From positions 1-64,000 of the forward strand of contig JAFRAO010000005.1 of NCBI GenBank assembly GCA_017405375.1: DNA of 64,000 nt, in the 5' to 3' direction. Shown piece by piece: positions 1 to 64,000 of the stretch. This DNA is from a bacterium. GTDB lineage: Bacteria > Cyanobacteriota > Vampirovibrionia > Gastranaerophilales > Gastranaerophilaceae. The stretch's first letter is position 1, and every line of letters starts with the position of its first letter. The translations under genes and the position numbers were made by a program. Below the pieces are notes generated by a model. It made no database searches and had not been told where the DNA came from. It was given only the letters and a program-made list of their open reading frames with translations.

Positions 1-869
1 ATTTGTAACACTTTTAAGGGTGAACTGTTCAGAGTGAACAGTGAACAGAATGATATAAATGCTAATAACTGTCGTACAGTTAATAGTCGTCAGTTCACCC
101 ACAACAGTTCACTATCAACCGTTCACTCACTTGCATTTACTCTTGCAGAAACGCTTATTGTAATGGGCATTATCGGCGTTGTCGCTGCATTGACTATTCC
201 GAATATGAACAAAAATACAAATAATACAGAAAATGTTGTAAAACTTAAAAAGTTTTATACTGAAATACAAAATGCTCATGAACTGGCTATAACAACTTAT
301 GGACCTATAGATACTTGGTTTGTTAATGATACTAATAATGTAAATCGTGCGAAACGTTATTTGGATAGAATAACTGAATTTTTAAAAACTACAAAATTGT
401 GTCGTGATTCTGCAAATAATTGTATGACAAGTGGCTCATCAAAATTTTTAAAAGGTGGTAATTTAGCTTCTTATCCGAATCCATCTGCGATATTAAATGA
501 TGGGATTAGCATTTATTTAGGTTGGTTTAAGTATCCAAATTGTAATGGAAATGAAGAAGGTTATTCAACCGAATGTGGATATATAGTAGTAGATATTGAT
601 GGACCTAAAAAGGGTAAATTTACATGGGGAATTGACCTTTTTCAGTTTTCAATAACCAAGAAAGGTATAGAACCTGATGGTGGAAGTAGTGAATTTTGGA
701 CAGATGATCAACTTAAAAAGGAATGTTTTTTTATGGTCCAAGATGTGCTGCTTGGGTAATAAGAAAAGGTAATATGGACTATATAGATACTCCACACAAT
801 TTAGTAGCAAATGCTGGTATATGCAAAAACGGTAAACAACTTTCCACAACAGTATCAAGCTGCAAGTAA
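1..869 (+). pseudogene. Type IV pilin-like (pseudopilin) gene, frameshifted near its 3' end and cut by the window edge
   Basis: The frame is open from base 1, so the true start lies left of the window; the GTG at 34 is only the first in-window start codon. A prepilin-type segment with FTLAE and a hydrophobic helix (IVMGIIGVVAALTIPN) marks a type IV pilin or type II secretion pseudopilin anchored in the inner membrane, with Glu at mature position 5. The frame stops at 757-759. Adding one T to the T7 run at 726-732 restores a frame reading through CAAWVIRKGNMDY to a TAA at 867-869. This matches the end of the intact paralogue at 27006-27899 (WIMDNGNMDY ... SCK). It is a one-base deletion, a phase-variable off state or a homopolymer sequencing error. 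Confidence 0.85.
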
Positions 870-900
870 AACAAGTTTGTCATGCTGAAAGCGTAGAAAA
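864..900 (+). repeat. 37-nt repeat spanning the pilin stop codon, copy 1
   Basis: These 37 bases, which include the TAA stop of the restored pilin frame and the phrase CATGCTGAAAGCGTAG, recur without change at 27894-27930 at the end of the second pilin gene. The rest of the two 3' halves has diverged. A shorter shared string (ATAGACCCTGCGG) follows near 957-967 and again near 28050-28062. Confidence 0.85.
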
Positions 901-921
901 TAGGTATATAACAATTTGTCT

Positions 922-943
922 ATTCCGAACTTGGTTCGGGAAT
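922..943 (+). repeat. REP-like hairpin downstream of the pilin gene
   Basis: TTCCGAAC-TTG-GTTCGGGAA is an imperfect inverted repeat. The matching stretch after the second pilin (27981-28020) carries similar CCTGAACCAAGTTCAGCAT wording. This looks like a dispersed short palindromic element; no coding function is visible. Confidence 0.5.
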
Positions 944-1132
944 CTAAAACAAAGAATAGACCCTGCGGGAAACCGGACATTTTTCATAAAATTAAAGATT
1001 TTAAAAAAAGTAGTCAAATAACTTCAGTATAAACAAGGAGTTGATATTCAAGGATGACACGATAAGATTTCTGCTATATATGGAGTCAAAGAATGGCGGA
1101 AGCCATAAAAAACAATAAATGTTAGTAAGAAT
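944..1132. other. Intergenic stretch without a recognisable gene
   Basis: Only short open frames occur here. A small hairpin with a GGAA loop (ATGGC-GGAA-GCCAT, 1093-1106) lies in it. A 25-codon frame from a TTG near 1043 follows AAGGAG too closely to be a convincing gene. It may be a remnant of an older gene. Confidence 0.4.
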
Positions 1133-1165
1133 AAAAGCTGCCTTTTGGATGCTTTGGCAGCTTTT
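1133..1165 (+). terminator. Intrinsic terminator-like hairpin before fixC
   Basis: AAAAGCTGCC (1133-1142) pairs with GGCAGCTTTT (1156-1165), giving a 10-bp stem that ends in a short T run. It would end transcription from the left before the fixC promoter. Confidence 0.7.
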
Positions 1166-1186
1166 GTCAATTCTTTTGTCCTATTG

Positions 1187-1216
1187 TTTACAAAACCTGT
1201 TTAGATATTGTATAAT
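1187..1216 (+). promoter_or_regulatory. Sigma-70-type promoter placing the transcript start at the fixC ATG
   Basis: TTTACA (1187-1192), an 18-nt spacer and TATAAT (1211-1216) form a good promoter. The ATG at 1223 follows the -10 box by six bases, so transcription would begin at or next to the start codon. There is no Shine-Dalgarno sequence. Confidence 0.65.
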
Positions 1217-1222
1217 GTTTTT

Positions 1223-2527
1223 ATGGAAAATCTAAAAAACAAGACTAAAGTTATTGTTGTTGGTGGGGGACCTGCGGGAATTTCTGCTGCTGTTACAATC
1301 GCCAGAGCAAATATTGATGTTATTTTAATTGAACGAGGAGATTTTTGCGGAAGTAAAAATATGTTTGGCGGAGCAATTTACACTCAACCTACAAAAGAAA
1401 TTTTCCCTGACTTTGAAACAGAAGCACCGCTTGAAAGAAAAAACGTTACTAACAAATATATGTTATTGACTCAATCTGAGGCTACAACAATTTCTTATAA
1501 TAAAAAAACTGATAATTCAAACAGTTATACGGTTATTCGAGGAAAATTCGACCGTTGGATGGCAGAAAAAGCCAAAAAAGAAGGTGTAATTATTGTAACT
1601 TCAACTGTTGTAACTGATTTATTAATGGAAAATAACAAGGTTATCGGTGTTCAAACAGAACTCGAAAAATATTATGCAGATATTGTTATTTTAGCTGATG
1701 GAGTTAATTCCCTGCTTGCAAAACAGGCTGGATTAAGAAAAAATTTGAAACCTCAAGATGTAGCATTAGGAGTTAAAGAGGTCATAAAATTAGATTCTGA
1801 AAAAATTAATGAACGTTTTAATGTTAATAATGATGAAGGACTTATTACAGAGATTGTCGGGTACCCTATGAACGGTATGCTTGGTTTGGGTTATATTTAC
1901 ACTAACAAAGAAAGTATTTCAATCGGGCTTGGTATAACGCTGAGTGAGTTAGTCGATAATAAAATTAAACCTTACGAGTTGTTAGACAAATTAAAAGAAC
2001 ATCCGTCCATAAAACCGTTTATAAAAGATGGTGAACCGGTAGAATATTCCGCACATCTTATTCCGGAGGGCGGATATAATAAAATTCCAAAATTATTTGC
2101 TGACGGAGTTCTTGTTGTTGGAGATGCAGCGATGCTTGTTAATAATCTTCATTGGGAAGGAACAAACCTTGCTATGATTAGCGGTAAACTCGCAGGCGAA
2201 ACGGCAATTCTGGCAATAAACAAAAATGATTTTTCAAAAAATACTTTAAAAATTTATCAAAAGAAATTAAAAAAATCATTTATAATTAAAGATTTGATGA
2301 GTTACAAAAATTTAATGTCTGAAATGCATAAAAGAAGATATTCTTTTACAGATTATTATATCAAAAAACTTAATGCATTTTTTGATGTGTTTACAAATGT
2401 TGACAGTATCCCTAAAAAATACAAGTTTAGAAAATTTATTAAAAACGTTATTTTTGAAAGAAACATTTTTGAATTATTCAAGGATATAGTATCAACAATA
2501 AAAATAATTTTAAGGATTTTTATATGA
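1223..2527 (+). CDS. fixC: FixC-family FAD-dependent oxidoreductase (ETF:quinone oxidoreductase-like)
   Basis: A 434-residue flavoprotein. An N-terminal Rossmann FAD motif GGGPAG (residues 14-19) is followed by the acidic residue of IERGD. A second FAD motif VLVVGDAAMLVN lies near residue 295-305. In the ETF-QO/FixC family such proteins take electrons from an electron-transferring flavoprotein and pass them to quinone or another acceptor. I chose the ATG at 1223 over the upstream TTG at 1208, because the promoter ends at 1216. The gene overlaps fixX by four bases (ATGA). No fixA or fixB (the ETF subunits) occurs in the window, so the electron donor is not visible. Confidence 0.88.
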   Translation: MENLKNKTKVIVVGGGPAGISAAVTIARANIDVILIERGDFCGSKNMFGGAIYTQPTKEIFPDFETEAPLERKNVTNKYMLLTQSEATTISYNKKTDNSNSYTVIRGKFDRWMAEKAKKEGVIIVTSTVVTDLLMENNKVIGVQTELEKYYADIVILADGVNSLLAKQAGLRKNLKPQDVALGVKEVIKLDSEKINERFNVNNDEGLITEIVGYPMNGMLGLGYIYTNKESISIGLGITLSELVDNKIKPYELLDKLKEHPSIKPFIKDGEPVEYSAHLIPEGGYNKIPKLFADGVLVVGDAAMLVNNLHWEGTNLAMISGKLAGETAILAINKNDFSKNTLKIYQKKLKKSFIIKDLMSYKNLMSEMHKRRYSFTDYYIKKLNAFFDVFTNVDSIPKKYKFRKFIKNVIFERNIFELFKDIVSTIKIILRIFI

Positions 2528-2799
2528 GTATAGACGATAAATTATTCACAGTAAAATATGTAAATAATATAAATTCGCACTTGACAAATGACACAAAAGA
2601 ATGTAAAAATTGTAAGGAAAAGTGTTGTACATTCATATGTCCTGCAAACGTTTGGCAGTGGAATAACGAAACACAAACAATGACAATTAATTATGAAAAT
2701 TGTTTAGAATGCGGAGCTTGTAGAATAGCTTGTCCAAAACATAGTATTGATTGGAAGTATCCGCAAGGCAATAGTGGTGTAACATTTAAAAAAGGATAA
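2524..2799 (+). CDS. fixX: FixX-type ferredoxin-like protein
   Basis: A 91-residue Cys-rich protein that partners FixC. Two clusters are visible: C27xxC30 with C34, C35 and C39-P, and C60xxC63xxC66xxxC70-P, the second a classical 4Fe-4S ligand set. The ending IDWKYPQGNSGVTFKKG matches the FixX family pattern. The start overlaps the fixC stop by four bases, so the two are translationally coupled. Role by family knowledge: relays electrons between an ETF and the FixC flavin. Function here is inferred from the pairing only. Confidence 0.9.
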   Translation: MSIDDKLFTVKYVNNINSHLTNDTKECKNCKEKCCTFICPANVWQWNNETQTMTINYENCLECGACRIACPKHSIDWKYPQGNSGVTFKKG

Positions 2800-2814
2800 C
2801 AAAGGAGTTAAAGT

Positions 2815-3195
2815 ATGGAAAACGAAATGAAAGAAGAATATTCAAACAAGCACAGACGTTGGTATGATAAAGACCCGGTTCTTTCTCAGGCAATGAATAC
2901 GTTGGAACATTCCGATGATGAAACACAAATTAAAATTGCATTAAACTTGATTAAAATTATTATTGAACATAATATGGAAAGTTATAAATATGAATCTGTT
3001 GAAGATGTTATTTCTGCGGTTCAATCCGGTCAAAGCGATTCGCGTAACGGACGTTGGTATGATATTAATGAAACACTTAGAACTGCAATGACAATGTTAC
3101 AAAATTGTCCTGAAGCAACTCAAAGTTTAATCGCAAAAGAAATGGCTAAAATGGTTATTGATAAGATTAAGGAAGATGACGAAAGTTTAGAATAG
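2815..3195 (+). CDS. Small protein of two tandem RWYD repeats, function unknown
   Basis: A 126-residue protein with a clear SD (AAGGAG) seven bases before the ATG, 15 bases after fixX and probably cotranscribed with it. It consists of two copies of a helical unit of about 37 residues: residues 14-50 (RRWYDKDPVLSQAMNTL...) and 79-115 (GRWYDINETLRTAMTML...), joined by a linker. There is no signal peptide and no cysteine cluster. I do not recognise a named family. The operon position suggests an accessory role to FixCX, which is inference only. Confidence 0.75.
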   Translation: MENEMKEEYSNKHRRWYDKDPVLSQAMNTLEHSDDETQIKIALNLIKIIIEHNMESYKYESVEDVISAVQSGQSDSRNGRWYDINETLRTAMTMLQNCPEATQSLIAKEMAKMVIDKIKEDDESLE

Positions 3196-3233
3196 ATTGT
3201 TCTGTATATAAAGGAATATTTTATTTTTATAAT

Positions 3234-3265
3234 AAAAAACAAGTGCTAATGCACTTGTTTTTTTT
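3234..3265 (+). terminator. Intrinsic terminator of the fixC-fixX operon
   Basis: The stem AAAAAACAAGTGC / GCACTTGTTTTTT with loop TAAT is followed by a continuous T run. It sits 39 bases after the 126-aa gene. Confidence 0.9.
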
Positions 3266-3385
3266 ATGCTTTCACAAATACAAAGATTCGTCCTTGTTAA
3301 ATATAACGTAAAAATATTTTATAATTACTGATAATTATAATTGTTTGTGATAATATTCTGTTAAGAAGAATGAAAGGATGAATTA

Positions 3386-4396
3386 ATGGGATTAACTACA
3401 TATTTAGGAATCGACGTAGGTTCAGTAACAACAAAATTAGCACTTGTTGATGAAAATGGAAAATACGTTGACAGTTATATGCTTAGAACTGCCGGTAAAC
3501 CAGTTATGGCTGTTCAAAATGGTTTAAAACAGTTAAAATCTCAAGCAATACAAGAATATGATATAAAAGGTGTAGGTACAACAGGTTCAGGACGTAATTT
3601 AGCAGGAGCTTTAGTTGGTGCTGATATTATAAAGAATGAAATTACAGCGCATGCTGTTGCAGCAAGTATAAATATTCCGGGCGTTCAAACAATTCTTGAA
3701 ATTGGCGGACAAGACAGCAAGATAATTATTTTAAGAGATGGTATTGTTACTGATTTTGCGATGAACACTGTTTGTGCAGCAGGTACTGGTAGTTTTTTAG
3801 ACCATCAGGCACAACGTTTGAATGTTCCTATTGAAGAATTCGGCGATACTGCACTAAAATCTTCTAATCCTGCAAGAATTGCAGGTCGTTGCGGTGTTTT
3901 CGCAGAAAGTGATTTGATTCATAAACAACAGTTAGGTTATCCTGTTGAAGATTTATTATACGGCTTGTGTCAAGCGTTGGTTAGAAATTATTTGGCAAAT
4001 TTGGCTTTAGGAAAAGATTTACTTCCTACTATTTCGTTCCAAGGCGGTGTTGCTACAAATAAAGGTATGGTAAAGGCATTTGAAGAACATTTAGGTACTT
4101 CGATTGTTGTTCCGGACCACCATCAAACAATGGGCGCTATTGGTGCAGCATTATTGGCTATGGAAAATCATCAATATACAAATAAAGAAACAACATTCAG
4201 AGGTTGGGAAGTCGGTGATATGCAATTTGCATCAATTACTTGTGAATGTAACGGATGTTCTAATAATTGTGAAGTTATTACAATTGTTGAAGGTGTTGAT
4301 GAACACAATCATCCGCATTATGATAACATCAAAGATATTCAGGGTAATGTAATTGCTCGTTGGGGTGGTACTTGCGGACGTTGGGATATTGCATAA
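3386..4396 (+). CDS. 2-hydroxyacyl-CoA dehydratase activase-type ATPase (BadF/BadG/BcrA/BcrD family)
   Basis: A 336-residue protein of the acetate/sugar kinase-Hsp70-actin fold. The phosphate loop DVGSVTTK (10-17), IGGQDSK (106-112) and FQGGVATNKG are present. C130 (in NTVCAAGTGS) and C169 (in GRCGVFAES) match the two cysteines that hold the 4Fe-4S cluster across the homodimer of HgdC-type activators. The core ends near residue 270. A Cys-rich tail follows (CECNGCSNNC near 283-292, GGTCGRW at the end), as at the start of the extra domain in long activase-like proteins. The family uses ATP to drive electron transfer to a dehydratase or benzoyl-CoA reductase. No such partner is in the window, so the substrate is unknown. 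Confidence 0.85.
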   Translation: MGLTTYLGIDVGSVTTKLALVDENGKYVDSYMLRTAGKPVMAVQNGLKQLKSQAIQEYDIKGVGTTGSGRNLAGALVGADIIKNEITAHAVAASINIPGVQTILEIGGQDSKIIILRDGIVTDFAMNTVCAAGTGSFLDHQAQRLNVPIEEFGDTALKSSNPARIAGRCGVFAESDLIHKQQLGYPVEDLLYGLCQALVRNYLANLALGKDLLPTISFQGGVATNKGMVKAFEEHLGTSIVVPDHHQTMGAIGAALLAMENHQYTNKETTFRGWEVGDMQFASITCECNGCSNNCEVITIVEGVDEHNHPHYDNIKDIQGNVIARWGGTCGRWDIA

Positions 4397-4423
4397 ATTT
4401 AACGAATAAAGGTGCAGAATTTT

Positions 4424-5437
4424 ATGAATCCAGGTCCGGAAAACAATTTTAAAAAATTTATTATTTCTATATTACTGATATTTTTTGTTATTATTGTTAT
4501 AATTATAAAGCCTATTGACCTTGAAAAAATAAAAGAAGCAGATGCATTAAAATTATCTGCTCAAAAACCTTGGGTGGAAACATCTAATGAGCAATACATT
4601 GATGATGTTGATGTTGATATGTCGATATTGAAAGAAAATTTAGAAGAAAATAATACAAATCAATCTTTTGGAATAGAGTTTAATACAAAAGAGCCATTAG
4701 ATGAATTCTGGGTAACAGGTAGTATCCCGCTTATTCCGATGAGTGATTTAAACGGTAAATCAAGAATTGAAATATTAACTCAGCGAAAGCTATATGTAGA
4801 AAATACTATTTTTAAGAACAGACGTTATGTACCATCTGAGGGAGTTTTTGGATTAATGGATAATACAAAACCCTGGATTGGTATAGAATCTTTTACTTGC
4901 TACGGTAATGGGGCTAAAACAACTTATGGTTTATCTAAAGACAGCAGATTTTTGAATAATCCTGTTATGTTAGTCGGATTGGACAGAGAAGGTATTGTTG
5001 AACAACCTAAAAAAAATTGTTCTCCCGCAGATTATTTATTGCCGGTTAAAATTAATTATTCAAAAGATAATAACATGATAAAAGTTGTTTTTGAATTATC
5101 TCAAAACAGTAAAAATATGAACAATAAATTTACATTAAATGGTATTAATGCAAGGGATTTAAAATTTAGATATGCTTATGCCGATTCTACGTCGAATGTG
5201 ATTTTCAATAATAATGAATTTAATATATCGAATAATATATACGAGTTTAAGGATTTTATTACTGTTGATAATTCATGTGGTATAAAAGGCGGATGTAATA
5301 ATATTAATCCTGTACAAAATGAATTAAAATTTTCCATAAACAATTATCCTGCAAAAATTCATATAAAATTATGGAAAACATATCCAAAAAATAAGAACAT
5401 AAAAGCAGATATAAATTATATGATTGTATTAAAATAA
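4424..5437 (+). CDS. Exported or membrane-anchored hypothetical protein
   Basis: A 337-residue protein. The ATG at 4424 lies nine bases after AAAGGTG and is preferred to the GTG at 4412. Residues about 10-29 form one hydrophobic segment (FIISILLIFFVIIVIIIKP), and the remainder is hydrophilic, so the bulk should lie outside the cytoplasm. It contains several Cys, including an NSCGIKGGC stretch near the middle of the second half. It lies 27 bases after the activase gene and 33 before plsY, in an apparent run of plus-strand genes. No family recognised. Confidence 0.7.
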   Translation: MNPGPENNFKKFIISILLIFFVIIVIIIKPIDLEKIKEADALKLSAQKPWVETSNEQYIDDVDVDMSILKENLEENNTNQSFGIEFNTKEPLDEFWVTGSIPLIPMSDLNGKSRIEILTQRKLYVENTIFKNRRYVPSEGVFGLMDNTKPWIGIESFTCYGNGAKTTYGLSKDSRFLNNPVMLVGLDREGIVEQPKKNCSPADYLLPVKINYSKDNNMIKVVFELSQNSKNMNNKFTLNGINARDLKFRYAYADSTSNVIFNNNEFNISNNIYEFKDFITVDNSCGIKGGCNNINPVQNELKFSINNYPAKIHIKLWKTYPKNKNIKADINYMIVLK

Positions 5438-5470
5438 TATTAGAGAAATATAAACAGCAAAGGAGTAAAC

Positions 5471-6106
5471 GTGAACATATTTGATTTAACAATTAATATA
5501 ACATCAATTTATATAATGGTGATTGTATTTTTTATTTCTTATTTAACAGGTTCAATTCCGACAGGATATATAATAGTAAAAGCTAAAACTGGCAAAGACA
5601 TAAGAGAAATCGGTTCAGGTTCTACAGGAGCAACAAATGTGAAAAGAGTTTTGGGTACCCCATACTTTTTTGCAGTTTTGCTTTTAGATGCAATTAAAGG
5701 TATATTACCTGTAGTTTTGGCATCATTATTTGTAAGTGTAAAATCAGAACTTGGATTACCTGCAGTTGTAGCTGCAGTTGCCGTAATTATAGGTCATAGT
5801 AAATCTTTATTTTTAGGCTTTAAGGGTGGTAAATCTGTAGCGACAGGAGTTGGAACAATATTAGCTTTAAATTGGATTGTAGGTTTAATTATTGCAGCAA
5901 TTTGGGGTACTATAACATATTTATCAAAATATGTTTCATTAGGTTCAATTATAGCTGTAACCTGCGCACCTGTTTTAATGTACGTATTTCATCAACCGAT
6001 AGCTTACATTGTCTATTGTGCAGTTGGTGCATTATACATAATTTATTTGCACAGAGAAAATATTAAACGTTTAATCAAAGGTGAAGAGAATAAAGTTCGT
6101 AAATAA
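5471..6106 (+). CDS. plsY: Glycerol-3-phosphate acyltransferase PlsY
   Basis: A 211-residue integral membrane enzyme that transfers an acyl group from acyl-phosphate to glycerol-3-phosphate, the first step of phospholipid synthesis. Family motifs are all present: YLTGSIPTGYI, the glycine-rich GSGSTGATNVKR and FKGGKSVATGVG. About five hydrophobic segments fit the family topology. The start is GTG at 5471, fixed by AAGGAG six bases upstream. Length is typical (about 200 aa). Confidence 0.95.
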   Translation: MNIFDLTINITSIYIMVIVFFISYLTGSIPTGYIIVKAKTGKDIREIGSGSTGATNVKRVLGTPYFFAVLLLDAIKGILPVVLASLFVSVKSELGLPAVVAAVAVIIGHSKSLFLGFKGGKSVATGVGTILALNWIVGLIIAAIWGTITYLSKYVSLGSIIAVTCAPVLMYVFHQPIAYIVYCAVGALYIIYLHRENIKRLIKGEENKVRK

Positions 6107-6153
6107 TTTGATTAAATGATTGATTTTACAAAAAAAATCATTAAACTTTTAAT

Positions 6154-6720
6154 ATGAGTAAAAAATTTATTAAATTATTAATTTTGAATTTAATATTTAT
6201 TGTGAGTGTAAATGCACAAGAGCTTGATTATGCAAAGATATATGAAGGTTTGGAAAATCCTACATTCAGTTATGTGCATGGAATTGATCCTAATCAGTAT
6301 TACGATATGAAAAATTATGCATGGTCGCCATATCCGTTGTTTAGGTTGAATCAAGAGGTTTATTTCAAGAAACAAACAATTCAACCGGGATATTATTTAC
6401 TCACACCACGTGAACATGAAGGCAAATGGTACGTTTTATTCAAAGAAAACGGAGTTGTAAAAGCGACAATTCCTTGTTATAAAGATGAAATTGTGTCTGC
6501 AAGTTTTTATAATAAAAACTTACCAAGAGAAAAGTTGACTCCATCTGCTAAAATTCAACTCAAGTTTAATAATTTAGTTGGTCATATAAGTCCTTCATCC
6601 GGAAAAAAATCCTCTCCAAAAACTTTTTTGGAAATAGATGATGTAGATAATGATTTTGTTTCAATGGCTATTTATTACGGAAAGAAAAGGTACTATATAT
6701 TGTTACGTTCAAGGCAGTAA
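6154..6720 (+). CDS. Secreted hypothetical protein with signal peptide
   Basis: A 188-residue protein. The N-terminus MSKKFIKLLILNLIFIVSVNAQ is a plausible Sec signal peptide with cleavage after NA. The mature part is Tyr-rich and basic near the end (PGYYLLTPREHEGKWYVLF, YYGKKRYYILLRSRQ). No recognisable domain. There is no SD upstream; a weak inverted repeat (AATGATT...AATCATT, 6114-6145) lies between plsY and this gene. It ends 56 bases before the convergent ileS. Confidence 0.65.
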   Translation: MSKKFIKLLILNLIFIVSVNAQELDYAKIYEGLENPTFSYVHGIDPNQYYDMKNYAWSPYPLFRLNQEVYFKKQTIQPGYYLLTPREHEGKWYVLFKENGVVKATIPCYKDEIVSASFYNKNLPREKLTPSAKIQLKFNNLVGHISPSSGKKSSPKTFLEIDDVDNDFVSMAIYYGKKRYYILLRSRQ

Positions 6721-6776
6721 AATATATAATAATTTGTCCAAGCTAAATTTATTCAACTTTTAAAAAATTTATTTCT

Positions 6777-9593
6777 CTATCTTGAAATAGCTTCTTGGCA
6801 TTCTGCACAAATACCGTCGCTGTTAAGTTCTCTGTATTTCCAACAACGAGAGCATTTTTCACCAAGTGCTTTTGTAACCCAAACTGTGCAATTGTCTTCT
6901 GTATATTCATTCAACACATCAGCCGGTTTTTCTTCTGTTACAAATGCTTGTGATGTAATAAATATATTGCAAAGTTCACTTTCACAAGATTTTAATAAGT
7001 CTTTGATAGTGTCGTCTTTAACATAAACTGCAACTTCAAGTGAACTTCCGACTTTTTTGTCTGCTCTTAACGGTTCAATTGCTTTTGTTACAATTTCGCG
7101 AGTTTTCAAGATTTTTTCAAATTCTTGTTCAAGATTTACATTATTCCATTCATCTTTCATTTCAGGCCAAGATGATAATAAAATACTTTCTAATCCGCCT
7201 TTTTGTTGTTGTGGAACATTTTGCCAAATGTCTTCCGCTTGATGTGGCATTACAGGCATAATTATTCGAACTAATGCTTGTAAAATTTCATGCATTACAG
7301 TTTGGCAAGCTCGTCTTGAAAGTGATTTTTTACCTGATGTATATAATCTGTCTTTTACAATATCAAGATAGAATGCACTTAAATCAACTGCTGCAAAGTT
7401 TTGTAAGCATTGGAAATATTTATAGAATTCATAACCCTCAAACGCTTCTGTTACATTTTCAATAAGTTTGTACAATTTGTGTAATGCAAATTTATCCAAG
7501 TCTTTCAAGTCTTTGTAATCAACGTAATCTTTTTCTGGGTCAAAATCAAATAAATTACCGATTAAAAATCTTGCTGTATTTCTTGTTTTTTTGAATATTT
7601 CTGCAAGCTGCTTAACTATATTATCACCGATTTTTATATCGTTTCTGTAATCAACTGATGCTGCCCAAAGTCTTAGAATATCAGCCCCGTAATTTTTGAT
7701 AATATCATCAGGTCTGATGTAATTACCTAAGGATTTAGACATTTTTCTGCCATCTTCTCCAAATACAAATCCGTGTGTTAAAACTTGCTTATATGGAGCT
7801 ATGCCCTGAGTTGCAACAGATGTTAATAGTGAAGATTGGAACCAGCCTCTATGTTGGTCAGAACCTTCCAAATACATATCAACAGGAGTGTGATTTAATT
7901 CATCAGCTCTTTTATCAACAACCGCTCTCCAAGATACTCCTGAATCAAACCAAACATCCATAATGTCTTTTTCTTTTCTGAAGTGCGTTTTTCCACATTT
8001 TGGACAAACAAATCCTTCAGGTAAAAGTTCTTTTTCTGAATATTTAACCCACGCATCAGAAGATTCTTTTTCAAATAGTTTTGCTACGTGTTCAATAGTT
8101 TCATTTGTAACAATAACTTCTCCACAGTCTTCACAATAGAATACCGGAATTGGAACACCCCATGCACGTTGACGTGAAATACACCAATCAGTACGCCCTT
8201 CAACCATGTTGGAAATTCTCGCTTCACCTGATGCCGGTATAAATTTTACATCTTTGATTGCTTTTAGAGCTTCATCTCTGAATTTGTCAACTTTTACAAA
8301 CCATTGAGGTGTAGCTCTGTAAATTACAGGATGCTTACATCTCCAACAGTGAGGATAACTGTGTTGCAAGTCTGCTGCTGCAAGTAATGCTCCACAGTTT
8401 TTTAATTTGTCTATTACGATAGAATTACCTTTATAGTAAGGAATTCCCGCTAAATCACCTGCTTCTTCCGTCCAAACACCTTTAGCATCTAACGGAGAAT
8501 ATACTCCAATTTTGTATTTGCAGCAAACTTCATAGTCTTCTAAACCATGTCCGGGTGCAGTATGAACTGAACCTGTACCGGCATCAAGCGTAACGTGTTC
8601 CCCGCAAATTAGTGTTGAATTTCTGTCATAAAGCGGATGTTTTGTATTCAAAAGTTCTAAATCTTCACCCTTGCAAGTTCCTAAAATTGTTATGTCTTCT
8701 TCCCTCCAGTCAACTCCGTTTAAGAAATTGCCTAACAAGCCTGTTGCTGCATAGTAAACATCATTATTGTATTTAAAGAAAGAATATTCAAATCTTGGAT
8801 GAACACTGATTGCCAAGTTTGACGGAATAGTCCAAGGAGTTGTTGTCCAAATTATTGAATAAATATTGTTTTCAGATTTTAGAAAATCGAATTTTTCTTT
8901 CAATTTGTTTGTACTTTCTTCATCAAACTTAAATCTTACATAAATTGATGTTGATGTATGGTCTGCATATTCAACTTCTGCTTCAGCAAGAGCTGTTTCA
9001 CAAGAAGCACACCAATAAACGGGCTTTAAACCTTTTTCGATGTACCCTTTTTTGTACATTTCGCCAAATACTCTAACTTGTTCAGCTTCGTATTCGCCGT
9101 CAATTGTTAAATAAGGATGTTCCCAGTTTCCTAAAACACCAAGTCTTTTAAATTCAGATTCTTGACCTTTTAAGCTTTTGTGTGCATATTCTCTGCATTT
9201 TGCTCTTAATTCCGCAGGAGTAACTGCATTTCTGCCACCTTCAATATTTTTTACAACTTTGTTTTCAATAGGAAGTCCGTGTCCATCGTATCCGGGAACA
9301 TAAGGAGCATAAAATCCTCTTTGAGTTTTGTATTTAATTAAAATATCTTTTAAAATTTTATTTAAAGCTGTTCCTACATGAATTTTTTCAGAACTCAAAT
9401 ATGGCGGTCCATCGTGTAAAATAAAACTGTTTGCCTTATCTCGATTTTCTGTCATTTTTTGATATATTTGTTTTTCTTCCCAAAATTTTTGAGTTTCAGG
9501 TTCTTTTTTTGTTGCATTTGCACGCATTTCAAGAGTCGTTTTTGGTAGATTTAATGTATCTTTAAAATCTTTTTTTTCTGTTTCTTGTACCAT
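6777..9593 (-). CDS. ileS: Isoleucyl-tRNA synthetase
   Basis: A 938-residue class I aminoacyl-tRNA synthetase of normal bacterial length. The order is: N-terminal catalytic half with HDGPPY (60-65), CP1 editing domain with TIWTTTPWTIPSN-type wording and GTGSVHTAPGHG, WFDSGVSW, KMSKS (about 616-620), anticodon-binding helices, and a C-terminal zinc ribbon CSRCW...CAEC near 910-928. The HIGH signature is altered: residues 72-75 read HVGT, with Thr for the last His. The gene follows the symporter gene by seven bases on the same strand, and GAGGATT at the symporter's end may serve as its ribosome site. Confidence 0.96.
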   Translation of the reverse strand: MVQETEKKDFKDTLNLPKTTLEMRANATKKEPETQKFWEEKQIYQKMTENRDKANSFILHDGPPYLSSEKIHVGTALNKILKDILIKYKTQRGFYAPYVPGYDGHGLPIENKVVKNIEGGRNAVTPAELRAKCREYAHKSLKGQESEFKRLGVLGNWEHPYLTIDGEYEAEQVRVFGEMYKKGYIEKGLKPVYWCASCETALAEAEVEYADHTSTSIYVRFKFDEESTNKLKEKFDFLKSENNIYSIIWTTTPWTIPSNLAISVHPRFEYSFFKYNNDVYYAATGLLGNFLNGVDWREEDITILGTCKGEDLELLNTKHPLYDRNSTLICGEHVTLDAGTGSVHTAPGHGLEDYEVCCKYKIGVYSPLDAKGVWTEEAGDLAGIPYYKGNSIVIDKLKNCGALLAAADLQHSYPHCWRCKHPVIYRATPQWFVKVDKFRDEALKAIKDVKFIPASGEARISNMVEGRTDWCISRQRAWGVPIPVFYCEDCGEVIVTNETIEHVAKLFEKESSDAWVKYSEKELLPEGFVCPKCGKTHFRKEKDIMDVWFDSGVSWRAVVDKRADELNHTPVDMYLEGSDQHRGWFQSSLLTSVATQGIAPYKQVLTHGFVFGEDGRKMSKSLGNYIRPDDIIKNYGADILRLWAASVDYRNDIKIGDNIVKQLAEIFKKTRNTARFLIGNLFDFDPEKDYVDYKDLKDLDKFALHKLYKLIENVTEAFEGYEFYKYFQCLQNFAAVDLSAFYLDIVKDRLYTSGKKSLSRRACQTVMHEILQALVRIIMPVMPHQAEDIWQNVPQQQKGGLESILLSSWPEMKDEWNNVNLEQEFEKILKTREIVTKAIEPLRADKKVGSSLEVAVYVKDDTIKDLLKSCESELCNIFITSQAFVTEEKPADVLNEYTEDNCTVWVTKALGEKCSRCWKYRELNSDGICAECQEAISR

Positions 9594-9600
9594 TTTTTAT

Positions 9601-10917
9601 TTAATCCTCATTAACTAATTTCAATTTAATTTCTTTTCTACGTTCTGCAAAATATTCCAATAAATGTTTTCTTCTTTTGTCTTTTGAAAGGAATTTATGC
9701 ATTTTTTCATCATCGAATTGACCTTCCCAACGGGCAATAGCAACTGTTGCAACGCAGTTACCGATTAAGTTTGTCGTGGTTCTGCCCATATCAAGAATAT
9801 GGTCAATACCAAGTAATATCGCAACCCCAATTATAGGGTAGTTAAATGTCGTTAAAGTACCTGCAAGTACGATTAATGAAACTCTCGGAACACCTGCAAT
9901 ACCTTTACTTGCAAACATAAGAGCAAGCATTATTACAAGTTGTTGTTCCAAATTCAAATTTATTCCGACTAACTGTGTTGAAAACAGAACAGCCATTGCA
10001 ACACCAAGAGTTGAGCCATCTAAATTAAACGTATATCCTGTCGGCATAACAAAACTTACAATGTTTCTCGGAACGCCAAATTTTTCCATAATTTCCATTG
10101 ATTTTGGAAGTGCAGCCTCTGAACTTGTTGTTGTAAACGCTAGCAAAATTTGGTCTTTCAATGCGTTCATAAGTTTCCAAAAAGGAACTCTTGCAAAGAA
10201 ACAAATTCCATATAGGACAACGCATATAAATATTGCTATTGCAGTGTATAGGCAGAATATAACTTTTGCATAATTTTTTAATATACCGATACCGTTTGCA
10301 CCAATAGCGGAAGATACCGCGCCAAAAATACCTAAAGGTGCAAAATACATAACGTATTCCGTAAATTTAAACATTATTTTTGCAGTTGAACTAAGTATAT
10401 CTAAAACAGGTTTTGCAGCTTTTCCGACAGCACAAATAGCAATAGAAAAGAATACTGAGAAAATTACGATTTGAAGTAAGTTACCGTCAGCCATAGATTT
10501 TATGACGGAAGTCGGGAACATTCCAACAATCATATCACTAATAGAGTTGTTTGGGTTAATGGTTGCAAGATGTTGAGCGGCTTGCATATCGTGAGCATTT
10601 GTTGTAACACTAAAACCTTCACCCGGTTTTACAATATTACCCATCGCAAGACCTATAACCAAGGCTAATGTTGATACTATTTCAAAATAAACTAATGTTT
10701 TTAAACCGATTTTACCAAGGCTTTTAATATCCCCATGACCTGCAATACCTACAACAAGAGTTGAAAATATTAACGGTGCGATAATCATTTTAACCATATT
10801 TAAGAAAATTTTTGCCAATATATCGGTTTTTACAGCCAAATGCGGACACAACCAGCCGAATAAAATACCGATTACCAGTGCGCTAAAAATAAATACAGTT
10901 AAGTTTGAACCTTTCAA
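9601..10917 (-). CDS. gltP: Dicarboxylate/amino acid:cation symporter (GltP/DctA family)
   Basis: A 438-residue membrane transporter that imports glutamate, aspartate or C4-dicarboxylates with Na+ or H+. Visible family signatures are the serine-rich loop AFTTTSSEAALPKSM, MPTGYTFNLDGST and the C-terminal DHILDMGRTTTNLIGNCVA. Eight or so hydrophobic segments are evident. I place the start at the TTG at 10917, since AGGGG lies eight bases upstream. The longer frame beginning at ATG 10956 lacks a ribosome site and would add 13 residues not usual for the family. Substrate cannot be fixed from sequence alone. It is cotranscribed with ileS. Confidence 0.9.
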   Translation of the reverse strand: MKGSNLTVFIFSALVIGILFGWLCPHLAVKTDILAKIFLNMVKMIIAPLIFSTLVVGIAGHGDIKSLGKIGLKTLVYFEIVSTLALVIGLAMGNIVKPGEGFSVTTNAHDMQAAQHLATINPNNSISDMIVGMFPTSVIKSMADGNLLQIVIFSVFFSIAICAVGKAAKPVLDILSSTAKIMFKFTEYVMYFAPLGIFGAVSSAIGANGIGILKNYAKVIFCLYTAIAIFICVVLYGICFFARVPFWKLMNALKDQILLAFTTTSSEAALPKSMEIMEKFGVPRNIVSFVMPTGYTFNLDGSTLGVAMAVLFSTQLVGINLNLEQQLVIMLALMFASKGIAGVPRVSLIVLAGTLTTFNYPIIGVAILLGIDHILDMGRTTTNLIGNCVATVAIARWEGQFDDEKMHKFLSKDKRRKHLLEYFAERRKEIKLKLVNED

Positions 10918-11034
10918 GATTACTACCCCTATCGTAAATTTAATTACAGATAACATTCTACTACAAACATGCTAAAAATTAAAAAATTTTGATATTATCT
11001 TAATATATTAATTGTAAAATTTACAATTAATGAC

Positions 11035-11060
11035 AAAGAACCGCTTTTTTGCGGTTCTTT
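11035..11060 (-). terminator. Terminator-like hairpin after the 926-aa gene
   Basis: AAAGAACCGC and GCGGTTCTTT form a perfect 10-bp stem around a six-base loop. It lies between the end of the 926-aa gene (11123) and the symporter gene. The T tract is weak in both directions. Confidence 0.7.
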
Positions 11061-11122
11061 ACTGATTCGGTATAAATACAAAATTATTCTATATTCAATG
11101 ATTCATGTTATTTCTAAGATTA

Positions 11123-13903
11123 TTAGCCCGGTATATATTTATTTAACTCTGCCATAACTCTTGCTATTGCTTTATCTACATCGGCAGGAGTTTTCGCATT
11201 TTTAAGTGCCTCATAATAATTTGCCATGGCTTTTCTTGATTGCGGATATACTTCATTCCAATCATTTCTGATAATTTTATATTTATTTTGAATTTCTTCG
11301 GCAGCTTTTCGTTGTGCTTTGTTATAGAATTTAATTTCTTTAGGTTTATTATCCGGTGCCGGTGTAGGATTAACAGGTTCGTTATCCGGAACAACAGACG
11401 GCTCTGCCGGTGGATTTTCCTCAGGTACACCTTTTTCCCCGAATTTTAGATTTTCCATTTTTTCTAAATTTTCTGTCATTATTTTTAAGGCTTCATTCTT
11501 AGCTTCGTCGGTATTTGCTTCATTAAATGCTTTTAATGCACCGTCAAAACTTCCTTTTGCAGCAGCAAATTCAGCTTTTGAAGAATCTGTACCATTGATT
11601 TCAGGATTTTGTACTCCGGAAACTATACCGTTTGTTTCAAAATCATGATTTATTGTATCTGCTAATCTTGCATACATTTCTGTTGTTTTTGAAGCATCCA
11701 ATCCAAGATTTTTTATACTTTCTGTTAACGATTTACCCGCTTCATTTTCAGAACCTTTTCTGGTAGCTTCAGCCAATTTTAAAATAGATGCTGAATGAGC
11801 AGTTTTTAAACCGCCGTCAGTTGAAAAATATTCTGAAAGTTCACTGCCTTTGTTATCTTTTAACGCTTGTGCCATTGATTCACATTCTTGTTCAATTTCT
11901 TTTTCGCGTCTTGTTTTATTTGCATTATCTTGTTCAACTTCAGCTTTTGCCTTTGCGGCACCATCCTTTGCTTTGGCTGATGCAGATGAAGCAGAACCTT
12001 TTTTAGATTCCGTTTGTTGCGTTGCTTCAGGAGTTTTGGTTTGCTCAGGAGCTTTGGAATCTGAATTGTTTGCAGGTTTTGGAGTTTGCTCACTTGCTCT
12101 TGCTTGTTCGGTAGCTTTTGCTTCTGCCTGTTTTGCAGATTCTTGAGCTTTAGAATTTTGTTCTTTGGCTTTAGTTGCTGCAGCTTTAACCTTATCAGAT
12201 ACGGATGATACAGATGCTTTTTTAGCTTCTTGTTCAACAGCAGGTTTTTGAACCTCAGGCGCAGGCGCTTGCGCTGTTTTGGTTTCCTGCACTATTGGTT
12301 TTGGTTGTTCTGCTTTTGGAGTTTGAGGTTTTGGCTCAGGTGTCTTTGGAACTTCTGTTTTACCTGTGTCAGCAGGTTTTGCATCTGTTTTTGGACTATT
12401 CTGTGTCGGTTTGTTATCTTTAATTTTAGATTTCGGTCCAAATTTCGTTTCTTCTAATCGATTTAACAAAGTAATTTGCGTATCAGTATCACCTGATTTT
12501 ATGGCTTGTTCCCATCTTTTTTCAAATGTTTTATCTTTACCATCAGTATAAACAGATTTTAATTCATTTAATACCTGCTGTGTATCGTCTTTCCTTAATC
12601 CAAGACTTGAAACCATATCTGTCATTGATTTGCCATCTTTTCTAAGAGCTTCTGTTTTTAATCTGATAACATCATCTGAACTTTGATTAAACGCTTTTTT
12701 AAATTCTTCGCCGTTTTTTCCATCCAAAGCCTTTGTTAATTGGACATAAGATGCACGCGCATTTGTTACTTTACCTAATTTGTGTCCTGCTCCTTCAGCT
12801 TTAGCTTCTAAATCTCCTTCTTCTTCCACTAAACCATCGTCTAACGTAGCATTAGGATTTTTAGTTTCTTCTACGAGTTTCATTCTTGCTATTGAATTTT
12901 CATATCTAATTTCCTTATAATCGTTATTTGCATCTCTATATAAACGTTTATGTTCACTTATGGATTCTGATAGTTTATCATAGGCTTCTTTATCACCTGT
13001 AGACAATTTATCATATTCTTCTTGAGAAATTGCACCACTTAAAGCATTATAATCTCGCATAGCTTTAGATTCTTTAAATTTTGAATCACCAACAGGACCA
13101 AATGCTTGTTCTTCAAGTTCTTTTGTCAATTTAGCTTTTTCTTCGGTTGTTTTTGCATTGTTCCAGCGATTTTGAAAATCTGCATCAACACTACCGCCAT
13201 TTTGATTTATATAACTTGTAAATCTATAATACATCATTCCTATCGCATCATCTGCTTTAACACTATCTTCAGAATAAAGATTCTGGATATATTCTGTCAT
13301 TGAGCAACCTTTTTCATTACGAACATCTACGGCTAACTGCGACGTGGATTCATAACTGCCAAATTTTCTCATATCTTGGTATAACTTGTCTTTATCACCT
13401 GATTTTAGTACTTCTGACATATTTTCATACCCTTCTGCTAGATTATCAGAATATTCGGCAGCTTTAACACTTTTATATGCATTATCTAATCTAATCTCGG
13501 CTCTATCGTCAGCAGATAAAACACGCTCACCTTTTGGAGAACCAGGTTGTGTATATTCTGTAGATATATTTTTTAACGTTATTTTACCATTTACAGATTT
13601 GAAATAGTTATAATTAAATCCATCACCACCATTAATTGTTTTGCTATCAGCATCTCTTACATGCCCGCAAGTTTTATCTTTTTTAGTTACTTTTCCATTT
13701 TCTTTAACTTCAAACATTGAGCATACTTGTGAATCTCTGTCATCACCTGTATCGTGTTGTTGAATCCATAAAGATTGCTCCTTAAATTCAGCCTCAGCTT
13801 TTTTTACAGCATTTTCATAATCTTCCTGAGATGATTGTAATCTTGATGAAATATCTTGTGGCTGAAATCCACCTGCACGCAAGTCCGGAAATATCTTTAT
13901 CAT
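11123..13903 (-). CDS. Large repeat protein of unknown function with a C-terminal module shared with its neighbour
   Basis: A 926-residue, very hydrophilic protein with no signal peptide or membrane segment. Three degenerate repeats of about 110-140 residues are visible. Each has G-S-[ML]-T followed by a helix (GCSMTEYIQNL, GKSMTDMVSSLGL, GKSLTESIKNLGL) and ends in a Phe-Gly signature (AFGPVGDSK near 268, KFGPKSK near 488, LKFGEKG near 821). Between repeats two and three, residues about 495-670 are a Pro/Ala/Lys/Gln-rich linker. The last 75 residues (FYNKAQRKAAEEIQ ... YPQSRKAMANYYEALKNAK) match the C-terminus of the 223-aa protein. SD AAGGAG. A cell-surface, secreted or effector role is possible but unproven. 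Confidence 0.8.
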   Translation of the reverse strand: MIKIFPDLRAGGFQPQDISSRLQSSQEDYENAVKKAEAEFKEQSLWIQQHDTGDDRDSQVCSMFEVKENGKVTKKDKTCGHVRDADSKTINGGDGFNYNYFKSVNGKITLKNISTEYTQPGSPKGERVLSADDRAEIRLDNAYKSVKAAEYSDNLAEGYENMSEVLKSGDKDKLYQDMRKFGSYESTSQLAVDVRNEKGCSMTEYIQNLYSEDSVKADDAIGMMYYRFTSYINQNGGSVDADFQNRWNNAKTTEEKAKLTKELEEQAFGPVGDSKFKESKAMRDYNALSGAISQEEYDKLSTGDKEAYDKLSESISEHKRLYRDANNDYKEIRYENSIARMKLVEETKNPNATLDDGLVEEEGDLEAKAEGAGHKLGKVTNARASYVQLTKALDGKNGEEFKKAFNQSSDDVIRLKTEALRKDGKSMTDMVSSLGLRKDDTQQVLNELKSVYTDGKDKTFEKRWEQAIKSGDTDTQITLLNRLEETKFGPKSKIKDNKPTQNSPKTDAKPADTGKTEVPKTPEPKPQTPKAEQPKPIVQETKTAQAPAPEVQKPAVEQEAKKASVSSVSDKVKAAATKAKEQNSKAQESAKQAEAKATEQARASEQTPKPANNSDSKAPEQTKTPEATQQTESKKGSASSASAKAKDGAAKAKAEVEQDNANKTRREKEIEQECESMAQALKDNKGSELSEYFSTDGGLKTAHSASILKLAEATRKGSENEAGKSLTESIKNLGLDASKTTEMYARLADTINHDFETNGIVSGVQNPEINGTDSSKAEFAAAKGSFDGALKAFNEANTDEAKNEALKIMTENLEKMENLKFGEKGVPEENPPAEPSVVPDNEPVNPTPAPDNKPKEIKFYNKAQRKAAEEIQNKYKIIRNDWNEVYPQSRKAMANYYEALKNAKTPADVDKAIARVMAELNKYIPG

Positions 13904-13908
13904 ATAAA

Positions 13909-13934
13909 CTCTCCTTTTTAAACTCTATCATATC
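13909..13934 (-). promoter_or_regulatory. Conserved leader block upstream of the 926-aa gene
   Basis: GATATGATAGAGTTTAAAAA followed by GGAGAG reads into the start codon. The same block, with one extra base in the A run, lies at 14644-14670 before the 223-aa gene. It holds the ribosome site and a possible -10 (TATGAT), suggesting common control of both paralogues. Confidence 0.6.
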
Positions 13935-13966
13935 ATCTGTTATCTGTATAAAAACATTTAGAAAGA

Positions 13967-14638
13967 CTATTTTTCAAATAAAATTACATAGTTTCCTAAT
14001 TCTTTTTTGACATCTGCTATAGCTCTATCCACATCGGCCTGAGATTTAGCATTTTTAAGTGCCTGATAATAATTTGCCATAGCTTTTCTTGATTGCGGAT
14101 ATACTTCTGAAAAATTATTTTTGATATTTTTATAACTATGTTGAATTTCTTCAGCAGCTTTTCGTTGTGCTTTATTATAGAATTTTATTCCATTATTGGC
14201 TGCATTATTAGAATTTTTATTTTCTGTTTTTGGTTGTTCATCGGCTACTTTAGCAGAATCTTTACTTGTTTCTTCTTTAAGCGCTGTTGTAAAATTGCTA
14301 AATCCGCGTTCAGAATCAATCTCTTTTTGAACTTGCGCTTCAGCAGAATCAATCTCTTTTTGAGCTTGCGCTTTATCATATTCTGTTGTTGCACCAGCCA
14401 ACATTTCCTCTGCGTTTGCCAATCTGTCAGAAGCACCGGAATAGCGCTCAAATGCACCTGATATTTGACTGCCAATTCCTGATAATGCATTTTTGGAACC
14501 ATTCAACAAATCACCAATAGAAAAATCATTTCCAGAAGCGGGTGCATTATCATCAGGTTTTTGTTGTCTTCTAATATCGCCAATTCCTGTATTACCTTGC
14601 GGACCAGTTACATTTAAATCTAAATACATTCTAATCAT
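13967..14638 (-). CDS. Paralogue of the 926-aa protein, sharing N-terminal tag and C-terminal module
   Basis: A 223-residue hydrophilic protein. It begins MIRMYLDL, close to MIKIFPDL of the neighbour, and ends with the same 70-residue helical module (IKFYNKAQRKAAEEIQ ... YPQSRKAMANYYQALKNAK, about residues 148-219). The middle is low in complexity, with a short tandem repeat AQ/VQKEIDS[AE]. No signal peptide. It lies 63 bases upstream of the larger gene on the same strand, each with its own SD. The conserved ends with variable middles suggest that the ends carry a shared targeting, secretion or assembly function. Family unknown. Confidence 0.78.
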   Translation of the reverse strand: MIRMYLDLNVTGPQGNTGIGDIRRQQKPDDNAPASGNDFSIGDLLNGSKNALSGIGSQISGAFERYSGASDRLANAEEMLAGATTEYDKAQAQKEIDSAEAQVQKEIDSERGFSNFTTALKEETSKDSAKVADEQPKTENKNSNNAANNGIKFYNKAQRKAAEEIQHSYKNIKNNFSEVYPQSRKAMANYYQALKNAKSQADVDRAIADVKKELGNYVILFEK

Positions 14639-14643
14639 AAGCG

Positions 14644-14670
14644 CTCTCCTTTTTTAAACTCTATCATATC
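14644..14670 (-). promoter_or_regulatory. Conserved leader block upstream of the 223-aa gene
   Basis: Second copy of the leader at 13909-13934, identical except for one base in a homopolymer run. Includes the SD AAGGAGAG. Confidence 0.6.
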
Positions 14671-14829
14671 TTCAGTTATATATATAAACGACATTTTAAA
14701 ATAAAAATTTCAGTAAATTCAAAAAAGTTTACAAATTTTTCAAAAAAAAGATGGGGAGCGGGTTTAGGCTATTTTTTGTAGATAAAATCCCTTCTTAACA
14801 TTTATTTACATTCTTAATATTTTAACACC

Positions 14830-14857
14830 AATGCCCTGAAATTTATTTCAGGGCATT
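14830..14857 (-). terminator. Terminator-like hairpin after fba
   Basis: AATGCCCTGAA and TTCAGGGCATT form an 11-bp perfect stem, 30 bases past the aldolase stop codon. Confidence 0.75.
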
Positions 14858-14886
14858 GTTTATTCTATTTGTTTTTGCAAATCTAA

Positions 14887-15846
14887 TTAGTCGTCTGCAT
14901 GACCTGCTGTGCCAAGAACATCTCTCATCTTGTGCATAACCATTTCTTTAACTGCAGTTCTGCCAGGACCCATATATTCACGTGGGTCGAATTTTTCAGG
15001 ATGTTCAATGAAGAATTCTCTGATAGTAGATGTCATTGCTAATCTTAAGTCTGTATCGATGTTAATTTTAGCAACACCGTGTTTAGATGCGTAATTTAAC
15101 ATATCTTCAGGAACACCTTGAGCATCAGGTAAGTTACCGCCATATTTATTACATTTAGCAACAAATTCTTTAGGAACTGATGATGAACCGTGAAGAACGA
15201 TTGGATAATCACCAAAACCAGCCTCTTTTAAAGCATCTTTAATTTCTTTTAGTCTGTCAAAGTCTAATTTAGCTTCACCTTTGAATTTGTATGCACCGTG
15301 TGATGTACCGATAGCAATAGCTAAAGAATCACAACCTGTTTGTTTAACAAATTCAACAGCTTCTTTAACGTTTGTATATTTAGCATCTTTAGCATCAACG
15401 TTAACGTCATCTTCAACACCTGCTAATTTACCAAGTTCTGCTTCAACAGAAACTCCTCTTTCGTGAGCGTATTCAACAACTTGTTTTGTAACTTTAACGT
15501 TTTCTTCGAATGGGAATCTTGAACCGTCAATCATAACAGATGAGAAACCACCGTCAATACAAGCTTTACAAATTTCAAAATCAGCACCGTGGTCTAAGTG
15601 TAATGCGACAGGTACTGTTGTTGTAGCTAATGCAGCTTCAACTAATTTGATTAAATATGTTTGGTTTGCATATTTTCTGGCACCTGCAGAAACTTGTAAA
15701 ATAATTGGTGAACGAGTTTCTTCAGCTGCTTCTGCAATACCTTGTAAAATTTCCATGTTGTTAACATTGTAAGCACCGATAGCATAACCGCCAGCTAATG
15801 CTTTTTTGAACATTTCGCCTGTTCCTACTAATTTTCTTTCACTCAT
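14887..15846 (-). CDS. fba: Class II fructose-1,6-bisphosphate aldolase
   Basis: A 319-residue glycolytic enzyme that cleaves fructose-1,6-bisphosphate reversibly into dihydroxyacetone phosphate and glyceraldehyde-3-phosphate. The zinc-binding HLDHGAD, VEAELGKLAG, SHGAYK and VLHGSSS motifs are all visible. A preceding AAGGAGA supports the start at 15846. Its codons look highly optimised (GCA, GTA, AAC), as for pgk later in the window. It is transcribed divergently from the antiporter gene, with about 175 bases between them holding promoters for both. Confidence 0.95.
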   Translation of the reverse strand: MSERKLVGTGEMFKKALAGGYAIGAYNVNNMEILQGIAEAAEETRSPIILQVSAGARKYANQTYLIKLVEAALATTTVPVALHLDHGADFEICKACIDGGFSSVMIDGSRFPFEENVKVTKQVVEYAHERGVSVEAELGKLAGVEDDVNVDAKDAKYTNVKEAVEFVKQTGCDSLAIAIGTSHGAYKFKGEAKLDFDRLKEIKDALKEAGFGDYPIVLHGSSSVPKEFVAKCNKYGGNLPDAQGVPEDMLNYASKHGVAKINIDTDLRLAMTSTIREFFIEHPEKFDPREYMGPGRTAVKEMVMHKMRDVLGTAGHADD

Positions 15847-16021
15847 TTGAAATCTCCTTTTTATAAAGTCATTTACATGTACATTGTATTACAAAAATTA
15901 TTGAATGCAATTTTTCAATACTCTTTAACATTGAAATAGTAAATTACTCAATAATATAATTTTACTTTCGGTATATTTATTATACAATTAGAAAGTATTA
16001 GTACAAATAGAGGGATAAAAA

Positions 16022-17356
16022 ATGGAATTTTTAAACAGTTTAGTCGGGAATAACAGTGTTATTTTCTCAGCAGTTATTTTAATTCTTGCATATATTTTTA
16101 TTGCAACGGAAAAAATACCAAAAGTTACAATTGCGCTTATCGGTGCAGCAATAACAATGTTTTTCGGTTTGGTTAGTATTCACAAAACCTTACCAAGCGG
16201 AGAGTTAGATCCTCATTATTATGTAAATTTTATTGATTTTAACGTTATATTTTTACTTGTATCTATGATGATTATTGTAAATATATCGACAGAAACAGGT
16301 GTATTCAACTGGATTGCCAATCAACTTTTGAAATTCACTAAAGGTCATCCTGTGAGTGTTTTAGTCGTTTTAGCTTTGTTTACGGCAGTTGCATCAGCAT
16401 TTTTGGATAACGTTACAACAGTTATTTTAATTATGCCTGTAACTTTCTATATAGCGGATAAACTTGGAATAAATCCTATTCCTTATTTAATTACAGAAAT
16501 TCTATCTTCTAATATTGGTGGAACTGCAACCCTAATTGGCGACCCACCTAACATTATTATCGGTAGTGCCGCAGGATTCTCTTTTATGGATTTCGTTTAT
16601 GAATTAACAGGTATTGTGGTACTTATACTATTGGCAGTAATTTTTGTAATGTACTTGTTCTTTAGAAAACATCTAAACACAACACCTGAAAAAATGGCAG
16701 AAATTGCTAATTTAGATAATTCTCATACAATCAAAGACAAAAACGGAATGATTAGAAGCGTTTGCGTTTTAGGTCTTGTAATTTTGGGATTTGTAACTCA
16801 CGATGTAACTCATATCCCTGCAAGTTTATCAGCTATGGCAGGTGCAAGTTTCTTACTACTGTTTGAAAACCCAAAACATATAATCAAAGACGTTGAATGG
16901 AATACTATTTTCTTCTTTATAGGCTTGTTTATAATCATTGGCGGTTTAGAAGCATCAGGCGGTATTGCATTGATGGCAAAATGGCTGCTTGCAATTACCA
17001 AAGGCTCTGAAACAGCAACTGCGATGGTTATTTTATGGGGTTCAGGAATTCTATCAGGTATTATAGACAATATTCCTTATACAGTAACAATGGCTCCTAT
17101 GATTGCAAATATTCAATCCGTTATGGGTGCGGCTTATGCTCATCCGTTGTGGTGGTGTTTATCTTTGGGCGCATGTTTGGGCGGCAACTTGACTATTATC
17201 GGTGCTGCTGCAAATGTTATTGTATCTGAAACTGCTGCATCTAAAAAACATCCTATATCGTTTATGAGTTTCTTAGGATATGGCAGTATTACAGTATTTG
17301 TTTCTTTGGCTCTATCGACAATTTACATATATTTTAGATTTTTAATTCACGCATAA
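16022..17356 (+). CDS. nhaD: NhaD/ArsB-type ion transporter (probable Na+/H+ antiporter)
   Basis: A 444-residue protein with about eleven hydrophobic segments. The ion-transporter signature SSNIGGTATLIGDPPNIIIG (about 158-177) and the second half's DNIPYTVTMAPM plus GGNLTIIGAAANVI are typical of the NhaD/ArsB superfamily. NhaD members exchange Na+ or Li+ for protons. The gene symbol is tentative, since arsenite pumps and related permeases share the motifs. No arsenic regulator or reductase is nearby, which favours NhaD. The SD GAGGGAT precedes the ATG. Confidence 0.75.
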   Translation: MEFLNSLVGNNSVIFSAVILILAYIFIATEKIPKVTIALIGAAITMFFGLVSIHKTLPSGELDPHYYVNFIDFNVIFLLVSMMIIVNISTETGVFNWIANQLLKFTKGHPVSVLVVLALFTAVASAFLDNVTTVILIMPVTFYIADKLGINPIPYLITEILSSNIGGTATLIGDPPNIIIGSAAGFSFMDFVYELTGIVVLILLAVIFVMYLFFRKHLNTTPEKMAEIANLDNSHTIKDKNGMIRSVCVLGLVILGFVTHDVTHIPASLSAMAGASFLLLFENPKHIIKDVEWNTIFFFIGLFIIIGGLEASGGIALMAKWLLAITKGSETATAMVILWGSGILSGIIDNIPYTVTMAPMIANIQSVMGAAYAHPLWWCLSLGACLGGNLTIIGAAANVIVSETAASKKHPISFMSFLGYGSITVFVSLALSTIYIYFRFLIHA

Positions 17357-17362
17357 AAAAGG

Positions 17363-17368
17363 TATAAT
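17363..17368 (+). promoter_or_regulatory. -10 box six bases before the ABC-F start codon
   Basis: TATAAT sits right after the antiporter stop codon, with six bases to the ATG at 17375 and no SD. It suggests a leaderless transcript. Confidence 0.55.
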
Positions 17369-17374
17369 ATAATT

Positions 17375-19012
17375 ATGATTACAACAGAAAATGTTACGGT
17401 TAAATTTGGTTCTGAACCTTTATTTGAAAATGTTAATATAAAATTCTCTCCCGGAAATTGCTACGGTTTAATTGGTGCAAACGGTGCAGGGAAATCAACA
17501 TTTTTGAAAGTTCTTTCAGGTGAACTTGAACCTACATCAGGAGAAGTTCATGTAAAAAAGGGACAAAGAATTTCTGTTTTAAAACAAAATCACTTTGAAT
17601 TTGACGATTTTACTGTAATGGATACTGTAATTATGGGCAACAAGCATCTTTATGAAGTTATGAAAGAAAAAGATGCTTTGTATGCAAAGCCTGATTTCAA
17701 TGACCAAGACGGACTTAGAGTTGCAGAATTGGAAACAGAATTCGCAGAATTGGACGGTTGGCAAGCTGAAGCTGATGCAGGTTCATTACTTGCAGATTTG
17801 GGAATACCTTCTGAACTTCATTATAATTTGATGAAAGATTTATCGGGTAGTGAAAAAGTTCGTGTTTTATTGGCTCAGGCTTTGTTTGGAACACCTGATA
17901 TTCTTTTAATGGACGAACCTACTAACCATTTGGATTTAAAGACTATAACGTGGTTAGAAGACTTTTTAATAGATTTTCCTAACCTTGTAATTGTTGTATC
18001 CCACGATAGAAAGTTTTTAGATAGAGTTTGTACGCATATCGCAGATATTGACTTTAGAAATATCACATTATATACAGGTAATTACGCGTTCTGGACTCAG
18101 GCAAGTGCTTTGATTATGAAACAAAAGGAAGAACGTAATAAAAAAATTGAAGAAAAAGCAGAAGAATTTAGAAAGTTTATTGCCCGATTCAGTGCAAACG
18201 CATCTAAAGCAAAACAGGCAACTTCTCGTAAAAACATGTTAGAAAAGCTTACGTTAGAAGATATTAAGCCATCGACAAGAAAATATCCGAGTATTAATTT
18301 TAAATACTCAAAAGTTCCGGGAAAAGATGTTTTACATATTCAAGGAATAAACAAGACTGTTAACGATGAATTGTTGATTAAAAACTTTTCGTTAGATGTT
18401 GTTCAAGGAGAAAAAATTGCGTTTATCGCAAAAAATCCTTTGATTATAACAACTTTATTCCAAATGCTTAACGGCGAAGTTGAACCTGACAGCGGCGAAA
18501 TAAATTGGGGTGTTACGGCAACTCGTTCATATTTTCCAAAAGAAAACGGACATTACTTTGATGTTGATTTAGACCTTATAAAATGGCTAGGACAGTACTC
18601 TCAAGAACAACATGTCAGCTATTTGAGAGGCTATTTAGGCAGAATGTTATTCTCAGGAGAAGATGCGGAAAAATGCGTAAGAGTTTTATCAGGCGGTGAA
18701 AAAGTTCGCTGTATGCTTGCAAAAATGATGATTGCTGAATCCAACGTACTTATGTTTGACGAACCTACTAACCATTTGGATTTGGAAGCTATTACATCTT
18801 TAAATAACGCTCTAATCGATTACACAGGAACAGTTTTATTTACATCTCAAGATTATCAATTTATTCAAACTGTTGCTGATAGAATTGTTGAAATTTCACC
18901 TTACGGATATATTAATTTCCAAATGAAATACGAAGATTATTTAAACAGTCCTGATATTCAAAAACGTCGTGATTTAATGTATAACAAGTTCGCTCTTTCC
19001 GGCAAAAAATAG
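17375..19012 (+). CDS. ABC-F family ATPase with a degenerate second Walker A
   Basis: A 545-residue soluble protein with two ABC ATPase domains and no membrane segments, the architecture of ABC-F ribosome-associated translation factors. Domain 1 has GANGAGKST (about 33-41), the LSGSEK signature and LLMDEPTNHLDL. A charged linker follows near residues 245-310. Domain 2 keeps LSGGEKVRC and LMFDEPTNHLDL, but its P-loop reads AKNPLIITTLF, without Gly-Lys-Ser/Thr. I recall a subfamily with a similarly altered second P-loop, so this is probably natural rather than decay. The antiporter stop is 18 bases upstream. Confidence 0.88.
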   Translation: MITTENVTVKFGSEPLFENVNIKFSPGNCYGLIGANGAGKSTFLKVLSGELEPTSGEVHVKKGQRISVLKQNHFEFDDFTVMDTVIMGNKHLYEVMKEKDALYAKPDFNDQDGLRVAELETEFAELDGWQAEADAGSLLADLGIPSELHYNLMKDLSGSEKVRVLLAQALFGTPDILLMDEPTNHLDLKTITWLEDFLIDFPNLVIVVSHDRKFLDRVCTHIADIDFRNITLYTGNYAFWTQASALIMKQKEERNKKIEEKAEEFRKFIARFSANASKAKQATSRKNMLEKLTLEDIKPSTRKYPSINFKYSKVPGKDVLHIQGINKTVNDELLIKNFSLDVVQGEKIAFIAKNPLIITTLFQMLNGEVEPDSGEINWGVTATRSYFPKENGHYFDVDLDLIKWLGQYSQEQHVSYLRGYLGRMLFSGEDAEKCVRVLSGGEKVRCMLAKMMIAESNVLMFDEPTNHLDLEAITSLNNALIDYTGTVLFTSQDYQFIQTVADRIVEISPYGYINFQMKYEDYLNSPDIQKRRDLMYNKFALSGKK

Positions 19013-19020
19013 ATTTTCGG

Positions 19021-20136
19021 GTGAAAGTTATGCTTATTGATAATTTTAAATTAGAAAACTGGATTAATTCAAGAGAAAATCAAACAAAATATGATTTATC
19101 AATGACTTGTCCAAAAGCATTGACATTGAACGAATTGAGTCAAATTTGTGATTGCGATTTTTCTAAAATAAAAGATATTCCTCTAAATTACGGTTCATTA
19201 CACGGTTCAAAAGAGCTAAAACAAGCTATTTGTGGCTTATATGACAATCAACAACCGGAAAATATTACTGTAACACTGGGCGGAATCGGTGCAAACAGAC
19301 TTGTTATTGAAACCTTGATTAACAAAGGAGATAAAATAGTTTGCATTTGCCCAACATATCAGCAAGTTTATACTCTTGCAAAATTTTATGGAGCTAATGT
19401 TAAATTATTCTTTTTAGAAAAAGATTTTTCACTAGATATAGAAAAATTTGAACAAGTTGTAGGACAAGATACAAAATTAATATGTATAACAAATCCCGGA
19501 AATCCGACAGGATTGTGCATTAAAGAAATTGATAAAATAATTGATATTGCTAATTCAATAGGTGCGTACATTTTTTGTGATGAAGTTTACAGAGGATTAA
19601 AACATTCTGAAAATAGCTACTCAAATTCGATTTCAGATATTTACGAAAAAGGAATAACAACAGGTAGTATGTCTAAAACTTATTCTCTTGCAGGAATAAG
19701 GCTGGGGTGGATTTGTGCAAACAAAAATATAATTGAAAAAATTAACCTCAATAGAGAATACGATACAATCAGCATAAGCATTTTAGATGATTTTGTTGCA
19801 ACTGTTGCACTTAATAATCACAAAAAAATTATTCAAAGAAACTTAAAAATAATACAAGAAAATAAAGCTATTTTAGATATTTTTATATCAAATTCAAAAT
19901 GTTTATCGTGGGTAAAAGAACCGAATGCAGGTACAATAGGTGCAGTAAAATATAATTTAGAAAAATCTTCAGATGATTTTTGCCAAAGTATTTTTGAAAA
20001 TACCGGAATTCTGCTAATTCCCGCTTCTGTTTTCGATACTGAAGAACACTATTTCAGAATTGGATACGCTATGGATAAAGAATATTTGAATAACGCTTTA
20101 AATATATTTGAAGAATATCTTAAAAGAATTTTTTAA
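19021..20136 (+). CDS. PLP-dependent class I/II aminotransferase
   Basis: A 371-residue fold-type I PLP enzyme. NPGNPTG (158-164), DEVY (187-190), the Schiff-base lysine in SMSKTYSLAG (K219) and RLGW are visible. It begins eight bases after the ABC-F gene, either at the GTG at 19021 or, more likely, the ATG at 19030; no strong SD decides. The substrate cannot be read from the sequence. The wording around CPKALTLNEL and YGSLHGSKELK recalls aminotransferases near capreomycidine synthase. It converges with the next gene, overlapping by 17 bases at the 3' ends. Confidence 0.82.
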   Translation: MKVMLIDNFKLENWINSRENQTKYDLSMTCPKALTLNELSQICDCDFSKIKDIPLNYGSLHGSKELKQAICGLYDNQQPENITVTLGGIGANRLVIETLINKGDKIVCICPTYQQVYTLAKFYGANVKLFFLEKDFSLDIEKFEQVVGQDTKLICITNPGNPTGLCIKEIDKIIDIANSIGAYIFCDEVYRGLKHSENSYSNSISDIYEKGITTGSMSKTYSLAGIRLGWICANKNIIEKINLNREYDTISISILDDFVATVALNNHKKIIQRNLKIIQENKAILDIFISNSKCLSWVKEPNAGTIGAVKYNLEKSSDDFCQSIFENTGILLIPASVFDTEEHYFRIGYAMDKEYLNNALNIFEEYLKRIF

Positions 20137-20632
20137 TTATATATTTTATTGGGTTTCCTTCTTTATCCATACTTGCTTTTCTCTTATGAGCATGCATTTC
20201 ATCAAATTCTTCACCCATATTCGCTCTTAAATATTCTACAACATCTTTTGCTCTTTCTTCTTCTGTAGCATATTCATTTCTAATTTCATCTAATTCCTGA
20301 TAATCCAAAAATTTTCCGCCACAGCCATAGCACTCATCAATTATAATTTTATGTTTTATACTTGTGGAATTTTTCATCATCTTCATTCCACAAACAGGAC
20401 AAATTCTTTTGAATGTTTTATCAACTTCTTTTAGTTGTTTTCCTTCTAAAGCTTGCTTTATTTCATCAATAGATTCATGTTTTTCATCAAATTTTTGATA
20501 TTCTCTGTTGTCAAAAAATATTCCGCCGCAACCTTTTGTGCAAATATCAACATAACAATCTGCGGATGCTACAAAAATTTTTTCCATTTCTTCGCCACAT
20601 GCCGGACATTTAAGAGTTTTCATTGAATCCAT
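20120..20632 (-). CDS. TFIIB-type zinc-finger protein (zf-TFIIB family)
   Basis: A 170-residue protein with two zinc ribbons of the same pattern. The first is CPACGEEM ... DICTKGCGGIFFDNREYQKF near residues 9-48; the second is CPVCGMKM ... IDECYGCGGKFLDYQELDEI in the middle. Bacterial zf-TFIIB proteins are widespread and mostly uncharacterised. GAGGTG six bases before the ATG at 20632 sets the start. The C-terminus is charged. It is the last gene of a minus-strand run after the TPR and galE genes. Confidence 0.8.
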   Translation of the reverse strand: MDSMKTLKCPACGEEMEKIFVASADCYVDICTKGCGGIFFDNREYQKFDEKHESIDEIKQALEGKQLKEVDKTFKRICPVCGMKMMKNSTSIKHKIIIDECYGCGGKFLDYQELDEIRNEYATEEERAKDVVEYLRANMGEEFDEMHAHKRKASMDKEGNPIKYIIKKFF

Positions 20633-20655
20633 ATATTACACCTCGTTTAATTATT

Positions 20656-21657
20656 TTATACGTTATTTTTAAAATTATCCAAATTACATTCCCATTTGTA
20701 AGCTGATTGGATACTGTTTTCTAAAGTTCTTTTTGGCGACCAACCTAAAATTTGCTTAGCTTTAGAGGCATTTGCGTATAATTTTGCCGGGTCACCTGGT
20801 CTGCGTTCAACAATTTCAACATCAATTTTTCGATTTAAAACTTTTTCACAAGTATCAAACACTTGTTTTACGCTATCACCTTGTTCTGTACCCAAATTAA
20901 ATACGTTCGATTCATTGTTGTCGCATAAATATTTGTATGCTAATCTGTGGGCTTCGGCTAAATCTTCAACATTCACGTAGTCCCTAATACAAGTTCCGTC
21001 AACGGTATCATAGTCATTGCCGAATATTTTAAACTTTTTACCATTTCCAAAAGTAGATTTTAAAATATTTGGAACTAAGTGTGTTTCAGGTTCGTGCCAT
21101 TCACCAACTCTTGCCTCTTCATCACAGCCTGCAACATTAAAATATCTCAAACGTATAGATTTTAAACCGTATGCAACATCATAATCTTTTAACATATATT
21201 CTACACAAAGTTTAGAATTTCCATAAGGATTTATCGGATTTTGAGGATGGTTTTCGTCTATCGGTGTATATTTCGGCTCTCCGTATGTAGCACAAGTTGA
21301 TGAAAATACGATTTTCTTAACATCATATTTTACCATTATATCCAACAAATTCATTGTTCCAAAAACATTGTTTCTATAATATTTAGCCGGATTTTCAACA
21401 CTTTCACCAACTAAGGCAAAAGCCGCAAAATGAATAACGGCATCTATTTTATACTTCTCAAAAACACTTTCTATATCTGATATATTTCTTAAATCCCCTT
21501 GTACAAAATGAACATTTCCTATTTTTTTCAAAGCATTCACAGTTTGAATATGCCCATTTTCCAAGTTATCAAAAACAACAACTTCATAACCGTTGTTTAA
21601 AAAATTTATTGCCGTATGACTTCCGATATATCCTGCTGCACCTGTTATTAGTATCAT
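20656..21657 (-). CDS. galE: UDP-glucose 4-epimerase
   Basis: A 333-residue NAD-dependent short-chain epimerase that interconverts UDP-glucose and UDP-galactose. The NAD motif GAAGYIGS (6-13), FSSTCATYGEP (Ser/Thr 119-121), the catalytic YxxxK (Y145, K149) and the substrate motif RYFNVAG are present. Length is typical. GAGGGG four bases before the ATG gives the start. It is nine bases from the upstream TPR gene, so the two are probably cotranscribed. It could supply UDP-galactose to the GT6 glycosyltransferase at 61093-61875, which is inference. Confidence 0.95.
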   Translation of the reverse strand: MILITGAAGYIGSHTAINFLNNGYEVVVFDNLENGHIQTVNALKKIGNVHFVQGDLRNISDIESVFEKYKIDAVIHFAAFALVGESVENPAKYYRNNVFGTMNLLDIMVKYDVKKIVFSSTCATYGEPKYTPIDENHPQNPINPYGNSKLCVEYMLKDYDVAYGLKSIRLRYFNVAGCDEEARVGEWHEPETHLVPNILKSTFGNGKKFKIFGNDYDTVDGTCIRDYVNVEDLAEAHRLAYKYLCDNNESNVFNLGTEQGDSVKQVFDTCEKVLNRKIDVEIVERRPGDPAKLYANASKAKQILGWSPKRTLENSIQSAYKWECNLDNFKNNV

Positions 21658-21666
21658 TTTTCCCCT

Positions 21667-22680
21667 CTATACTTTAATTTCAAACAACTCATCAAGCTCA
21701 TTGAAAAATTTTGATAAATTTTCATTTGAACTATCCTCTGACAACAATTTAACATTATTATAAACAGTAAATTTATTGTCTTTATCATCACATAACTCAA
21801 CACATTTTAAAGCATCAGACTTTGCTGCATCAAAATTACCTGTTTTTGCACTTATAACAGCCCGATACATATACAAATACGCATCATTTTTGGTTAATTC
21901 AATGGCTTTTGAATAATTCAAAAAAGCATCCTCATATAAGCCCATCTTATACTGTACCATAGCTTTTCCTACAAATGCATCCGTAAAATCAGAATCGTTT
22001 TGCAATATTTCATCATATTTTTGTATTGCATCATCATATTCACAAAGATAAAAATGCATTAAGCCTATTTTCAAAAGAACTAAAGAATCATTACAATCAA
22101 ATTCCAACGCTTTTTTGTAATCTTCTATCGCTTCGTCATATTTTGAGAGCAACTCATTTGCTATGCCACGATTGAAATAATTACATTGACAAGAATTTAA
22201 TTCTATTGATTTATCAAAATCCGATAATGCTTCATTATAAAGTTTCAAATCATTTTTTGCAATTCCGCGATTATTATAAACAATATAATTTGTCGAATCT
22301 ATGTTTATTGAAATGGTATAATCCTCTATTGCACCTTCAATATTATGCATATTATATTTTAAAAATCCTCGATTATAATACGCTTGTGAATATTCTCCAT
22401 TTATCTCAATCGCTTTTTTATAACAATTTAAAGCATCATTATATTCACCTAAATTTGCTTTAGCATTTCCTATATTATTATATGCTTTTGCAAAATTACT
22501 ATCCAATTCCAATGCTTTTTTATACTCAGTAACAGCTTCCTCAAACATAGATAACTCATAATAAGCATTACCTTTTAGCAAATAAAGTTTAGGACTCATT
22601 TCTGCTAAATCTGTCATTTCGATAGCTTTCAAGTATTGCTTATTGTTTATTAAATCTTCTATTTCTTTTTCAATATCCAT
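21667..22680 (-). CDS. Tetratricopeptide-repeat protein
   Basis: A 337-residue protein made of about eight TPR units (for example AKAYNNIGNAKANLGEYNDAL and SQAYYNRGFLKYNMHNIEGA), with no signal peptide, hence a probable cytoplasmic scaffold. The consensus of small residues at positions 8, 20 and 27 of each unit is clear. It is translated just before galE. Binding partners cannot be predicted. A GGTGAG lies rather far (11 bases) before the ATG. Confidence 0.85.
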   Translation of the reverse strand: MDIEKEIEDLINNKQYLKAIEMTDLAEMSPKLYLLKGNAYYELSMFEEAVTEYKKALELDSNFAKAYNNIGNAKANLGEYNDALNCYKKAIEINGEYSQAYYNRGFLKYNMHNIEGAIEDYTISINIDSTNYIVYNNRGIAKNDLKLYNEALSDFDKSIELNSCQCNYFNRGIANELLSKYDEAIEDYKKALEFDCNDSLVLLKIGLMHFYLCEYDDAIQKYDEILQNDSDFTDAFVGKAMVQYKMGLYEDAFLNYSKAIELTKNDAYLYMYRAVISAKTGNFDAAKSDALKCVELCDDKDNKFTVYNNVKLLSEDSSNENLSKFFNELDELFEIKV

Positions 22681-22812
22681 TTATTTTAAAACTCACCAAA
22701 ATAATTGTAACTATCTATCAGAATCATGTCAAATTGATTACTATTATTCATAAATTTGCATTTTAGAAAAATTAGAATATAATACATTATAATAACACAA
22801 AAAGGAGCAATT

Positions 22813-23091
22813 ATGAATAATTTAAAAACAATAGAATATCAAACAACAGGTACGTGCTGTCAATTAATGAGAGTTACCGTTGACGAAAATAACATCATTC
22901 AAGATTCTGAATTTTATGGCGGATGTAACGGAAATTTACAAGGAATTAAAACTCTTATAAAAGGAATGAATATTGATGAAGTTATATCAAAGTTAAAAGG
23001 AATAAGCTGCAACGGAAAGCCAACAAGTTGCCCTGACCAATTAGCAACTTGTTTGATGATGTACAAAGAACAAAATATTCAAAAAGTATAA
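22813..23091 (+). CDS. TSCPD-domain protein (TIGR03905 type)
   Basis: A 92-residue protein named for its TSCPDQLA motif near residues 75-82. The sequence YQTTGTCCQLM near the start and GGCNGNLQGI in the middle complete the family pattern. The domain also occurs in some ribonucleotide reductases, but the stand-alone form has no settled function; metal or iron-sulfur binding is plausible from the five or six Cys. A strong AAGGAG precedes the ATG. It is a single gene between two minus-strand units. Confidence 0.88.
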   Translation: MNNLKTIEYQTTGTCCQLMRVTVDENNIIQDSEFYGGCNGNLQGIKTLIKGMNIDEVISKLKGISCNGKPTSCPDQLATCLMMYKEQNIQKV

Positions 23092-23103
23092 TTTTTATAT
23101 AAG

Positions 23104-26100
23104 TTACATATCACCATTTGAAGAATCTGATTCTTGCATTTTTAGCAATAAATCTTGAGTTTCTTGCTTTTTCTTTTCCTGTTCTTTTTGTTCTTTTTTG
23201 AAAAATACATTTTTTACTTTTGAACTGAATTTTTCTTCTTGCGCTTTTTTAAGCTCAATTTCTTCAATTGTTGAATCTATTGAATCCGGATCAGGTAAAG
23301 TCGACACAAAAGTACTTGCCATATCTATTTGATTTTGTAATGCAAGCCATTTAAATGATTTAACTAACGTTAAAGGTTTATTTATATCACCTTTTACAAT
23401 AAGCTGAAAATTCATTGAATTTATATTGTCTGCTTTTGACTCAAATCCCGGAATTATATTTAATTCTTCCTGAGTAACAGATTCTGTAAATATAGTAAAC
23501 AATTTTGCAGAAGCAACATTTAATCCCGGTGTAACTTTTACAAGATTTACAGGATTTATGCTGGCTATAGGACCTAAAACATTCGAAATTAAAGATAACA
23601 TTTTTGCTCTAACTTTAAAATCTACATCATTTTTTAATAAATTATAATCACCTGCTATGTATAAATTCAAAACTTTACCATCAGAAGTTATAGGCTTTAT
23701 TGTTACAATTCCGTTTTTGAAAGATAAATTACCCTTTAATTCTTTGTAATGAGTTGTATCTATTGATGCCAAATCATTTATGATTCCGCCTATAACAGTC
23801 TGGAAAAATTGAGAATTTCTGATATTTTCAGCAATTATCATATTTTCTATTTTTCCAAAAGGTCCGAATTGACCGTCTTTTATATTGAATTTTACATTTC
23901 CTTTTAAAGATTTTAACAATTTATTAAAATCAGTTTGAGCAATATCAACAGAAATATCTGTACCAAAAGTCAATTTTCCGCTTAGCATATCTTTTAAATT
24001 CGCAGCATCTAACAACAATTTGTTTGTATTTAATCCACTACCGTTTAAATGAACCATTAAAATATTATTTAATAAATTCATTGAAATTCGTCCATATACA
24101 TTTCCGTTAAAAGCTCTGGTTTTCAAATTGTTTACATATAAAATGCTTTTATTTAATCCTATACGTGCATTAGTATCGAATATTTGAATATTACCTGTTT
24201 TTATGTTTTTTAAACTTACAACACCATTTTTTACTGAAACAGGAATTTGAGCTTGCACATTTTTAGTATTAACATTCTTACTTGGCGGAATCATTCGAGA
24301 TAATTTTGTTACAACCAAAAGTAATCTGTCAACATCAAAATGGTTAGATACCATACGCAAATTAAATATATTTAAAATTTCTGAAGGCAGTAATGAAATA
24401 TCTAATGAAGAATTTATATCGGAGCCGTTAATTAATAAATTTTTTACGCTTACACTTAAAAAATGACCTTTGAAATCTAAATTTAAAGATTCCATTGTTG
24501 TCATTAAGTCTTTTATAAAGAAGTTATTTACGTTAATTTTCCCTCTTATTCTTGGCTGCTTTGAATTTCCAAAAACAAATAGTTTTCCGTTCACATTAAA
24601 TTTAGAATTTTTAAATCCCTGTATTGATCCGCTAAGTCCTTTTGGCAAAGTCAATTTTATAACATTTATGAAAGGAACCGTATTTAAGCTGGTTATCGTT
24701 CCTGTTACACCCGCAATCTCATCCAAATGTTCAGAAACATTCCCTTCTTCGTCTTTTACATAATTAATTTCAAACAAACCTGTATCTTTAATTTTTAATC
24801 TATCTCCTTTAAAATCAATTTTAAGCTGTGCAACAGAATTTTTTCCTGATGTTTGCTCTAATTTTACAGGAGAAATGTAATTCTGCGGATTTGCAAACAT
24901 TCTTACCAACATAGATTGTCTTTTTAAATTACCGTTTACATCTAAATAAAAAGGTATTTGTCCTTTTGCATCAATAAAAAGATTCACCTGTGCACCGGCA
25001 AAACTTTTTAAATCTTGAGCATTTAATTTTCCCAAACCTTTTATTTTAAATATCGGATTTTTTTCATCAGAATTAATTAATCCGTCAAAAACAATTTTAG
25101 AATTCTTGTTAATAAATAATTCTGTCGGATTTAGTTTTATTTGAGAATCAAATATTTCTATTTGCAAGAGTTTATCACTTATAACAGAATTTACTTTTGG
25201 AAATAAAATTTTGAAATTGTTATTCTTTATCACAATCTTGTTACAATCAGACAAAGAATCATAATTCACAAGTATATTCAATTTTTCATCAGTAACATTT
25301 AAAGAATTGTTTTTGTCCTTTAAGAAAAAGTTCATCAAATCGACTTTAGCATTACAAATTAATTTTTTTAGCTGTCCTGAAACTTTTCCGTCCAAAGATA
25401 AATAACCATTTGTTACATTAAATTTATTTTTAATATCACTTGGTGCGAATGCACGATATAATCCGACTATCGGGATTTTATTTGCCTTTACGTTTATATT
25501 TAATTCCGAATTTTCATCAATTTTCCCATCAATTTTTAACAACGCATTGTTTATATAAATATATGTATCTTTTATATTCAAAGCATTATCAAAAAATAAC
25601 AAATTCATATTTGCGTTTGTGATACCCAAATTTATAATTTTATTCACAATTCCGCCGTTACGAACAATTATTTGACCATCGGATTGAATCTTTTTAAAAT
25701 CAGTTTTTATAGATGTATTCGCCTCTAAATATCCCATTCCGCTAATTAAATGTAAATCATTTTTTACATGCAAAGAATCCAAATATGCTTTTGCGATTGT
25801 TATTAAATCTTGAAAATATATTTTAGTTGAACTAATAACGACATCCAGTTTAGGTTTTTTACCATAATCTATTAACCCGTTTAAACTTATTTTTTCATTT
25901 TTTGCCACTTGAATATTAGTATCTATTTGAGTTTTTGTTCCGTTGAATAGTCCATGAAAATAACAAGCAGGCAAATTGTAATTAGATAATTTTAAAGTTG
26001 TATCATCAATATTCAAAAATCCTTTTATATTGAATGCATTATCTGATTGTCTGATTTTCAATTTTGAAGAAATATTTGATTTTAAATCATATTTTCTATA

Positions 26101-26859
26101 TGCCAATACAGGATTTATAAATGGTAATTCTATTCTTTGAGGTTTATCATCTTCTTCATCCAGACCCTCAAATTTTGGCAAAAACGTGTTTATATCAATA
26201 TTTGCATTAATATTTTTATTTTCATCACTATAAAATTCGGCGTTTGTTTTCAATTTCGCAAATTTTCCGTTGTAATATCCGCCTTTTAGCATATCACCAT
26301 GCAATTTTAAGAAATGACCGCTTTTTTCATCAAAAATTCTGACATTATAATTACTTAACTTAATATTTGGAACAATTATTTTTATTTTTGAAAAATCAAA
26401 AGAATTTTCTTGAATATCTGTTTTGTCATTAAAATCATCTTCTTTTGCCTGCAATATTTTTTCAACTAACATCAAAATTTTAAATTGTTTATTATCAACA
26501 ATAGAAAAATCTAAATTAGGATTATTTATTTCAGCTTTATCCACTTTTAGAGTAAGCAATAGGGCACTTGGTAATGCAACACTAAACTTTGCACTATCCG
26601 CAGAAAACAAAGAACTGCCATCTTCAAATTTTACGGATATATTATCAGCTTTAACCCCAACAGACAAAGTCGGCGAGGTTATTACTTTTGCATTGTCAAA
26701 ATTAATATTCAACGGAATTTGTTCTTTTACCATTTTTTGTAACAACGGCTTATACTGATTCAAATCTATTAAATTTGGCAATAAAAACAAAAAACAAGCA
26801 TACGCAATAACAATTACACCAACAAATATACTTGCCAATATCAATTTTATTTTTTTCAT
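23104..26859 (-). CDS. Giant AsmA-like protein (probable inter-membrane lipid transport)
   Basis: A 1251-residue protein. I start it at the ATG at 26859, because GAGGG lies seven bases upstream; the frame could extend 24 bases further. One N-terminal membrane segment (IKLILASIFVGVIVIAYACFLFLLP) anchors it, followed by a very long beta-rich region. Its last third carries the typical AsmA C-terminal wording (KGNVKFNIKDGQFGPFGKIENM ... YKELKGNLSFKNGIVTI). The tail is Lys/Glu/Gln-rich. AsmA/TamB-like proteins form periplasmic bridges for phospholipids in diderm bacteria, so its presence supports an outer membrane here. It ends 13 bases from the convergent TSCPD gene. Confidence 0.82.
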   Translation of the reverse strand: MKKIKLILASIFVGVIVIAYACFLFLLPNLIDLNQYKPLLQKMVKEQIPLNINFDNAKVITSPTLSVGVKADNISVKFEDGSSLFSADSAKFSVALPSALLLTLKVDKAEINNPNLDFSIVDNKQFKILMLVEKILQAKEDDFNDKTDIQENSFDFSKIKIIVPNIKLSNYNVRIFDEKSGHFLKLHGDMLKGGYYNGKFAKLKTNAEFYSDENKNINANIDINTFLPKFEGLDEEDDKPQRIELPFINPVLAYRKYDLKSNISSKLKIRQSDNAFNIKGFLNIDDTTLKLSNYNLPACYFHGLFNGTKTQIDTNIQVAKNEKISLNGLIDYGKKPKLDVVISSTKIYFQDLITIAKAYLDSLHVKNDLHLISGMGYLEANTSIKTDFKKIQSDGQIIVRNGGIVNKIINLGITNANMNLLFFDNALNIKDTYIYINNALLKIDGKIDENSELNINVKANKIPIVGLYRAFAPSDIKNKFNVTNGYLSLDGKVSGQLKKLICNAKVDLMNFFLKDKNNSLNVTDEKLNILVNYDSLSDCNKIVIKNNNFKILFPKVNSVISDKLLQIEIFDSQIKLNPTELFINKNSKIVFDGLINSDEKNPIFKIKGLGKLNAQDLKSFAGAQVNLFIDAKGQIPFYLDVNGNLKRQSMLVRMFANPQNYISPVKLEQTSGKNSVAQLKIDFKGDRLKIKDTGLFEINYVKDEEGNVSEHLDEIAGVTGTITSLNTVPFINVIKLTLPKGLSGSIQGFKNSKFNVNGKLFVFGNSKQPRIRGKINVNNFFIKDLMTTMESLNLDFKGHFLSVSVKNLLINGSDINSSLDISLLPSEILNIFNLRMVSNHFDVDRLLLVVTKLSRMIPPSKNVNTKNVQAQIPVSVKNGVVSLKNIKTGNIQIFDTNARIGLNKSILYVNNLKTRAFNGNVYGRISMNLLNNILMVHLNGSGLNTNKLLLDAANLKDMLSGKLTFGTDISVDIAQTDFNKLLKSLKGNVKFNIKDGQFGPFGKIENMIIAENIRNSQFFQTVIGGIINDLASIDTTHYKELKGNLSFKNGIVTIKPITSDGKVLNLYIAGDYNLLKNDVDFKVRAKMLSLISNVLGPIASINPVNLVKVTPGLNVASAKLFTIFTESVTQEELNIIPGFESKADNINSMNFQLIVKGDINKPLTLVKSFKWLALQNQIDMASTFVSTLPDPDSIDSTIEEIELKKAQEEKFSSKVKNVFFKKEQKEQEKKKQETQDLLLKMQESDSSNGDM

Positions 26860-27005
26860 AAATTTACCCTCAAAATATTTCATATATATTATATCTCAAA
26901 AAAGATACAAAATTTAATATACAAAAAATATATAAAAAAATACTTGCCAAATTTCAGGATATAACGTATTATAAAGTGGCAGACAGATTAAAAAAGGAGT
27001 TTAGA

Positions 27006-27899
27006 ATGAAAAATTTAAAAATGGTGCAAACCGGCTCCCAGACAGTATTTCCAGTAGGGGGTGGGGGGGCTAAACTCTCTCGTAGCAAGGCTTTCGACTT
27101 GTTTAAATCCCTAAAAACATTTATTTGTAACTTATTTAAAGGTGGACTGTCAGGAGTGAACAGAGGTGAGAGTTGTCAGTTCACCCGTAACAGTTCACTA
27201 TCAACCGTTCACTCACTCGCATTTACCTTAGCAGAAACGCTAATTGTAATGGGCATAATCGGTGTTGTCGCAGCCCTAACAATACCAAACGTAAATAAAA
27301 ATACAGGCGAAGCTGAAAAAGTAGCAAGATTCAAGAAAATATATGCAGAACTCAATGAAGCACTAGATAGAGCCACCGCAGTCTATGGACCCGTTAAAAC
27401 TTGGTGGCAACCAACACATTTAACTAGCTATGACTATGCAAAAAAATTTACAGATAGATTAACTGAATTCATGAAAGTTACAAAATTCTGTAAGGCAGAA
27501 GATGAAAATTGTTTCTGTTACAATCGTATTTATGATGATTCTTCGTGCTTTATTCTTGCTAGTGGTGCAGGTATTGGATATGATTTTGATAATGATTACA
27601 TATACATAGATACTGATGGACCAAATAGAGGTAAAAATGAATGGGGAATTGATTTATTTTTAATTGGGTTTAGCCTTGACAACAATTATATTTTAAAACC
27701 TTTAATAGATTCTACAAAGGAAGAATTTATGAGGGACATGGACGGCTGGTGGCATGGGCACTGTTCTAGTGCTTGTGGACAATGGATAATGGATAACGGC
27801 AACATGGATTACTTAAACATAGATAGTCAAGGCAGATGTAAAAATGATACATCAAAAGTTTTGGGCTATGGTGAAGGTAAAGTCCAAAGCTGTAAGTAA
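27006..27899 (+). CDS. Type IV pilin-like (pseudopilin) protein with an unusually long leader
   Basis: A 297-residue protein. The ATG at 27006 is chosen because AAAGGAG lies six bases upstream; an in-frame GTG at 26976 overlaps that site. About 75 residues precede the prepilin helix, against fewer than 30 in ordinary prepilins. Cleavage is expected before FTLAE, with Ala rather than Gly at -1. The helix VMGIIGVVAALTIPNVNK is typical. The C-terminal half has paired cysteines (CKAEDENCFC, CSSACGQW, final SCK) that may form disulfides. The leader-coding DNA contains G5-T-G7. It is the intact paralogue of the gene at 1-869. Confidence 0.85.
   Translation: MKNLKMVQTGSQTVFPVGGGGAKLSRSKAFDLFKSLKTFICNLFKGGLSGVNRGESCQFTRNSSLSTVHSLAFTLAETLIVMGIIGVVAALTIPNVNKNTGEAEKVARFKKIYAELNEALDRATAVYGPVKTWWQPTHLTSYDYAKKFTDRLTEFMKVTKFCKAEDENCFCYNRIYDDSSCFILASGAGIGYDFDNDYIYIDTDGPNRGKNEWGIDLFLIGFSLDNNYILKPLIDSTKEEFMRDMDGWWHGHCSSACGQWIMDNGNMDYLNIDSQGRCKNDTSKVLGYGEGKVQSCK
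27057..27069 (+). repeat. G5-T-G7 tract in the pilin leader
   Basis: GGGGGTGGGGGGG in a genome of roughly 30% GC. It lies 51 bases into the coding frame. A slip of one base would abolish translation of the pilin, so this may be a phase-variation tract. Confidence 0.6.
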
Positions 27900-27930
27900 A
27901 ACAAGTTTGTCATGCTGAAAGCGTAGAAAA
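27894..27930 (+). repeat. 37-nt repeat spanning the pilin stop codon, copy 2
   Basis: Identical to 864-900. It includes the stop codon of the intact pilin gene. Confidence 0.85.
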
Positions 27931-28083
27931 CAAGCACTTTGTGTGTAGTTTTCTTGCTGTTCAGAATCTGTTCCTTATAATAGATCCTGAACCAAGTTCA
28001 GCATAGACAAGGCTTTGTTCAGCATGGACAAGAGGCTATGTGCCTTGAAATAGACCCTGCGGAAAACCGGATATTTTAATCAA
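27931..28083. repeat. REP-like region after the second pilin
   Basis: It contains several variants of a CCTGAACCAAGTTCAGCAT-type phrase (for example 27986-28004, with GTTCAGCATGG near 28018-28027), and the ATAGACCCTGCGG string shared with the first pilin's downstream region. No gene is seen. The next gene ends at 28084 on the minus strand. Confidence 0.5.
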
Positions 28084-29121
28084 TCATATTTTTTTCAAAA
28101 CTTTTTCAAGTCTTGCTAATTTTTTGTCATCTGTGCCGATTCCGCAAAGCAACATGACTGATTTTTCATTTGAACGCTCATCTTCTATCTTTAAATCAAA
28201 CAATTTTGCCGATAGCTCTAATCCGCTTAAATTCTCTTTTTTTATTAGAATTTTTGTAACATCACCTTCATTAAAAAATTCAACGTTTTTACAATTCGCT
28301 TTAAATTCTTCTATACTGTCTATTAATTTATTTAAAGCATTCCTGCCCTTTTTTGAATTTAAGTATGATATATTTCTTTCAATACTCATTAACAGAGGAT
28401 AACTAGGAGAAGTTGTACAAATTTTATTTAAAGCATTATGCAAATCAATAACTGTATTTGTATGAACAAGCGCAGTAGGATTCAATCCGCCTGCAGTTTT
28501 ATGCAAAGATTGTATTGTAAAATCAGCTATTTTTACAGCACTTTGAGGTAATCTTTCACTAAAAGGATACAAAGCACCATGCGCTTCATCAACAATTAAA
28601 TACAAATTATTTCTTTCGCATATTTCTTTGAGTTTGACTATATCTGATACAATTCCCTCATACGAAGGCGAAGTTACAATAATAGCTTTTGGCTTTGTTT
28701 GATTAATTATTTTTTCAATATAATCAATATCTAAAGATTTGTATATTCCCCAATTCTCATCTTTTTCCAATTCATAAAAAACAGGTTTTGCTCCCGCAAG
28801 CTCAACCGCATTTTTATGGCACTGATGAGCATTCTCCCAAATTAAAACGCTATCATCAGGCTTTACACAAGACAGAACTGATGCTATTACCCCGCACGTT
28901 GAACCGTTTATTAAAAAACAAGTTTGCTTAGTTTTATATAAACTGCTTGCTTTTTTCTCAGCTTTTTCAAGTGCCTCTTGCGGATTATGAGTGTCTGTTT
29001 CCGATATATCATATTTATAAAATTGTTGAAACTTCGAAGTTATAAAAAATCTTTGAGCATGACTTGGCGTTGTAAATAATTCGATATTATGTTTTTTATT
29101 AAATAAATTGACTATACTCAT
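28084..29121 (-). CDS. Short Orn/Lys/Arg decarboxylase-like PLP enzyme
   Basis: A 345-residue fold-type I PLP protein. TTPSHAQRF (17-25) sits where the family has a PGHxxG motif. NGST (72-75), DEAHGAL (178-184) and the PLP lysine in QSLHKT (K208) match the large domain of ornithine/lysine/arginine decarboxylases of the YaaO type. Family members have about 450-480 residues or more; here the C-terminal domain is largely missing. Either it is a short subfamily or its activity has changed. It is the last gene of the flagellar export operon, starting three bases after the preceding stop. Confidence 0.75.
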   Translation of the reverse strand: MSIVNLFNKKHNIELFTTPSHAQRFFITSKFQQFYKYDISETDTHNPQEALEKAEKKASSLYKTKQTCFLINGSTCGVIASVLSCVKPDDSVLIWENAHQCHKNAVELAGAKPVFYELEKDENWGIYKSLDIDYIEKIINQTKPKAIIVTSPSYEGIVSDIVKLKEICERNNLYLIVDEAHGALYPFSERLPQSAVKIADFTIQSLHKTAGGLNPTALVHTNTVIDLHNALNKICTTSPSYPLLMSIERNISYLNSKKGRNALNKLIDSIEEFKANCKNVEFFNEGDVTKILIKKENLSGLELSAKLFDLKIEDERSNEKSVMLLCGIGTDDKKLARLEKVLKKI

Positions 29122-29123
29122 TA

Positions 29124-29510
29124 CTATTTTTCTTCTTCAACATTATTACTTTCAAAACTTGAATTCAAATTCAAATCTTCAAGTTCTTTTTGTTCTTCAT
29201 CACTTAAATCTGAATTGGAAAAAGTATCCATCTCGTCAAATCCTTCTTCTTTCATAATCTCATCAAGTAAACTATGTGTATAATTTAAACTGTTAGCTTT
29301 TTTTAAAGATTTAGAGCCGTCAATCATAGAACCGATTAACCAACCCATAACAAACATAAAAGCAATTCCCGGACCTACCGTTATAAAAGATGCCTTTAGT
29401 GAAGGATATGTTATCCCACCGTTTATATACAAAGCACACCCGCCAAATATAAGTAACGATACACATGCTAGTAATATTGCCGTCTGTTTTTTATATTCTA
29501 TCTTTTTCAT
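29124..29510 (-). CDS. Small membrane protein of the flagellar operon, unknown
   Basis: A 128-residue protein with two hydrophobic segments (about residues 11-32 and 42-62, ending GWLIGSMIDGSKSLKKA). The C-terminal half is strongly acidic (DLSDEEQKELEDLNLNSS). The two-segment layout with a glycine-rich second helix faintly recalls AtpI/AtpZ-like proteins, but I cannot assign it. It lies between the PilZ and PLP genes with gaps of 12 and 2 bases, so it belongs to the operon. Confidence 0.7.
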   Translation of the reverse strand: MKKIEYKKQTAILLACVSLLIFGGCALYINGGITYPSLKASFITVGPGIAFMFVMGWLIGSMIDGSKSLKKANSLNYTHSLLDEIMKEEGFDEMDTFSNSDLSDEEQKELEDLNLNSSFESNNVEEEK

Positions 29511-29522
29511 GTTTTATAAATT

Positions 29523-30119
29523 TTATTTATTTTCTGCTTCAATATTTTTGTTCAAGCAATATTGAATCAATGTCATTTTTTCAACATTTGATTGATTTAC
29601 AAAACGTCCTGAAAGTGCAAATTTTCCATCATCTTGCTTTTCTATTCTTATTAGTTGTAAAGAACATTCAAGAGTTTGTTCTTGATCTAAAATAACATCA
29701 ACTTTATATTCTACATCAAGATTGATTGATTCATCCGTTAAAAATTTCATACCACCGGCAGACAAGTCTAATGTAGAAATAGCATACTCTTTGTTGGTAC
29801 TTTTATCAACTATCTTGCTTTCTGTTAAAAATTTTATACGAGTAAATTGACGTCTTTGTAAAAATCTGTGTTTGATTGGATTTGCAATAAACAATTCATT
29901 CTCAGTCATCTCAGTAGCATGTGAAGTGAAGTACAAAATGCCGTTTGGAGTTTGAGAATAAAAATCATAAATATATTGTAATTTGATACCTTTTGTAGGG
30001 TATCTCATTTTCATTTTGAAACCTTTTGAAGAAACTTCTGTAACAAATCCTTTATTTGTACAATCAATATCTTTTGGAATTATTGTAACCTTTTGGTCTA
30101 TTTTTACAAGTTCGTTCAT
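29523..30119 (-). CDS. PilZ-domain (YcgR-like) c-di-GMP receptor, probable flagellar brake
   Basis: A 198-residue protein. An N-terminal YcgR-like domain (about 1-85) is followed by a PilZ domain with both binding motifs: RRQFTR (89-94, RxxxR) and DLSAGG (118-123, [D/N]xSxxG). PilZ proteins of this layout bind cyclic-di-GMP and slow or redirect the flagellar motor. Its place 18 bases after flhA in the same operon supports a motility role. The window has no cyclase or phosphodiesterase gene, so the signal source is elsewhere. Confidence 0.88.
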   Translation of the reverse strand: MNELVKIDQKVTIIPKDIDCTNKGFVTEVSSKGFKMKMRYPTKGIKLQYIYDFYSQTPNGILYFTSHATEMTENELFIANPIKHRFLQRRQFTRIKFLTESKIVDKSTNKEYAISTLDLSAGGMKFLTDESINLDVEYKVDVILDQEQTLECSLQLIRIEKQDDGKFALSGRFVNQSNVEKMTLIQYCLNKNIEAENK

Positions 30120-30137
30120 TATCTACATTATTCCTTT

Positions 30138-32246
30138 CTATGCGACACTTCGCATAACTTTTACTATACCTACCGATTTAGTTTTTATATTTGTACTAAT
30201 TTCATTATACGACATAATTGCAAATTGTGGGTAATAATTTTCAATTAAATTTCTAAATGCAAGTCTGATTGGAGAAGAACATAAAATTACAGGCTGACAG
30301 CCATAAGTCGTAATAGCCTTTTTAATTTCTTCATCAAGGCTGTTGAATAATTGTTTTGAATATGACGGATCTATTGTTAAACTTTGTGTATCAGGACTTA
30401 TTCCCTGTGCTAAAGTTCTTTCTACTTCAGGTGAAAGTATTATCGCCATTAATTCGCCATTATCGGCAAGATTCTGTTTGCAAATACTCCTTGATAATGA
30501 CTGTCTGACTTTTTCTGTTAAGTAATTGTAATCTTTACTAAATTTAGATTGCAAACTTATTGTTTCTAAAATTGTTTTCAAATCTCTTATTGTTACACGT
30601 TCTTTTAACAGATTTTGAAGAATTTGCTGAATATCACCGATTGTCATGTCATTTAATAAACTATCAACATATTCATCTGATACATCTTTTCTTAAATTAT
30701 CAACCAACTGCTGAACATCATTTCTTGTAAGAATATCCGCCGCATTCTTTTTTATTACTTCCGTTAAATGAGTAGATACAACCGCAGATGGACTAACTAC
30801 TGTATATCCGTATGCTTCGGCATAATCTTTTTGACTTTCATCAATCCATATCGCAGGCAAGCCAAAAGCAGGTTCAACTGCACTTATACCCTGAATATTC
30901 GGATTATCTTCCCCACCCATGGCATTCATTGCTAAACTTCTTTCAGGATAAATTTCACCGGCTTCAACCGGAACTCCTTTTAATTTTATTTGATAAGTAT
31001 TTGGTGATAATTGTAAATTATCTTTAACTCTGATAGATGGTAATACTATGCCTAAATCCAATGCCGTCTGACGACGTATTTGTGCAATACGTTCCAACAA
31101 ATCCCCACCCATCTCAACGTTTAATAAAGGAACTAATCTGTAGCCAACTTCTATTTCGATGGTTTCAACCGATAAAAGTTCCATAACACTCTCTCTTGTA
31201 GCCTTTTTAGAACTCTTTTTGTTGCCTAATTTTTCCGCTCTTTCAGCCTCTGCTTTTGCTGTTTCTTCTATTATTCTTTGTTTTTTGTTTTCATTATAAT
31301 GATAATACGCAAATGCCCCCGCACTAATACCTATAATAAAGAACGGTATTGTAGGCATGCCGGGAACTATTCCCAAAAACATAAGTAATCCTGAAACAAT
31401 TCCCAAAACTCGAGGGTCTGAGAACATTTCTTTGTTAATATCTTGTGATAATGATTCATCCTTACCGCTTGCCCTTGATACAATCAAACCTGTTGCAGTA
31501 GATATTAACAATGCAGGAAGCTGCGAAACCAAACCGTCACCAACCGTTAATATTGTATATGTTGTTAAGGCAGTTTGAAAACTCATCTTCATCATAACTA
31601 TGCCTATAATGAATCCGCCTACAATATTTATAACGGTAATTAAAATCCCCGCTGTTGCATCACCTTTTACAAACTTTGAAGCACCGTCCATAGTACCATA
31701 AAAATCTGTTTCTCTTTCCAATGCTTTTCTGCGTTCTTTCGCCTCTTCATCTGTAATGATTCCCGCATTCAAATCTGCATCAATACTTAATTGTTTACCG
31801 GGCATTTTATCCAAAGTAAAACGTGCCGTAACTTCTGCAACACGTGTCGCACCACCTGTAATTACCATAAAATTAATGATTACAAGTATTACGAATATTA
31901 CAAAACCAACAACATAATTTCCGCCGACTACGAATTCCCCAAAAGAATTAATTACACTGCCTGCCTCGCCTGTCAACAATATTAAACGTGTTGAGCTAAC
32001 GTTTAAACCCAGCCTAAACAATGTAGCTATCAACAAGACAGTAGGAAAACTTGAATAATCTAAAGGTTCTTTTGTATATAAGCACACCAATAAAATTATT
32101 ACAGATAATGAGATATTTACTGTTAATAAAATGTCAAGAATCGCAGGTGGTAATGGAAGTACCATCATAGCTATAATGAAAACTAACCCTATTGCTAAGG
32201 TTATATCACTGTTATTCATTAATTCTGAAATTTTTTTGAAATTCAT
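30138..32246 (-). CDS. flhA: Flagellar export apparatus protein FlhA
   Basis: A 702-residue protein, normal for FlhA (about 690-700). The N-terminal half has about eight membrane segments and the conserved cytoplasmic loop with ATRVAEVTARFTLDKMPGKQ and DADLNAGIITDEEAKERR. The C-terminal half is the cytosolic export-gate ring (IEIEVGYRLVPLL ... RSICKQNL). It forms the nonameric gate of the flagellar type III export system. It begins 25 bases after flhB, and the order flhB-flhA is common in bacteria. Confidence 0.97.
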   Translation of the reverse strand: MNFKKISELMNNSDITLAIGLVFIIAMMVLPLPPAILDILLTVNISLSVIILLVCLYTKEPLDYSSFPTVLLIATLFRLGLNVSSTRLILLTGEAGSVINSFGEFVVGGNYVVGFVIFVILVIINFMVITGGATRVAEVTARFTLDKMPGKQLSIDADLNAGIITDEEAKERRKALERETDFYGTMDGASKFVKGDATAGILITVINIVGGFIIGIVMMKMSFQTALTTYTILTVGDGLVSQLPALLISTATGLIVSRASGKDESLSQDINKEMFSDPRVLGIVSGLLMFLGIVPGMPTIPFFIIGISAGAFAYYHYNENKKQRIIEETAKAEAERAEKLGNKKSSKKATRESVMELLSVETIEIEVGYRLVPLLNVEMGGDLLERIAQIRRQTALDLGIVLPSIRVKDNLQLSPNTYQIKLKGVPVEAGEIYPERSLAMNAMGGEDNPNIQGISAVEPAFGLPAIWIDESQKDYAEAYGYTVVSPSAVVSTHLTEVIKKNAADILTRNDVQQLVDNLRKDVSDEYVDSLLNDMTIGDIQQILQNLLKERVTIRDLKTILETISLQSKFSKDYNYLTEKVRQSLSRSICKQNLADNGELMAIILSPEVERTLAQGISPDTQSLTIDPSYSKQLFNSLDEEIKKAITTYGCQPVILCSSPIRLAFRNLIENYYPQFAIMSYNEISTNIKTKSVGIVKVMRSVA

Positions 32247-32271
32247 TATTATATTTTCTGATTACCCAAAT

Positions 32272-33354
32272 CTATTTATTCTTGTTATTTTTATTATAAA
32301 CGTAAGCAAGAATCTCTGCAACTGCTTGAAACATTTCTGATGGTATTATATCACCAATTTCAACTAATTTGTAGAGTGTTCTGGCAACAAATACATTTTC
32401 AACAATCGGAATGTTATTATTTTGTGCGACTTCTCTTATCTTAAATGCAAGAAAATCAGCACCTTTCGCCACTACATAAGGAGCAGGTTTTATACTTCTG
32501 TCATATTTTAATGCAACCGCGAAATGTGTCGGATTTGTTACAACTACGTCCGCAGTCGGTACCTGAGCCATCATCTGCTGCTGAAGTAATTTATATCCAA
32601 ATGCTTTTATTTTACTTTTTATCTTTGGATCCCCTTCAGTATCTTTTTGTTCATCTTTTACTTCTTGTTTGGTCATTTTTATTGATTTTTCAAACATATA
32701 TGTCTGAAATTTTAAATCTAAATATCCAATAAATAACATCGCTAAAAGCATGTTTAAAAACATTTGTGTTAATATCGAACCAATTACTTTGAAAACAACT
32801 AATATTTCCGCTCCTAACAACGCATATAATTCATCTATCCTTGAATGAATAACAGAATAACCGCAAGCACCTACAATAAACACTTTTAACAATGATTTTG
32901 CAAGTTCAACAAGTTTATTAGGGTCAAAAGGATTTATTAACCGTTTCAAATTATTTACCCAATTTTTAGGAGATAAATTTTCAATTTTAGGTTTGACTTT
33001 ATCCAACGCAAACATATGCCCTATATGTAATCTCAATACAAGCAACGTTAAAATAAATATTGAACACATAAACGGTAAAAGCGCTTGCGCTACTATTATC
33101 GCATAAGGATATATGGTTCCAAAAAATTCATTAACATTAATGCTTTTAGGATTTAAATTGGTAAATGAATAGTGTAACGCCAAAAGCATTCTGTTTAACA
33201 TCCAATTTGACAAAACAAACAGCATAACAAGTGCAACAGTAATTGTCATCGCGCTCATTAAATCTTTACTTTTGGCAATATTACCCTTGTCGCGTTCCTT
33301 TGACCTTTTTCGCGGGGTCGCCGCCTCTGTTCTGTCTGCTCCGTCATTCGCCAA
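32272..33354 (-). CDS. flhB: Flagellar export switch protein FlhB
   Basis: A 360-residue protein with a charged N-terminus (DRTEAATPRKRSKERDKGNIAKS, in part), four membrane segments and a cytosolic C-terminal domain. NPTH near residue 270 is the self-cleavage site (between Asn and Pro) that lets FlhB switch export from rod/hook to filament proteins. The start is a TTG at 33354, with AGAGGT eight bases upstream and no better ATG. It lies 17 bases after fliR. Confidence 0.96.
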   Translation of the reverse strand: MANDGADRTEAATPRKRSKERDKGNIAKSKDLMSAMTITVALVMLFVLSNWMLNRMLLALHYSFTNLNPKSINVNEFFGTIYPYAIIVAQALLPFMCSIFILTLLVLRLHIGHMFALDKVKPKIENLSPKNWVNNLKRLINPFDPNKLVELAKSLLKVFIVGACGYSVIHSRIDELYALLGAEILVVFKVIGSILTQMFLNMLLAMLFIGYLDLKFQTYMFEKSIKMTKQEVKDEQKDTEGDPKIKSKIKAFGYKLLQQQMMAQVPTADVVVTNPTHFAVALKYDRSIKPAPYVVAKGADFLAFKIREVAQNNNIPIVENVFVARTLYKLVEIGDIIPSEMFQAVAEILAYVYNKNNKNK

Positions 33355-33371
33355 TTAAATTACCTCTTTCT

Positions 33372-34154
33372 TTAAAATATACCGGAAACATTAATTAGTA
33401 ATTTTTCAAGAATTATTCTACAATATTCTGCTACCGGACGCATAAAAATCATACATAATATTAACCCTGCATAAATTCTTATAGGCATTCCAACCATAAA
33501 AATATTCATTTGCGGCATTAATTTTGAAACAAAGCCCAACAAAATATCGCTTATTAACAATACACTAAATATCGGCATTGCCAATCCTATAGCTATTGAA
33601 AACATTTGCCCTGATAAATATATAACCTTTTCTATTAATTGTCCGTCAAATATAAATGAATATCCGACAGGTATGTGTATAAAACTGTTGTATAAGGCAG
33701 AAAATAGCCACTGATGTGCATTTAATGATATGAATACCATAGCTATCAACAATGTAAATGCTTGAGTTATAATCGGAGAAGTTGCACCAATCGTAGGATT
33801 AAATGCTTGACTCATCGCTAATCCCATTTGTATGGAAAACATGTTTACACCTATTTCAGCTCCTATAAATATCAAATTAGCGCAAAATCCAATTATATAG
33901 CCTATTGCAAATTCTTTTATCAGAATAAATAAATATACCGGAATATCATTAGGCACGGGAAATGCAGAATTTGCCTGTACCATAGGATATATGATGAATG
34001 CTATAAATGCAACTAAAAATATTTTTATTCTGTTTGGAACAGGATAAGTAGAATATAAAGGTGCCGATGCCATTAAACCGCCTATTCTTACGAAAACTGC
34101 TATAAACATTAAAATATTTGATGGTGAAAATATTTTTAATAAACTAAAGTCCAC
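33372..34154 (-). CDS. fliR: Flagellar export protein FliR
   Basis: A 260-residue membrane protein with about six hydrophobic segments and family wording RIGGLMASAPLYS, NMFSIQMGLAMSQAFNPTIG and a C-terminal MIFMRPVAEY. FliR joins FliP and FliQ in the helical core of the export gate. It begins eight bases after fliQ, and length is typical. Confidence 0.95.
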   Translation of the reverse strand: MDFSLLKIFSPSNILMFIAVFVRIGGLMASAPLYSTYPVPNRIKIFLVAFIAFIIYPMVQANSAFPVPNDIPVYLFILIKEFAIGYIIGFCANLIFIGAEIGVNMFSIQMGLAMSQAFNPTIGATSPIITQAFTLLIAMVFISLNAHQWLFSALYNSFIHIPVGYSFIFDGQLIEKVIYLSGQMFSIAIGLAMPIFSVLLISDILLGFVSKLMPQMNIFMVGMPIRIYAGLILCMIFMRPVAEYCRIILEKLLINVSGIF

Positions 34155-34162
34155 TATTCACC

Positions 34163-34432
34163 TCATTTTATTAGCATAGGAATCATGTCAAACATTTCAT
34201 TTACAGTAGATATAATCAAACTCATCATCCAAGGCATTAGCAAAATTAATGTTAAAATTCCGACAATAATCTTTGGAACAATAGTTAATGTTGACTCTTG
34301 AAGTTGCGTAATAGCCTGAAAAATACTAACAGCAAGACCTACAACAATCCCGATAGCAAGAACAGGTGTTGCGAGTTCTAAAATTAACACAAACATTTTT
34401 TGCAATAAAGTTATAACTATTTCTTGACTCAT
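34163..34432 (-). CDS. fliQ: Flagellar export protein FliQ
   Basis: An 89-residue two-helix membrane protein. ATPVLAIGIVVGLAVSIFQA and the conserved ITQLQESTLTIVPKI identify it. It is part of the FliPQR core of the export gate. It begins 17 bases after fliP. Confidence 0.96.
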   Translation of the reverse strand: MSQEIVITLLQKMFVLILELATPVLAIGIVVGLAVSIFQAITQLQESTLTIVPKIIVGILTLILLMPWMMSLIISTVNEMFDMIPMLIK

Positions 34433-34449
34433 TTTTACCTCATGCTAAA

Positions 34450-35229
34450 TTATGATGCCGCTGCAAATCCTTCTACCAATGATTTTATAATTAAATACCA
34501 CCCGTCAACCATTACAAACATAATTAATTTGAATGGTAATGCTATTGTTGTCGGAGGCAAAAACATCATACCCATTGATACCAATACACTCGATATTACA
34601 ATATCTATTACCAAAAACGGTAAAAATATTACAAAACCGATTTTGAATGCTGTATTCAATTCACTAACAATAAATGACGGAATTAAAACATACGTCGGAA
34701 CATCGTCTGTGTTTTTAGGTTTTTCTATTTTTGCCATTTTTACAAACAATGCCAACTGTTTTTCATCCGTTTGGCTAAACATAAATGCTCTAACCGGTTT
34801 TAACCCTCTTTCTAATGCTACTTGCTGCGTTATTTGATTATTCATATACGGTTGAATAGCTTCATTATTAATTTTATTTATCGTCGGTGCCATTACAAAA
34901 AATGTTAAAATCAATGCTAAACTTATTAAAACCTGATTTGGCGGCAAAGAACCCGCACCCAGAGCATGACGCGTTAAAGATAAGACAATCGCAATTCTGA
35001 CAAACGCCGTAGTCATAATAAAAATGCTCGGTGCAAGTGTCAATACTGTCAACCAAATAAGAATTTGAATTCCATTTGAGAAATCCTGAGGCGTATTTGC
35101 TTGCTGCATCGCAATATTAATATTTGGGAACGACAACGCCGCATTCGCAATAGGTGTAAAAACAAATAACACTGATAGTGTCAAAAACAACCTTTTTAAT
35201 AAATTTCTAATCATACCTTCCCTAATCAT
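34450..35229 (-). CDS. fliP: Flagellar export protein FliP
   Basis: A 259-residue protein with a cleavable signal peptide (LFLTLSVLFVFTPIANA) and four membrane segments. TAFVRIAIVLSLTRHALGAGSLPPNQVL and the C-terminal MGMMFLPPTTIALPFKL are family signatures. Five FliP form the export core with FliQ and FliR. The start may be the ATG at 35229 or a second ATG five codons later; neither has an ideally spaced SD. It is the first gene of the eight-gene minus-strand operon. Confidence 0.96.
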   Translation of the reverse strand: MIREGMIRNLLKRLFLTLSVLFVFTPIANAALSFPNINIAMQQANTPQDFSNGIQILIWLTVLTLAPSIFIMTTAFVRIAIVLSLTRHALGAGSLPPNQVLISLALILTFFVMAPTINKINNEAIQPYMNNQITQQVALERGLKPVRAFMFSQTDEKQLALFVKMAKIEKPKNTDDVPTYVLIPSFIVSELNTAFKIGFVIFLPFLVIDIVISSVLVSMGMMFLPPTTIALPFKLIMFVMVDGWYLIIKSLVEGFAAAS

Positions 35230-35371
35230 TATGTGATAGTTATATAAACAGTTTAAACCATTTAATTATTTTTTTAAAGTAACCATTTACATTTGTAAAG
35301 CAAAAGGCAGTTTTGTACAAAAACCGCCCTTTGTATAATTCTTTATAATATTAATTTTGAGCTATACCACT

Positions 35372-35629
35372 TTATTCAGCAGCATAAACACTAACTTGTT
35401 TTCTATCGCGTCTGTGCGGTTCAAATTTTACAACGCCGTCAATTAATGCAAACAATGTATCATCCTTACCGATACCTACATTGTTACCGGGATGGAATTT
35501 TGTTCCTCTTTGACGAACAATAATATTCCCTGTTTTAACAGCTTCACCGCCGAATTTTTTTACACCTAAACGTTGCGCTTCGGAATCACGACCGTTACGG
35601 GTGGAACCCATACCTTTCTTATGTGCCAT
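35372..35629 (-). CDS. rpmA: 50S ribosomal protein L27
   Basis: An 85-residue basic protein. [18 protein letters not shown] at the start and [22 protein letters not shown] in the middle are the L27 hallmarks. Its N-terminus reaches the ribosomal peptidyl-transferase centre. It begins with the mature AHKKG terminus, without the cleaved extension seen in many Firmicutes. It follows rplU by 48 bases, the usual pair. Confidence 0.98.
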
Positions 35630-35677
35630 TTTATACCTACTTTCTAATTAATTATTACTGTTTTACTTTTCGGTCAA

Positions 35678-36034
35678 TTATGCTTCTGTTTTTTCAGTTG
35701 CTTCTGCTGCTTTTTTAGAAGCTGTTGTTCTGATTTTGTTAATCATAACTCTTGTGTATTCTTGTCTGTGACCGCGTTTTACTCTGTAACCTTTTTTAGG
35801 TCTTTGTTTGTAAACAATAACTTTCTTAGCTTTGTCATGACCTAGGATAACGCCTTCAGCACTTGCATTTTTTACATATGGTTGACCAACTTTTGATTTC
35901 TTACCGTTTACAAGCATTACAACTTTATCAAAAATTATCTTACTGTCTTTTTCTCCTTCAAGCAGTTCAACGTCCACATAACGACCTTCTTCTACTTGAT
36001 ATTGTTTTCCGCCTGTTTCTACAATCGCGTACAT
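35678..36034 (-). CDS. rplU: 50S ribosomal protein L21
   Basis: A 118-residue protein. MYAIVETGGKQYQVEEG and KRPKKGYRVKRGHRQEYT are diagnostic. L21 binds 23S rRNA. The C-terminus has an extra Ala/Lys/Glu-rich tail (TASKKAAEATEKTEA). First gene of the L21-L27 operon. Confidence 0.98.
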   Translation of the reverse strand: MYAIVETGGKQYQVEEGRYVDVELLEGEKDSKIIFDKVVMLVNGKKSKVGQPYVKNASAEGVILGHDKAKKVIVYKQRPKKGYRVKRGHRQEYTRVMINKIRTTASKKAAEATEKTEA

Positions 36035-36057
36035 TTTAAAATCCTTTCTACTTTAGG

Positions 36058-36089
36058 AATCGTAACTCTTTTTGAGTTTTGAAACGATT
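36058..36089 (-). promoter_or_regulatory. L21-leader-like hairpin
   Basis: On the minus strand AATCGT-(5-base bulge)-AACTC-AAAAA-GAGTT-ACGATT folds as a bulged hairpin between a TATAAT box (36100-36105) and rplU. Structured leaders that may autoregulate L21 are known in several phyla, but this one is proposed from position and pairing only. Confidence 0.5.
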
Positions 36090-36167
36090 TGCCTGTCTAA
36101 TTATACTGTTTATTATAATTATTATTGAATGCTAAAATTATACTGTCAAGCATGAAATTAAGATATT

Positions 36168-36800
36168 TTAATGAAATAATCTATGCCAAAAAGATTTTGA
36201 TTTATGTTCCAAGTTTTCAATTCTTTTAGCTAATCGTTTATTATCCTCTAACAGTTGTGCTACTTGACTTGCCAGTATTTCATTATCTTTTTTATATTCT
36301 CCGGTTTTTACTAATTTTTCTGCAAGCTGTGATGTATCAATATGTTTTGTTATATCTTCAGTAATTTTATTTGCAACTGCCTCAGCAAGCATTTGTAACG
36401 TTTGATTAGTAACATCAAGCGTTACATTCCTCATCTGTGGCACCTCAGGTTCATTTTTATTTTCAACATCCGATTGTTCTATTGGAATTATATTGTTTTC
36501 ACATTCACTATTTTCTTCTTGTTCTGACTGTTTCTCTTCTTCCACAGGCGTTTCTTTTGGCGGCGGCAAAACTATTTTATGAATTTTATAACATATTTGT
36601 TCTTTCTCAAAACCTTGTGATTTTAAACTTATACCCTTTTTTATTTTTTGAATTGCAACATCATCAAAAAAAACTACACCGTCTTTCGATTCATAAATAG
36701 GGTCTATTTGCCACTCAGAAATAAAATTTTCCAAAGTTCTTATGTCAATGTAGTAGTTGTCAGCATTTAAATTTTTTATAACATCTTCTTTTTTATACAT
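36168..36800 (-). CDS. MerR-like winged-helix protein with C-terminal coiled coil
   Basis: A 210-residue protein. Residues 1-70 (YIDIRTLENFISEWQIDPIY ... GISLKSQGF, in part) resemble a MerR-type winged-helix domain. A Glu/Gln-rich acidic linker follows (ETPVEEEKQSEQEENSE), then a helical and coiled-coil part (LAEKLVKTGEYKKDNEILA ... LEDNKRLAKRIENLE). It ends in WHRLFH. It may be a DNA-binding protein or a cell-organisation factor. No ligand-binding domain is visible. It follows smpB by 19 bases on the same strand. Confidence 0.6.
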   Translation of the reverse strand: MYKKEDVIKNLNADNYYIDIRTLENFISEWQIDPIYESKDGVVFFDDVAIQKIKKGISLKSQGFEKEQICYKIHKIVLPPPKETPVEEEKQSEQEENSECENNIIPIEQSDVENKNEPEVPQMRNVTLDVTNQTLQMLAEAVANKITEDITKHIDTSQLAEKLVKTGEYKKDNEILASQVAQLLEDNKRLAKRIENLEHKSKSFWHRLFH

Positions 36801-36819
36801 TTATATTACAACCCATATT

Positions 36820-37269
36820 TTAATAATTTTTCATCTGTCTTTGAATATCTCTGTTTTGAGTTTTTTTAACCATATCTGCACGTTTATCGTAAAGTTTTTT
36901 ACCTTTTGCCAAGCCTATTTCAAGTTTGGCATAGCCGCGAGTTAAAAATAACTCCAACGGAACAATCGTGTAACCGTCTTTTTTTATTTTTCCTTCCATC
37001 TTTAATATTTCTTTTTTGTTTAAAAGAAGTTTTCTTACTCTTTCAGGTTCATGGTTATATCTGTTGCCCTGTTCATACTTAGAAATATGACAACCATACA
37101 AGAAAATTTCACCATCTTCAATTTTTGCAAAACTGTCTTTTAAATTGACTGAACCGGCTCTTATAGATTTTATTTCTGTCCCGACAAGAACCATGCCTGC
37201 AATATATTTATCAAAAATGTGAAAATCATGAAATGCTTTTCTGTTTGTTGTGATAACTTTCTTGTCCAT
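36820..37269 (-). CDS. smpB: SsrA-binding protein SmpB
   Basis: A 149-residue protein that binds tmRNA and delivers it to stalled ribosomes. NRKAFHDFHIFDKYIAGMVL, GTEIKSIRAG and the basic C-terminus (KGKKLYDKRADMVKKTQNRD) are typical. The start is the ATG at 37269, not the further upstream candidate at 37287. No tmRNA gene was recognised within the window. The phage-like cluster begins 40 bases upstream of its start codon. Confidence 0.97.
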   Translation of the reverse strand: MDKKVITTNRKAFHDFHIFDKYIAGMVLVGTEIKSIRAGSVNLKDSFAKIEDGEIFLYGCHISKYEQGNRYNHEPERVRKLLLNKKEILKMEGKIKKDGYTIVPLELFLTRGYAKLEIGLAKGKKLYDKRADMVKKTQNRDIQRQMKNY

Positions 37270-37275
37270 AAATAG

Positions 37276-37281
37276 ATTATA
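37276..37281 (-). promoter_or_regulatory. -10 box six bases before the smpB ATG
   Basis: TATAAT on the minus strand, then CTATTT, then ATG. There is no SD, so the transcript is probably leaderless. Confidence 0.6.
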
Positions 37282-37308
37282 AACCAAAATGAGGAATTTG
37301 TGAAATAT

Positions 37309-37539
37309 TTATTTTACGGCAATTATACACTCGTAAATTCTATCGATTTTTTCTTTCATATCACCAACTTGTTCTTTCAAATCGCAAACACTGTTTAATG
37401 TCGCAAATTTGTTTTCCACATCTTCAATAATTTCTCTATGTTTTTTCTCTAATTGCTCCGGAGTAACTACTATCCGCTGTTGAATTAAATACATAACAAC
37501 AACGATAATTATCGGAGAATACTGTAAAAAATGATTCAT
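37309..37539 (-). CDS. Holin-like small membrane protein
   Basis: A 76-residue protein with one N-terminal membrane helix (SPIIIVVVMYLIQQ) and a coiled-coil tail (LEKKHREIIEDVENKF ... DLKEQVGDMKEKI). The layout matches XhlA-type or haemolysin-like holin partners. AAAGGGAAAAA precedes the ATG. It is the last gene of the phage-like cluster, 70 bases after the large terminase. In a lysis pair it would act with the endolysin at 46962-47462. Confidence 0.55.
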   Translation of the reverse strand: MNHFLQYSPIIIVVVMYLIQQRIVVTPEQLEKKHREIIEDVENKFATLNSVCDLKEQVGDMKEKIDRIYECIIAVK

Positions 37540-37609
37540 TTTTTCCCTTTCTTTTTTGTTTTATTTCAATTATCTTTTAGTTCTTACTATACTTTTTGTT
37601 TGTATTAAC

Positions 37610-38908
37610 CTATAAACTTATTGGCCAATAGTAATCCACCAAATACGACGCTGCATCTAGAGGGTGCATTAAAAACTTTTTTTCTTTCGATTGTTTTATT
37701 TGCTGGAAACTCGGTATATCTATTCTCGATGAACCTTCTATGTATTTCAAGTTATAAATATTGTACAAAAGTTTTTCACATTTTGGAGAAACAAAAAGCC
37801 CTATTTCACCGTCTGCTCTGTGAATTTTACTGTTAAACGCCATTATCCTGTTCTTTATCGGCGGATTAAAAGGTTTTATCCTGATTTCAACATCATATCC
37901 ATACTCTATAAATTTTTTCTTCATTATAACGTAATTTGTATATTCGCTTGTGCAGCTTCTGTTATCGCCTGATGCATCACCGTTTATTATTAATTTTCCT
38001 CTGTGATTCGGGTAACGTCTGAAAACTTCATCACAAGCCTTTGATGTTGTCGTGTTTTCCATCGCTATTTCGTCAAAATAAAAAACCTTATCATCAGTTT
38101 TGTGAGCAATTTCCCAACACATAGGATCAACATTAAAATCACAAGTTATATACATGTCCAATTCAGGCTGATATTTTATATCGGCGATGTTTTTATTCGT
38201 AAAATCCTTTACCACAAGACCTGATGTGTAATGTCCGCTTTCTGCAAGAACGCAAATTCTGTAATACTCTTCATCATAAAGTTTTTTTAATTCATCACAA
38301 AAACCTTCGGGTAAAAATATATTTTGTGTTGTAGGAGCTGTTATAAGACGATAATTTGCAAGCGGATTTTCTATAAAAGTCTTATAAATCCAACCTCTTT
38401 CCATTTCAGGATTTGTGTGTCCAAAAATTCTGTATTGAAAATTTTTCCATTCTTCTCGTCTTTTTTGGCGCATTCTCGATAAAAGCATTTTAAAAGTTTC
38501 ATACGGAACTTCCGACATCTCTTCTATCTCTACAAAACCTAAATTTAGTGATTTTAATTGATTTGGCTCGTCAAAATGTTTAAATAATATCTCTGATTTG
38601 TTTTTGAAAGTTAATGTTTGCAAAGAGGCAGACCATTCGTAATCTTTGCCCTCAATAAATCCCATATTATCCAAATGTTCAAAATACTGTTTTAGAGTTG
38701 TATCTCTGACTAATGTATATGTTTTTGCACCCACAAGTCCTCGTATTCCGGGATATTTTAAACATAATAAAATACCCAATAACGAACCGCAAAAAGTTTT
38801 TCCGCTGCCATAACCGCCTTGATAAACAGCTACATCAATCGAATAATCATGCGGAATTTCTAAAAACTCCCTTTGCGCATCTAACAGACGGTATGTAATT
38901 TTATTCAT
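37610..38908 (-). CDS. Phage terminase large subunit
   Basis: A 432-residue packaging motor and nuclease. The ATPase half has Walker A GGYGSGKT (31-38) and Walker B GFVEIEEMSE (about 123-132), with the coupling segment FGHTNPE. The nuclease half has acidic sites in TCDFNVDPMCW and NGDASGDNRS. It resembles PBSX/Terminase_3-type enzymes. AGGAG precedes the ATG. Length is normal for a complete enzyme, so packaging could work. Confidence 0.92.
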   Translation of the reverse strand: MNKITYRLLDAQREFLEIPHDYSIDVAVYQGGYGSGKTFCGSLLGILLCLKYPGIRGLVGAKTYTLVRDTTLKQYFEHLDNMGFIEGKDYEWSASLQTLTFKNKSEILFKHFDEPNQLKSLNLGFVEIEEMSEVPYETFKMLLSRMRQKRREEWKNFQYRIFGHTNPEMERGWIYKTFIENPLANYRLITAPTTQNIFLPEGFCDELKKLYDEEYYRICVLAESGHYTSGLVVKDFTNKNIADIKYQPELDMYITCDFNVDPMCWEIAHKTDDKVFYFDEIAMENTTTSKACDEVFRRYPNHRGKLIINGDASGDNRSCTSEYTNYVIMKKKFIEYGYDVEIRIKPFNPPIKNRIMAFNSKIHRADGEIGLFVSPKCEKLLYNIYNLKYIEGSSRIDIPSFQQIKQSKEKKFLMHPLDAASYLVDYYWPISL

Positions 38909-38943
38909 AATTTATATTCTCCTAAATTTTTTTACAAATAAAA

Positions 38944-38965
38944 AAGAGGGATATATATCCCTCTT
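38944..38965 (-). terminator. Intrinsic terminator after the portal gene
   Basis: On the minus strand AAGAGGGA-TATATA-TCCCTCTT is followed by TTTTTATTT. It lies between portal and large terminase, so terminase would be reduced or need its own promoter. Confidence 0.85.
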
Positions 38966-38986
38966 AAAGTGGTGGTAAAAGTAATG

Positions 38987-40669
38987 TTATGAAAAGTTGT
39001 TTTTATCGGTTATTTGTAAATTATCTTTAGATTGTAAAAAATTGTTTGTATTTTCTATACCAAATTGTTCTAATGCAAACTTGAAGCATTCTAACCAATC
39101 AATTTGCTGATTTATCTCAGGAACTTCGGCAAACGATTTTACAATATCAAACAATTCTTTTGTTCGATTTTTTCTTTCAAATATTGCCTTTCTATCCCCG
39201 TATCTGTAAGTATAATTAGAATTTCTGATATTATCGTCTATTTCTAAAAATAACGTTTTACCATGATCTTTTATACAAATCGTTTCTTTCCCAAACTTAA
39301 AATTAGATATAATTTCTGCTGTTTTTTCTACCATTGGAATTATTAACTTCCTGCTTATTGCATCAAGTATCATGTTTAATCTCGCAGTTTGACCTGACAT
39401 TGAATATGTTAATTCAGTTGCAGTTCTGGCTTGATTTTGAATATTTCCGGTCATATTTTTGAATATACCTGTTGCACTCTCAATGGTTGTTTTAAAATAA
39501 TTTAAGAAATCCCATCCGTGCAAAGCATTATTAAAATTCAACGGAGTAGGAGCTTGCGGCATTAAAGATGCATCATATTCTATGATTTTTCCGGGTTTTA
39601 CTACTTGTTCACCCTTAAAACATCCTTTCGGTGCAAGATACGGCGGATTCATCATTAAAGACAACGCATCTAATTGCTTGTTTAATATAGTAGATGATAT
39701 ATTGTTCAAAATTATTGCAACTTTTAAAGGTGATATGCCGCGTTCTGTATCAGGATTTTTTATTACGTTTGCATATATAAAAGGATTTGTTACAAAAGGA
39801 TTATCTTCCATTCTGATAATTTCTTTTCTGCCTGCAACTACTATTAATTGATTTTTAAGTATTTCTCCGTTATCAAGCTCTATATCACCCCAATATTCAA
39901 GAATTTCTATTTTATTCCCGCTCACAGATTTATCACCGGATGAGTTTTTATTATGTTTATTCGTTAACAGATGTTTTAAATTTTCTATTTTTTCTTCCGT
40001 CAAAAGATTATTTGCCTTATCAGCAATTACATCATGTATAGTTGAATATATACGATAAATTTTCGGACACGAATCCCAATTTTCCATATTATTTTTATCA
40101 AAAACAAAATCTTCCGATTTTATAAATTTTATTTTTGCGTTATCATAAACAATTTGCTCTTCAACAATAAAACCTGTTTCTGTGGGATTAACCAACTGTT
40201 CTTCTATTGTTTGCGGACGTCTTACAACTCTTGTTTGAGTTTTCCACCCTACAAATATAGTGCTTTCACCCGTTTCAACAATCGAATCAATCATTTTTTC
40301 CATTTCTTCTTCAAGTTTCATTTTTTCAAATGTATCGACCAACATTGCCTTTTGACGATTTGCAAACATTTGAGATTGCGGTGTATTTCCTGTTACATCA
40401 AACATTGAATCCGGATGAGAATATAAATTTTCGCTTATATGCGCTTTTAATGTTTGCGCAAGCTCGTATATATCCGGTAATTGAACTTTTATATTCCATT
40501 CATTTACTCTCGGTATATCCGTATTGTAAATAGCATTTTTTATTAAGTTTATATCTTCTATTTGACCTCTTCTGGAAGTTTCCATTTTTTCATATTTTTC
40601 TGTTACAGAATGTATTAAAAATAATAATTCCTCTTTATTGTCTTTTTTCCTATCTTTAATATTATTCAT
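38987..40669 (-). CDS. Phage portal protein
   Basis: A 560-residue protein. The N-terminal helical part, the crown and the C-terminal ATGIFKNMTGNIQNQARTATE-type segment resemble portals of short-tailed phages (P22-type head-to-tail connectors). The portal forms the dodecameric DNA gate at one capsid vertex. It is complete in length, lies 30 bases after the GNAT gene, and is followed by the terminator at 38944-38965. Confidence 0.85.
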   Translation of the reverse strand: MNNIKDRKKDNKEELLFLIHSVTEKYEKMETSRRGQIEDINLIKNAIYNTDIPRVNEWNIKVQLPDIYELAQTLKAHISENLYSHPDSMFDVTGNTPQSQMFANRQKAMLVDTFEKMKLEEEMEKMIDSIVETGESTIFVGWKTQTRVVRRPQTIEEQLVNPTETGFIVEEQIVYDNAKIKFIKSEDFVFDKNNMENWDSCPKIYRIYSTIHDVIADKANNLLTEEKIENLKHLLTNKHNKNSSGDKSVSGNKIEILEYWGDIELDNGEILKNQLIVVAGRKEIIRMEDNPFVTNPFIYANVIKNPDTERGISPLKVAIILNNISSTILNKQLDALSLMMNPPYLAPKGCFKGEQVVKPGKIIEYDASLMPQAPTPLNFNNALHGWDFLNYFKTTIESATGIFKNMTGNIQNQARTATELTYSMSGQTARLNMILDAISRKLIIPMVEKTAEIISNFKFGKETICIKDHGKTLFLEIDDNIRNSNYTYRYGDRKAIFERKNRTKELFDIVKSFAEVPEINQQIDWLECFKFALEQFGIENTNNFLQSKDNLQITDKNNFS

Positions 40670-40699
40670 AAATATTCCTTTCCTTGTTTAAAATGTTTA

Positions 40700-41215
40700 T
40701 TATTTGTTCAAAATCGAATATATTTTTACATCTTGTAATTTTCCGTTTTTCATTGTTTCTGCTTTTAATTCAGCTTCTAATGACATCCCTGCTGATTTTA
40801 ATATTGAAAATGCCCTGAAATTTTCACTATAAACTATCGCTTTAAGTTTTTTTAATTTTAATTTCTTAAAACAATATTTTATAAACTTTTTAGCAGCCAG
40901 TCCTGTAAAATGCCCCCAATACTCTTTCTTGAAACAAGTCGTAATCTCGGCAGAATGAATATTTTTATCAGAACCAATGATATTTTCCAAAAAAACAAAG
41001 CCTGCAAATTTATTATCTTTTAATATTACCCAGAAAAACGGAGTGTTACGTTCTATCGTATTTATCACAACATCTAACAATGATTTTTCCTTTACAAAAT
41101 CATCATTTAAATATCTGTTATATTTTTGATACAATCTAAAAACGTCTTCTATAAACGTAATATTCTTAAATTGTTTATTAATTCTGTCTATTTTTAATTT
41201 TACAAATTTTATCAT
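40700..41215 (-). CDS. GNAT-family N-acetyltransferase inside the phage cluster
   Basis: A 171-residue protein. FFWVILKDNKFAGFVFLENI, a weak acetyl-CoA segment GHFTGLAAKKFIKYCF, and AIVYSENFRAFSILKSAGMSLE form the GNAT fold pattern. GNAT genes occur in phage structural modules, but their targets are mostly unknown. It diverges from the plus-strand membrane gene with 56 bases between them, and precedes the portal gene. Confidence 0.8.
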   Translation of the reverse strand: MIKFVKLKIDRINKQFKNITFIEDVFRLYQKYNRYLNDDFVKEKSLLDVVINTIERNTPFFWVILKDNKFAGFVFLENIIGSDKNIHSAEITTCFKKEYWGHFTGLAAKKFIKYCFKKLKLKKLKAIVYSENFRAFSILKSAGMSLEAELKAETMKNGKLQDVKIYSILNK

Positions 41216-41232
41216 ATTGACTTTTTCCCTTT

Positions 41233-41245
41233 ATATTAGTAATAT
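41233..41245. promoter_or_regulatory. 13-bp palindrome between divergent phage genes
   Basis: ATATTA-G-TAATAT is symmetric around one base. It lies between the GNAT start (41215) and the membrane-protein start (41272). Candidate operator; low-complexity AT content makes chance likely. Confidence 0.35.
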
Positions 41246-41271
41246 GTTACGAGGTATAGGAAGTGAAATTT

Positions 41272-41733
41272 ATGAATAACGACAATTTAATATTTGAACA
41301 ATACAAACTTTATACAAATCAAAAAGAAAATTTCGTAAACAGAAATTTTGAAACAAACAGATTTTATGCATGTTTCAATGTTCTGTTATTAATTCTTGTT
41401 TTTATTACTCAAGATATAAAAATGTATGCTGTTTCAGCATCTTGTTTATTATGTATTACAGGTTTTATCAGTTGTATATTATGGTGGATTAACATTGATT
41501 CTTACAACTTTTTAATCGGAATTAAATATGCCAAAGTAATTGAAGAATTAGAAAAACAACTTCCCGTTAATCCTTATACAATGGAACACACAGAAATAAC
41601 AAATTACAGATGCAATAAAAAAGGTATTTTCTTTAATGATGTTCAAAAAATATTTGCTATTGTCTTAATATTAGCTTTCTTTATTTGCCTTTTAATTAAT
41701 TTGACACCGCTATTTATTAAACCACAGCTTTAA
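41272..41733 (+). CDS. RipA-like membrane protein, only plus-strand gene in the phage cluster
   Basis: A 153-residue protein. The start EQYKLYTNQKENFVNRNFETNRF is followed by two close hydrophobic helices (FNVLLLILVFI; VSASCLLCITGFISCILWW), a cytosolic middle (SYNFLIGIKYAKVIEELEKQ) and a C-terminal helix. This resembles the RipA family of octameric membrane proteins as I recall it. AGGAAG nine bases before ATG 41272 sets the start. Opposite orientation suggests an accessory gene expressed separately. A role in phage exclusion is speculation. It overlaps the convergent neighbour by 17 bases. Confidence 0.65.
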   Translation: MNNDNLIFEQYKLYTNQKENFVNRNFETNRFYACFNVLLLILVFITQDIKMYAVSASCLLCITGFISCILWWINIDSYNFLIGIKYAKVIEELEKQLPVNPYTMEHTEITNYRCNKKGIFFNDVQKIFAIVLILAFFICLLINLTPLFIKPQL

Positions 41734-41974
41734 TTTGCGTATATTCAAATTTTACAAACGAATTTTCGGTAGAAAATATATCTGTTTCACCTTTTAACAA
41801 TTTTTCTCTTGATACATCGTCCAATCCGAGCAAGGCTTCTGCCTGCAATCCGTTTATATAACTCATTGTATTATTATCCTTATTATATTTTTTGAAAATT
41901 GTTTCCTTTGAAAATAATTTGCCTTTCGGAACTTGTTTTATATCATTTATTCGCTTTAAAAAAATATTCTCCAT
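41717..41974 (-). CDS. Small phage protein of unknown function, possibly joined to the upstream ORF by slippage
   Basis: An 85-residue protein from ATG 41974 (or TTG 41986, four codons earlier). It is lysine-rich at the start and contains MSYINGLQAEALLGLDDVSREKLLKG. The ATG lies at the end of an A10 run within the 47-residue ORF at 41943-42086, in another frame, and no SD precedes it. One base of slippage in the run would fuse the two into a protein of about 122 residues. Confidence 0.55.
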   Translation of the reverse strand: MENIFLKRINDIKQVPKGKLFSKETIFKKYNKDNNTMSYINGLQAEALLGLDDVSREKLLKGETDIFSTENSFVKFEYTQIKAVV

Positions 41975-42086
41975 TTTTTTTTTCAAAAAGATTTTTTATT
42001 TCTTCTTTCATTTTTATTTTTATTAATTCATCTATACTCTTTCCGGTTAAAAGAGCATCTTCTACTATTTTCTTTCGCTTATCCAT
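41943..42086 (-). CDS. 47-aa small ORF with strong SD, overlapping the next gene
   Basis: MDKRKKIVEDALLTG begins the ORF, and AAGGAG seven bases before the ATG makes translation likely. It starts 11 bases after the small terminase stop and reads through helical KEEIKNLFEKK into the A10 run at 41974-41983. The normal frame ends 31 bases after the run (TGA at 41943-41945). It may be the N-terminal part of the following ORF. Confidence 0.6.
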   Translation of the reverse strand: MDKRKKIVEDALLTGKSIDELIKIKMKEEIKNLFEKKNGEYFFKANK

Positions 42087-42096
42087 AAATATCTCC

Positions 42097-42522
42097 TTAT
42101 ATTTTTTTATCGTTTAAATTACTTATTGTAATGATTTTTGCTTCCAACGGTGAAGAGTCTTCTCTTGAAAATAAATATTTGCAAAGACTGTCAAGAGCTT
42201 TCAGAGCTGCTGATGTATCTCTTAATTTCTTTTTGCCTGTTATATTGCCTTCTTTATCCAAAATATCCTCTTCTTCCAAAGAAAATTCTGCAATTTGTAA
42301 TAATTTCTTTATTACATAACCTTTTTGTATTCTTAAAGAACGAATTTGTTTGTATAGCTGTTTATTTAATTCTTTAATAACGTCTTCATCAGAAAGTAGT
42401 TTATCTGCAACGGATTTTAAGTCTGATGATTTATATCCCGCTTTTTTTGCTGCTGTTTCTCCGTCAAGACTTTTTAAATATTCATATACAAATTTTTTCT
42501 GTTGTTGTGTGATTTTATCCAT
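42097..42522 (-). CDS. Phage terminase small subunit
   Basis: A 141-residue DNA-recognition subunit. TQQQKKFVYEYLKSLDGETAAKKAGYK is the typical N-terminal helix-turn-helix of Terminase_2/XtmA-type small subunits. A central helical oligomerisation part (VIKELNKQLYKQIRSLRIQK) follows, and RDTSAALKALDSLCKYLF near the end is also typical. It is unusual in being separated from the large subunit by the portal and GNAT genes. Confidence 0.88.
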   Translation of the reverse strand: MDKITQQQKKFVYEYLKSLDGETAAKKAGYKSSDLKSVADKLLSDEDVIKELNKQLYKQIRSLRIQKGYVIKKLLQIAEFSLEEEDILDKEGNITGKKKLRDTSAALKALDSLCKYLFSREDSSPLEAKIITISNLNDKKI

Positions 42523-42617
42523 ATTGTTAAGAACTCGTAATATATTTGCCTTTTCTATTCATATAGTTTAAAATTCATATTTGTTATTTATATTTCGGCT
42601 AGTGTAAAATCTTATTT

Positions 42618-42643
42618 ATAGGCAAAGCATTCTGTTTTGCCTA
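42618..42643 (-). terminator. Terminator-like hairpin after the adaptor gene
   Basis: ATAGGCAAA pairs with TTTTGCCTAT around a short loop, eight bases past the stop of the 213-aa gene. The T tract on the minus strand is weak. Confidence 0.55.
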
Positions 42644-42650
42644 TTTTATT

Positions 42651-43292
42651 TTAGTACCGATTTATTTTTATTTGAGGAAAATCCTGAGCATCAGTGCTAA
42701 GTTTTGAACGCATTGTTGCTAAATTTTCTTTATACATATTCAACCAGTATGAAAATTTTGCATAATTTGGATTTGCTTTCATTTTCATACAAGTCCCATA
42801 TACCAACAACGGTTCTACAAAAGGAATAGGGATTAATGATTCGTCGGTTGCAGCCTCAAATTCAGACTTTTCAACATTATCCGAACCTTTTACAAAATTA
42901 TTCGTGTAATATATCACATCTATTGTTTTTGGCTCTTTGTATTTTGGTAACAATATCATATTATTCAATACACTATAATTTTCACAAACATCCGCATTTT
43001 GTAATAAAAACTTTTCAAAATCAGATGTGAAATTCAATTTTTTACCATCTATACTTAGAGTATGAATTTTCCCGTAAATTGAATTTATTATTTCACCGCA
43101 ATTTGCAGGTAAAGTTAGAGTTTTTCTGCGTAGTAAAAAATTCCAATTATCAAAAATACAAATTTCTGAATTTATAATGTTCAAAATCTTTTTGATTTTT
43201 TCGTGGTCATTTTTTATTAACTCTTCAAAATTCCTCACTCTTTTATAATTTAATTCAAGTAAGCATTGATTTATAATTTCCAAATAATTCAT
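42651..43292 (-). CDS. Probable head-to-tail adaptor protein
   Basis: A 213-residue protein. The N-terminal helices LEIINQCLLELNYKRV and HEKIKKILNIINSEI, then a beta region, then a helical C-terminus (FVEPLLVYGTCMKMK) resemble adaptor or tail-tubular proteins of short-tailed phages (P22 gp4-like role). It would bind below the portal ring. The assignment relies on pattern and position; no short diagnostic motif exists. Confidence 0.6.
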   Translation of the reverse strand: MNYLEIINQCLLELNYKRVRNFEELIKNDHEKIKKILNIINSEICIFDNWNFLLRRKTLTLPANCGEIINSIYGKIHTLSIDGKKLNFTSDFEKFLLQNADVCENYSVLNNMILLPKYKEPKTIDVIYYTNNFVKGSDNVEKSEFEAATDESLIPIPFVEPLLVYGTCMKMKANPNYAKFSYWLNMYKENLATMRSKLSTDAQDFPQIKINRY

Positions 43293-43313
43293 TTTATCTC
43301 CTTTATAAAAGGA

Positions 43314-43338
43314 TAAGAGTATCTTTTTGATACTCTTA
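43314..43338 (-). terminator. Hairpin after the scaffold-like gene
   Basis: TAAGAGTATC-AAAAA-GATACTCTTA is a perfect 10-bp stem on the minus strand, with TCCTTTT after it. It could attenuate transcription into the adaptor gene or protect the upstream mRNA. Confidence 0.65.
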
Positions 43339-43351
43339 CCCGTCTGTAACG

Positions 43352-44050
43352 CTATTTTATAAGACCTTTTTTCATTTGGTCCATGATTAATAATTCATTC
43401 TTTAAAAATTCAGCGTTACTCATATTGTCAATTTGCTTACGCGTAAAAGGCAGCGAATTTTTATCTTCAGCATTGAATTTTTGAATATTTGAGATTAATC
43501 TTTGTTTTGCATGAAGATTTGATTTCTCTAAATTTTCCTCGTAAGCAACTTTCTTTAAATATCTGTCTATTGCAGAATTTTCAACTAATTCGACAATTTT
43601 TGAGATTTTAGAAAGTTCATCTGCATCAAATTGAATATAATCTGATTTTAAGTAGTTCAAAACTGCAGAACGTCCGTCTTGTTCAAAAAATTTCGGAGAA
43701 ATTTTATCAAATTCTTTTAAAATTTCTGATTTGTCAAGATTATTTATTTTGTCAACTCGCATATTGTCCTGTACTTTATTATTAAGCGCCCTGTTGATTA
43801 TAAGATTTAATAAATTTTGTCCTTGCTGCTCATTAACAAAACCAAGTGATAAAAGATTGCTTAAAGCATTTAAGTTCTCTTTAATCTCTTTTCTGTAATC
43901 TTGATTGTTTTCAGGAACTTTTATATCAAGTTTCTCTTCAATTAATTCTTTCAAATTCCCGTTTTCTGCCTGCTCATTATTTTTATTATCTTCAATTTGT
44001 TCTTCATTTGGTAGTATTTTATTTAATTCTTCGTTCATTTTAATTTTCAT
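43352..44050 (-). CDS. Probable scaffolding-type protein
   Basis: A 232-residue, very hydrophilic and almost wholly helical protein, with an Asn/Glu-rich N-terminus (LPNEEQIEDNKNNEQAENG) and a Lys-rich end (LLIMDQMKKGLIK). These traits and its location between capsid and adaptor genes fit a head scaffolding protein, although no motif proves it. The start is ATG 44050 or the fifth codon's ATG at 44038; AAGGA lies directly before the first. It overlaps the 80-aa gene by 11 bases. Confidence 0.5.
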   Translation of the reverse strand: MKIKMNEELNKILPNEEQIEDNKNNEQAENGNLKELIEEKLDIKVPENNQDYRKEIKENLNALSNLLSLGFVNEQQGQNLLNLIINRALNNKVQDNMRVDKINNLDKSEILKEFDKISPKFFEQDGRSAVLNYLKSDYIQFDADELSKISKIVELVENSAIDRYLKKVAYEENLEKSNLHAKQRLISNIQKFNAEDKNSLPFTRKQIDNMSNAEFLKNELLIMDQMKKGLIK

Positions 44051-44282
44051 TCCTTACTTCATTCATGTATTTGACAGCTTTTTCAATCGCAGAATCTATA
44101 AATTTATTTAACAAAAGTCCAACAATCTGTTTTATTGGCGCTACAACAGGAAGTCTGTTTACAACAAAATTGACGGCTGCAAGTTTTTTAGCTTTACCTG
44201 ATGATGTTGTTAAAGTTTTTTCTGCATAATTTACTGCGGCATACGCTAAATCATTAATTGTACTTTTCAAATTTTTAAACAT
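44040..44282 (-). CDS. 80-aa phage structural-module protein, unknown
   Basis: A small basic protein with two amphipathic helices: TINDLAYAAVNYAEKTL and FIDSAIEKAVKYMNEV. Between them is VVNRLPVVAPIKQIVGLLL. The shape recalls the soluble part of LL-H-type phage holins, but no membrane segment is clear, so that is a weak guess. AAGGAG six bases before the ATG. It is between capsid and scaffold-like genes. Confidence 0.5.
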   Translation of the reverse strand: MFKNLKSTINDLAYAAVNYAEKTLTTSSGKAKKLAAVNFVVNRLPVVAPIKQIVGLLLNKFIDSAIEKAVKYMNEVRNEN

Positions 44283-44300
44283 GGTTACTCCTTAAAAGAA

Positions 44301-44327
44301 ACGGCGTAAACAAAAGTTATACGCCGT
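44301..44327 (-). terminator. Hairpin after the capsid gene
   Basis: ACGGCGTA and TACGCCGT pair on the minus strand and are followed by TTCTTTT. It lies between the capsid stop (44371) and the next gene, where many phages attenuate transcription after the abundant coat protein. Confidence 0.7.
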
Positions 44328-44370
44328 AGGGTATATGTATAACATAATTAATGGTTAATATTAGAGGAAA

Positions 44371-45351
44371 CTATTGACCACCACCACCTTCAGTGCCGCC
44401 TGTTGTATCACCTTCGGTTGTACCGGTAGTATCACCGCTTTGTGCATTATCTGTTTCTTCTGTTGTTTCTTCACTTGCAGCAGTCGGATCTGCAACAATC
44501 ATTTTTGCTAATGCTTTTGGTTGAACAGTTTTTGCACCGTATAAATATAAACCTCTTACTAAATCAGCAAATGAATCTTTATCTCTTAGTGTTTCTATTT
44601 TTGCAAGTTGAGATGCAAATGTTATTGCATCGTTTGTTCCAGCTAAAACATAAAATACACCTGAAGTTGCAGTTAAGTTTGTACTAACCAAAACGTCCAT
44701 GCCTGCAATTCTGCCGATAGAACCTTCTCTTAATGTTTCATCAGCTACATTATGTGCGTTTATAAATTCTGTACTTTGCAATAAATATGATTCAATTACA
44801 GGATTTATTACAACCCATGGAGTTTTATTTCCGGATAATGCATTTGAATTTTTTAATTTTAAAGCTAATTCAACAAATTTTGAATAGATTGTTGATTTAT
44901 TTAATTCTATTGCGGATTCTTCACTACCTACGATATTGTTTTCATCAACTTCTGTGTGCATACCTAACAAAAATGAATCTTGAACTTCTTCAATAGCATT
45001 TTTTGCGCTTGTTAAGTGAGCTTCCATAATACTTTGATTTGCTTGCGCTTGAGCAATATCATTAATTTTAAATGCAAAGTATTTCTTTTGATCGATTGTA
45101 AGACTCATTGAAGATGGCGAAAGCTCGTTATAAGAAAGACTGTCTGAACTTACTGTTGAAATTGTAACCGCAGCAGGAGTAATAATTTTAACCTTATCTC
45201 CCTGATTTTGAATTTCACCTTCATAATTACGATTAACGCATTGTAGCATAACGCAATTTTTTTCAAGTAAAGTGTTCAACTTTTTACTCCAAACTTCAGG
45301 AATAAAAGCTGAATAAGCATTTGTTTGTGTTGTTTCTGATGATTCTGTCAT
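44371..45351 (-). CDS. Major capsid (coat) protein
   Basis: A 326-residue protein starting at ATG 45351 (AAAGGG upstream), not at the further ATG at 45390. AYSAFIPEVWSKKLNTLLEK, GDKVKIITPAAVTI, TIDQKKYFAFKINDIAQAQ and WVVINPVIESYLLQ are typical of HK97-fold coats of the P22/N4-gp56 type. The last 34 residues are a Thr/Gly/Glu tail (DTTGTTEGDTTGGTEGGGG), probably disordered and surface-exposed. Codons look well optimised, which fits a highly made protein. Confidence 0.85.
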   Translation of the reverse strand: MTESSETTQTNAYSAFIPEVWSKKLNTLLEKNCVMLQCVNRNYEGEIQNQGDKVKIITPAAVTISTVSSDSLSYNELSPSSMSLTIDQKKYFAFKINDIAQAQANQSIMEAHLTSAKNAIEEVQDSFLLGMHTEVDENNIVGSEESAIELNKSTIYSKFVELALKLKNSNALSGNKTPWVVINPVIESYLLQSTEFINAHNVADETLREGSIGRIAGMDVLVSTNLTATSGVFYVLAGTNDAITFASQLAKIETLRDKDSFADLVRGLYLYGAKTVQPKALAKMIVADPTAASEETTEETDNAQSGDTTGTTEGDTTGGTEGGGGQ

Positions 45352-45445
45352 TTTTTTCCCTTTCTTTTTTGTATTACAAAATATACACATATATACACAT
45401 GTGCTTGATACAACAATAAAACTCTTTTAAAACTGTTTTTATCTT

Positions 45446-46960
45446 CTAATCTTCGTTATATATTTCCTTAAATTCGATTCCTATTATTGCAATATTGTTA
45501 TCTAAATTATTCCCTTCCACACAAATTTGAACAGCGTAATTTGCTTCTGAAATTTCAACTTTGTACATTGTTTCAGCATCTAATGCCCATATTGCAAAAT
45601 CATGCTCATCTGTCCATTTATCGTTATAATAAAATTTTGAATCGTCTTTATGCCAAATTAAATTTTCAAAATTGGTTGAATAAATCTTTTCACAATCATC
45701 TCTGTTTTCACTATCAAAATTTTTATATACTGAAAAATCAAATTTATTTTCATAACTTTCATCAAGAATAAAATAAAATTCATCTATTGTTTTTCTGATA
45801 GTGGGATTTCCTAGTGATAAGAACGGAGATTTCCACATGAATTCAATAGGTTCACCGTTAAATGAATTTCCTACATTTTCTTTATATATATTTCCGTTAT
45901 TATCAGCAGTTAATGCATAATCCTTGTACATACACGCACAAGTTATATTCTGAGGTAAAATCCTTTTATACCAAGCATTATTTACATAATCATTTATCCA
46001 TATTGTATGAAAATAGTTGTCGTATTGATATGGAATAAAGTACCAAATCTGATTTTTCCCTTCGTAATGGAATGCAAAAATTTCATTAAAACGAGATGTT
46101 TCAAATTTTGTAAATTCACTTTTAATTTTTTCTGTAATTTCACTGCCTAAGACTATTTGATTTAGGTCCCCAACTTGAAGTGTATAAATTCCGTTTGCAA
46201 AAAAATATTGTTTATTATTAACAGTAATTATTCCGTTTTGAGAAACTGCACCCTTATCGGCAAAAGGTGTAATTGCGAAATCTGTGGGAGAAGAACCTGT
46301 TAATAAATAAACTTTATTCTTTTTATATACTGCCAAATAATCTTTATAAGGTTTTAAAGCAATAATTCTATCTGTATCAGTATAAAATCCGCTAATATAA
46401 CCTGCATCGTTTGGTGTTTGAAAATCGGTATAACTTCCGAGTGCTGAAAAATAGATACTTGAATCTGATGCAGCCCAAACCCTTCCTTTATATACTGCTA
46501 CTATATCTGAATATACAGGTTGATTTTCTGATATTTCTAAATTGCAATTTATAATATCATAACTGCTGTTATTTTTTATAAAAAACATTTCGTCTTGCAA
46601 ACTTGAAACCAATACCCCATTCAAAAAATCCGTAAATACCGGCTTTGGAGAATTTAGTGTTCTTTCAAGCAATGTAAGATTATCTGTTGTATCATCATAT
46701 ATATATATTTTACCGGATTCTGTTGCTATTATAAGTCTATATACATCTGCATATTTCATTTCATGCAACGCTGTAATTTTTTCGTTATCAGGAATCTTTT
46801 TATATAAAACATTCCCTTTTTGACGGATTATACCTTTATTTTGAAAAATTTCCACATTTTTGGAATCACTCCAATAAATATTTTTTGTATTTAGACCGAG
46901 TTCTGTTTTAGTTGTCGCCTGATTTATTCCACCTGACAAATTATAATAAAAAGTTTCCAT
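45446..46960 (-). CDS. P22 gp10-like tail hub (DNA stabilisation) protein
   Basis: A 504-residue beta-rich protein. It begins METFYYNLSGGINQATTKTE and has several WD-like blade segments (YRLIIATESGKIYIYDD; KGRVWAASDSSIYFSALGS; YLAVYKKNKVYLLTG). This layout suits the beta-propeller hub that closes the portal channel after packaging in short-tailed phages. It lies between endolysin and capsid genes, one base after the endolysin stop. The function is assigned from pattern only. Confidence 0.7.
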   Translation of the reverse strand: METFYYNLSGGINQATTKTELGLNTKNIYWSDSKNVEIFQNKGIIRQKGNVLYKKIPDNEKITALHEMKYADVYRLIIATESGKIYIYDDTTDNLTLLERTLNSPKPVFTDFLNGVLVSSLQDEMFFIKNNSSYDIINCNLEISENQPVYSDIVAVYKGRVWAASDSSIYFSALGSYTDFQTPNDAGYISGFYTDTDRIIALKPYKDYLAVYKKNKVYLLTGSSPTDFAITPFADKGAVSQNGIITVNNKQYFFANGIYTLQVGDLNQIVLGSEITEKIKSEFTKFETSRFNEIFAFHYEGKNQIWYFIPYQYDNYFHTIWINDYVNNAWYKRILPQNITCACMYKDYALTADNNGNIYKENVGNSFNGEPIEFMWKSPFLSLGNPTIRKTIDEFYFILDESYENKFDFSVYKNFDSENRDDCEKIYSTNFENLIWHKDDSKFYYNDKWTDEHDFAIWALDAETMYKVEISEANYAVQICVEGNNLDNNIAIIGIEFKEIYNED

Positions 46961-46961
46961 T

Positions 46962-47462
46962 TTATACTCCTTGTAATATTTTTTGCAAATACCATTTTAT
47001 TTTTGTTCTTATAAATTTTCCTATTTCATCAGTTTCTACCCAAGAATACGAAGGTATAAAAGTCATATCAATTTTACCTGCACTCGTTGTATTCGGATTT
47101 AATTTTCCAAATTCATAATGTGTTAAAACAGTGTTTTTGGTAATCGGAATATTAAATTTTCTTGAAAGGAATGCACAAAGTTGCATTGTTGTTTCAAATT
47201 GAATTTTTGTTATCGGGTAATCTCCAATATTTTTTCTGTTTTTATACCCTAACATTCCGCAAAGAGCCACACCAATAGAACCGGTATTTCCGCCACCTGT
47301 ATGTGCAGCATACATGCCTGTTTGACACTTTTCATTTGCAATAGGTTTAAATGCTCCTTCGTGTATTTTCCCATATTTATCTATCAAATAATGATAGTGT
47401 TCTTTTTCATACGAATTAGGGACAGAGAATCCTGCTGTCCAATGTATAATTATCCTTTTCAT
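46962..47462 (-). CDS. Phage endolysin, N-acetylmuramoyl-L-alanine amidase (Amidase_2)
   Basis: A 166-residue zinc amidase that cuts the bond between muramic acid and L-Ala in peptidoglycan. IIIHWTAG (His7), AAHTGGGNTGSIGVALCG, and THYEF give the metal ligands and fold. GKIDMTFIP carries the usual Asp and Lys. There is no signal peptide, so release through a holin is expected. It lies eight bases after the LuxR-type gene. Confidence 0.92.
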   Translation of the reverse strand: MKRIIIHWTAGFSVPNSYEKEHYHYLIDKYGKIHEGAFKPIANEKCQTGMYAAHTGGGNTGSIGVALCGMLGYKNRKNIGDYPITKIQFETTMQLCAFLSRKFNIPITKNTVLTHYEFGKLNPNTTSAGKIDMTFIPSYSWVETDEIGKFIRTKIKWYLQKILQGV

Positions 47463-47470
47463 TTCTATCC

Positions 47471-47704
47471 TTATTTTTTTCTTTCGTATTCTCTAATGTA
47501 CTTTGCTACAAGCGCAAGTCTGTTTCTGGTTTGTAACTTGTACATAAGTCTTTCAACATAAGTTTGAACAGTTCGTTTCGATATATTCATTTTTGTAGAA
47601 ATTTCTTTATCCATAAAACCGTTACATAAAAGTTTTATAACCTGTGTTTCTCTTCCTGATAAGTTCATTTCATACTTCCTTAAATATCCTGTACTATTTT
47701 TCAT
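47471..47704 (-). CDS. Stand-alone LuxR/GerE-type HTH regulator
   Basis: A 77-residue protein composed almost only of the LuxR-type DNA-binding domain: LSGRETQVIKLLCNGFMDKEI, then MNISKRTVQTYVERLMYKLQ. It has no receiver or sensor domain, as in GerE-type regulators. As second gene of the phage-like operon it could activate the operon's own promoter through the dyad array at 48247-48316. That link is inference. Confidence 0.9.
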   Translation of the reverse strand: MKNSTGYLRKYEMNLSGRETQVIKLLCNGFMDKEISTKMNISKRTVQTYVERLMYKLQTRNRLALVAKYIREYERKK

Positions 47705-47758
47705 GCTACATCTAAAATTTTAAAAAATTTTTATGTATTTTCGTTTATTTTGAAAAAT

Positions 47759-48118
47759 TTAGCCAATTCTTCCTATGTTTAAGTAGCTTAAATTCGAATA
47801 ACACTTTTTTTTCGTACCAAATTCATTGTAATATAAATAAAAGGAAGATTTAGCACTATGGTTATTAAATACATATTCAATTTTTTCTCTTACAATATCT
47901 TTTTCACATTTTTTAAAAAATTTTTTAGCTTTTTGATTTTTAAGTTTATAAGTTGATACATTATTGCATTTATCTAATCTAAAAAGATATAATGTTGTAT
48001 GATGGCAAACGGGACATTCTTCCAAATATCTTAATTCTTTATAAATATAAAAATCATCAGGTACAAGTTCATAGGTTCTGCATTCACGCAAACCGCTACA
48101 ACATTGAATATATCGCAT
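47759..48118 (-). CDS. Zinc-ribbon-like protein, first gene of the phage cluster
   Basis: A 119-residue protein with likely metal sites: CCSGLREC near residues 6-13, CPVCHH near 35-40 and a single Cys later. The rest is basic and Tyr-rich (KLKNQKAKKFFKKCEKDIV). AGGAG five bases before the ATG. I recognise no characterised family. Position as first gene suggests a regulator or adaptor acting early. Confidence 0.6.
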   Translation of the reverse strand: MRYIQCCSGLRECRTYELVPDDFYIYKELRYLEECPVCHHTTLYLFRLDKCNNVSTYKLKNQKAKKFFKKCEKDIVREKIEYVFNNHSAKSSFYLYYNEFGTKKKCYSNLSYLNIGRIG

Positions 48119-48218
48119 TTATACTCCTAACCCTTTTTTTAGATACTACTACCCCTTGTTTATTTGAAAAACAGCTTTACCGGCGCGGGTGTGAGCCTTA
48201 CTCAAACTTTATGTACTT

Positions 48219-48224
48219 ATTATA
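48219..48224 (-). promoter_or_regulatory. Promoter -10 box of the phage-like operon
   Basis: TATAAT on the minus strand, about 100 bases before the first gene. The expected -35 region (48242-48247) reads ACTAAA, a poor match. The box lies within an inverted repeat ATGTA...TACAT. The tandem dyad array starts at the -35 position and continues upstream, as for an activator-dependent promoter. Confidence 0.55.
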
Positions 48225-48246
48225 CATTTTTGATTTATAAATTTAG

Positions 48247-48316
48247 TCCGCATTTTTACGTAAGTATTTTTACGTCCGTAATATTACGTCCGAATTAATA
48301 CGTCCGTATTTTTACG
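48247..48316. repeat. Tandem array of five 14-bp dyad repeats (operator or iteron array)
   Basis: Units: TCCGCATTTTTACG, TAAGTATTTTTACG, TCCGTAATATTACG, TCCGAATTAATACG, TCCGTATTTTTACG, head to tail without gaps. Each is an (im)perfect dyad CGTA-N4-TACG joined by TC; the third is a perfect 12-bp palindrome (CGTAATATTACG). They lie in the 391-bp gap between the radical SAM gene and the phage-like operon. Confidence 0.85.
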
Positions 48317-48509
48317 GACAAGCAATCGCTCAAAATGTTTATAAATAAATGTATTTTAATATATTAAATTTATTCGCAAAAGTTACTATTGTAAAATTTA
48401 TTACAAATTTTATTACATCCTAAAAACTAATTATAATAATAATTTTGACACTTTACAAAACTTCACACAAAAACTAAAAATCCGTTTTTTATATTTTTTA
48501 TTTTGACTG
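48317..48509. other. AT-rich intergenic stretch
   Basis: No gene seen. It follows the dyad array and precedes the radical SAM stop codon. Very AT-rich (48335-48480), which would suit a DNA-unwinding element if the array is an origin, but no DnaA box was recognised. Confidence 0.35.
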
Positions 48510-49580
48510 TTATTGTAACTCCAATTCACAACACATCTGACATGCTCCAAAAACTTTTGATACTTTCAGATTCTTTCTGAAACAACAATAATTTGGCTTG
48601 TTAAATACTTCTTTTATTTTAGATTCCTTCAAATTTCCTATTTTTTGACTCAGGCATGGGTAAACATCACCGGCCGGAGTTATAAACATATTTGAGAATG
48701 GGAACATGCAAGGTTTATAAATTTCTTTTACTAATTTATCTTCATCATTATTGAAAAACTCTTCAATCTTTTTTAACGGATTATCGCATTTTTCAAATTT
48801 AGGGGAAAACCTTATTTGAGTTTTTGAAGATTTTTTCATTGATTCGATTTCTTTGTAAACTTCTTTGAAATGTTCTAAGTCAAAATATTTTTCTATCGGA
48901 TAATCCTCATTAAACTGCGGTACAAACGAATCAAAAAGATGCGAATTCTGTTTCAAATTATTATTTCTCAAAAACGATACAGACATAAATTCAAAATTCA
49001 TATCAGAGCAAAATTTATACAATTTTGGCAAATCGTCAAGGTTATTTTTTAAAACAATCGTTTTTATATCAACCATCGGACGATTTTTTTTAGAATTTAA
49101 TTTTTCTAAATTTGCATAAATTTTATCGAAAATACCCCTACAATTACGATTTTCGTCATGATTATGCTTGTATCCGTCTAACGAAACAGATAAAAGCATC
49201 ATTTTTGTTTTAATGAACGCATCGATTATTTCATCATTCAATAGTATTCCGTTTGTTACAACATTTACCTTGGAAAAAGTTTTTTTGCATACTTGTTCTA
49301 ATATAGCAATAAAATCCTGCCTGATTAAAGGTTCCCCGCCGACAAGAGTAACGAAAGAATAAAACGGAATTTGCTCAATTATATTAAACCAATCTTCAGT
49401 TGATAACTCTTGTTGATTTCTGTTATCACCTACATAACAATAAGGACATTTCAAATTGCAGCGATAAGTTAATTCAAAAAAATATCTCAACGGCATGAGT
49501 GCTTTTCCGTATTTGGAATTGTAAGACGGCAAAGCATAAAGTTTCCTAAATAAATCAAAAAGGTTTGAATAATTAATCAC
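48510..49580 (-). CDS. Radical SAM/SPASM protein
   Basis: A 356-residue enzyme. CNLKCPYC in the segment FFELTYRCNLKCPYCYVGD binds the 4Fe-4S cluster that cleaves S-adenosylmethionine. VGGEPL and SVSLDGYKHNHDENR are the usual SAM and substrate-side motifs. The C-terminus CMFPFSNMFITPAGDVYPC, with GACQMCCELELQ at the end, is a SPASM-type domain with further clusters. Such proteins modify peptides or act on cofactors; no precursor peptide was recognised next to it. The start is GTG at 49580, six bases after TATAAT. It is divergent from rimI. Confidence 0.85.
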   Translation of the reverse strand: MINYSNLFDLFRKLYALPSYNSKYGKALMPLRYFFELTYRCNLKCPYCYVGDNRNQQELSTEDWFNIIEQIPFYSFVTLVGGEPLIRQDFIAILEQVCKKTFSKVNVVTNGILLNDEIIDAFIKTKMMLLSVSLDGYKHNHDENRNCRGIFDKIYANLEKLNSKKNRPMVDIKTIVLKNNLDDLPKLYKFCSDMNFEFMSVSFLRNNNLKQNSHLFDSFVPQFNEDYPIEKYFDLEHFKEVYKEIESMKKSSKTQIRFSPKFEKCDNPLKKIEEFFNNDEDKLVKEIYKPCMFPFSNMFITPAGDVYPCLSQKIGNLKESKIKEVFNKPNYCCFRKNLKVSKVFGACQMCCELELQ

Positions 49581-49586
49581 TTAACA

Positions 49587-49592
49587 ATTATA
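49587..49592 (-). promoter_or_regulatory. Extended -10 box six bases before the radical SAM GTG
   Basis: TGCTATAAT on the minus strand is an extended -10; then TTGTTAA-like sequence leads to GTG after six bases. No SD. Probable leaderless transcript. Confidence 0.6.
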
Positions 49593-49627
49593 GCAAAAAT
49601 AAAGTTTTACTAAAATAATTTTTAGAG

Positions 49628-49633
49628 TAAAAT
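49628..49633 (+). promoter_or_regulatory. -10 box seven bases before the rimI ATG
   Basis: TTTACT, a 16-nt spacer and TAAAAT, followed after seven bases by the ATG at 49641. No SD. Confidence 0.5.
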
Positions 49634-49640
49634 AAAAACT

Positions 49641-50162
49641 ATGAACAGCGTTACAATTCGTTTAATGGAACAAAAAGATATTGATAAAATTGCAGAAATA
49701 GAAGAAAAGGCTTATGGAGAACATCATTGGTCAAAGGATTCTTTTTATAACGAATTATCGAACAATTTAGCGAGATATTTTTGTGCATTTGACGAAAACA
49801 ACACATTACTTGGTTATGCAGGCAGTTGGATAATTATTGACGAAGCTCACATTACAAATCTTGCTGTTTCGCCAGAACACAGAAATAAAAAAGTCGGCGA
49901 ATCTTTGCTTGTAAAAATTATAGAAACTTGTTATAAAGAAATGGCAAAGTATTTAACACTCGAAGTTAGAATAAGCAACACACCCGCAATCAATCTGTAT
50001 GAAAAATACGGGTTTAAATCACTCGGAACGAGAAAAGGTTATTATCAAGATAATAATGAAGATGCTTTAATCATGTGGACAGAAAATATATTTTGGGATA
50101 AATTTAAAGATAGATATAATCAAAATGTAATAGAGTTAGGGAAAAAAGTCGAACTTGTATGA
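49641..50162 (+). CDS. rimI: RimI-type protein N-acetyltransferase
   Basis: A 173-residue GNAT enzyme. ITNLAVSPEHRNKKVGESLL is the acetyl-CoA-binding motif A, and YEKYGFKSLGTRKGYYQDNNEDALIMW is the RimI-type C-terminal part. The family acetylates the N-terminal alanine of ribosomal protein S18. It has about 20 residues more than Escherichia coli RimI. It overlaps bioY by four bases. Confidence 0.85.
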   Translation: MNSVTIRLMEQKDIDKIAEIEEKAYGEHHWSKDSFYNELSNNLARYFCAFDENNTLLGYAGSWIIIDEAHITNLAVSPEHRNKKVGESLLVKIIETCYKEMAKYLTLEVRISNTPAINLYEKYGFKSLGTRKGYYQDNNEDALIMWTENIFWDKFKDRYNQNVIELGKKVELV

Positions 50163-50848
50163 AAATTGAAAAACCCGGAGTAGTACGAAAAGAAAATGTA
50201 TTCAAATACAATGGCGAACCTATAAAAATGACATTAGGTACAGTTGTTTTGACATGCTTATGCGTATTTTTAATAGTCATGGCTACATTTACACAAATTT
50301 CATTTACTCATTTTTTTATTCCGGCTGATTTTATGAACTACCTAAATAACGGTAGTAACTTTGCTGATATAAAACAACATTTTTTTAAATATTACAAATA
50401 TATTCCACAAATACCGGTAATACTTTTCATAGCGGGATTAATGGGCAGGTTATACGGCATTATAGCAGTCATGATATACATAGTAATAGGATTGTTTGTA
50501 TATCCTGTATTTGCACTTGGCGGCGGCCCAAAATACATATTGGATTATAATTTCGGCTATATACTGGCATACATCCCTGCAGTTTACTTTACTGCATCTA
50601 TTCTGAAAAATAACTTCTCTTTTAAAAATATTTTAAAAGCAGCATTTGTTGCTGTTTTAATAATTCATCTGATTGGTATATTGTACACACTTTTTATTGG
50701 TGTTATAACTAAAACATCAGATACGTTTTTAGTAGGCTGGATTTTTGCTCAAAGCGGTGCAAAAATATTATACGATTTTATTTTTAGTGTAATATTCATG
50801 ATTTGCGCAAATTGGGTAAAAAAATGCTTATGGATAATCATGTGCTGA
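50159..50848 (+). CDS. bioY: BioY-type biotin transporter subunit
   Basis: A 229-residue membrane protein with about six hydrophobic segments. GLMGRLYGIIAVMIYIVIGL, PVFALGGGPKYILDYNFGYIL match the BioY substrate-binding component of ECF transporters. The usual GPTGGY motif is altered to GGPKYI. The energising subunits are not in the window, as is common because they are shared. Translationally coupled to rimI through ATGA. Confidence 0.82.
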   Translation: MKIEKPGVVRKENVFKYNGEPIKMTLGTVVLTCLCVFLIVMATFTQISFTHFFIPADFMNYLNNGSNFADIKQHFFKYYKYIPQIPVILFIAGLMGRLYGIIAVMIYIVIGLFVYPVFALGGGPKYILDYNFGYILAYIPAVYFTASILKNNFSFKNILKAAFVAVLIIHLIGILYTLFIGVITKTSDTFLVGWIFAQSGAKILYDFIFSVIFMICANWVKKCLWIIMC

Positions 50849-50909
50849 GTTATGTTAATTTCTGTAAAATTTTTTAGTTAAATATAGCAAAAAAATTTTT
50901 TAGGAATAT

Positions 50910-50915
50910 TATAAT
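50910..50915 (+). promoter_or_regulatory. -10 box of the 53-aa gene
   Basis: TATAAT, 55 bases before the ATG at 50970. The -35 region is weak. Confidence 0.45.
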
Positions 50916-50969
50916 AGTACAATAGTGTTTATTAATGGTTCTACAATTGGATATTGAAAAGGAGACAAT

Positions 50970-51131
50970 ATGAAAACTTTGAAATCAAATTCTGCGTCTA
51001 GTGAAAAATCATGCAAATTGGATGAATTCGATTTGTATTTGAGAAAACAATGTTTAAAAACAACTTTTAACGGTATCGAATTAGATTCTTGTAATTGGTA
51101 CAGAAACATTCTTGGTTATAGTAAACATTAA
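50970..51131 (+). CDS. 53-aa small protein
   Basis: A short gene (MKTLKSNSASSEKSCKLDEF at the start, ending NILGYSKH) with a textbook SD (AAAAGGAG) five bases before the ATG, and an upstream TATAAT. It is hydrophilic with three Cys and a CNWYRN motif. No signal peptide or membrane segment. Family unknown. It stands alone between bioY and a convergent HAD gene. Confidence 0.65.
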   Translation: MKTLKSNSASSEKSCKLDEFDLYLRKQCLKTTFNGIELDSCNWYRNILGYSKH

Positions 51132-51187
51132 AAATAAATAAAGTACATTCTATAAAATAGAACACGGCAATAGAAATATAAATTTTA

Positions 51188-51250
51188 TACGAGAATATAA
51201 ATAAATTTGTCATAGTCTTTGAACTGTTTTTAAAATTTCTAATTCTCGTA
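51188..51250. ncRNA. Possible structured RNA or long hairpin after the 53-aa gene
   Basis: TACGAGAAT (51188-51196) and ATTCTCGTA (51242-51250) are perfect 9-bp arms around 45 bases, and AAATTT occurs inside both sides. It is non-coding on both strands. It might be an RNA element or a long terminator; evidence is only the pairing. Confidence 0.3.
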
Positions 51251-51298
51251 GCGGTTTGTTGTTTATGTTTATTTTATCGCATTGATATTTGCAAAAAA

Positions 51299-52009
51299 TT
51301 ATGCTTTTACAAACTCTTGTGAAGTTTCTTTTTCTAAGAACTGTATTAATTCTTTAGTGGAATCTAATACGGTATATGCGCCTGCTGCATACATTTTTTC
51401 AATTAATATTTGCGACTTATCTTGAGGCGGCAAACAGCCTATACCAATAACCTCGCCGGCTTTTGCTGCCATCATATCATCAACCGTATCACCCATATAG
51501 TAATATCTATCTGAATTAACGTTTGATTTAATTATGTTAACTCCTTTTGGGTTTGGTTTTTGAAACCCTTCTCCAACACTATCAAAACCGACTATTTGTG
51601 TAAAATAACCCAATATCTCAAACCTTTTTAATGTATGTTTTGCTTCGTATTCAAAACGTCCTGTAAAAATTGTCAAATTGTAATTTTCAGCCAATCTTGC
51701 AACATATTCTTTATCAAGAATCGGCTCTTCCATATTAATATAACCTTCAAAATTTTTATCACAATAGTTCGTAAAATAATAATTTTGTATATCTTCATAA
51801 GAAACTTCTACATTATGCTTTTTAAACAATAAATCCAAAATATCCCAATCGTTATTATATCCGCCAAGTTGTTTAATGGGTATTACATCATTTTGATAAG
51901 TTATTTTTTTACCGGAAAAATGCTCAAAACAATCCACAAGAATTCTACAATAAGAATTCCTTGTATCTACAAGAACTCCGTCCATATCAAAAATTAATGT
52001 TGCATCCAT
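51299..52009 (-). CDS. HAD-superfamily phosphatase (TIGR01548-like)
   Basis: A 236-residue hydrolase. IFDMDGVLVD (6-15) holds the catalytic Asp pair, TIFTGR is motif II, KPNPKG motif III and MGDTVDDMMAAKAG motif IV. NSYCRILVDCFEHFSGKKI and GGYNNDWD resemble the TIGR01548 group, which sits near histidine-pathway genes in some bacteria; phosphoglycolate phosphatase-like activity is the alternative. AGGAAAT before the ATG. Divergent from the amidase gene. Confidence 0.82.
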   Translation of the reverse strand: MDATLIFDMDGVLVDTRNSYCRILVDCFEHFSGKKITYQNDVIPIKQLGGYNNDWDILDLLFKKHNVEVSYEDIQNYYFTNYCDKNFEGYINMEEPILDKEYVARLAENYNLTIFTGRFEYEAKHTLKRFEILGYFTQIVGFDSVGEGFQKPNPKGVNIIKSNVNSDRYYYMGDTVDDMMAAKAGEVIGIGCLPPQDKSQILIEKMYAAGAYTVLDSTKELIQFLEKETSQEFVKA

Positions 52010-52040
52010 ATAACTTATTTCCTTTTTTATAAAAATTTAC

Positions 52041-52046
52041 TATAAT
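52041..52046 (+). promoter_or_regulatory. -10 box six bases before the amidase ATG
   Basis: TATAAT, then GATAAC, then ATG at 52053. No SD, so the transcript is probably leaderless. Confidence 0.6.
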
Positions 52047-52052
52047 GATAAC

Positions 52053-53465
52053 ATGAAGAAATTTTTATATACAATTTCTATTTTGATATTTATACAAAAT
52101 ATTACACTTGCTTTAGATATTGTTTATCCGAAACAAGAATATTTTAAACTGAATTCACCATCAACATTTTTTGTAGGTTCGGTTCAAAAAGGAAACAAAT
52201 TATACATTAATAACAAAGAAATACCCGTACATAAAACAGGAGCTTTTGCACAATTTGTAAATCTGAATTTTGGTAAAAATGAATTTACGATAAAAGATTG
52301 TATTAATACGAAAAAATATATAATTGAACGAATTAGTAATCAAAAAAATAATACCGCAAAATTTATACCATTTAACGAAAATAAAACTGCTGAAATTATC
52401 AGAGATAACGTTCCTATTCGTTCATCATACAAACAATTTGGAATCAACAGAATATCTCATTTTCAAAAAGGGCTTAAATTAAAAGTTATCGGTGAATTCG
52501 ATGATATGTACAAAATAGAACTTTCACCCGTTGAAAATGCCTGGATTGCAAAAAATGATGTGAAAATTAATTCTGAATGTATTAACAAAACATTTTTATA
52601 TGATTACAGAAAACGAGAAACGAATAATGAATATATTTACGAATTTGCGCTATCAGACAAAACTCCGTATTCAATAAAAGAAGATAACGACAATGAATTG
52701 ACGTTGAAAATATATAACGTTAGTGCCAATAAAAATGACACCGCAATTTTTAAATTCATTCTCAACCAAAGAATAATGGGATATAATTTGAAATATGACG
52801 GCGATGTTCTTGCTTTATCAATAAAAAAAGAACCTCAATTAGACAAATTAATTCCTCTTAAAGGTATAAAAATAGTAGTAGATGCCGGACATGGCGGCAA
52901 AGAACCGGGTGCAATAAGTTGCTGTCATGATTATGAAAAAGATTTTAATTTATCAATGGCATTGTACTTAGAAAAATTTTTAAAAGAAATGGGTGCAGAC
53001 GTTTACATGACACGTAGTTCAGACAAATTCGTGTCATTAGAAGACAGGGTTAAATATACAAATGATATTAACGCACAAATATTTATAAGTATTCATGCAA
53101 ATTCACTTCCAGATAATGCAAACCCACAAAATCACAGAGGTTCAAGTGTTTATTATTATTACAATGAAGCAAAATTATTATCAGAAATTCTATTAAATAC
53201 AATTTTCAAAGAAATGAATATGAATATAGAAAATGTAAATCAGGCAAGTTTTGCAGTTGTAAGAAATACATCTGCAGTAAGTGTTTTGGTCGAATCAGCA
53301 TACGTAATAAATCCTGATGATAATGAATTACTCATGCAAGATGATTTTAGAAAAGCATACGCAAAAACATTGGCTAACGGGATAAAAAATTATGTATGGT
53401 ATACTGAAACAAACAATTTAGAAATTCCTAAAACTAAAAAAATAAAATTTATAAAAATATCATAA
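52053..53465 (+). CDS. Secreted N-acetylmuramoyl-L-alanine amidase (Amidase_3)
   Basis: A 470-residue exported enzyme. A signal peptide (FLYTISILIFIQNITLALD, in part) is followed by beta-rich regions that include an SH3-like segment (VPIRSSYKQFGINRISHFQKG), then an AMIN-like region. The catalytic domain begins near residue 272: DAGHGG, EKDFNL, SIHANS and VESAY supply the zinc ligands and catalytic Glu. It cuts peptide stems from glycan strands during cell division, as AmiA/B/C do. It converges with pgk and shares its terminator. Confidence 0.9.
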   Translation: MKKFLYTISILIFIQNITLALDIVYPKQEYFKLNSPSTFFVGSVQKGNKLYINNKEIPVHKTGAFAQFVNLNFGKNEFTIKDCINTKKYIIERISNQKNNTAKFIPFNENKTAEIIRDNVPIRSSYKQFGINRISHFQKGLKLKVIGEFDDMYKIELSPVENAWIAKNDVKINSECINKTFLYDYRKRETNNEYIYEFALSDKTPYSIKEDNDNELTLKIYNVSANKNDTAIFKFILNQRIMGYNLKYDGDVLALSIKKEPQLDKLIPLKGIKIVVDAGHGGKEPGAISCCHDYEKDFNLSMALYLEKFLKEMGADVYMTRSSDKFVSLEDRVKYTNDINAQIFISIHANSLPDNANPQNHRGSSVYYYYNEAKLLSEILLNTIFKEMNMNIENVNQASFAVVRNTSAVSVLVESAYVINPDDNELLMQDDFRKAYAKTLANGIKNYVWYTETNNLEIPKTKKIKFIKIS

Positions 53466-53467
53466 TA

Positions 53468-53499
53468 AAAGGCGAAAGTGAATTTAAACTTTCGCCTTT
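53468..53499. terminator. Bidirectional terminator between amidase and pgk
   Basis: AAAGGCGAAAGT and ACTTTCGCCTTT form a perfect 12-bp stem with an eight-base loop, with A/T tracts on both sides. It serves two convergent genes. Confidence 0.9.
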
Positions 53500-53526
53500 A
53501 TAATTTTGTGATTATATTAATTATAA

Positions 53527-54741
53527 TTAAACTTCATCTAATGCTGCAACACCCGGTAAAACTTTTCCTTCGATAAATTCCAAAGAAGCACCGCCACCTG
53601 TTGAAACATGAGTGAAATCTTCAGCTTTACAGAATTTTTTAGCTGCTGAAACTGAATCACCACCGCCAATAACAGAAGTTGCACCATTTTTAGTTGCTTC
53701 TACAATTGCTTTAAGAATAGCTTTTGTACCTTCTGCAAATTTAGGATTTTCAAATGCGCCAACAGGGCCGTTCATAAGAATTGTTTTTGAAGATTTTACA
53801 ACTTCTTCAAATGCTTTTTGAGATTCAGGACCTGCATCAACACCTTCAAATCCGTCAGGAATGTTTTTAATTTCAACAACTTTGTTTGTACCGTTTCCTG
53901 AAAAATCATCAGTAACTAAAACGTCTGTTGCCATAACAAGCTTAACACCTTTATCTGCAGCTTTCTTTTCGATAGCTTTTGCAACTTCCAATTGATCATC
54001 TTCACAAATTGAAGTACCGATTTTGCCGCCATTAGCTTTAACAAATGTGTAAGCCATGCCGCCACCGATAATTAAGTTATCAACTTTGTCAATTAAATTT
54101 TCTAAAACACCGATTTTAGAAGAAACTTTAGCTCCGCCAACAACTGCTGTAAATGGTCTTGTAGGGTTATCCAATGCTTGAGATAAGCATCTGATTTCTT
54201 TTTCCATTAACAAACCTGAAACTGCAGGTTTAACAAGTTTTGCAACTTTTGCAGTTGATGTGTGGTTTCTGTGAGCTGCACCAAATGCATCATTTACATA
54301 GAAATCACCAAGTTTTGCAAGTTCTTGCGCAAATGTCATATCATCGTCTTTTGCTTCTTCTGCTTTATAGTAACGAATGTTTTCTAACAATGCAACTTGA
54401 CCGTCCTTTAATGCTTCTAATTCTTTATCTGCACCTTCACCAACAGGTGATTTAACAAATAAAACATTTTGTCCTAAAACTTTAGACATATATTTTGCAA
54501 CAGGTTCAAGCGATAAATCTTCTAACTTTTGACCTTCTTTCAATTTTTGAGGTCTGCCTAAGTGAGCCATTAAAATAATCTTCGCACCTTTTTCTTGTAA
54601 AAATTTCACTGTAGGAAGAATTGCTTGAATTCTTGTATCGTCAGTAACATTTTTATCTGCATCTAACGGAACATTGATGTCTACACGAACTAAGGCTCTT
54701 TTGCCTTGAACATCGCCTAAATCTTTAACTGATTTTTTCAT
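53527..54741 (-). CDS. pgk: Phosphoglycerate kinase
   Basis: A 404-residue glycolytic enzyme that makes ATP from 1,3-bisphosphoglycerate. RVDINVPLD, LMAHLGRP, NDAFGAAHRNHTS, GGAKVSSKIGVLENL and the C-terminal GGGDSVSAAKKF and HVSTGGGASLEFIEG are all present. AAGGAG before the ATG. Codon use is strongly biased, as in fba, which fits high expression. Confidence 0.97.
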   Translation of the reverse strand: MKKSVKDLGDVQGKRALVRVDINVPLDADKNVTDDTRIQAILPTVKFLQEKGAKIILMAHLGRPQKLKEGQKLEDLSLEPVAKYMSKVLGQNVLFVKSPVGEGADKELEALKDGQVALLENIRYYKAEEAKDDDMTFAQELAKLGDFYVNDAFGAAHRNHTSTAKVAKLVKPAVSGLLMEKEIRCLSQALDNPTRPFTAVVGGAKVSSKIGVLENLIDKVDNLIIGGGMAYTFVKANGGKIGTSICEDDQLEVAKAIEKKAADKGVKLVMATDVLVTDDFSGNGTNKVVEIKNIPDGFEGVDAGPESQKAFEEVVKSSKTILMNGPVGAFENPKFAEGTKAILKAIVEATKNGATSVIGGGDSVSAAKKFCKAEDFTHVSTGGGASLEFIEGKVLPGVAALDEV

Positions 54742-55008
54742 TTTTTATCTCCTTTTATATGTACAAAAATTATCTTCTTCAAACAATTCTATTTTAATCT
54801 ATACAAAATTTTAAGTAAAGTATTAAAATTGAAATAATTTATCTGTCGCTATGCAAAAATTATCTCTTGATGTGAATAACATTTTCATTATAACATTTTC
54901 ACTTTAAAATTTTACATAACTTAACAAAAAAATCAAAAAATTTAATGACATGGTCTTTAAAAATATTAATAAAAGTGTTATAATATAAATGTAACAAGGG
55001 AGCTTTAC

Positions 55009-55251
55009 ATGAAATTATACGTCTGCATTTTTATTGTTATTTGTCTTAGTATTGTGACTGTATTTTTTTGTTGCAAGCGTACATTAGTTAAAGAAACTCC
55101 GCAAAAAGTTCAAAAAAGTAAAAATTTAATTGTAAAAAAAGAGGGAAGTTTTTATACGGTAAAATCGAAAAAATTTAGAACAAGAAAATCCGGTAATGTA
55201 TCAGGAGTAATATATATCGGTGAACCGACAGAAGGATTATTAAATAAGTAA
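55009..55251 (+). CDS. Small membrane-anchored protein
   Basis: An 80-residue protein with one N-terminal hydrophobic segment (LYVCIFIVICLSIVTVFFCC) and a basic remainder (KVQKSKNLIVKKEG...KKFRTRKSG). AAGGGAG sits eight bases before the ATG, and TATAAT lies at 54980-54985. No lipobox is clear, although two Cys follow the helix. Family unknown. Confidence 0.6.
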   Translation: MKLYVCIFIVICLSIVTVFFCCKRTLVKETPQKVQKSKNLIVKKEGSFYTVKSKKFRTRKSGNVSGVIYIGEPTEGLLNK

Positions 55252-55334
55252 CATTTTGTAATAGAAGGTTGTATTTTTATATATTTCTATTATACTTGTA
55301 ATAGGTAGTATTATTATAAGGGGTTTAAAACAGA

Positions 55335-55673
55335 ATGTCATTAGGAACATTAGAAATAGAAATTTTAAGTTCAGTGTGGAAATTACAAGAAACAGACGGT
55401 GATATGAATATTTCCGTTAAAGATGTTGTAGATGATATGAATAGTAATGGCATCAAAAGAGCTTATACAACCGTAAAAACAGTTATGGACAGATTAAACT
55501 CAAAAGATATTTTGGTTCGTTACAGAGCAGGTAAAAAATTCTTTTACAGAGCAGTAATGGATAGAGAAGAAATGTCAATAGCTGCAATAAAAGAATTATC
55601 AAGTCAGTTTTTTGATAACGATATTTCAAAAATGATTGCTTTTATTGAATCAAAATATTTAGTTACCGTATAG
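55335..55673 (+). CDS. BlaI/MecI/CopY-type transcriptional regulator
   Basis: A 112-residue winged-helix protein. LEIEILSSVWKLQE, IKRAYTTVKTVMDRLNSKDIL and the basic KKFFYRAVM are family traits. The C-terminal half is the dimer part. BlaI-type repressors are usually cleaved by a BlaR1-type sensor protease, and no such gene is next to it, so its signal is unknown. AAGGGG precedes the ATG. Four bases separate it from the following gene. Confidence 0.85.
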   Translation: MSLGTLEIEILSSVWKLQETDGDMNISVKDVVDDMNSNGIKRAYTTVKTVMDRLNSKDILVRYRAGKKFFYRAVMDREEMSIAAIKELSSQFFDNDISKMIAFIESKYLVTV

Positions 55674-55677
55674 ATTT

Positions 55678-56058
55678 ATGACGGATAAAGAGTTTGAAAA
55701 TATAGAATCTGCACGTAAGTACGTCGGGGATTTAATAATAAATGTTTTGACAGATAGAATTGTTGTTCGGGAAGCGATAAAACTTTTTCCGCATGATATA
55801 AAAGATGAATCAATAAAAAGTGCATATCATGCTCTTATCCATCGCGAAGCAGACGAAGATTTAAGATATAGAGATTTATTGTATAAAGACGAACAGGACA
55901 ACTATTTGGAAGGATTGGCAAGAATACTGCAAAAAGGTCAGGAATTACCAAAGAATATAATAAAAAACTACAACAAGTATTACAGAGAAATAGAGATAAA
56001 TCATTCAGGATTGTTCAAAATTGTAATGAAAAAATTGTGTAAATTTCTGAATGTTTAA
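55678..56058 (+). CDS. Hypothetical protein cotranscribed with the BlaI-type regulator
   Basis: A 126-residue helical, charged protein without signal peptide. SIKSAYHALIHREADEDLRYRD and LEGLARILQKGQELPKNIIKNY are its most regular parts. It begins four bases after the regulator stop and precedes radA by 19 bases, so it sits within a three-gene unit. I do not recognise a family; it may act with the regulator. Confidence 0.7.
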   Translation: MTDKEFENIESARKYVGDLIINVLTDRIVVREAIKLFPHDIKDESIKSAYHALIHREADEDLRYRDLLYKDEQDNYLEGLARILQKGQELPKNIIKNYNKYYREIEINHSGLFKIVMKKLCKFLNV

Positions 56059-56077
56059 ATTGTAAAAGAAACCAATT

Positions 56078-57454
56078 ATGGCAAAAGTAAAAACAAAATA
56101 TGTATGTCAAGAATGCGGATATGAAACGGCAAGATATTTAGGCAAATGTCCTGAATGTGGTTCGTGGTCATCTTTTGTTGAAGAATACGAAGCAAAAAAT
56201 GATTCAAAAAACAATATTTCTGAATTTTTAAATAAAGAAAAACCTGTTTTGATGTCAGATATATGTATTGACGATACGGTTAGGGTAAGTACAAATATTG
56301 AAGAATTTGACAGAGTTTTAGGCGGTGGATTTGTTCAAGGTTCAATCGTTTTGCTTGCAGGCGACCCGGGAATAGGTAAATCTACCTTAATATTACAAAC
56401 AAGTGGCGAGCTTTGTAAACAAAACAAAAAAGTTTTGTATGTTTCAGCGGAAGAATCTGCAAGTCAGGTAAAATTACGCGCACAAAGACTAAATGTTAAT
56501 GAAAATAATTTGTATATTTATCCGCAGACAAATCTTGAGCAAATAAGATTCCAGATAAAAGAATTAAAGCCTGATTTTTTAATAGTTGACAGTATTCAAT
56601 CAATATACACCGAAAATATTGCATCCTCTGCAGGCAGTGTAAGTCAAGTTCGTGAATGTTGTAATTATTTAACACAGATAGCAAAAACCGAAAATATAAC
56701 TGTTGTTGTTATCGGACATGTAACAAAAGAAGGAAATATTGCAGGGCCAAAATTATTAGAACACATAGTAGATGCTGTTGTACAATTTGAAGGGGATAAA
56801 TATAAAACATACAGGATTTTACGTTCAGTAAAAAACAGATTTGGCACAACTTCCGAAATCGGAATGTTTGATATGCATTCACAAGGTTTAGTAGAAATAA
56901 AAAATCCAAGTGAGATTTTTTTGAATGATAATCACAGTCCTACCCCCGGAAGTGTTATTATAGTTACAAATGAAGGTACTCGCCCGCTTTTAGTTGAAAT
57001 TCAAGCACTTGTTGGCATAACACCTTATCCAAGCCCAAGAAGAATTACAAATGGTGTTGATACTTCAAGAGTATTACAGATTTTAGCTGTTTTAGAAAAA
57101 CGTGTCGGGTTGAATTTATCAAAACAAGATGTTTATGTAAATGTTATTGGCGGTATAGAAATTTCAGAACCTGCTGCTGATTTGGGGATAGCTATCGCTA
57201 TTATAACTTGTTTAAATGATGTTACGGTTGATATGAAAACGGCATTCATCGGCGAGATAGGTCTTTCAGGTGAAATAAGAGCTGTAAATAATTTAGAAAA
57301 AAGAATAAATGAAGTTCAAAAATTAGGTTTTAATCGTGTGATTGTACCAAAAGCAAACAATCTGTCGGAAAAATTTGATATAAAAGTTTTGGAGGTTGAA
57401 CGTATTTTAGATGCTATCACCAAAATATCTCAGAAAGATAAAGTTAATTGTTAA
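56078..57454 (+). CDS. radA: DNA repair protein RadA/Sms
   Basis: A 458-residue RecA-like protein for recombination and branch migration. The zinc finger C10-C13-C24-C27 (CQECGYETARYLGKCPEC), Walker A GDPGIGKST (about 95-103), KNRFG (in SVKNRFGTTSEIGMF) and a C-terminal Lon-protease-like domain are all present. Length is normal. Confidence 0.97.
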   Translation: MAKVKTKYVCQECGYETARYLGKCPECGSWSSFVEEYEAKNDSKNNISEFLNKEKPVLMSDICIDDTVRVSTNIEEFDRVLGGGFVQGSIVLLAGDPGIGKSTLILQTSGELCKQNKKVLYVSAEESASQVKLRAQRLNVNENNLYIYPQTNLEQIRFQIKELKPDFLIVDSIQSIYTENIASSAGSVSQVRECCNYLTQIAKTENITVVVIGHVTKEGNIAGPKLLEHIVDAVVQFEGDKYKTYRILRSVKNRFGTTSEIGMFDMHSQGLVEIKNPSEIFLNDNHSPTPGSVIIVTNEGTRPLLVEIQALVGITPYPSPRRITNGVDTSRVLQILAVLEKRVGLNLSKQDVYVNVIGGIEISEPAADLGIAIAIITCLNDVTVDMKTAFIGEIGLSGEIRAVNNLEKRINEVQKLGFNRVIVPKANNLSEKFDIKVLEVERILDAITKISQKDKVNC

Positions 57455-57534
57455 ATTATATTAAATTTATGCATTGAAAGGTTTAAATAGTTATTAAATA
57501 GTGTTATAAGATAAATAGTGGTTAGGGGATTTAT

Positions 57535-57951
57535 ATGCCAATAATAAATGAAAAATTTCAAATTCATACAAATGGTTTTACGGATATAATTGATATAACA
57601 AAAAATGTCCAAAATTGTGTATATACTCATTCATTAAAAGATGCGAATGTGTTATGTTATGTTTCCGGCAGTACGGCTTCAATTACTACCATTGAGTTTG
57701 AGCCGGGATTGTTAGTAGATTTACCTGAAGCATTGGAAAGAATTGCACCTGTAAATATAGAATACCACCATGACGAAACTTGGCATGATGGTAACGGTTA
57801 TGCACACGTCAGAGCGGCAATTATGGGTAATTCTTTAAATATACCTTTAATTGATGGGGCTTTACAACTAGGTACTTGGCAGCAAGTTGTTTTAATTGAT
57901 TTTGATAACAAAGCAAGAACAAGAACGGTATTTGTTCAAATTATTTATTAG
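57535..57951 (+). CDS. YjbQ/UPF0047 family protein (secondary thiamine-phosphate synthase type)
   Basis: A 138-residue protein. GSTASITTIEFEPGLLVDLP, HHDETWHDGNGYAHVRAAIMG and GTWQQVVLIDFD are the conserved family blocks, with a His-rich metal-binding centre. Members can complement thiamine-phosphate synthase weakly; the true role is unsettled. AGGGGA precedes the ATG. It overlaps the convergent GH57 gene by 11 bases. Confidence 0.92.
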   Translation: MPIINEKFQIHTNGFTDIIDITKNVQNCVYTHSLKDANVLCYVSGSTASITTIEFEPGLLVDLPEALERIAPVNIEYHHDETWHDGNGYAHVRAAIMGNSLNIPLIDGALQLGTWQQVVLIDFDNKARTRTVFVQIIY

Positions 57952-60196
57952 ATACAGGTCTTTGCATAATAAATAAAACATCCTTTGGTATGGATTTTGT
58001 TATCATTCCAAAATTAGCTGTTGCAAATATGAATTCAATAATATTACCCTCATCAACATTTATAAGATTAAACGGTATACTTATATCAATAGAATTATCA
58101 TAAGCAATTTTGATTGCTTCCGCATTTTTTATATACCACAGACCTTCTTCAGCAGCTTTTGAATATTGAATAGGTCTTAGTAAACCGTTTACAAAAGATA
58201 ATTTTAATTCTGTATTAAATTTTTCCTGCATTAAAGGTGAAATTTCGTTTGATTGATTTGTTAATCTTATATTTGAAAGGTTCTGAATTTTATCTTTATT
58301 CCTAAAATACATATACATTTGATGTATATTTGCAGTATTATTTTCCAAAGTTTGCCTGTTTATATACAATCTTATATAAAGATATTCATTATCAAATCCG
58401 AATTGAATTTTATCAAATATATTAATATCAGTTAAGCATTCATCTTGTGAAACATCTATTATTTCAGAAGTAAGCCATTCATCATCAATATGATTTTGAC
58501 TATCCATTATCGGAATAATGTGTTCTTTTTGTTCATCATCTTTTAATAAAATAGATGATGAAAGTAATGGAGTTTCCAATTCTGACGGAACAGGAATATT
58601 AAGCAAGCGATAAACATTTTTCAGGCGTTCTCTGAATAAATAATCAAAAATATGGTCCTGTCCTGAATTATTCGGTTCACCATACCACCAAAACCAATCA
58701 CTTCCTTCTGCAATAAAAATTTCATTTTTTGCTTCTTTAAGGTTTGGATGATTTGGATTTTCTTTTGCAAATTCAACAAAATCATCTCTAACATTTTTCA
58801 AAATATTCCATGCCTGATTTTTTGTCGGTTCACCTATCCAGAGTTGGAAATTTCTGTTAATCCAAGAACCGGAATAAACTTTTGGCAAACATTTTGCATT
58901 CTTATCTTTTTCTATATAATCACTTATCAAAACAGTTTCTAACGTTTCGTCCTCTTCAACAAGTTGATAAATAGCATTCAAGAAATTTGAACCGTCATCG
59001 GAGTAATTTTCCCAAGAATTTTCGCCGTCAAGTGCGATTGTCAACAAATGAGAATCATCAGGTGAAGTTAATATTTTGCTTTGAATAATTTTTATTCTGT
59101 CATACAAATCATTTGCTGCAGTTTTTGCATCGGAATTTTGATATTCAAAACTAATCAAATTCGGAATCAAAGAATCTCTGAAAATTACATTAATTTTGGA
59201 GTTTATGGTTTTATATTCATAAGTTTTTAAAAGATGATAAGGGTCATTAAGATACCCTTTAAAATTTCTGACAAAATCAAAATTTATTGAATTTGCTAAA
59301 ATACCTTCATCAGTAATTGTCCATTTTATACCCAAATCAGACAACATATTTAATGTTTTTGCACTGATACAGTGTTCAGGCGGCCATATTCCTTTAGGAC
59401 GAACACCAAAAAGTTCTTCCATCTTATCTAAAGCCATTTTTGTTTGTTCCATCGCATCTTCAGACATTTTTAAATTTTGAGGTAATTCAGCAGGATTTGG
59501 AATATTTCTTTGTGCGCATTTTATATCTAACAGAATTGGTAAAATCGGGTGATAATAAGGACTCGTAGTTAATTCTATTCTGCCGTTTTCCATATATTTT
59601 TTATATGTCGGAATGATTTGTTTTATTATTTCTCTTTGATATTCTATAATCTTAATTCTGTCAGCTTGAGTATAATTACAACCTTTATTTAAAAGCTCTG
59701 ATATTTCAGGATAAATATTAGCAAAAATAGGATCAAACCATACCAAATTAAACCATGCTAAAATATCTGAATATTCCTGATTTGAATATGCATTTATATC
59801 AGAAACATTATTAATTACACGTTTTTCGTACAAATCTTTATATGGTTTATATTTTGAAATCATAGATTGATAATTCGCATCAAAAAAATTGTTAAGTATA
59901 AACCTTTTATCATCATCAGAAAGTGAATTTATATCAGACAAACTCAATCTTAAATGGAAATCCTGAGCATCATTTTGTGCATAATCAAGAATAGATTCCA
60001 AAAGAACAGGCACAAGATTAAAATTCAATTTAAGATTAGGAAATTTATCCATAATCAAAATCATATCCAAATAATCTTTAATAGCATGCATTCTAACCCA
60101 TGGCATAAGATAATCGCTATTTGAATTCAATTTATAAACAGGCTGATGCATGTGCCAATAAAATGCTATTGAAAGTTTTTTCTGTGTTCCTACCAT
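57941..60196 (-). CDS. GH57-family glycosidase (alpha-amylase/alpha-mannosidase type)
   Basis: A 751-residue protein with no signal peptide. HMHQP (14-18) is conserved region 1 of GH57, GIWPPEH (about 267-273) has the Glu nucleophile region, TITDEG follows, and ALDGENSWENY (about 396-406) matches the Asp-containing region. The last 200 residues form a beta-rich domain. It likely acts on intracellular alpha-glucan such as glycogen, which is inference. TAAAAT lies seven bases before the ATG, with TTGCAA 16 bases further up, and no SD. Confidence 0.85.
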   Translation of the reverse strand: MVGTQKKLSIAFYWHMHQPVYKLNSNSDYLMPWVRMHAIKDYLDMILIMDKFPNLKLNFNLVPVLLESILDYAQNDAQDFHLRLSLSDINSLSDDDKRFILNNFFDANYQSMISKYKPYKDLYEKRVINNVSDINAYSNQEYSDILAWFNLVWFDPIFANIYPEISELLNKGCNYTQADRIKIIEYQREIIKQIIPTYKKYMENGRIELTTSPYYHPILPILLDIKCAQRNIPNPAELPQNLKMSEDAMEQTKMALDKMEELFGVRPKGIWPPEHCISAKTLNMLSDLGIKWTITDEGILANSINFDFVRNFKGYLNDPYHLLKTYEYKTINSKINVIFRDSLIPNLISFEYQNSDAKTAANDLYDRIKIIQSKILTSPDDSHLLTIALDGENSWENYSDDGSNFLNAIYQLVEEDETLETVLISDYIEKDKNAKCLPKVYSGSWINRNFQLWIGEPTKNQAWNILKNVRDDFVEFAKENPNHPNLKEAKNEIFIAEGSDWFWWYGEPNNSGQDHIFDYLFRERLKNVYRLLNIPVPSELETPLLSSSILLKDDEQKEHIIPIMDSQNHIDDEWLTSEIIDVSQDECLTDINIFDKIQFGFDNEYLYIRLYINRQTLENNTANIHQMYMYFRNKDKIQNLSNIRLTNQSNEISPLMQEKFNTELKLSFVNGLLRPIQYSKAAEEGLWYIKNAEAIKIAYDNSIDISIPFNLINVDEGNIIEFIFATANFGMITKSIPKDVLFIMQRPVSNK

Positions 60197-60203
60197 CTTC
60201 TTT

Positions 60204-60231
60204 ATTTTACTTTAAAAAAACAACTTTGCAA
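60204..60231 (-). promoter_or_regulatory. Promoter directly before the GH57 start codon
   Basis: TTGCAA, a 16-nt spacer and TAAAAT (60204-60209) on the minus strand, seven bases from the ATG. Leaderless candidate. Confidence 0.5.
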
Positions 60232-60325
60232 GAAATTGTCATAGCTCAAAACATACAAATCTAACAAAATTTAATTATGTATATAATAACTCGTTAAAAT
60301 TGAATTATTCATTTTTTATATGATA

Positions 60326-61096
60326 TTATTTATGATATTCAAATGAAAAAATTTTAATACCAAATAGATACACTCTCATTCTTTTTCTACCCTTTGAAAT
60401 TTTAAATAACATCTCTTTAAAAGATTTTTTTATTTTTATTTTTGATAAAAACTGCTTACACGCATCGTAATTACCGACATCACCATTTTCATTAAAATTA
60501 AAAACATCTGCTACATAAACATTTTCTGAAACTTCATTAATTTCAACTTTATCATGCGCCATATTTGGACTATGAGTTACAAATAAAATATCAATAGTGT
60601 TTTTATTGAAATGACTATTAATATATTTTGCCATTTCAATAACTTGTTCAACAGATTCATTCTTATCACAATCATTCATATAAACAATTAAAGTATTTTT
60701 AGAATCTTGAATTTTTTTTATTAATCTATTATTTTTTCTATCAAAATTTGATTTAACAATTTTATAGCTTTCAGCCAAATCCATACCTTTTGGAAAATCG
60801 TGATTAAAAACAACACTCGTTTGCTCATTCAAATATATATCACAACTTTCCGGATATTCCCTTTCTCCGATTTTTTTCAACCCTTCAATATTTAAAAAAT
60901 CTTTAAAATCATTACAAATGAACAGTATTCTTTGGGTGAAACTTCCTCCGCCTAACCAATCGAATGTGGATGAAAATACTCTTAAATTAGATTTTGTAAG
61001 CATTTCTGCACAAAAACAAGCAGAACCAAGAGAAAATATGCAATCATACTTCTTTTTAAATAATGGTAATTCTTTTAATTTATCAAGTTTACTCAT
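60326..61096 (-). CDS. DUF1796 putative cysteine peptidase-like protein
   Basis: A 256-residue cytosolic protein. FSLGSACFCAEMLTKSNL, FSSTFDWLGGG and VFNHDF match the DUF1796 pattern, in which a Cys of SLGS-x-C was proposed as a papain-like catalytic residue. Members often lie in glycan or cell-surface loci. The C-terminus ends with a basic helix and VYLFGIKIFSFEYHK. It overlaps the upstream glycosyltransferase by four bases, so both are made together. True activity is unknown. Confidence 0.75.
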   Translation of the reverse strand: MSKLDKLKELPLFKKKYDCIFSLGSACFCAEMLTKSNLRVFSSTFDWLGGGSFTQRILFICNDFKDFLNIEGLKKIGEREYPESCDIYLNEQTSVVFNHDFPKGMDLAESYKIVKSNFDRKNNRLIKKIQDSKNTLIVYMNDCDKNESVEQVIEMAKYINSHFNKNTIDILFVTHSPNMAHDKVEINEVSENVYVADVFNFNENGDVGNYDACKQFLSKIKIKKSFKEMLFKISKGRKRMRVYLFGIKIFSFEYHK

Positions 61097-61875
61097 TTTA
61101 TACCTAATTTTTCCATCAAATAGCTAAAATACGTTTGTTTTTCATCAGTTAATCCTCTTAACCAATCTCTTCCGCCTTCTTTATATGTTTTAGGTGCTTG
61201 CACAATTCTAACAGGAAACAATTTCCAAAAAGGCTTACCCTCAACCGGAAACAAATAATTATTCGATAATTCTTTAAACTGATGATTGAGTAAGTATTTA
61301 TTAAAAACACTTTCATCATGACGACAAGGAATGACATTTTTAGATAAATCAATATCCGTCATTTTTTCGCATTCATCTAACATAGAAATAAAATCGTTTG
61401 TTTTTCCACCTAAAATACCGGAATGGAAATATCTAACGTTAGTTCCATAAGGTATATATGCTTGAGAATTTTCGTCCCTCGAAAAATCTAACAAATCTGC
61501 ATTTTTGTTATGCTTATTTGCAGAACTCAAAACTGCGATAACTTTTTCATTATCTTTTGGTAAAAATTCTTCAGGTGTTATCTTTTTAATAAATCTGATA
61601 TTTGATTGAAAGAAAAATACATAATCATAATTTTTATATTCATCTTTTAATCTGTTTAGAATTTTATATCTTTGGCAAGCAATCATAGGCCATCCGAGAT
61701 TTTCTTGATGAACTATTGTAACTTTATCTTTATCAACTTCAATGTCATTAGAATCAGTGAAGAAATAATAGTGTCTTTCTACATTTGGCATAAAGTTTTT
61801 TTCGCAAGATTTGTAAAAACCTTTCCAATAGATTGAATATCTGCCAATTGCCATATATAAAACTGCTATTTTCAT
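61093..61875 (-). CDS. GT6-family (ABO-type) glycosyltransferase
   Basis: A 260-residue protein. FHSGILGGKTNDFISMLDEC and CRHDESVFNKYLLNH (HDES at 186-189) match the GT6 family of ABO and alpha-1,3-Gal transferases. YFFTDSNDIEVDKDK and GWPMIACQRYKIL fit its N-terminal half. At the metal site, where animal enzymes have DxD and bacterial members often NxN, this reads QSN (90-92). It would transfer Gal or GalNAc from a UDP sugar to a surface glycan. GAGGAAT before the ATG. Confidence 0.82.
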   Translation of the reverse strand: MKIAVLYMAIGRYSIYWKGFYKSCEKNFMPNVERHYYFFTDSNDIEVDKDKVTIVHQENLGWPMIACQRYKILNRLKDEYKNYDYVFFFQSNIRFIKKITPEEFLPKDNEKVIAVLSSANKHNKNADLLDFSRDENSQAYIPYGTNVRYFHSGILGGKTNDFISMLDECEKMTDIDLSKNVIPCRHDESVFNKYLLNHQFKELSNNYLFPVEGKPFWKLFPVRIVQAPKTYKEGGRDWLRGLTDEKQTYFSYLMEKLGIK

Positions 61876-62033
61876 AATTTATTCCTCAAATTTTACTACA
61901 TTATATCAAAAATATTACAATATGCATAGAAAATCACAATTACATAAAATATTGCTAATTATTAAATTTATATAAAGGCATCCGAAAAATGTGTTAAACT
62001 AGAATTAAGGTAGAGGTAAAAAAGGAGAAAAAG

Positions 62034-63152
62034 ATGATACCTATTTTAGATTCAAAAAGACAATATGCAACAATCGGTGCAGAAATTGAAAAAGAAGTTA
62101 TAGAAGTACTTCGTTCAGGACAATACATTTTAGGGAAACACAATAAGGCATTAGAAGAAGAATTATCAAAATTTATCGGTGTTGACCATGCAGTTGCTCT
62201 AAATTCAGGAACAGATGCACTACACTTAGCACTAAGAGCTTTAGATATAGGCAAAGGTGATGAAGTTATTTCTACAGCATTCACATTTGTTGCAACAGCA
62301 GAAGCAATAGGTATTGTAGGTGCAAAACCTGTATTTGTTGACATTAACAAAGACACATTCAACATTGACCCCGCTAAAATTGAAGCAGCTATTACACCAA
62401 AAACAAAAGCAATTATTCCGGTTCATTTATATGGTCAACCTGCTGATATGGATGCAATTATGGATATTGCAAGACGCCATAACTTGTATGTAATTGAAGA
62501 TGCTTGTCAAGCAATCGGTGCACTATATAAAGGTAAAATGGTAGGTTCTATCGGAGATATAGGATGTTTCAGTTTCTATCCTACTAAAAACTTGGGTGCA
62601 ATGGGCGATGGCGGTTTATTGACTACAAATTCAGAAAATATTAAAAATAGAGTTCTTGCTTTAAGAAATCATGGTGGTGCAATTCGTTATCACCATGATG
62701 AAATCGGTGTAAACTCAAGATTAGACGAAGTTCAAGCAGCAATCTTAAGAGTAAAATTAAAACATATCAACGAATGGAATAAAAAACGCAGAGAAAATGC
62801 ATACAGATATAACGAATTATTTGCAAAATGTTCTGATATTATCACTCCAACAGAATTAGATGATACATATTGTGTATATCACCAATATACAGTTAAAATT
62901 CCTAACAGAGATAATATTCACAAAATGCTACAAGAACGTGGTATAGGTGCAATGTTATACTATCCAATTCCATTACACATGCAAAAAGTTCATGAATATT
63001 TAGGAATGGGCAAAGGTTCATTACCTAATACAGAAAAAAATACCGAAGTTGTTATTTCATTACCAATGTTTCCTGAATTAACAGCGGAAGAACAAAGAAC
63101 TGTTGCAGATACATTGATTCAATGTATTGAAGAATCAAAAGCATTAGTTTAA
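62034..63152 (+). CDS. DegT/DnrJ/EryC1/StrS-type sugar aminotransferase
   Basis: A 372-residue PLP enzyme. [48 protein letters not shown] and [14 protein letters not shown] (K about 184, the PLP lysine) are diagnostic. The family makes amino sugars on nucleotide carriers for surface polysaccharides. AAAGGAG seven bases before the ATG. It probably belongs to the same glycan theme as the GT6/DUF1796 pair, from which it diverges. Confidence 0.92.
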
Positions 63153-63169
63153 TATAGAAATAAATTATA

Positions 63170-63207
63170 AAAAAGGAATGTCCATAGTTTTTTGGATATT
63201 CCTTTTT
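63170..63207 (+). terminator. Intrinsic terminator after the DegT gene
   Basis: AAAAAGGAAT and ATTCCTTTTT, with TCCA/TGGA inside, form a two-part stem 17 bases past the stop codon, ending in a T run. Confidence 0.85.
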
Positions 63208-63263
63208 GTTTGAAAAAACTTTTTAATATTATCATTAATTTTTTTATATCAGCGAGCTTGTTA

Positions 63264-63971
63264 TTACTGTATTTTAGTCATACTAAGCTTGACAAATTCA
63301 ATTAAATCGTTTATACTGTAAGTAGTCATTCGATATTGGCTACGGGTGGTCATAGGACTATTTCCTAAAGAAACCGTAGAGGGACTATCGAATGATTTTT
63401 TATTGTCTGTTTGATGTTGGTTTCCGCACGCTTCAGAATACAAATCGTAAATTGTAAATTCATCAACAATCATATTTTTAGCATCTGTTCTTTCTTTAAC
63501 CGTTATCATCACAAAGAAAACTAAACCACCTATTTTTAATGGTAAGGCAAATCGATGAATTATTTGATAATCATATAAAATTATTTTTTTTAACTCAGGA
63601 TGTTTAAGTATTGGAATTGCAGAATAAAAAATTGTATCTACATTAGAAATAATTTCTTTTTTAAGATAACCATATTTACCTTCTTTGTCTTTAGTAAAAA
63701 CAGTTGATATAATTTTATTTAAATGTTTTTTCGATAATACTGCAACAATTTTAGATTTATTATTTTGAAGATATAACTTTTCTTCATTTTTGAAAACAGT
63801 ATCACGTATATGCAATTTCGTGATTTCTTTTGTTTTCATTCCTTCAAATTTTAAATTTTGAATATCTAAAACTTCAATATTTTTAGAATCAACATTATTA
63901 TAAAACTCAACGTCAACAGATTTATCATCTGTTCTTATTAATTTTATTGATTTTGAATTAGTATTATTCAT
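63264..63971 (-). CDS. Protein resembling phage polyvalent/MuF-type C-terminal domains (LPD3/BECR-like), function unproven
   Basis: A 235-residue protein. The core NVDTIFYSAIPILKHPE, HRFALPLKIGGLVFFVMITV, KERTDAKNMIVDEFTIYDLY resembles small domains found at the ends of phage MuF and large polyvalent proteins, some of which are nucleases. The C-terminus (SPSTVSLGNSPMTTRSQYRM) is low in complexity. Residues 1-60 are charged. TAAAAT lies six bases before the ATG at 63971, without an SD. It is far from the phage-like cluster, so the link is only by domain type. Confidence 0.5.
   Translation of the reverse strand: MNNTNSKSIKLIRTDDKSVDVEFYNNVDSKNIEVLDIQNLKFEGMKTKEITKLHIRDTVFKNEEKLYLQNNKSKIVAVLSKKHLNKIISTVFTKDKEGKYGYLKKEIISNVDTIFYSAIPILKHPELKKIILYDYQIIHRFALPLKIGGLVFFVMITVKERTDAKNMIVDEFTIYDLYSEACGNQHQTDNKKSFDSPSTVSLGNSPMTTRSQYRMTTYSINDLIEFVKLSMTKIQ
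63326..63395. repeat. Long inverted repeat inside the 235-aa gene
   Basis: TCATTCGATA (63326-63335) and TATCGAATGA (63386-63395) are perfect 10-bp arms. TACGG (63341-63345) and CCGTA (63374-63378) pair inside. The whole lies in the region coding for the Ser/Thr-rich C-terminus. Confidence 0.6.
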
Positions 63972-64000
63972 TTAATTATTTTATCATAAAACAATACAAA

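What the first reader, a model, noticed from the sequence alone, without database searches (positions are those of the whole stretch)
48219..48316. Five tandem 14-bp dyads abutting a promoter with a poor -35
CGTA-N4-TACG repeats with TC joints run head to tail from the -35 position upstream of the phage-like operon's TATAAT. The second gene of the operon is a bare LuxR-type DNA-binding domain, a natural candidate ligand. The arrangement suggests cooperative activation and positive feedback. A replication origin with iterons is the alternative.
Basis: partly seen in the sequence, partly recalled or inferred. Interest (0 to 1): 0.75.

Follow-up and report, generated by a model that had tools for sequence, protein, structure and literature searches.

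The report
Operator array controlling a domesticated phage particle
In uncultured gut relatives of cyanobacteria, a conserved ladder of short mirror-image DNA sites appears to switch on an inherited phage-like particle, and in several genomes the same ladder also sits in front of scattered toxin-like genes that carry a tag shared with one of the particle's own proteins.

Summary
The array is real: five 14-bp units (window 48246-48319, minus strand; two exact CGTA-N4-TACG, three with one mismatch), bounded by GTCC/GGAC and ending 25 nt before a TATAAT. In 383 genomes of the family a three-unit pattern matched 23 genomes and its reversed control none. The same array precedes the same phage-like operon in most cluster-bearing relatives, with 2-5 units and almost always 26 nt to the -10. 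Its inner dyad changes with the recognition helix of the operon's LuxR-type protein: RTV[QE] goes with GTA-N4-TAC (27/27), [YQ]GTVR with ATG-N4-CAT (26/27). The operon is not an ordinary prophage: it is single-copy, under purifying selection, and often at one chromosomal site. Arrays also occur in trans, 12 of 15 before polymorphic-toxin-like genes. Many such genes carry a helix-loop-helix tag matching the C-terminus of a particle protein. The window's own genome has one trans tagged gene with one array unit. A structured leader RNA, absent from Rfam, follows the promoter. Best reading: HTH-controlled regulon of a GTA-like, domesticated podovirus-type particle with dispersed tagged payloads. 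DNA binding, particle formation and payload loading are inferred, not shown.

The parts
48246..48319 (-). operator array: five 14-bp units (10-bp dyad GTA-N4-TAC + 4-bp joint), GTCC at one end, GGAC at the other
48219..48224 (-). -10 box TATAAT, 25 nt from the first G of the last GGAC; no recognisable -35
   Evidence: spacing 25 nt in this genus, 26 nt in nearly all other genera
48161..48208 (-). structured 5' leader RNA (13 base pairs in 3 stacked helices)
   Evidence: 9 of 13 pairs with compensatory changes; RNAalifold returns the same structure; one match in the own genome, E 1.3e-12; no Rfam match
47759..48118 (-). ORF1, 119 aa, zinc-ribbon-like cysteine pattern, first gene of the operon
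   Evidence: no Pfam or PHROG match
47471..47704 (-). 77-aa bare GerE/LuxR-type HTH, proposed ligand of the array
   Evidence: Pfam GerE E 8e-17; co-variation with the array
46962..47462 (-). amidase (endolysin)
   Evidence: Pfam Amidase_2 2e-14, PHROG endolysin 6e-32
45446..46960 (-). 504-aa virion structural protein (tail-nozzle-like by inference)
   Evidence: phrog_3287 2e-15
44371..45390 (-). major capsid protein
   Evidence: phrog_267 1e-54; single copy in relatives
44040..44282 (-). holin
   Evidence: Pfam Phage_holin_6_1, 26.6 bits vs cut-off 24.9
43352..44050 (-). P232, scaffold-like all-helical virion protein; its C-terminal 33 residues are the tag shared with trans genes
42651..43292 (-). 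tail/adaptor protein P213
   Evidence: phrog_6013 2.5e-6
42097..42522 (-). terminase small subunit
   Evidence: phrog_51 4e-15
41717..41986 (-). P89, small conserved cluster protein
   Evidence: conserved position; no Pfam match
40700..41215 (-). GNAT acetyltransferase within the cluster
   Evidence: Pfam Acetyltransf_3; conserved position
38987..40669 (-). portal / head-tail connector
   Evidence: phrog_332 2e-34
37610..38908 (-). terminase large subunit
   Evidence: phrog_2 2e-30

Best explanation
The array is an operator for the operon's own LuxR-type HTH protein. Half-sites lie every 7 bp in alternating orientation, so dimers would bind side by side every 14 bp; the array ends at a fixed distance from the -10 box and takes the place of a -35 (class II-like activation). 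It switches on a vertically inherited, podovirus-type particle operon (capsid, portal, terminase, tail parts, holin, amidase) and, in trans, payload genes whose products often carry a helix-loop-helix tag shared with the particle's scaffold-like protein P232. Because the HTH gene lies in the operon, positive feedback is expected. Shown by sequence: array, spacing, conservation, co-variation with the HTH helix, trans arrays, shared tag. Inferred: binding, activation, feedback, particle formation, payload loading.
For: Array in front of the same operon across many genera, 26 nt (25 in this genus) from GGAC to the -10. Reversed-pattern control empty. Helix class and dyad class agree in 53 of 54 classified loci. 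In G023 (helix YGTVR) both the cluster and a trans tagged gene have the ACA-N4-TGT variant. Trans arrays: 12 of 15 examined precede genes with the tag and/or the DGTxVxxYYR motif. Own genome: G000:C22 tagged MuF-like gene with GTAAAAATACGGAC and TATAAT 27 nt on. Cluster: same gene order over dozens of genomes, single-copy capsid gene, dN/dS 0.02-0.19, same radical SAM neighbour in 35 loci, 68 having enough upstream sequence. Tag genes found in 27 of 27 capsid-positive and 3 of 32 capsid-negative genomes; not counting P232, 18 of 27 and 3 of 32.
Against: No binding or expression data. The 53-of-54 agreement is not 53 independent events: the particle-gene tree needs 5 changes of helix class and 4 of array class, and offers only 3 independent pairs, 1 of them on well-supported branches. 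About 20 of 75 loci could not be classified automatically, most of them helix-Y. Not all tagged genes have an array; some have ordinary promoters. Only one unit is recognisable at the own-genome trans site. Many relatives have a terminator between ORF1 and the HTH gene, which complicates feedback there. P232 has no fold match in the PDB, so 'scaffold-like' rests on its predicted shape.
Confidence: 0.8

Rival explanations
1. The array is the operator of a different, host-encoded regulator that controls both the particle operon and the trans genes; the HTH protein acts elsewhere.
For: Trans arrays lie on host contigs far from the HTH gene; the genomes encode several other LuxR-type proteins; GTAs are usually under host and/or GTA-specific control (PMC11841831).
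Against: The dyad changes with the helix class of this particular HTH protein, and G023 carries the variant array at both cluster and trans sites. No other regulator was tested for co-variation.
Confidence: 0.1
2. The HTH protein binds the array but represses the operon by blocking RNA polymerase (autorepression).
For: The array reaches into the -35 region, where a bound protein could exclude polymerase.
Against: There is no -35 for polymerase to use without help, and the end of the array keeps an almost fixed 25-27 nt distance to the -10 over many genera and at trans sites, as expected of an activator that touches polymerase.
Confidence: 0.1
3. The array is an iteron-type replication origin of a phage or plasmid.
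For: Tandem repeats next to an AT-rich stretch.
Against: No replication gene seen in the cluster; the same array with the same -10 spacing occurs in front of unrelated payload genes in trans.
Confidence: 0.01
4. The cluster is a decaying prophage remnant and the array is the relic of a phage late promoter.
For: No integrase or replication genes were seen in the cluster; capsid relatives exist in phages at up to 46% identity.
Against: All cluster genes tested show dN/dS 0.02-0.19; gene order and flanking gene are conserved across many genera; close relatives in the viral collection are short contigs with the same block.
Confidence: 0.05

Closest known systems
Caulobacter crescentus gene transfer agent (CcGTA; GafY/GafZ control, PMC11150451)
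   Same: phage-like cluster under a dedicated activator, accessory genes elsewhere in the genome, and a terminator downstream of the first gene of the cluster
   Different: here the activator is a bare LuxR-type HTH with a tandem 14-bp dyad array and there is a structured leader RNA; no DNA transfer has been shown
MuF polymorphic toxins of temperate phages (PMC5576092)
   Same: toxin domains attached to a virion-associated domain; proposed delivery from the head; own-genome trans gene has a Phage_Mu_F domain
   Different: payload genes are dispersed in trans, most lack a MuF domain and carry instead a tag shared with the particle's scaffold-like protein; the particle is vertically inherited rather than a temperate phage
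Phage P22 scaffolding protein and P22 cargo loading (PMC9962691)
   Same: P22 scaffold has a C-terminal helix-turn-helix needed for assembly, and cargo fused to it is packaged; P232 has a predicted C-terminal helix-loop-helix that recurs on payload proteins
   Different: no sequence or fold match was found; the P22 loading system is man-made
NarL/FixJ (GerE) family DNA-binding domains, e.g. NarL, DosR/DevR, VraR
   Same: GerE fold by Pfam and by sequence match to solved structures; TAC/GTA half-site triplets as in NarL boxes (own knowledge)
   Different: no receiver domain; half-sites every 7 bp in an unbroken alternating lattice of 2-5 dyads

Membership tests
Gene transfer agent | phage-derived structural and packaging cluster in the host chromosome | tested here: met
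   capsid, portal, TerS, TerL, tail parts, holin, amidase
Gene transfer agent | vertical inheritance and purifying selection (domestication) | tested here: met
   same order in dozens of genomes, shared radical SAM neighbour, dN/dS 0.02-0.19, single-copy capsid gene
Gene transfer agent | no integrase or replication genes in the cluster | tested here: inconclusive
   none seen among cluster and flanking genes of the window; not scanned formally in every relative
Gene transfer agent | accessory genes at other loci under the same control | tested here: met
   trans arrays in front of tagged genes
Gene transfer agent | particles that package and transfer random host DNA | not testable with these tools
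   needs culture, particle purification and sequencing
Activator-dependent (class II) promoter | binding site abutting or replacing the -35 at fixed distance from the -10 | tested here: met
   25 nt in this genus, 26 nt in nearly all others
Activator-dependent (class II) promoter | transcription depends on the bound protein | not testable with these tools
   needs a reporter assay
LuxR/NarL (GerE) regulator | GerE-type HTH domain | tested here: met
   PF00196 E 8e-17, above cut-off; matches to solved NarL-family domains
LuxR/NarL (GerE) regulator | receiver or ligand-binding domain | tested here: not met
   77 aa, HTH only
MuF polymorphic toxins | MuF domain fused to a toxin domain, encoded in the packaging module of a temperate phage | tested here: not met
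   most payload proteins have no MuF match; the own-genome trans gene has a Phage_Mu_F match but no recognised toxin domain
Polymorphic toxin system | constant trafficking part plus variable effector domain with immunity-like neighbour | tested here: met
   same N-terminus with different C-terminus at one locus in G146 and G171; lipase-3, GH108 and DUF6973 domains and a LprI lysozyme-inhibitor-like neighbour; toxicity not tested
Phage scaffolding protein (P232) | similarity in sequence or fold to a known scaffold | tested here: not met
   no PDB sequence match, no significant fold match, no phage match; only the predicted long helix and C-terminal helix-loop-helix fit
Iteron replication origin | adjacent initiator gene | tested here: not met

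The most novel reading that the evidence does not exclude
A vertically inherited phage capsid in gut Gastranaerophilales that loads dispersed, swappable protein toxins through a tag copied from its own scaffold protein, with particle and payload expressed together through one HTH-bound operator array: a natural counterpart of engineered P22 cargo loading.
Probability: 0.4. Interest if true: 0.95.

Novelty: new variant of a known kind. Interest (0 to 1): 0.82.

Why it matters
It gives a testable regulatory code (recognition helix versus dyad) for a phage-derived particle that appears to have been kept by many genera of a family of uncultured gut bacteria. In the library searched, no paper holds both 'gene transfer agent' and 'Gastranaerophilales'. 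If the tag loads payloads, bacteria evolved a modular way to deliver proteins in phage capsids; if the particle carries host DNA, it would be a GTA in a branch of Cyanobacteriota. The leader RNA and the terminator after the first gene make processive antitermination directly testable.

Tried and rejected
Replication origin: rejected (see rivals). Leader as a short coding region (KAHTRAGKAVFQI): considered because the frame is open in some species, rejected because length and frame vary between genera while base pairs co-vary. Rfam search of the region: nothing. A second full array in the own genome: none; the genome is 88.6% complete. Search with a single unit plus GGACTTGYGG at 2 mismatches: mostly background, like its control. 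PDB fold search and phage search with P232: no useful match. One row of alignment A1 contained residues I had filled in before reading the sequence; it was discarded and replaced by A2 from the true sequence, and only A2 was used for searches.

Full report
Observation. On the minus strand the window reads GTCC, then five 10-bp dyads separated by 4-bp joints, then GGAC (48319..48246). The arms match GTA-N4-TAC at 28 of 30 positions. Two units are exact CGTA-N4-TACG; three carry one mismatch. TATAAT follows at 48224..48219, 25 nt from the first G of the last GGAC; there is no usable -35. Chance is excluded by local shuffles and by the family-wide search: 23 of 383 genomes against 0 of 383 for the reversed pattern.

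Conservation. The window lies in a 1.78-Mb, 49-contig genome whose named relatives are Candidatus Gastranaerophilales. In the same genus the same operon is preceded by 3 units (G001, G002, G003) or 4 units (G006). In other genera there are usually 3, sometimes 2. The distance from GGAC to the -10 is 25 nt in this genus and 26 nt almost everywhere else. In same-genus relatives a divergent gene starts on the far side of the array.

Ligand. The HTH gene is the second gene of the operon (Pfam GerE 8e-17). Among 54 loci classified automatically, helix RTV[QE] goes with GTA-N4-TAC in 27 of 27 and helix [YQ]GTVR with ATG-N4-CAT in 26 of 27. The one exception is ambiguous, and one of the 26 (L264) is a weak match that I excluded from the tree test. 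The Fisher value ignores kinship: the particle-gene tree needs 5 changes of helix class and 4 of array class, with only 3 independent pairs, 1 on supported branches. A separate check is G023: its cluster array is ACA-N4-TGT, and a tagged trans gene in the same genome has the same variant array. Half-sites are spaced 7 bp apart in alternating orientation; three units span 42 bp, four helical turns, so three dimers could wrap the DNA once. That geometry is inference.

Trans regulon. Fifteen trans arrays were read in context. Twelve precede genes with the tag and/or a DGTxVxxYYR motif, three do not (L112, second array of L114, second array of L137; the last is upstream of a LprI-like gene). The genes look like polymorphic toxins: the same N-terminus with different C-termini at one locus in two genomes, domains of Lipase_3, GH108 and DUF6973 type, and small membrane proteins or LprI-type lysozyme inhibitors beside them. 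Toxic activity is inferred. In the own genome a 110-aa gene at G000:C22:46103-46435 has the tag, a Phage_Mu_F match above cut-off and the promoter GTAAAAATACGGACTTGTGG with TATAAT 27 nt from GGAC; only one array unit is recognisable there.

Tag. The last 33 residues of P232 (consensus FTREQIGKMSxAEFxKNEKAIMEQLRKGLI) recur on payload proteins (alignment A2). Searched over 59 genomes, tag-bearing genes occur in 27 of 27 capsid-positive genomes and 3 of 32 capsid-negative ones. P232 itself inflates this; counted by hand without P232 it is 18 of 27 and 3 of 32. AlphaFold2 gives P232 a long helix (143-194) and a confident C-terminal helix-loop-helix that coincides with the tag, as in P22 scaffolding protein (PMC9962691). 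No PDB fold matches, so scaffold function and capsid loading are hypotheses.

Particle. The block ORF1, HTH, amidase, 504-aa protein, capsid, holin, P232, P213, TerS, P89, GNAT, portal, TerL keeps its order across the family. The capsid gene is single-copy and 62-81% identical in about half of the family genomes sampled, with more distant forms in other families. dN/dS is 0.02-0.19. The radical SAM gene beside the array in the window sits at the same place in 35 loci; 68 loci have enough sequence to see it. Close matches in the viral collection are short contigs with the same block; isolated phages reach 46%. This fits a domesticated element of GTA type; DNA transfer is untested.

Leader RNA and terminator. 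Downstream of the -10 lies a 46-50 nt hairpin element; 9 of 13 pairs show compensatory changes, slid controls lose the signal, and RNAalifold finds the same fold. A covariance model finds it once per genome at the cluster, with one extra weak hit in G023. In 37 of 75 relatives a conserved AAATTATCTTACTCT stretch followed by a T-tailed hairpin separates ORF1 from the HTH gene, not in the window's genus. In CcGTA a terminator lies after the first gene and GafZ allows read-through (PMC11150451). By analogy, leader RNA and ORF1 may form an antitermination module; this is a guess.

Verdict. The surroundings make it more interesting: it is the control element of a conserved phage-derived particle with a dispersed, tagged set of toxin-like genes.

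Noticed in passing
48161-48208 (-): Structured leader RNA absent from Rfam, directly after the array promoter, with invariant internal-loop bases (UAA, AAA, GUUU); possible antitermination element.
   Followed up: partly
L226, L229, L234, L236, L242 and others, between ORF1 and HTH: Conserved AAATTATCTTACTCT immediately before an intrinsic-terminator-like hairpin in many genera; absent in the window's genus.
   Followed up: partly
L185:4604-4936 (G000:C22:46103-46435): Own-genome 110-aa protein with the P232 tag and a Phage_Mu_F match, followed by a VRR-NUC gene; orthologue in G013 (L200) also has the promoter motif.
   Followed up: partly
L191, L198: GH108 muramidase payloads with the tag; the coding sequence just upstream reads like a LprI-type lysozyme inhibitor (a plausible immunity protein).
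   Followed up: partly
L115, L116 (G043:C20, G230:C38): Array-like sites beside a family of ~190-200 aa proteins (QIIDxKVNGxDYxKIH) without Pfam match.
   Followed up: no
41263-41733 (+) and 40700-41215 (-): An 8xMP membrane protein on the opposite strand inside the cluster (seen in this genus and its nearest relatives) and a GNAT enzyme conserved within the cluster.
   Followed up: partly
G004, G011, G068 (L208, L209, L210, L215): Tagged genes in genomes without a detectable close capsid gene; may use another particle or be leftovers.
   Followed up: no
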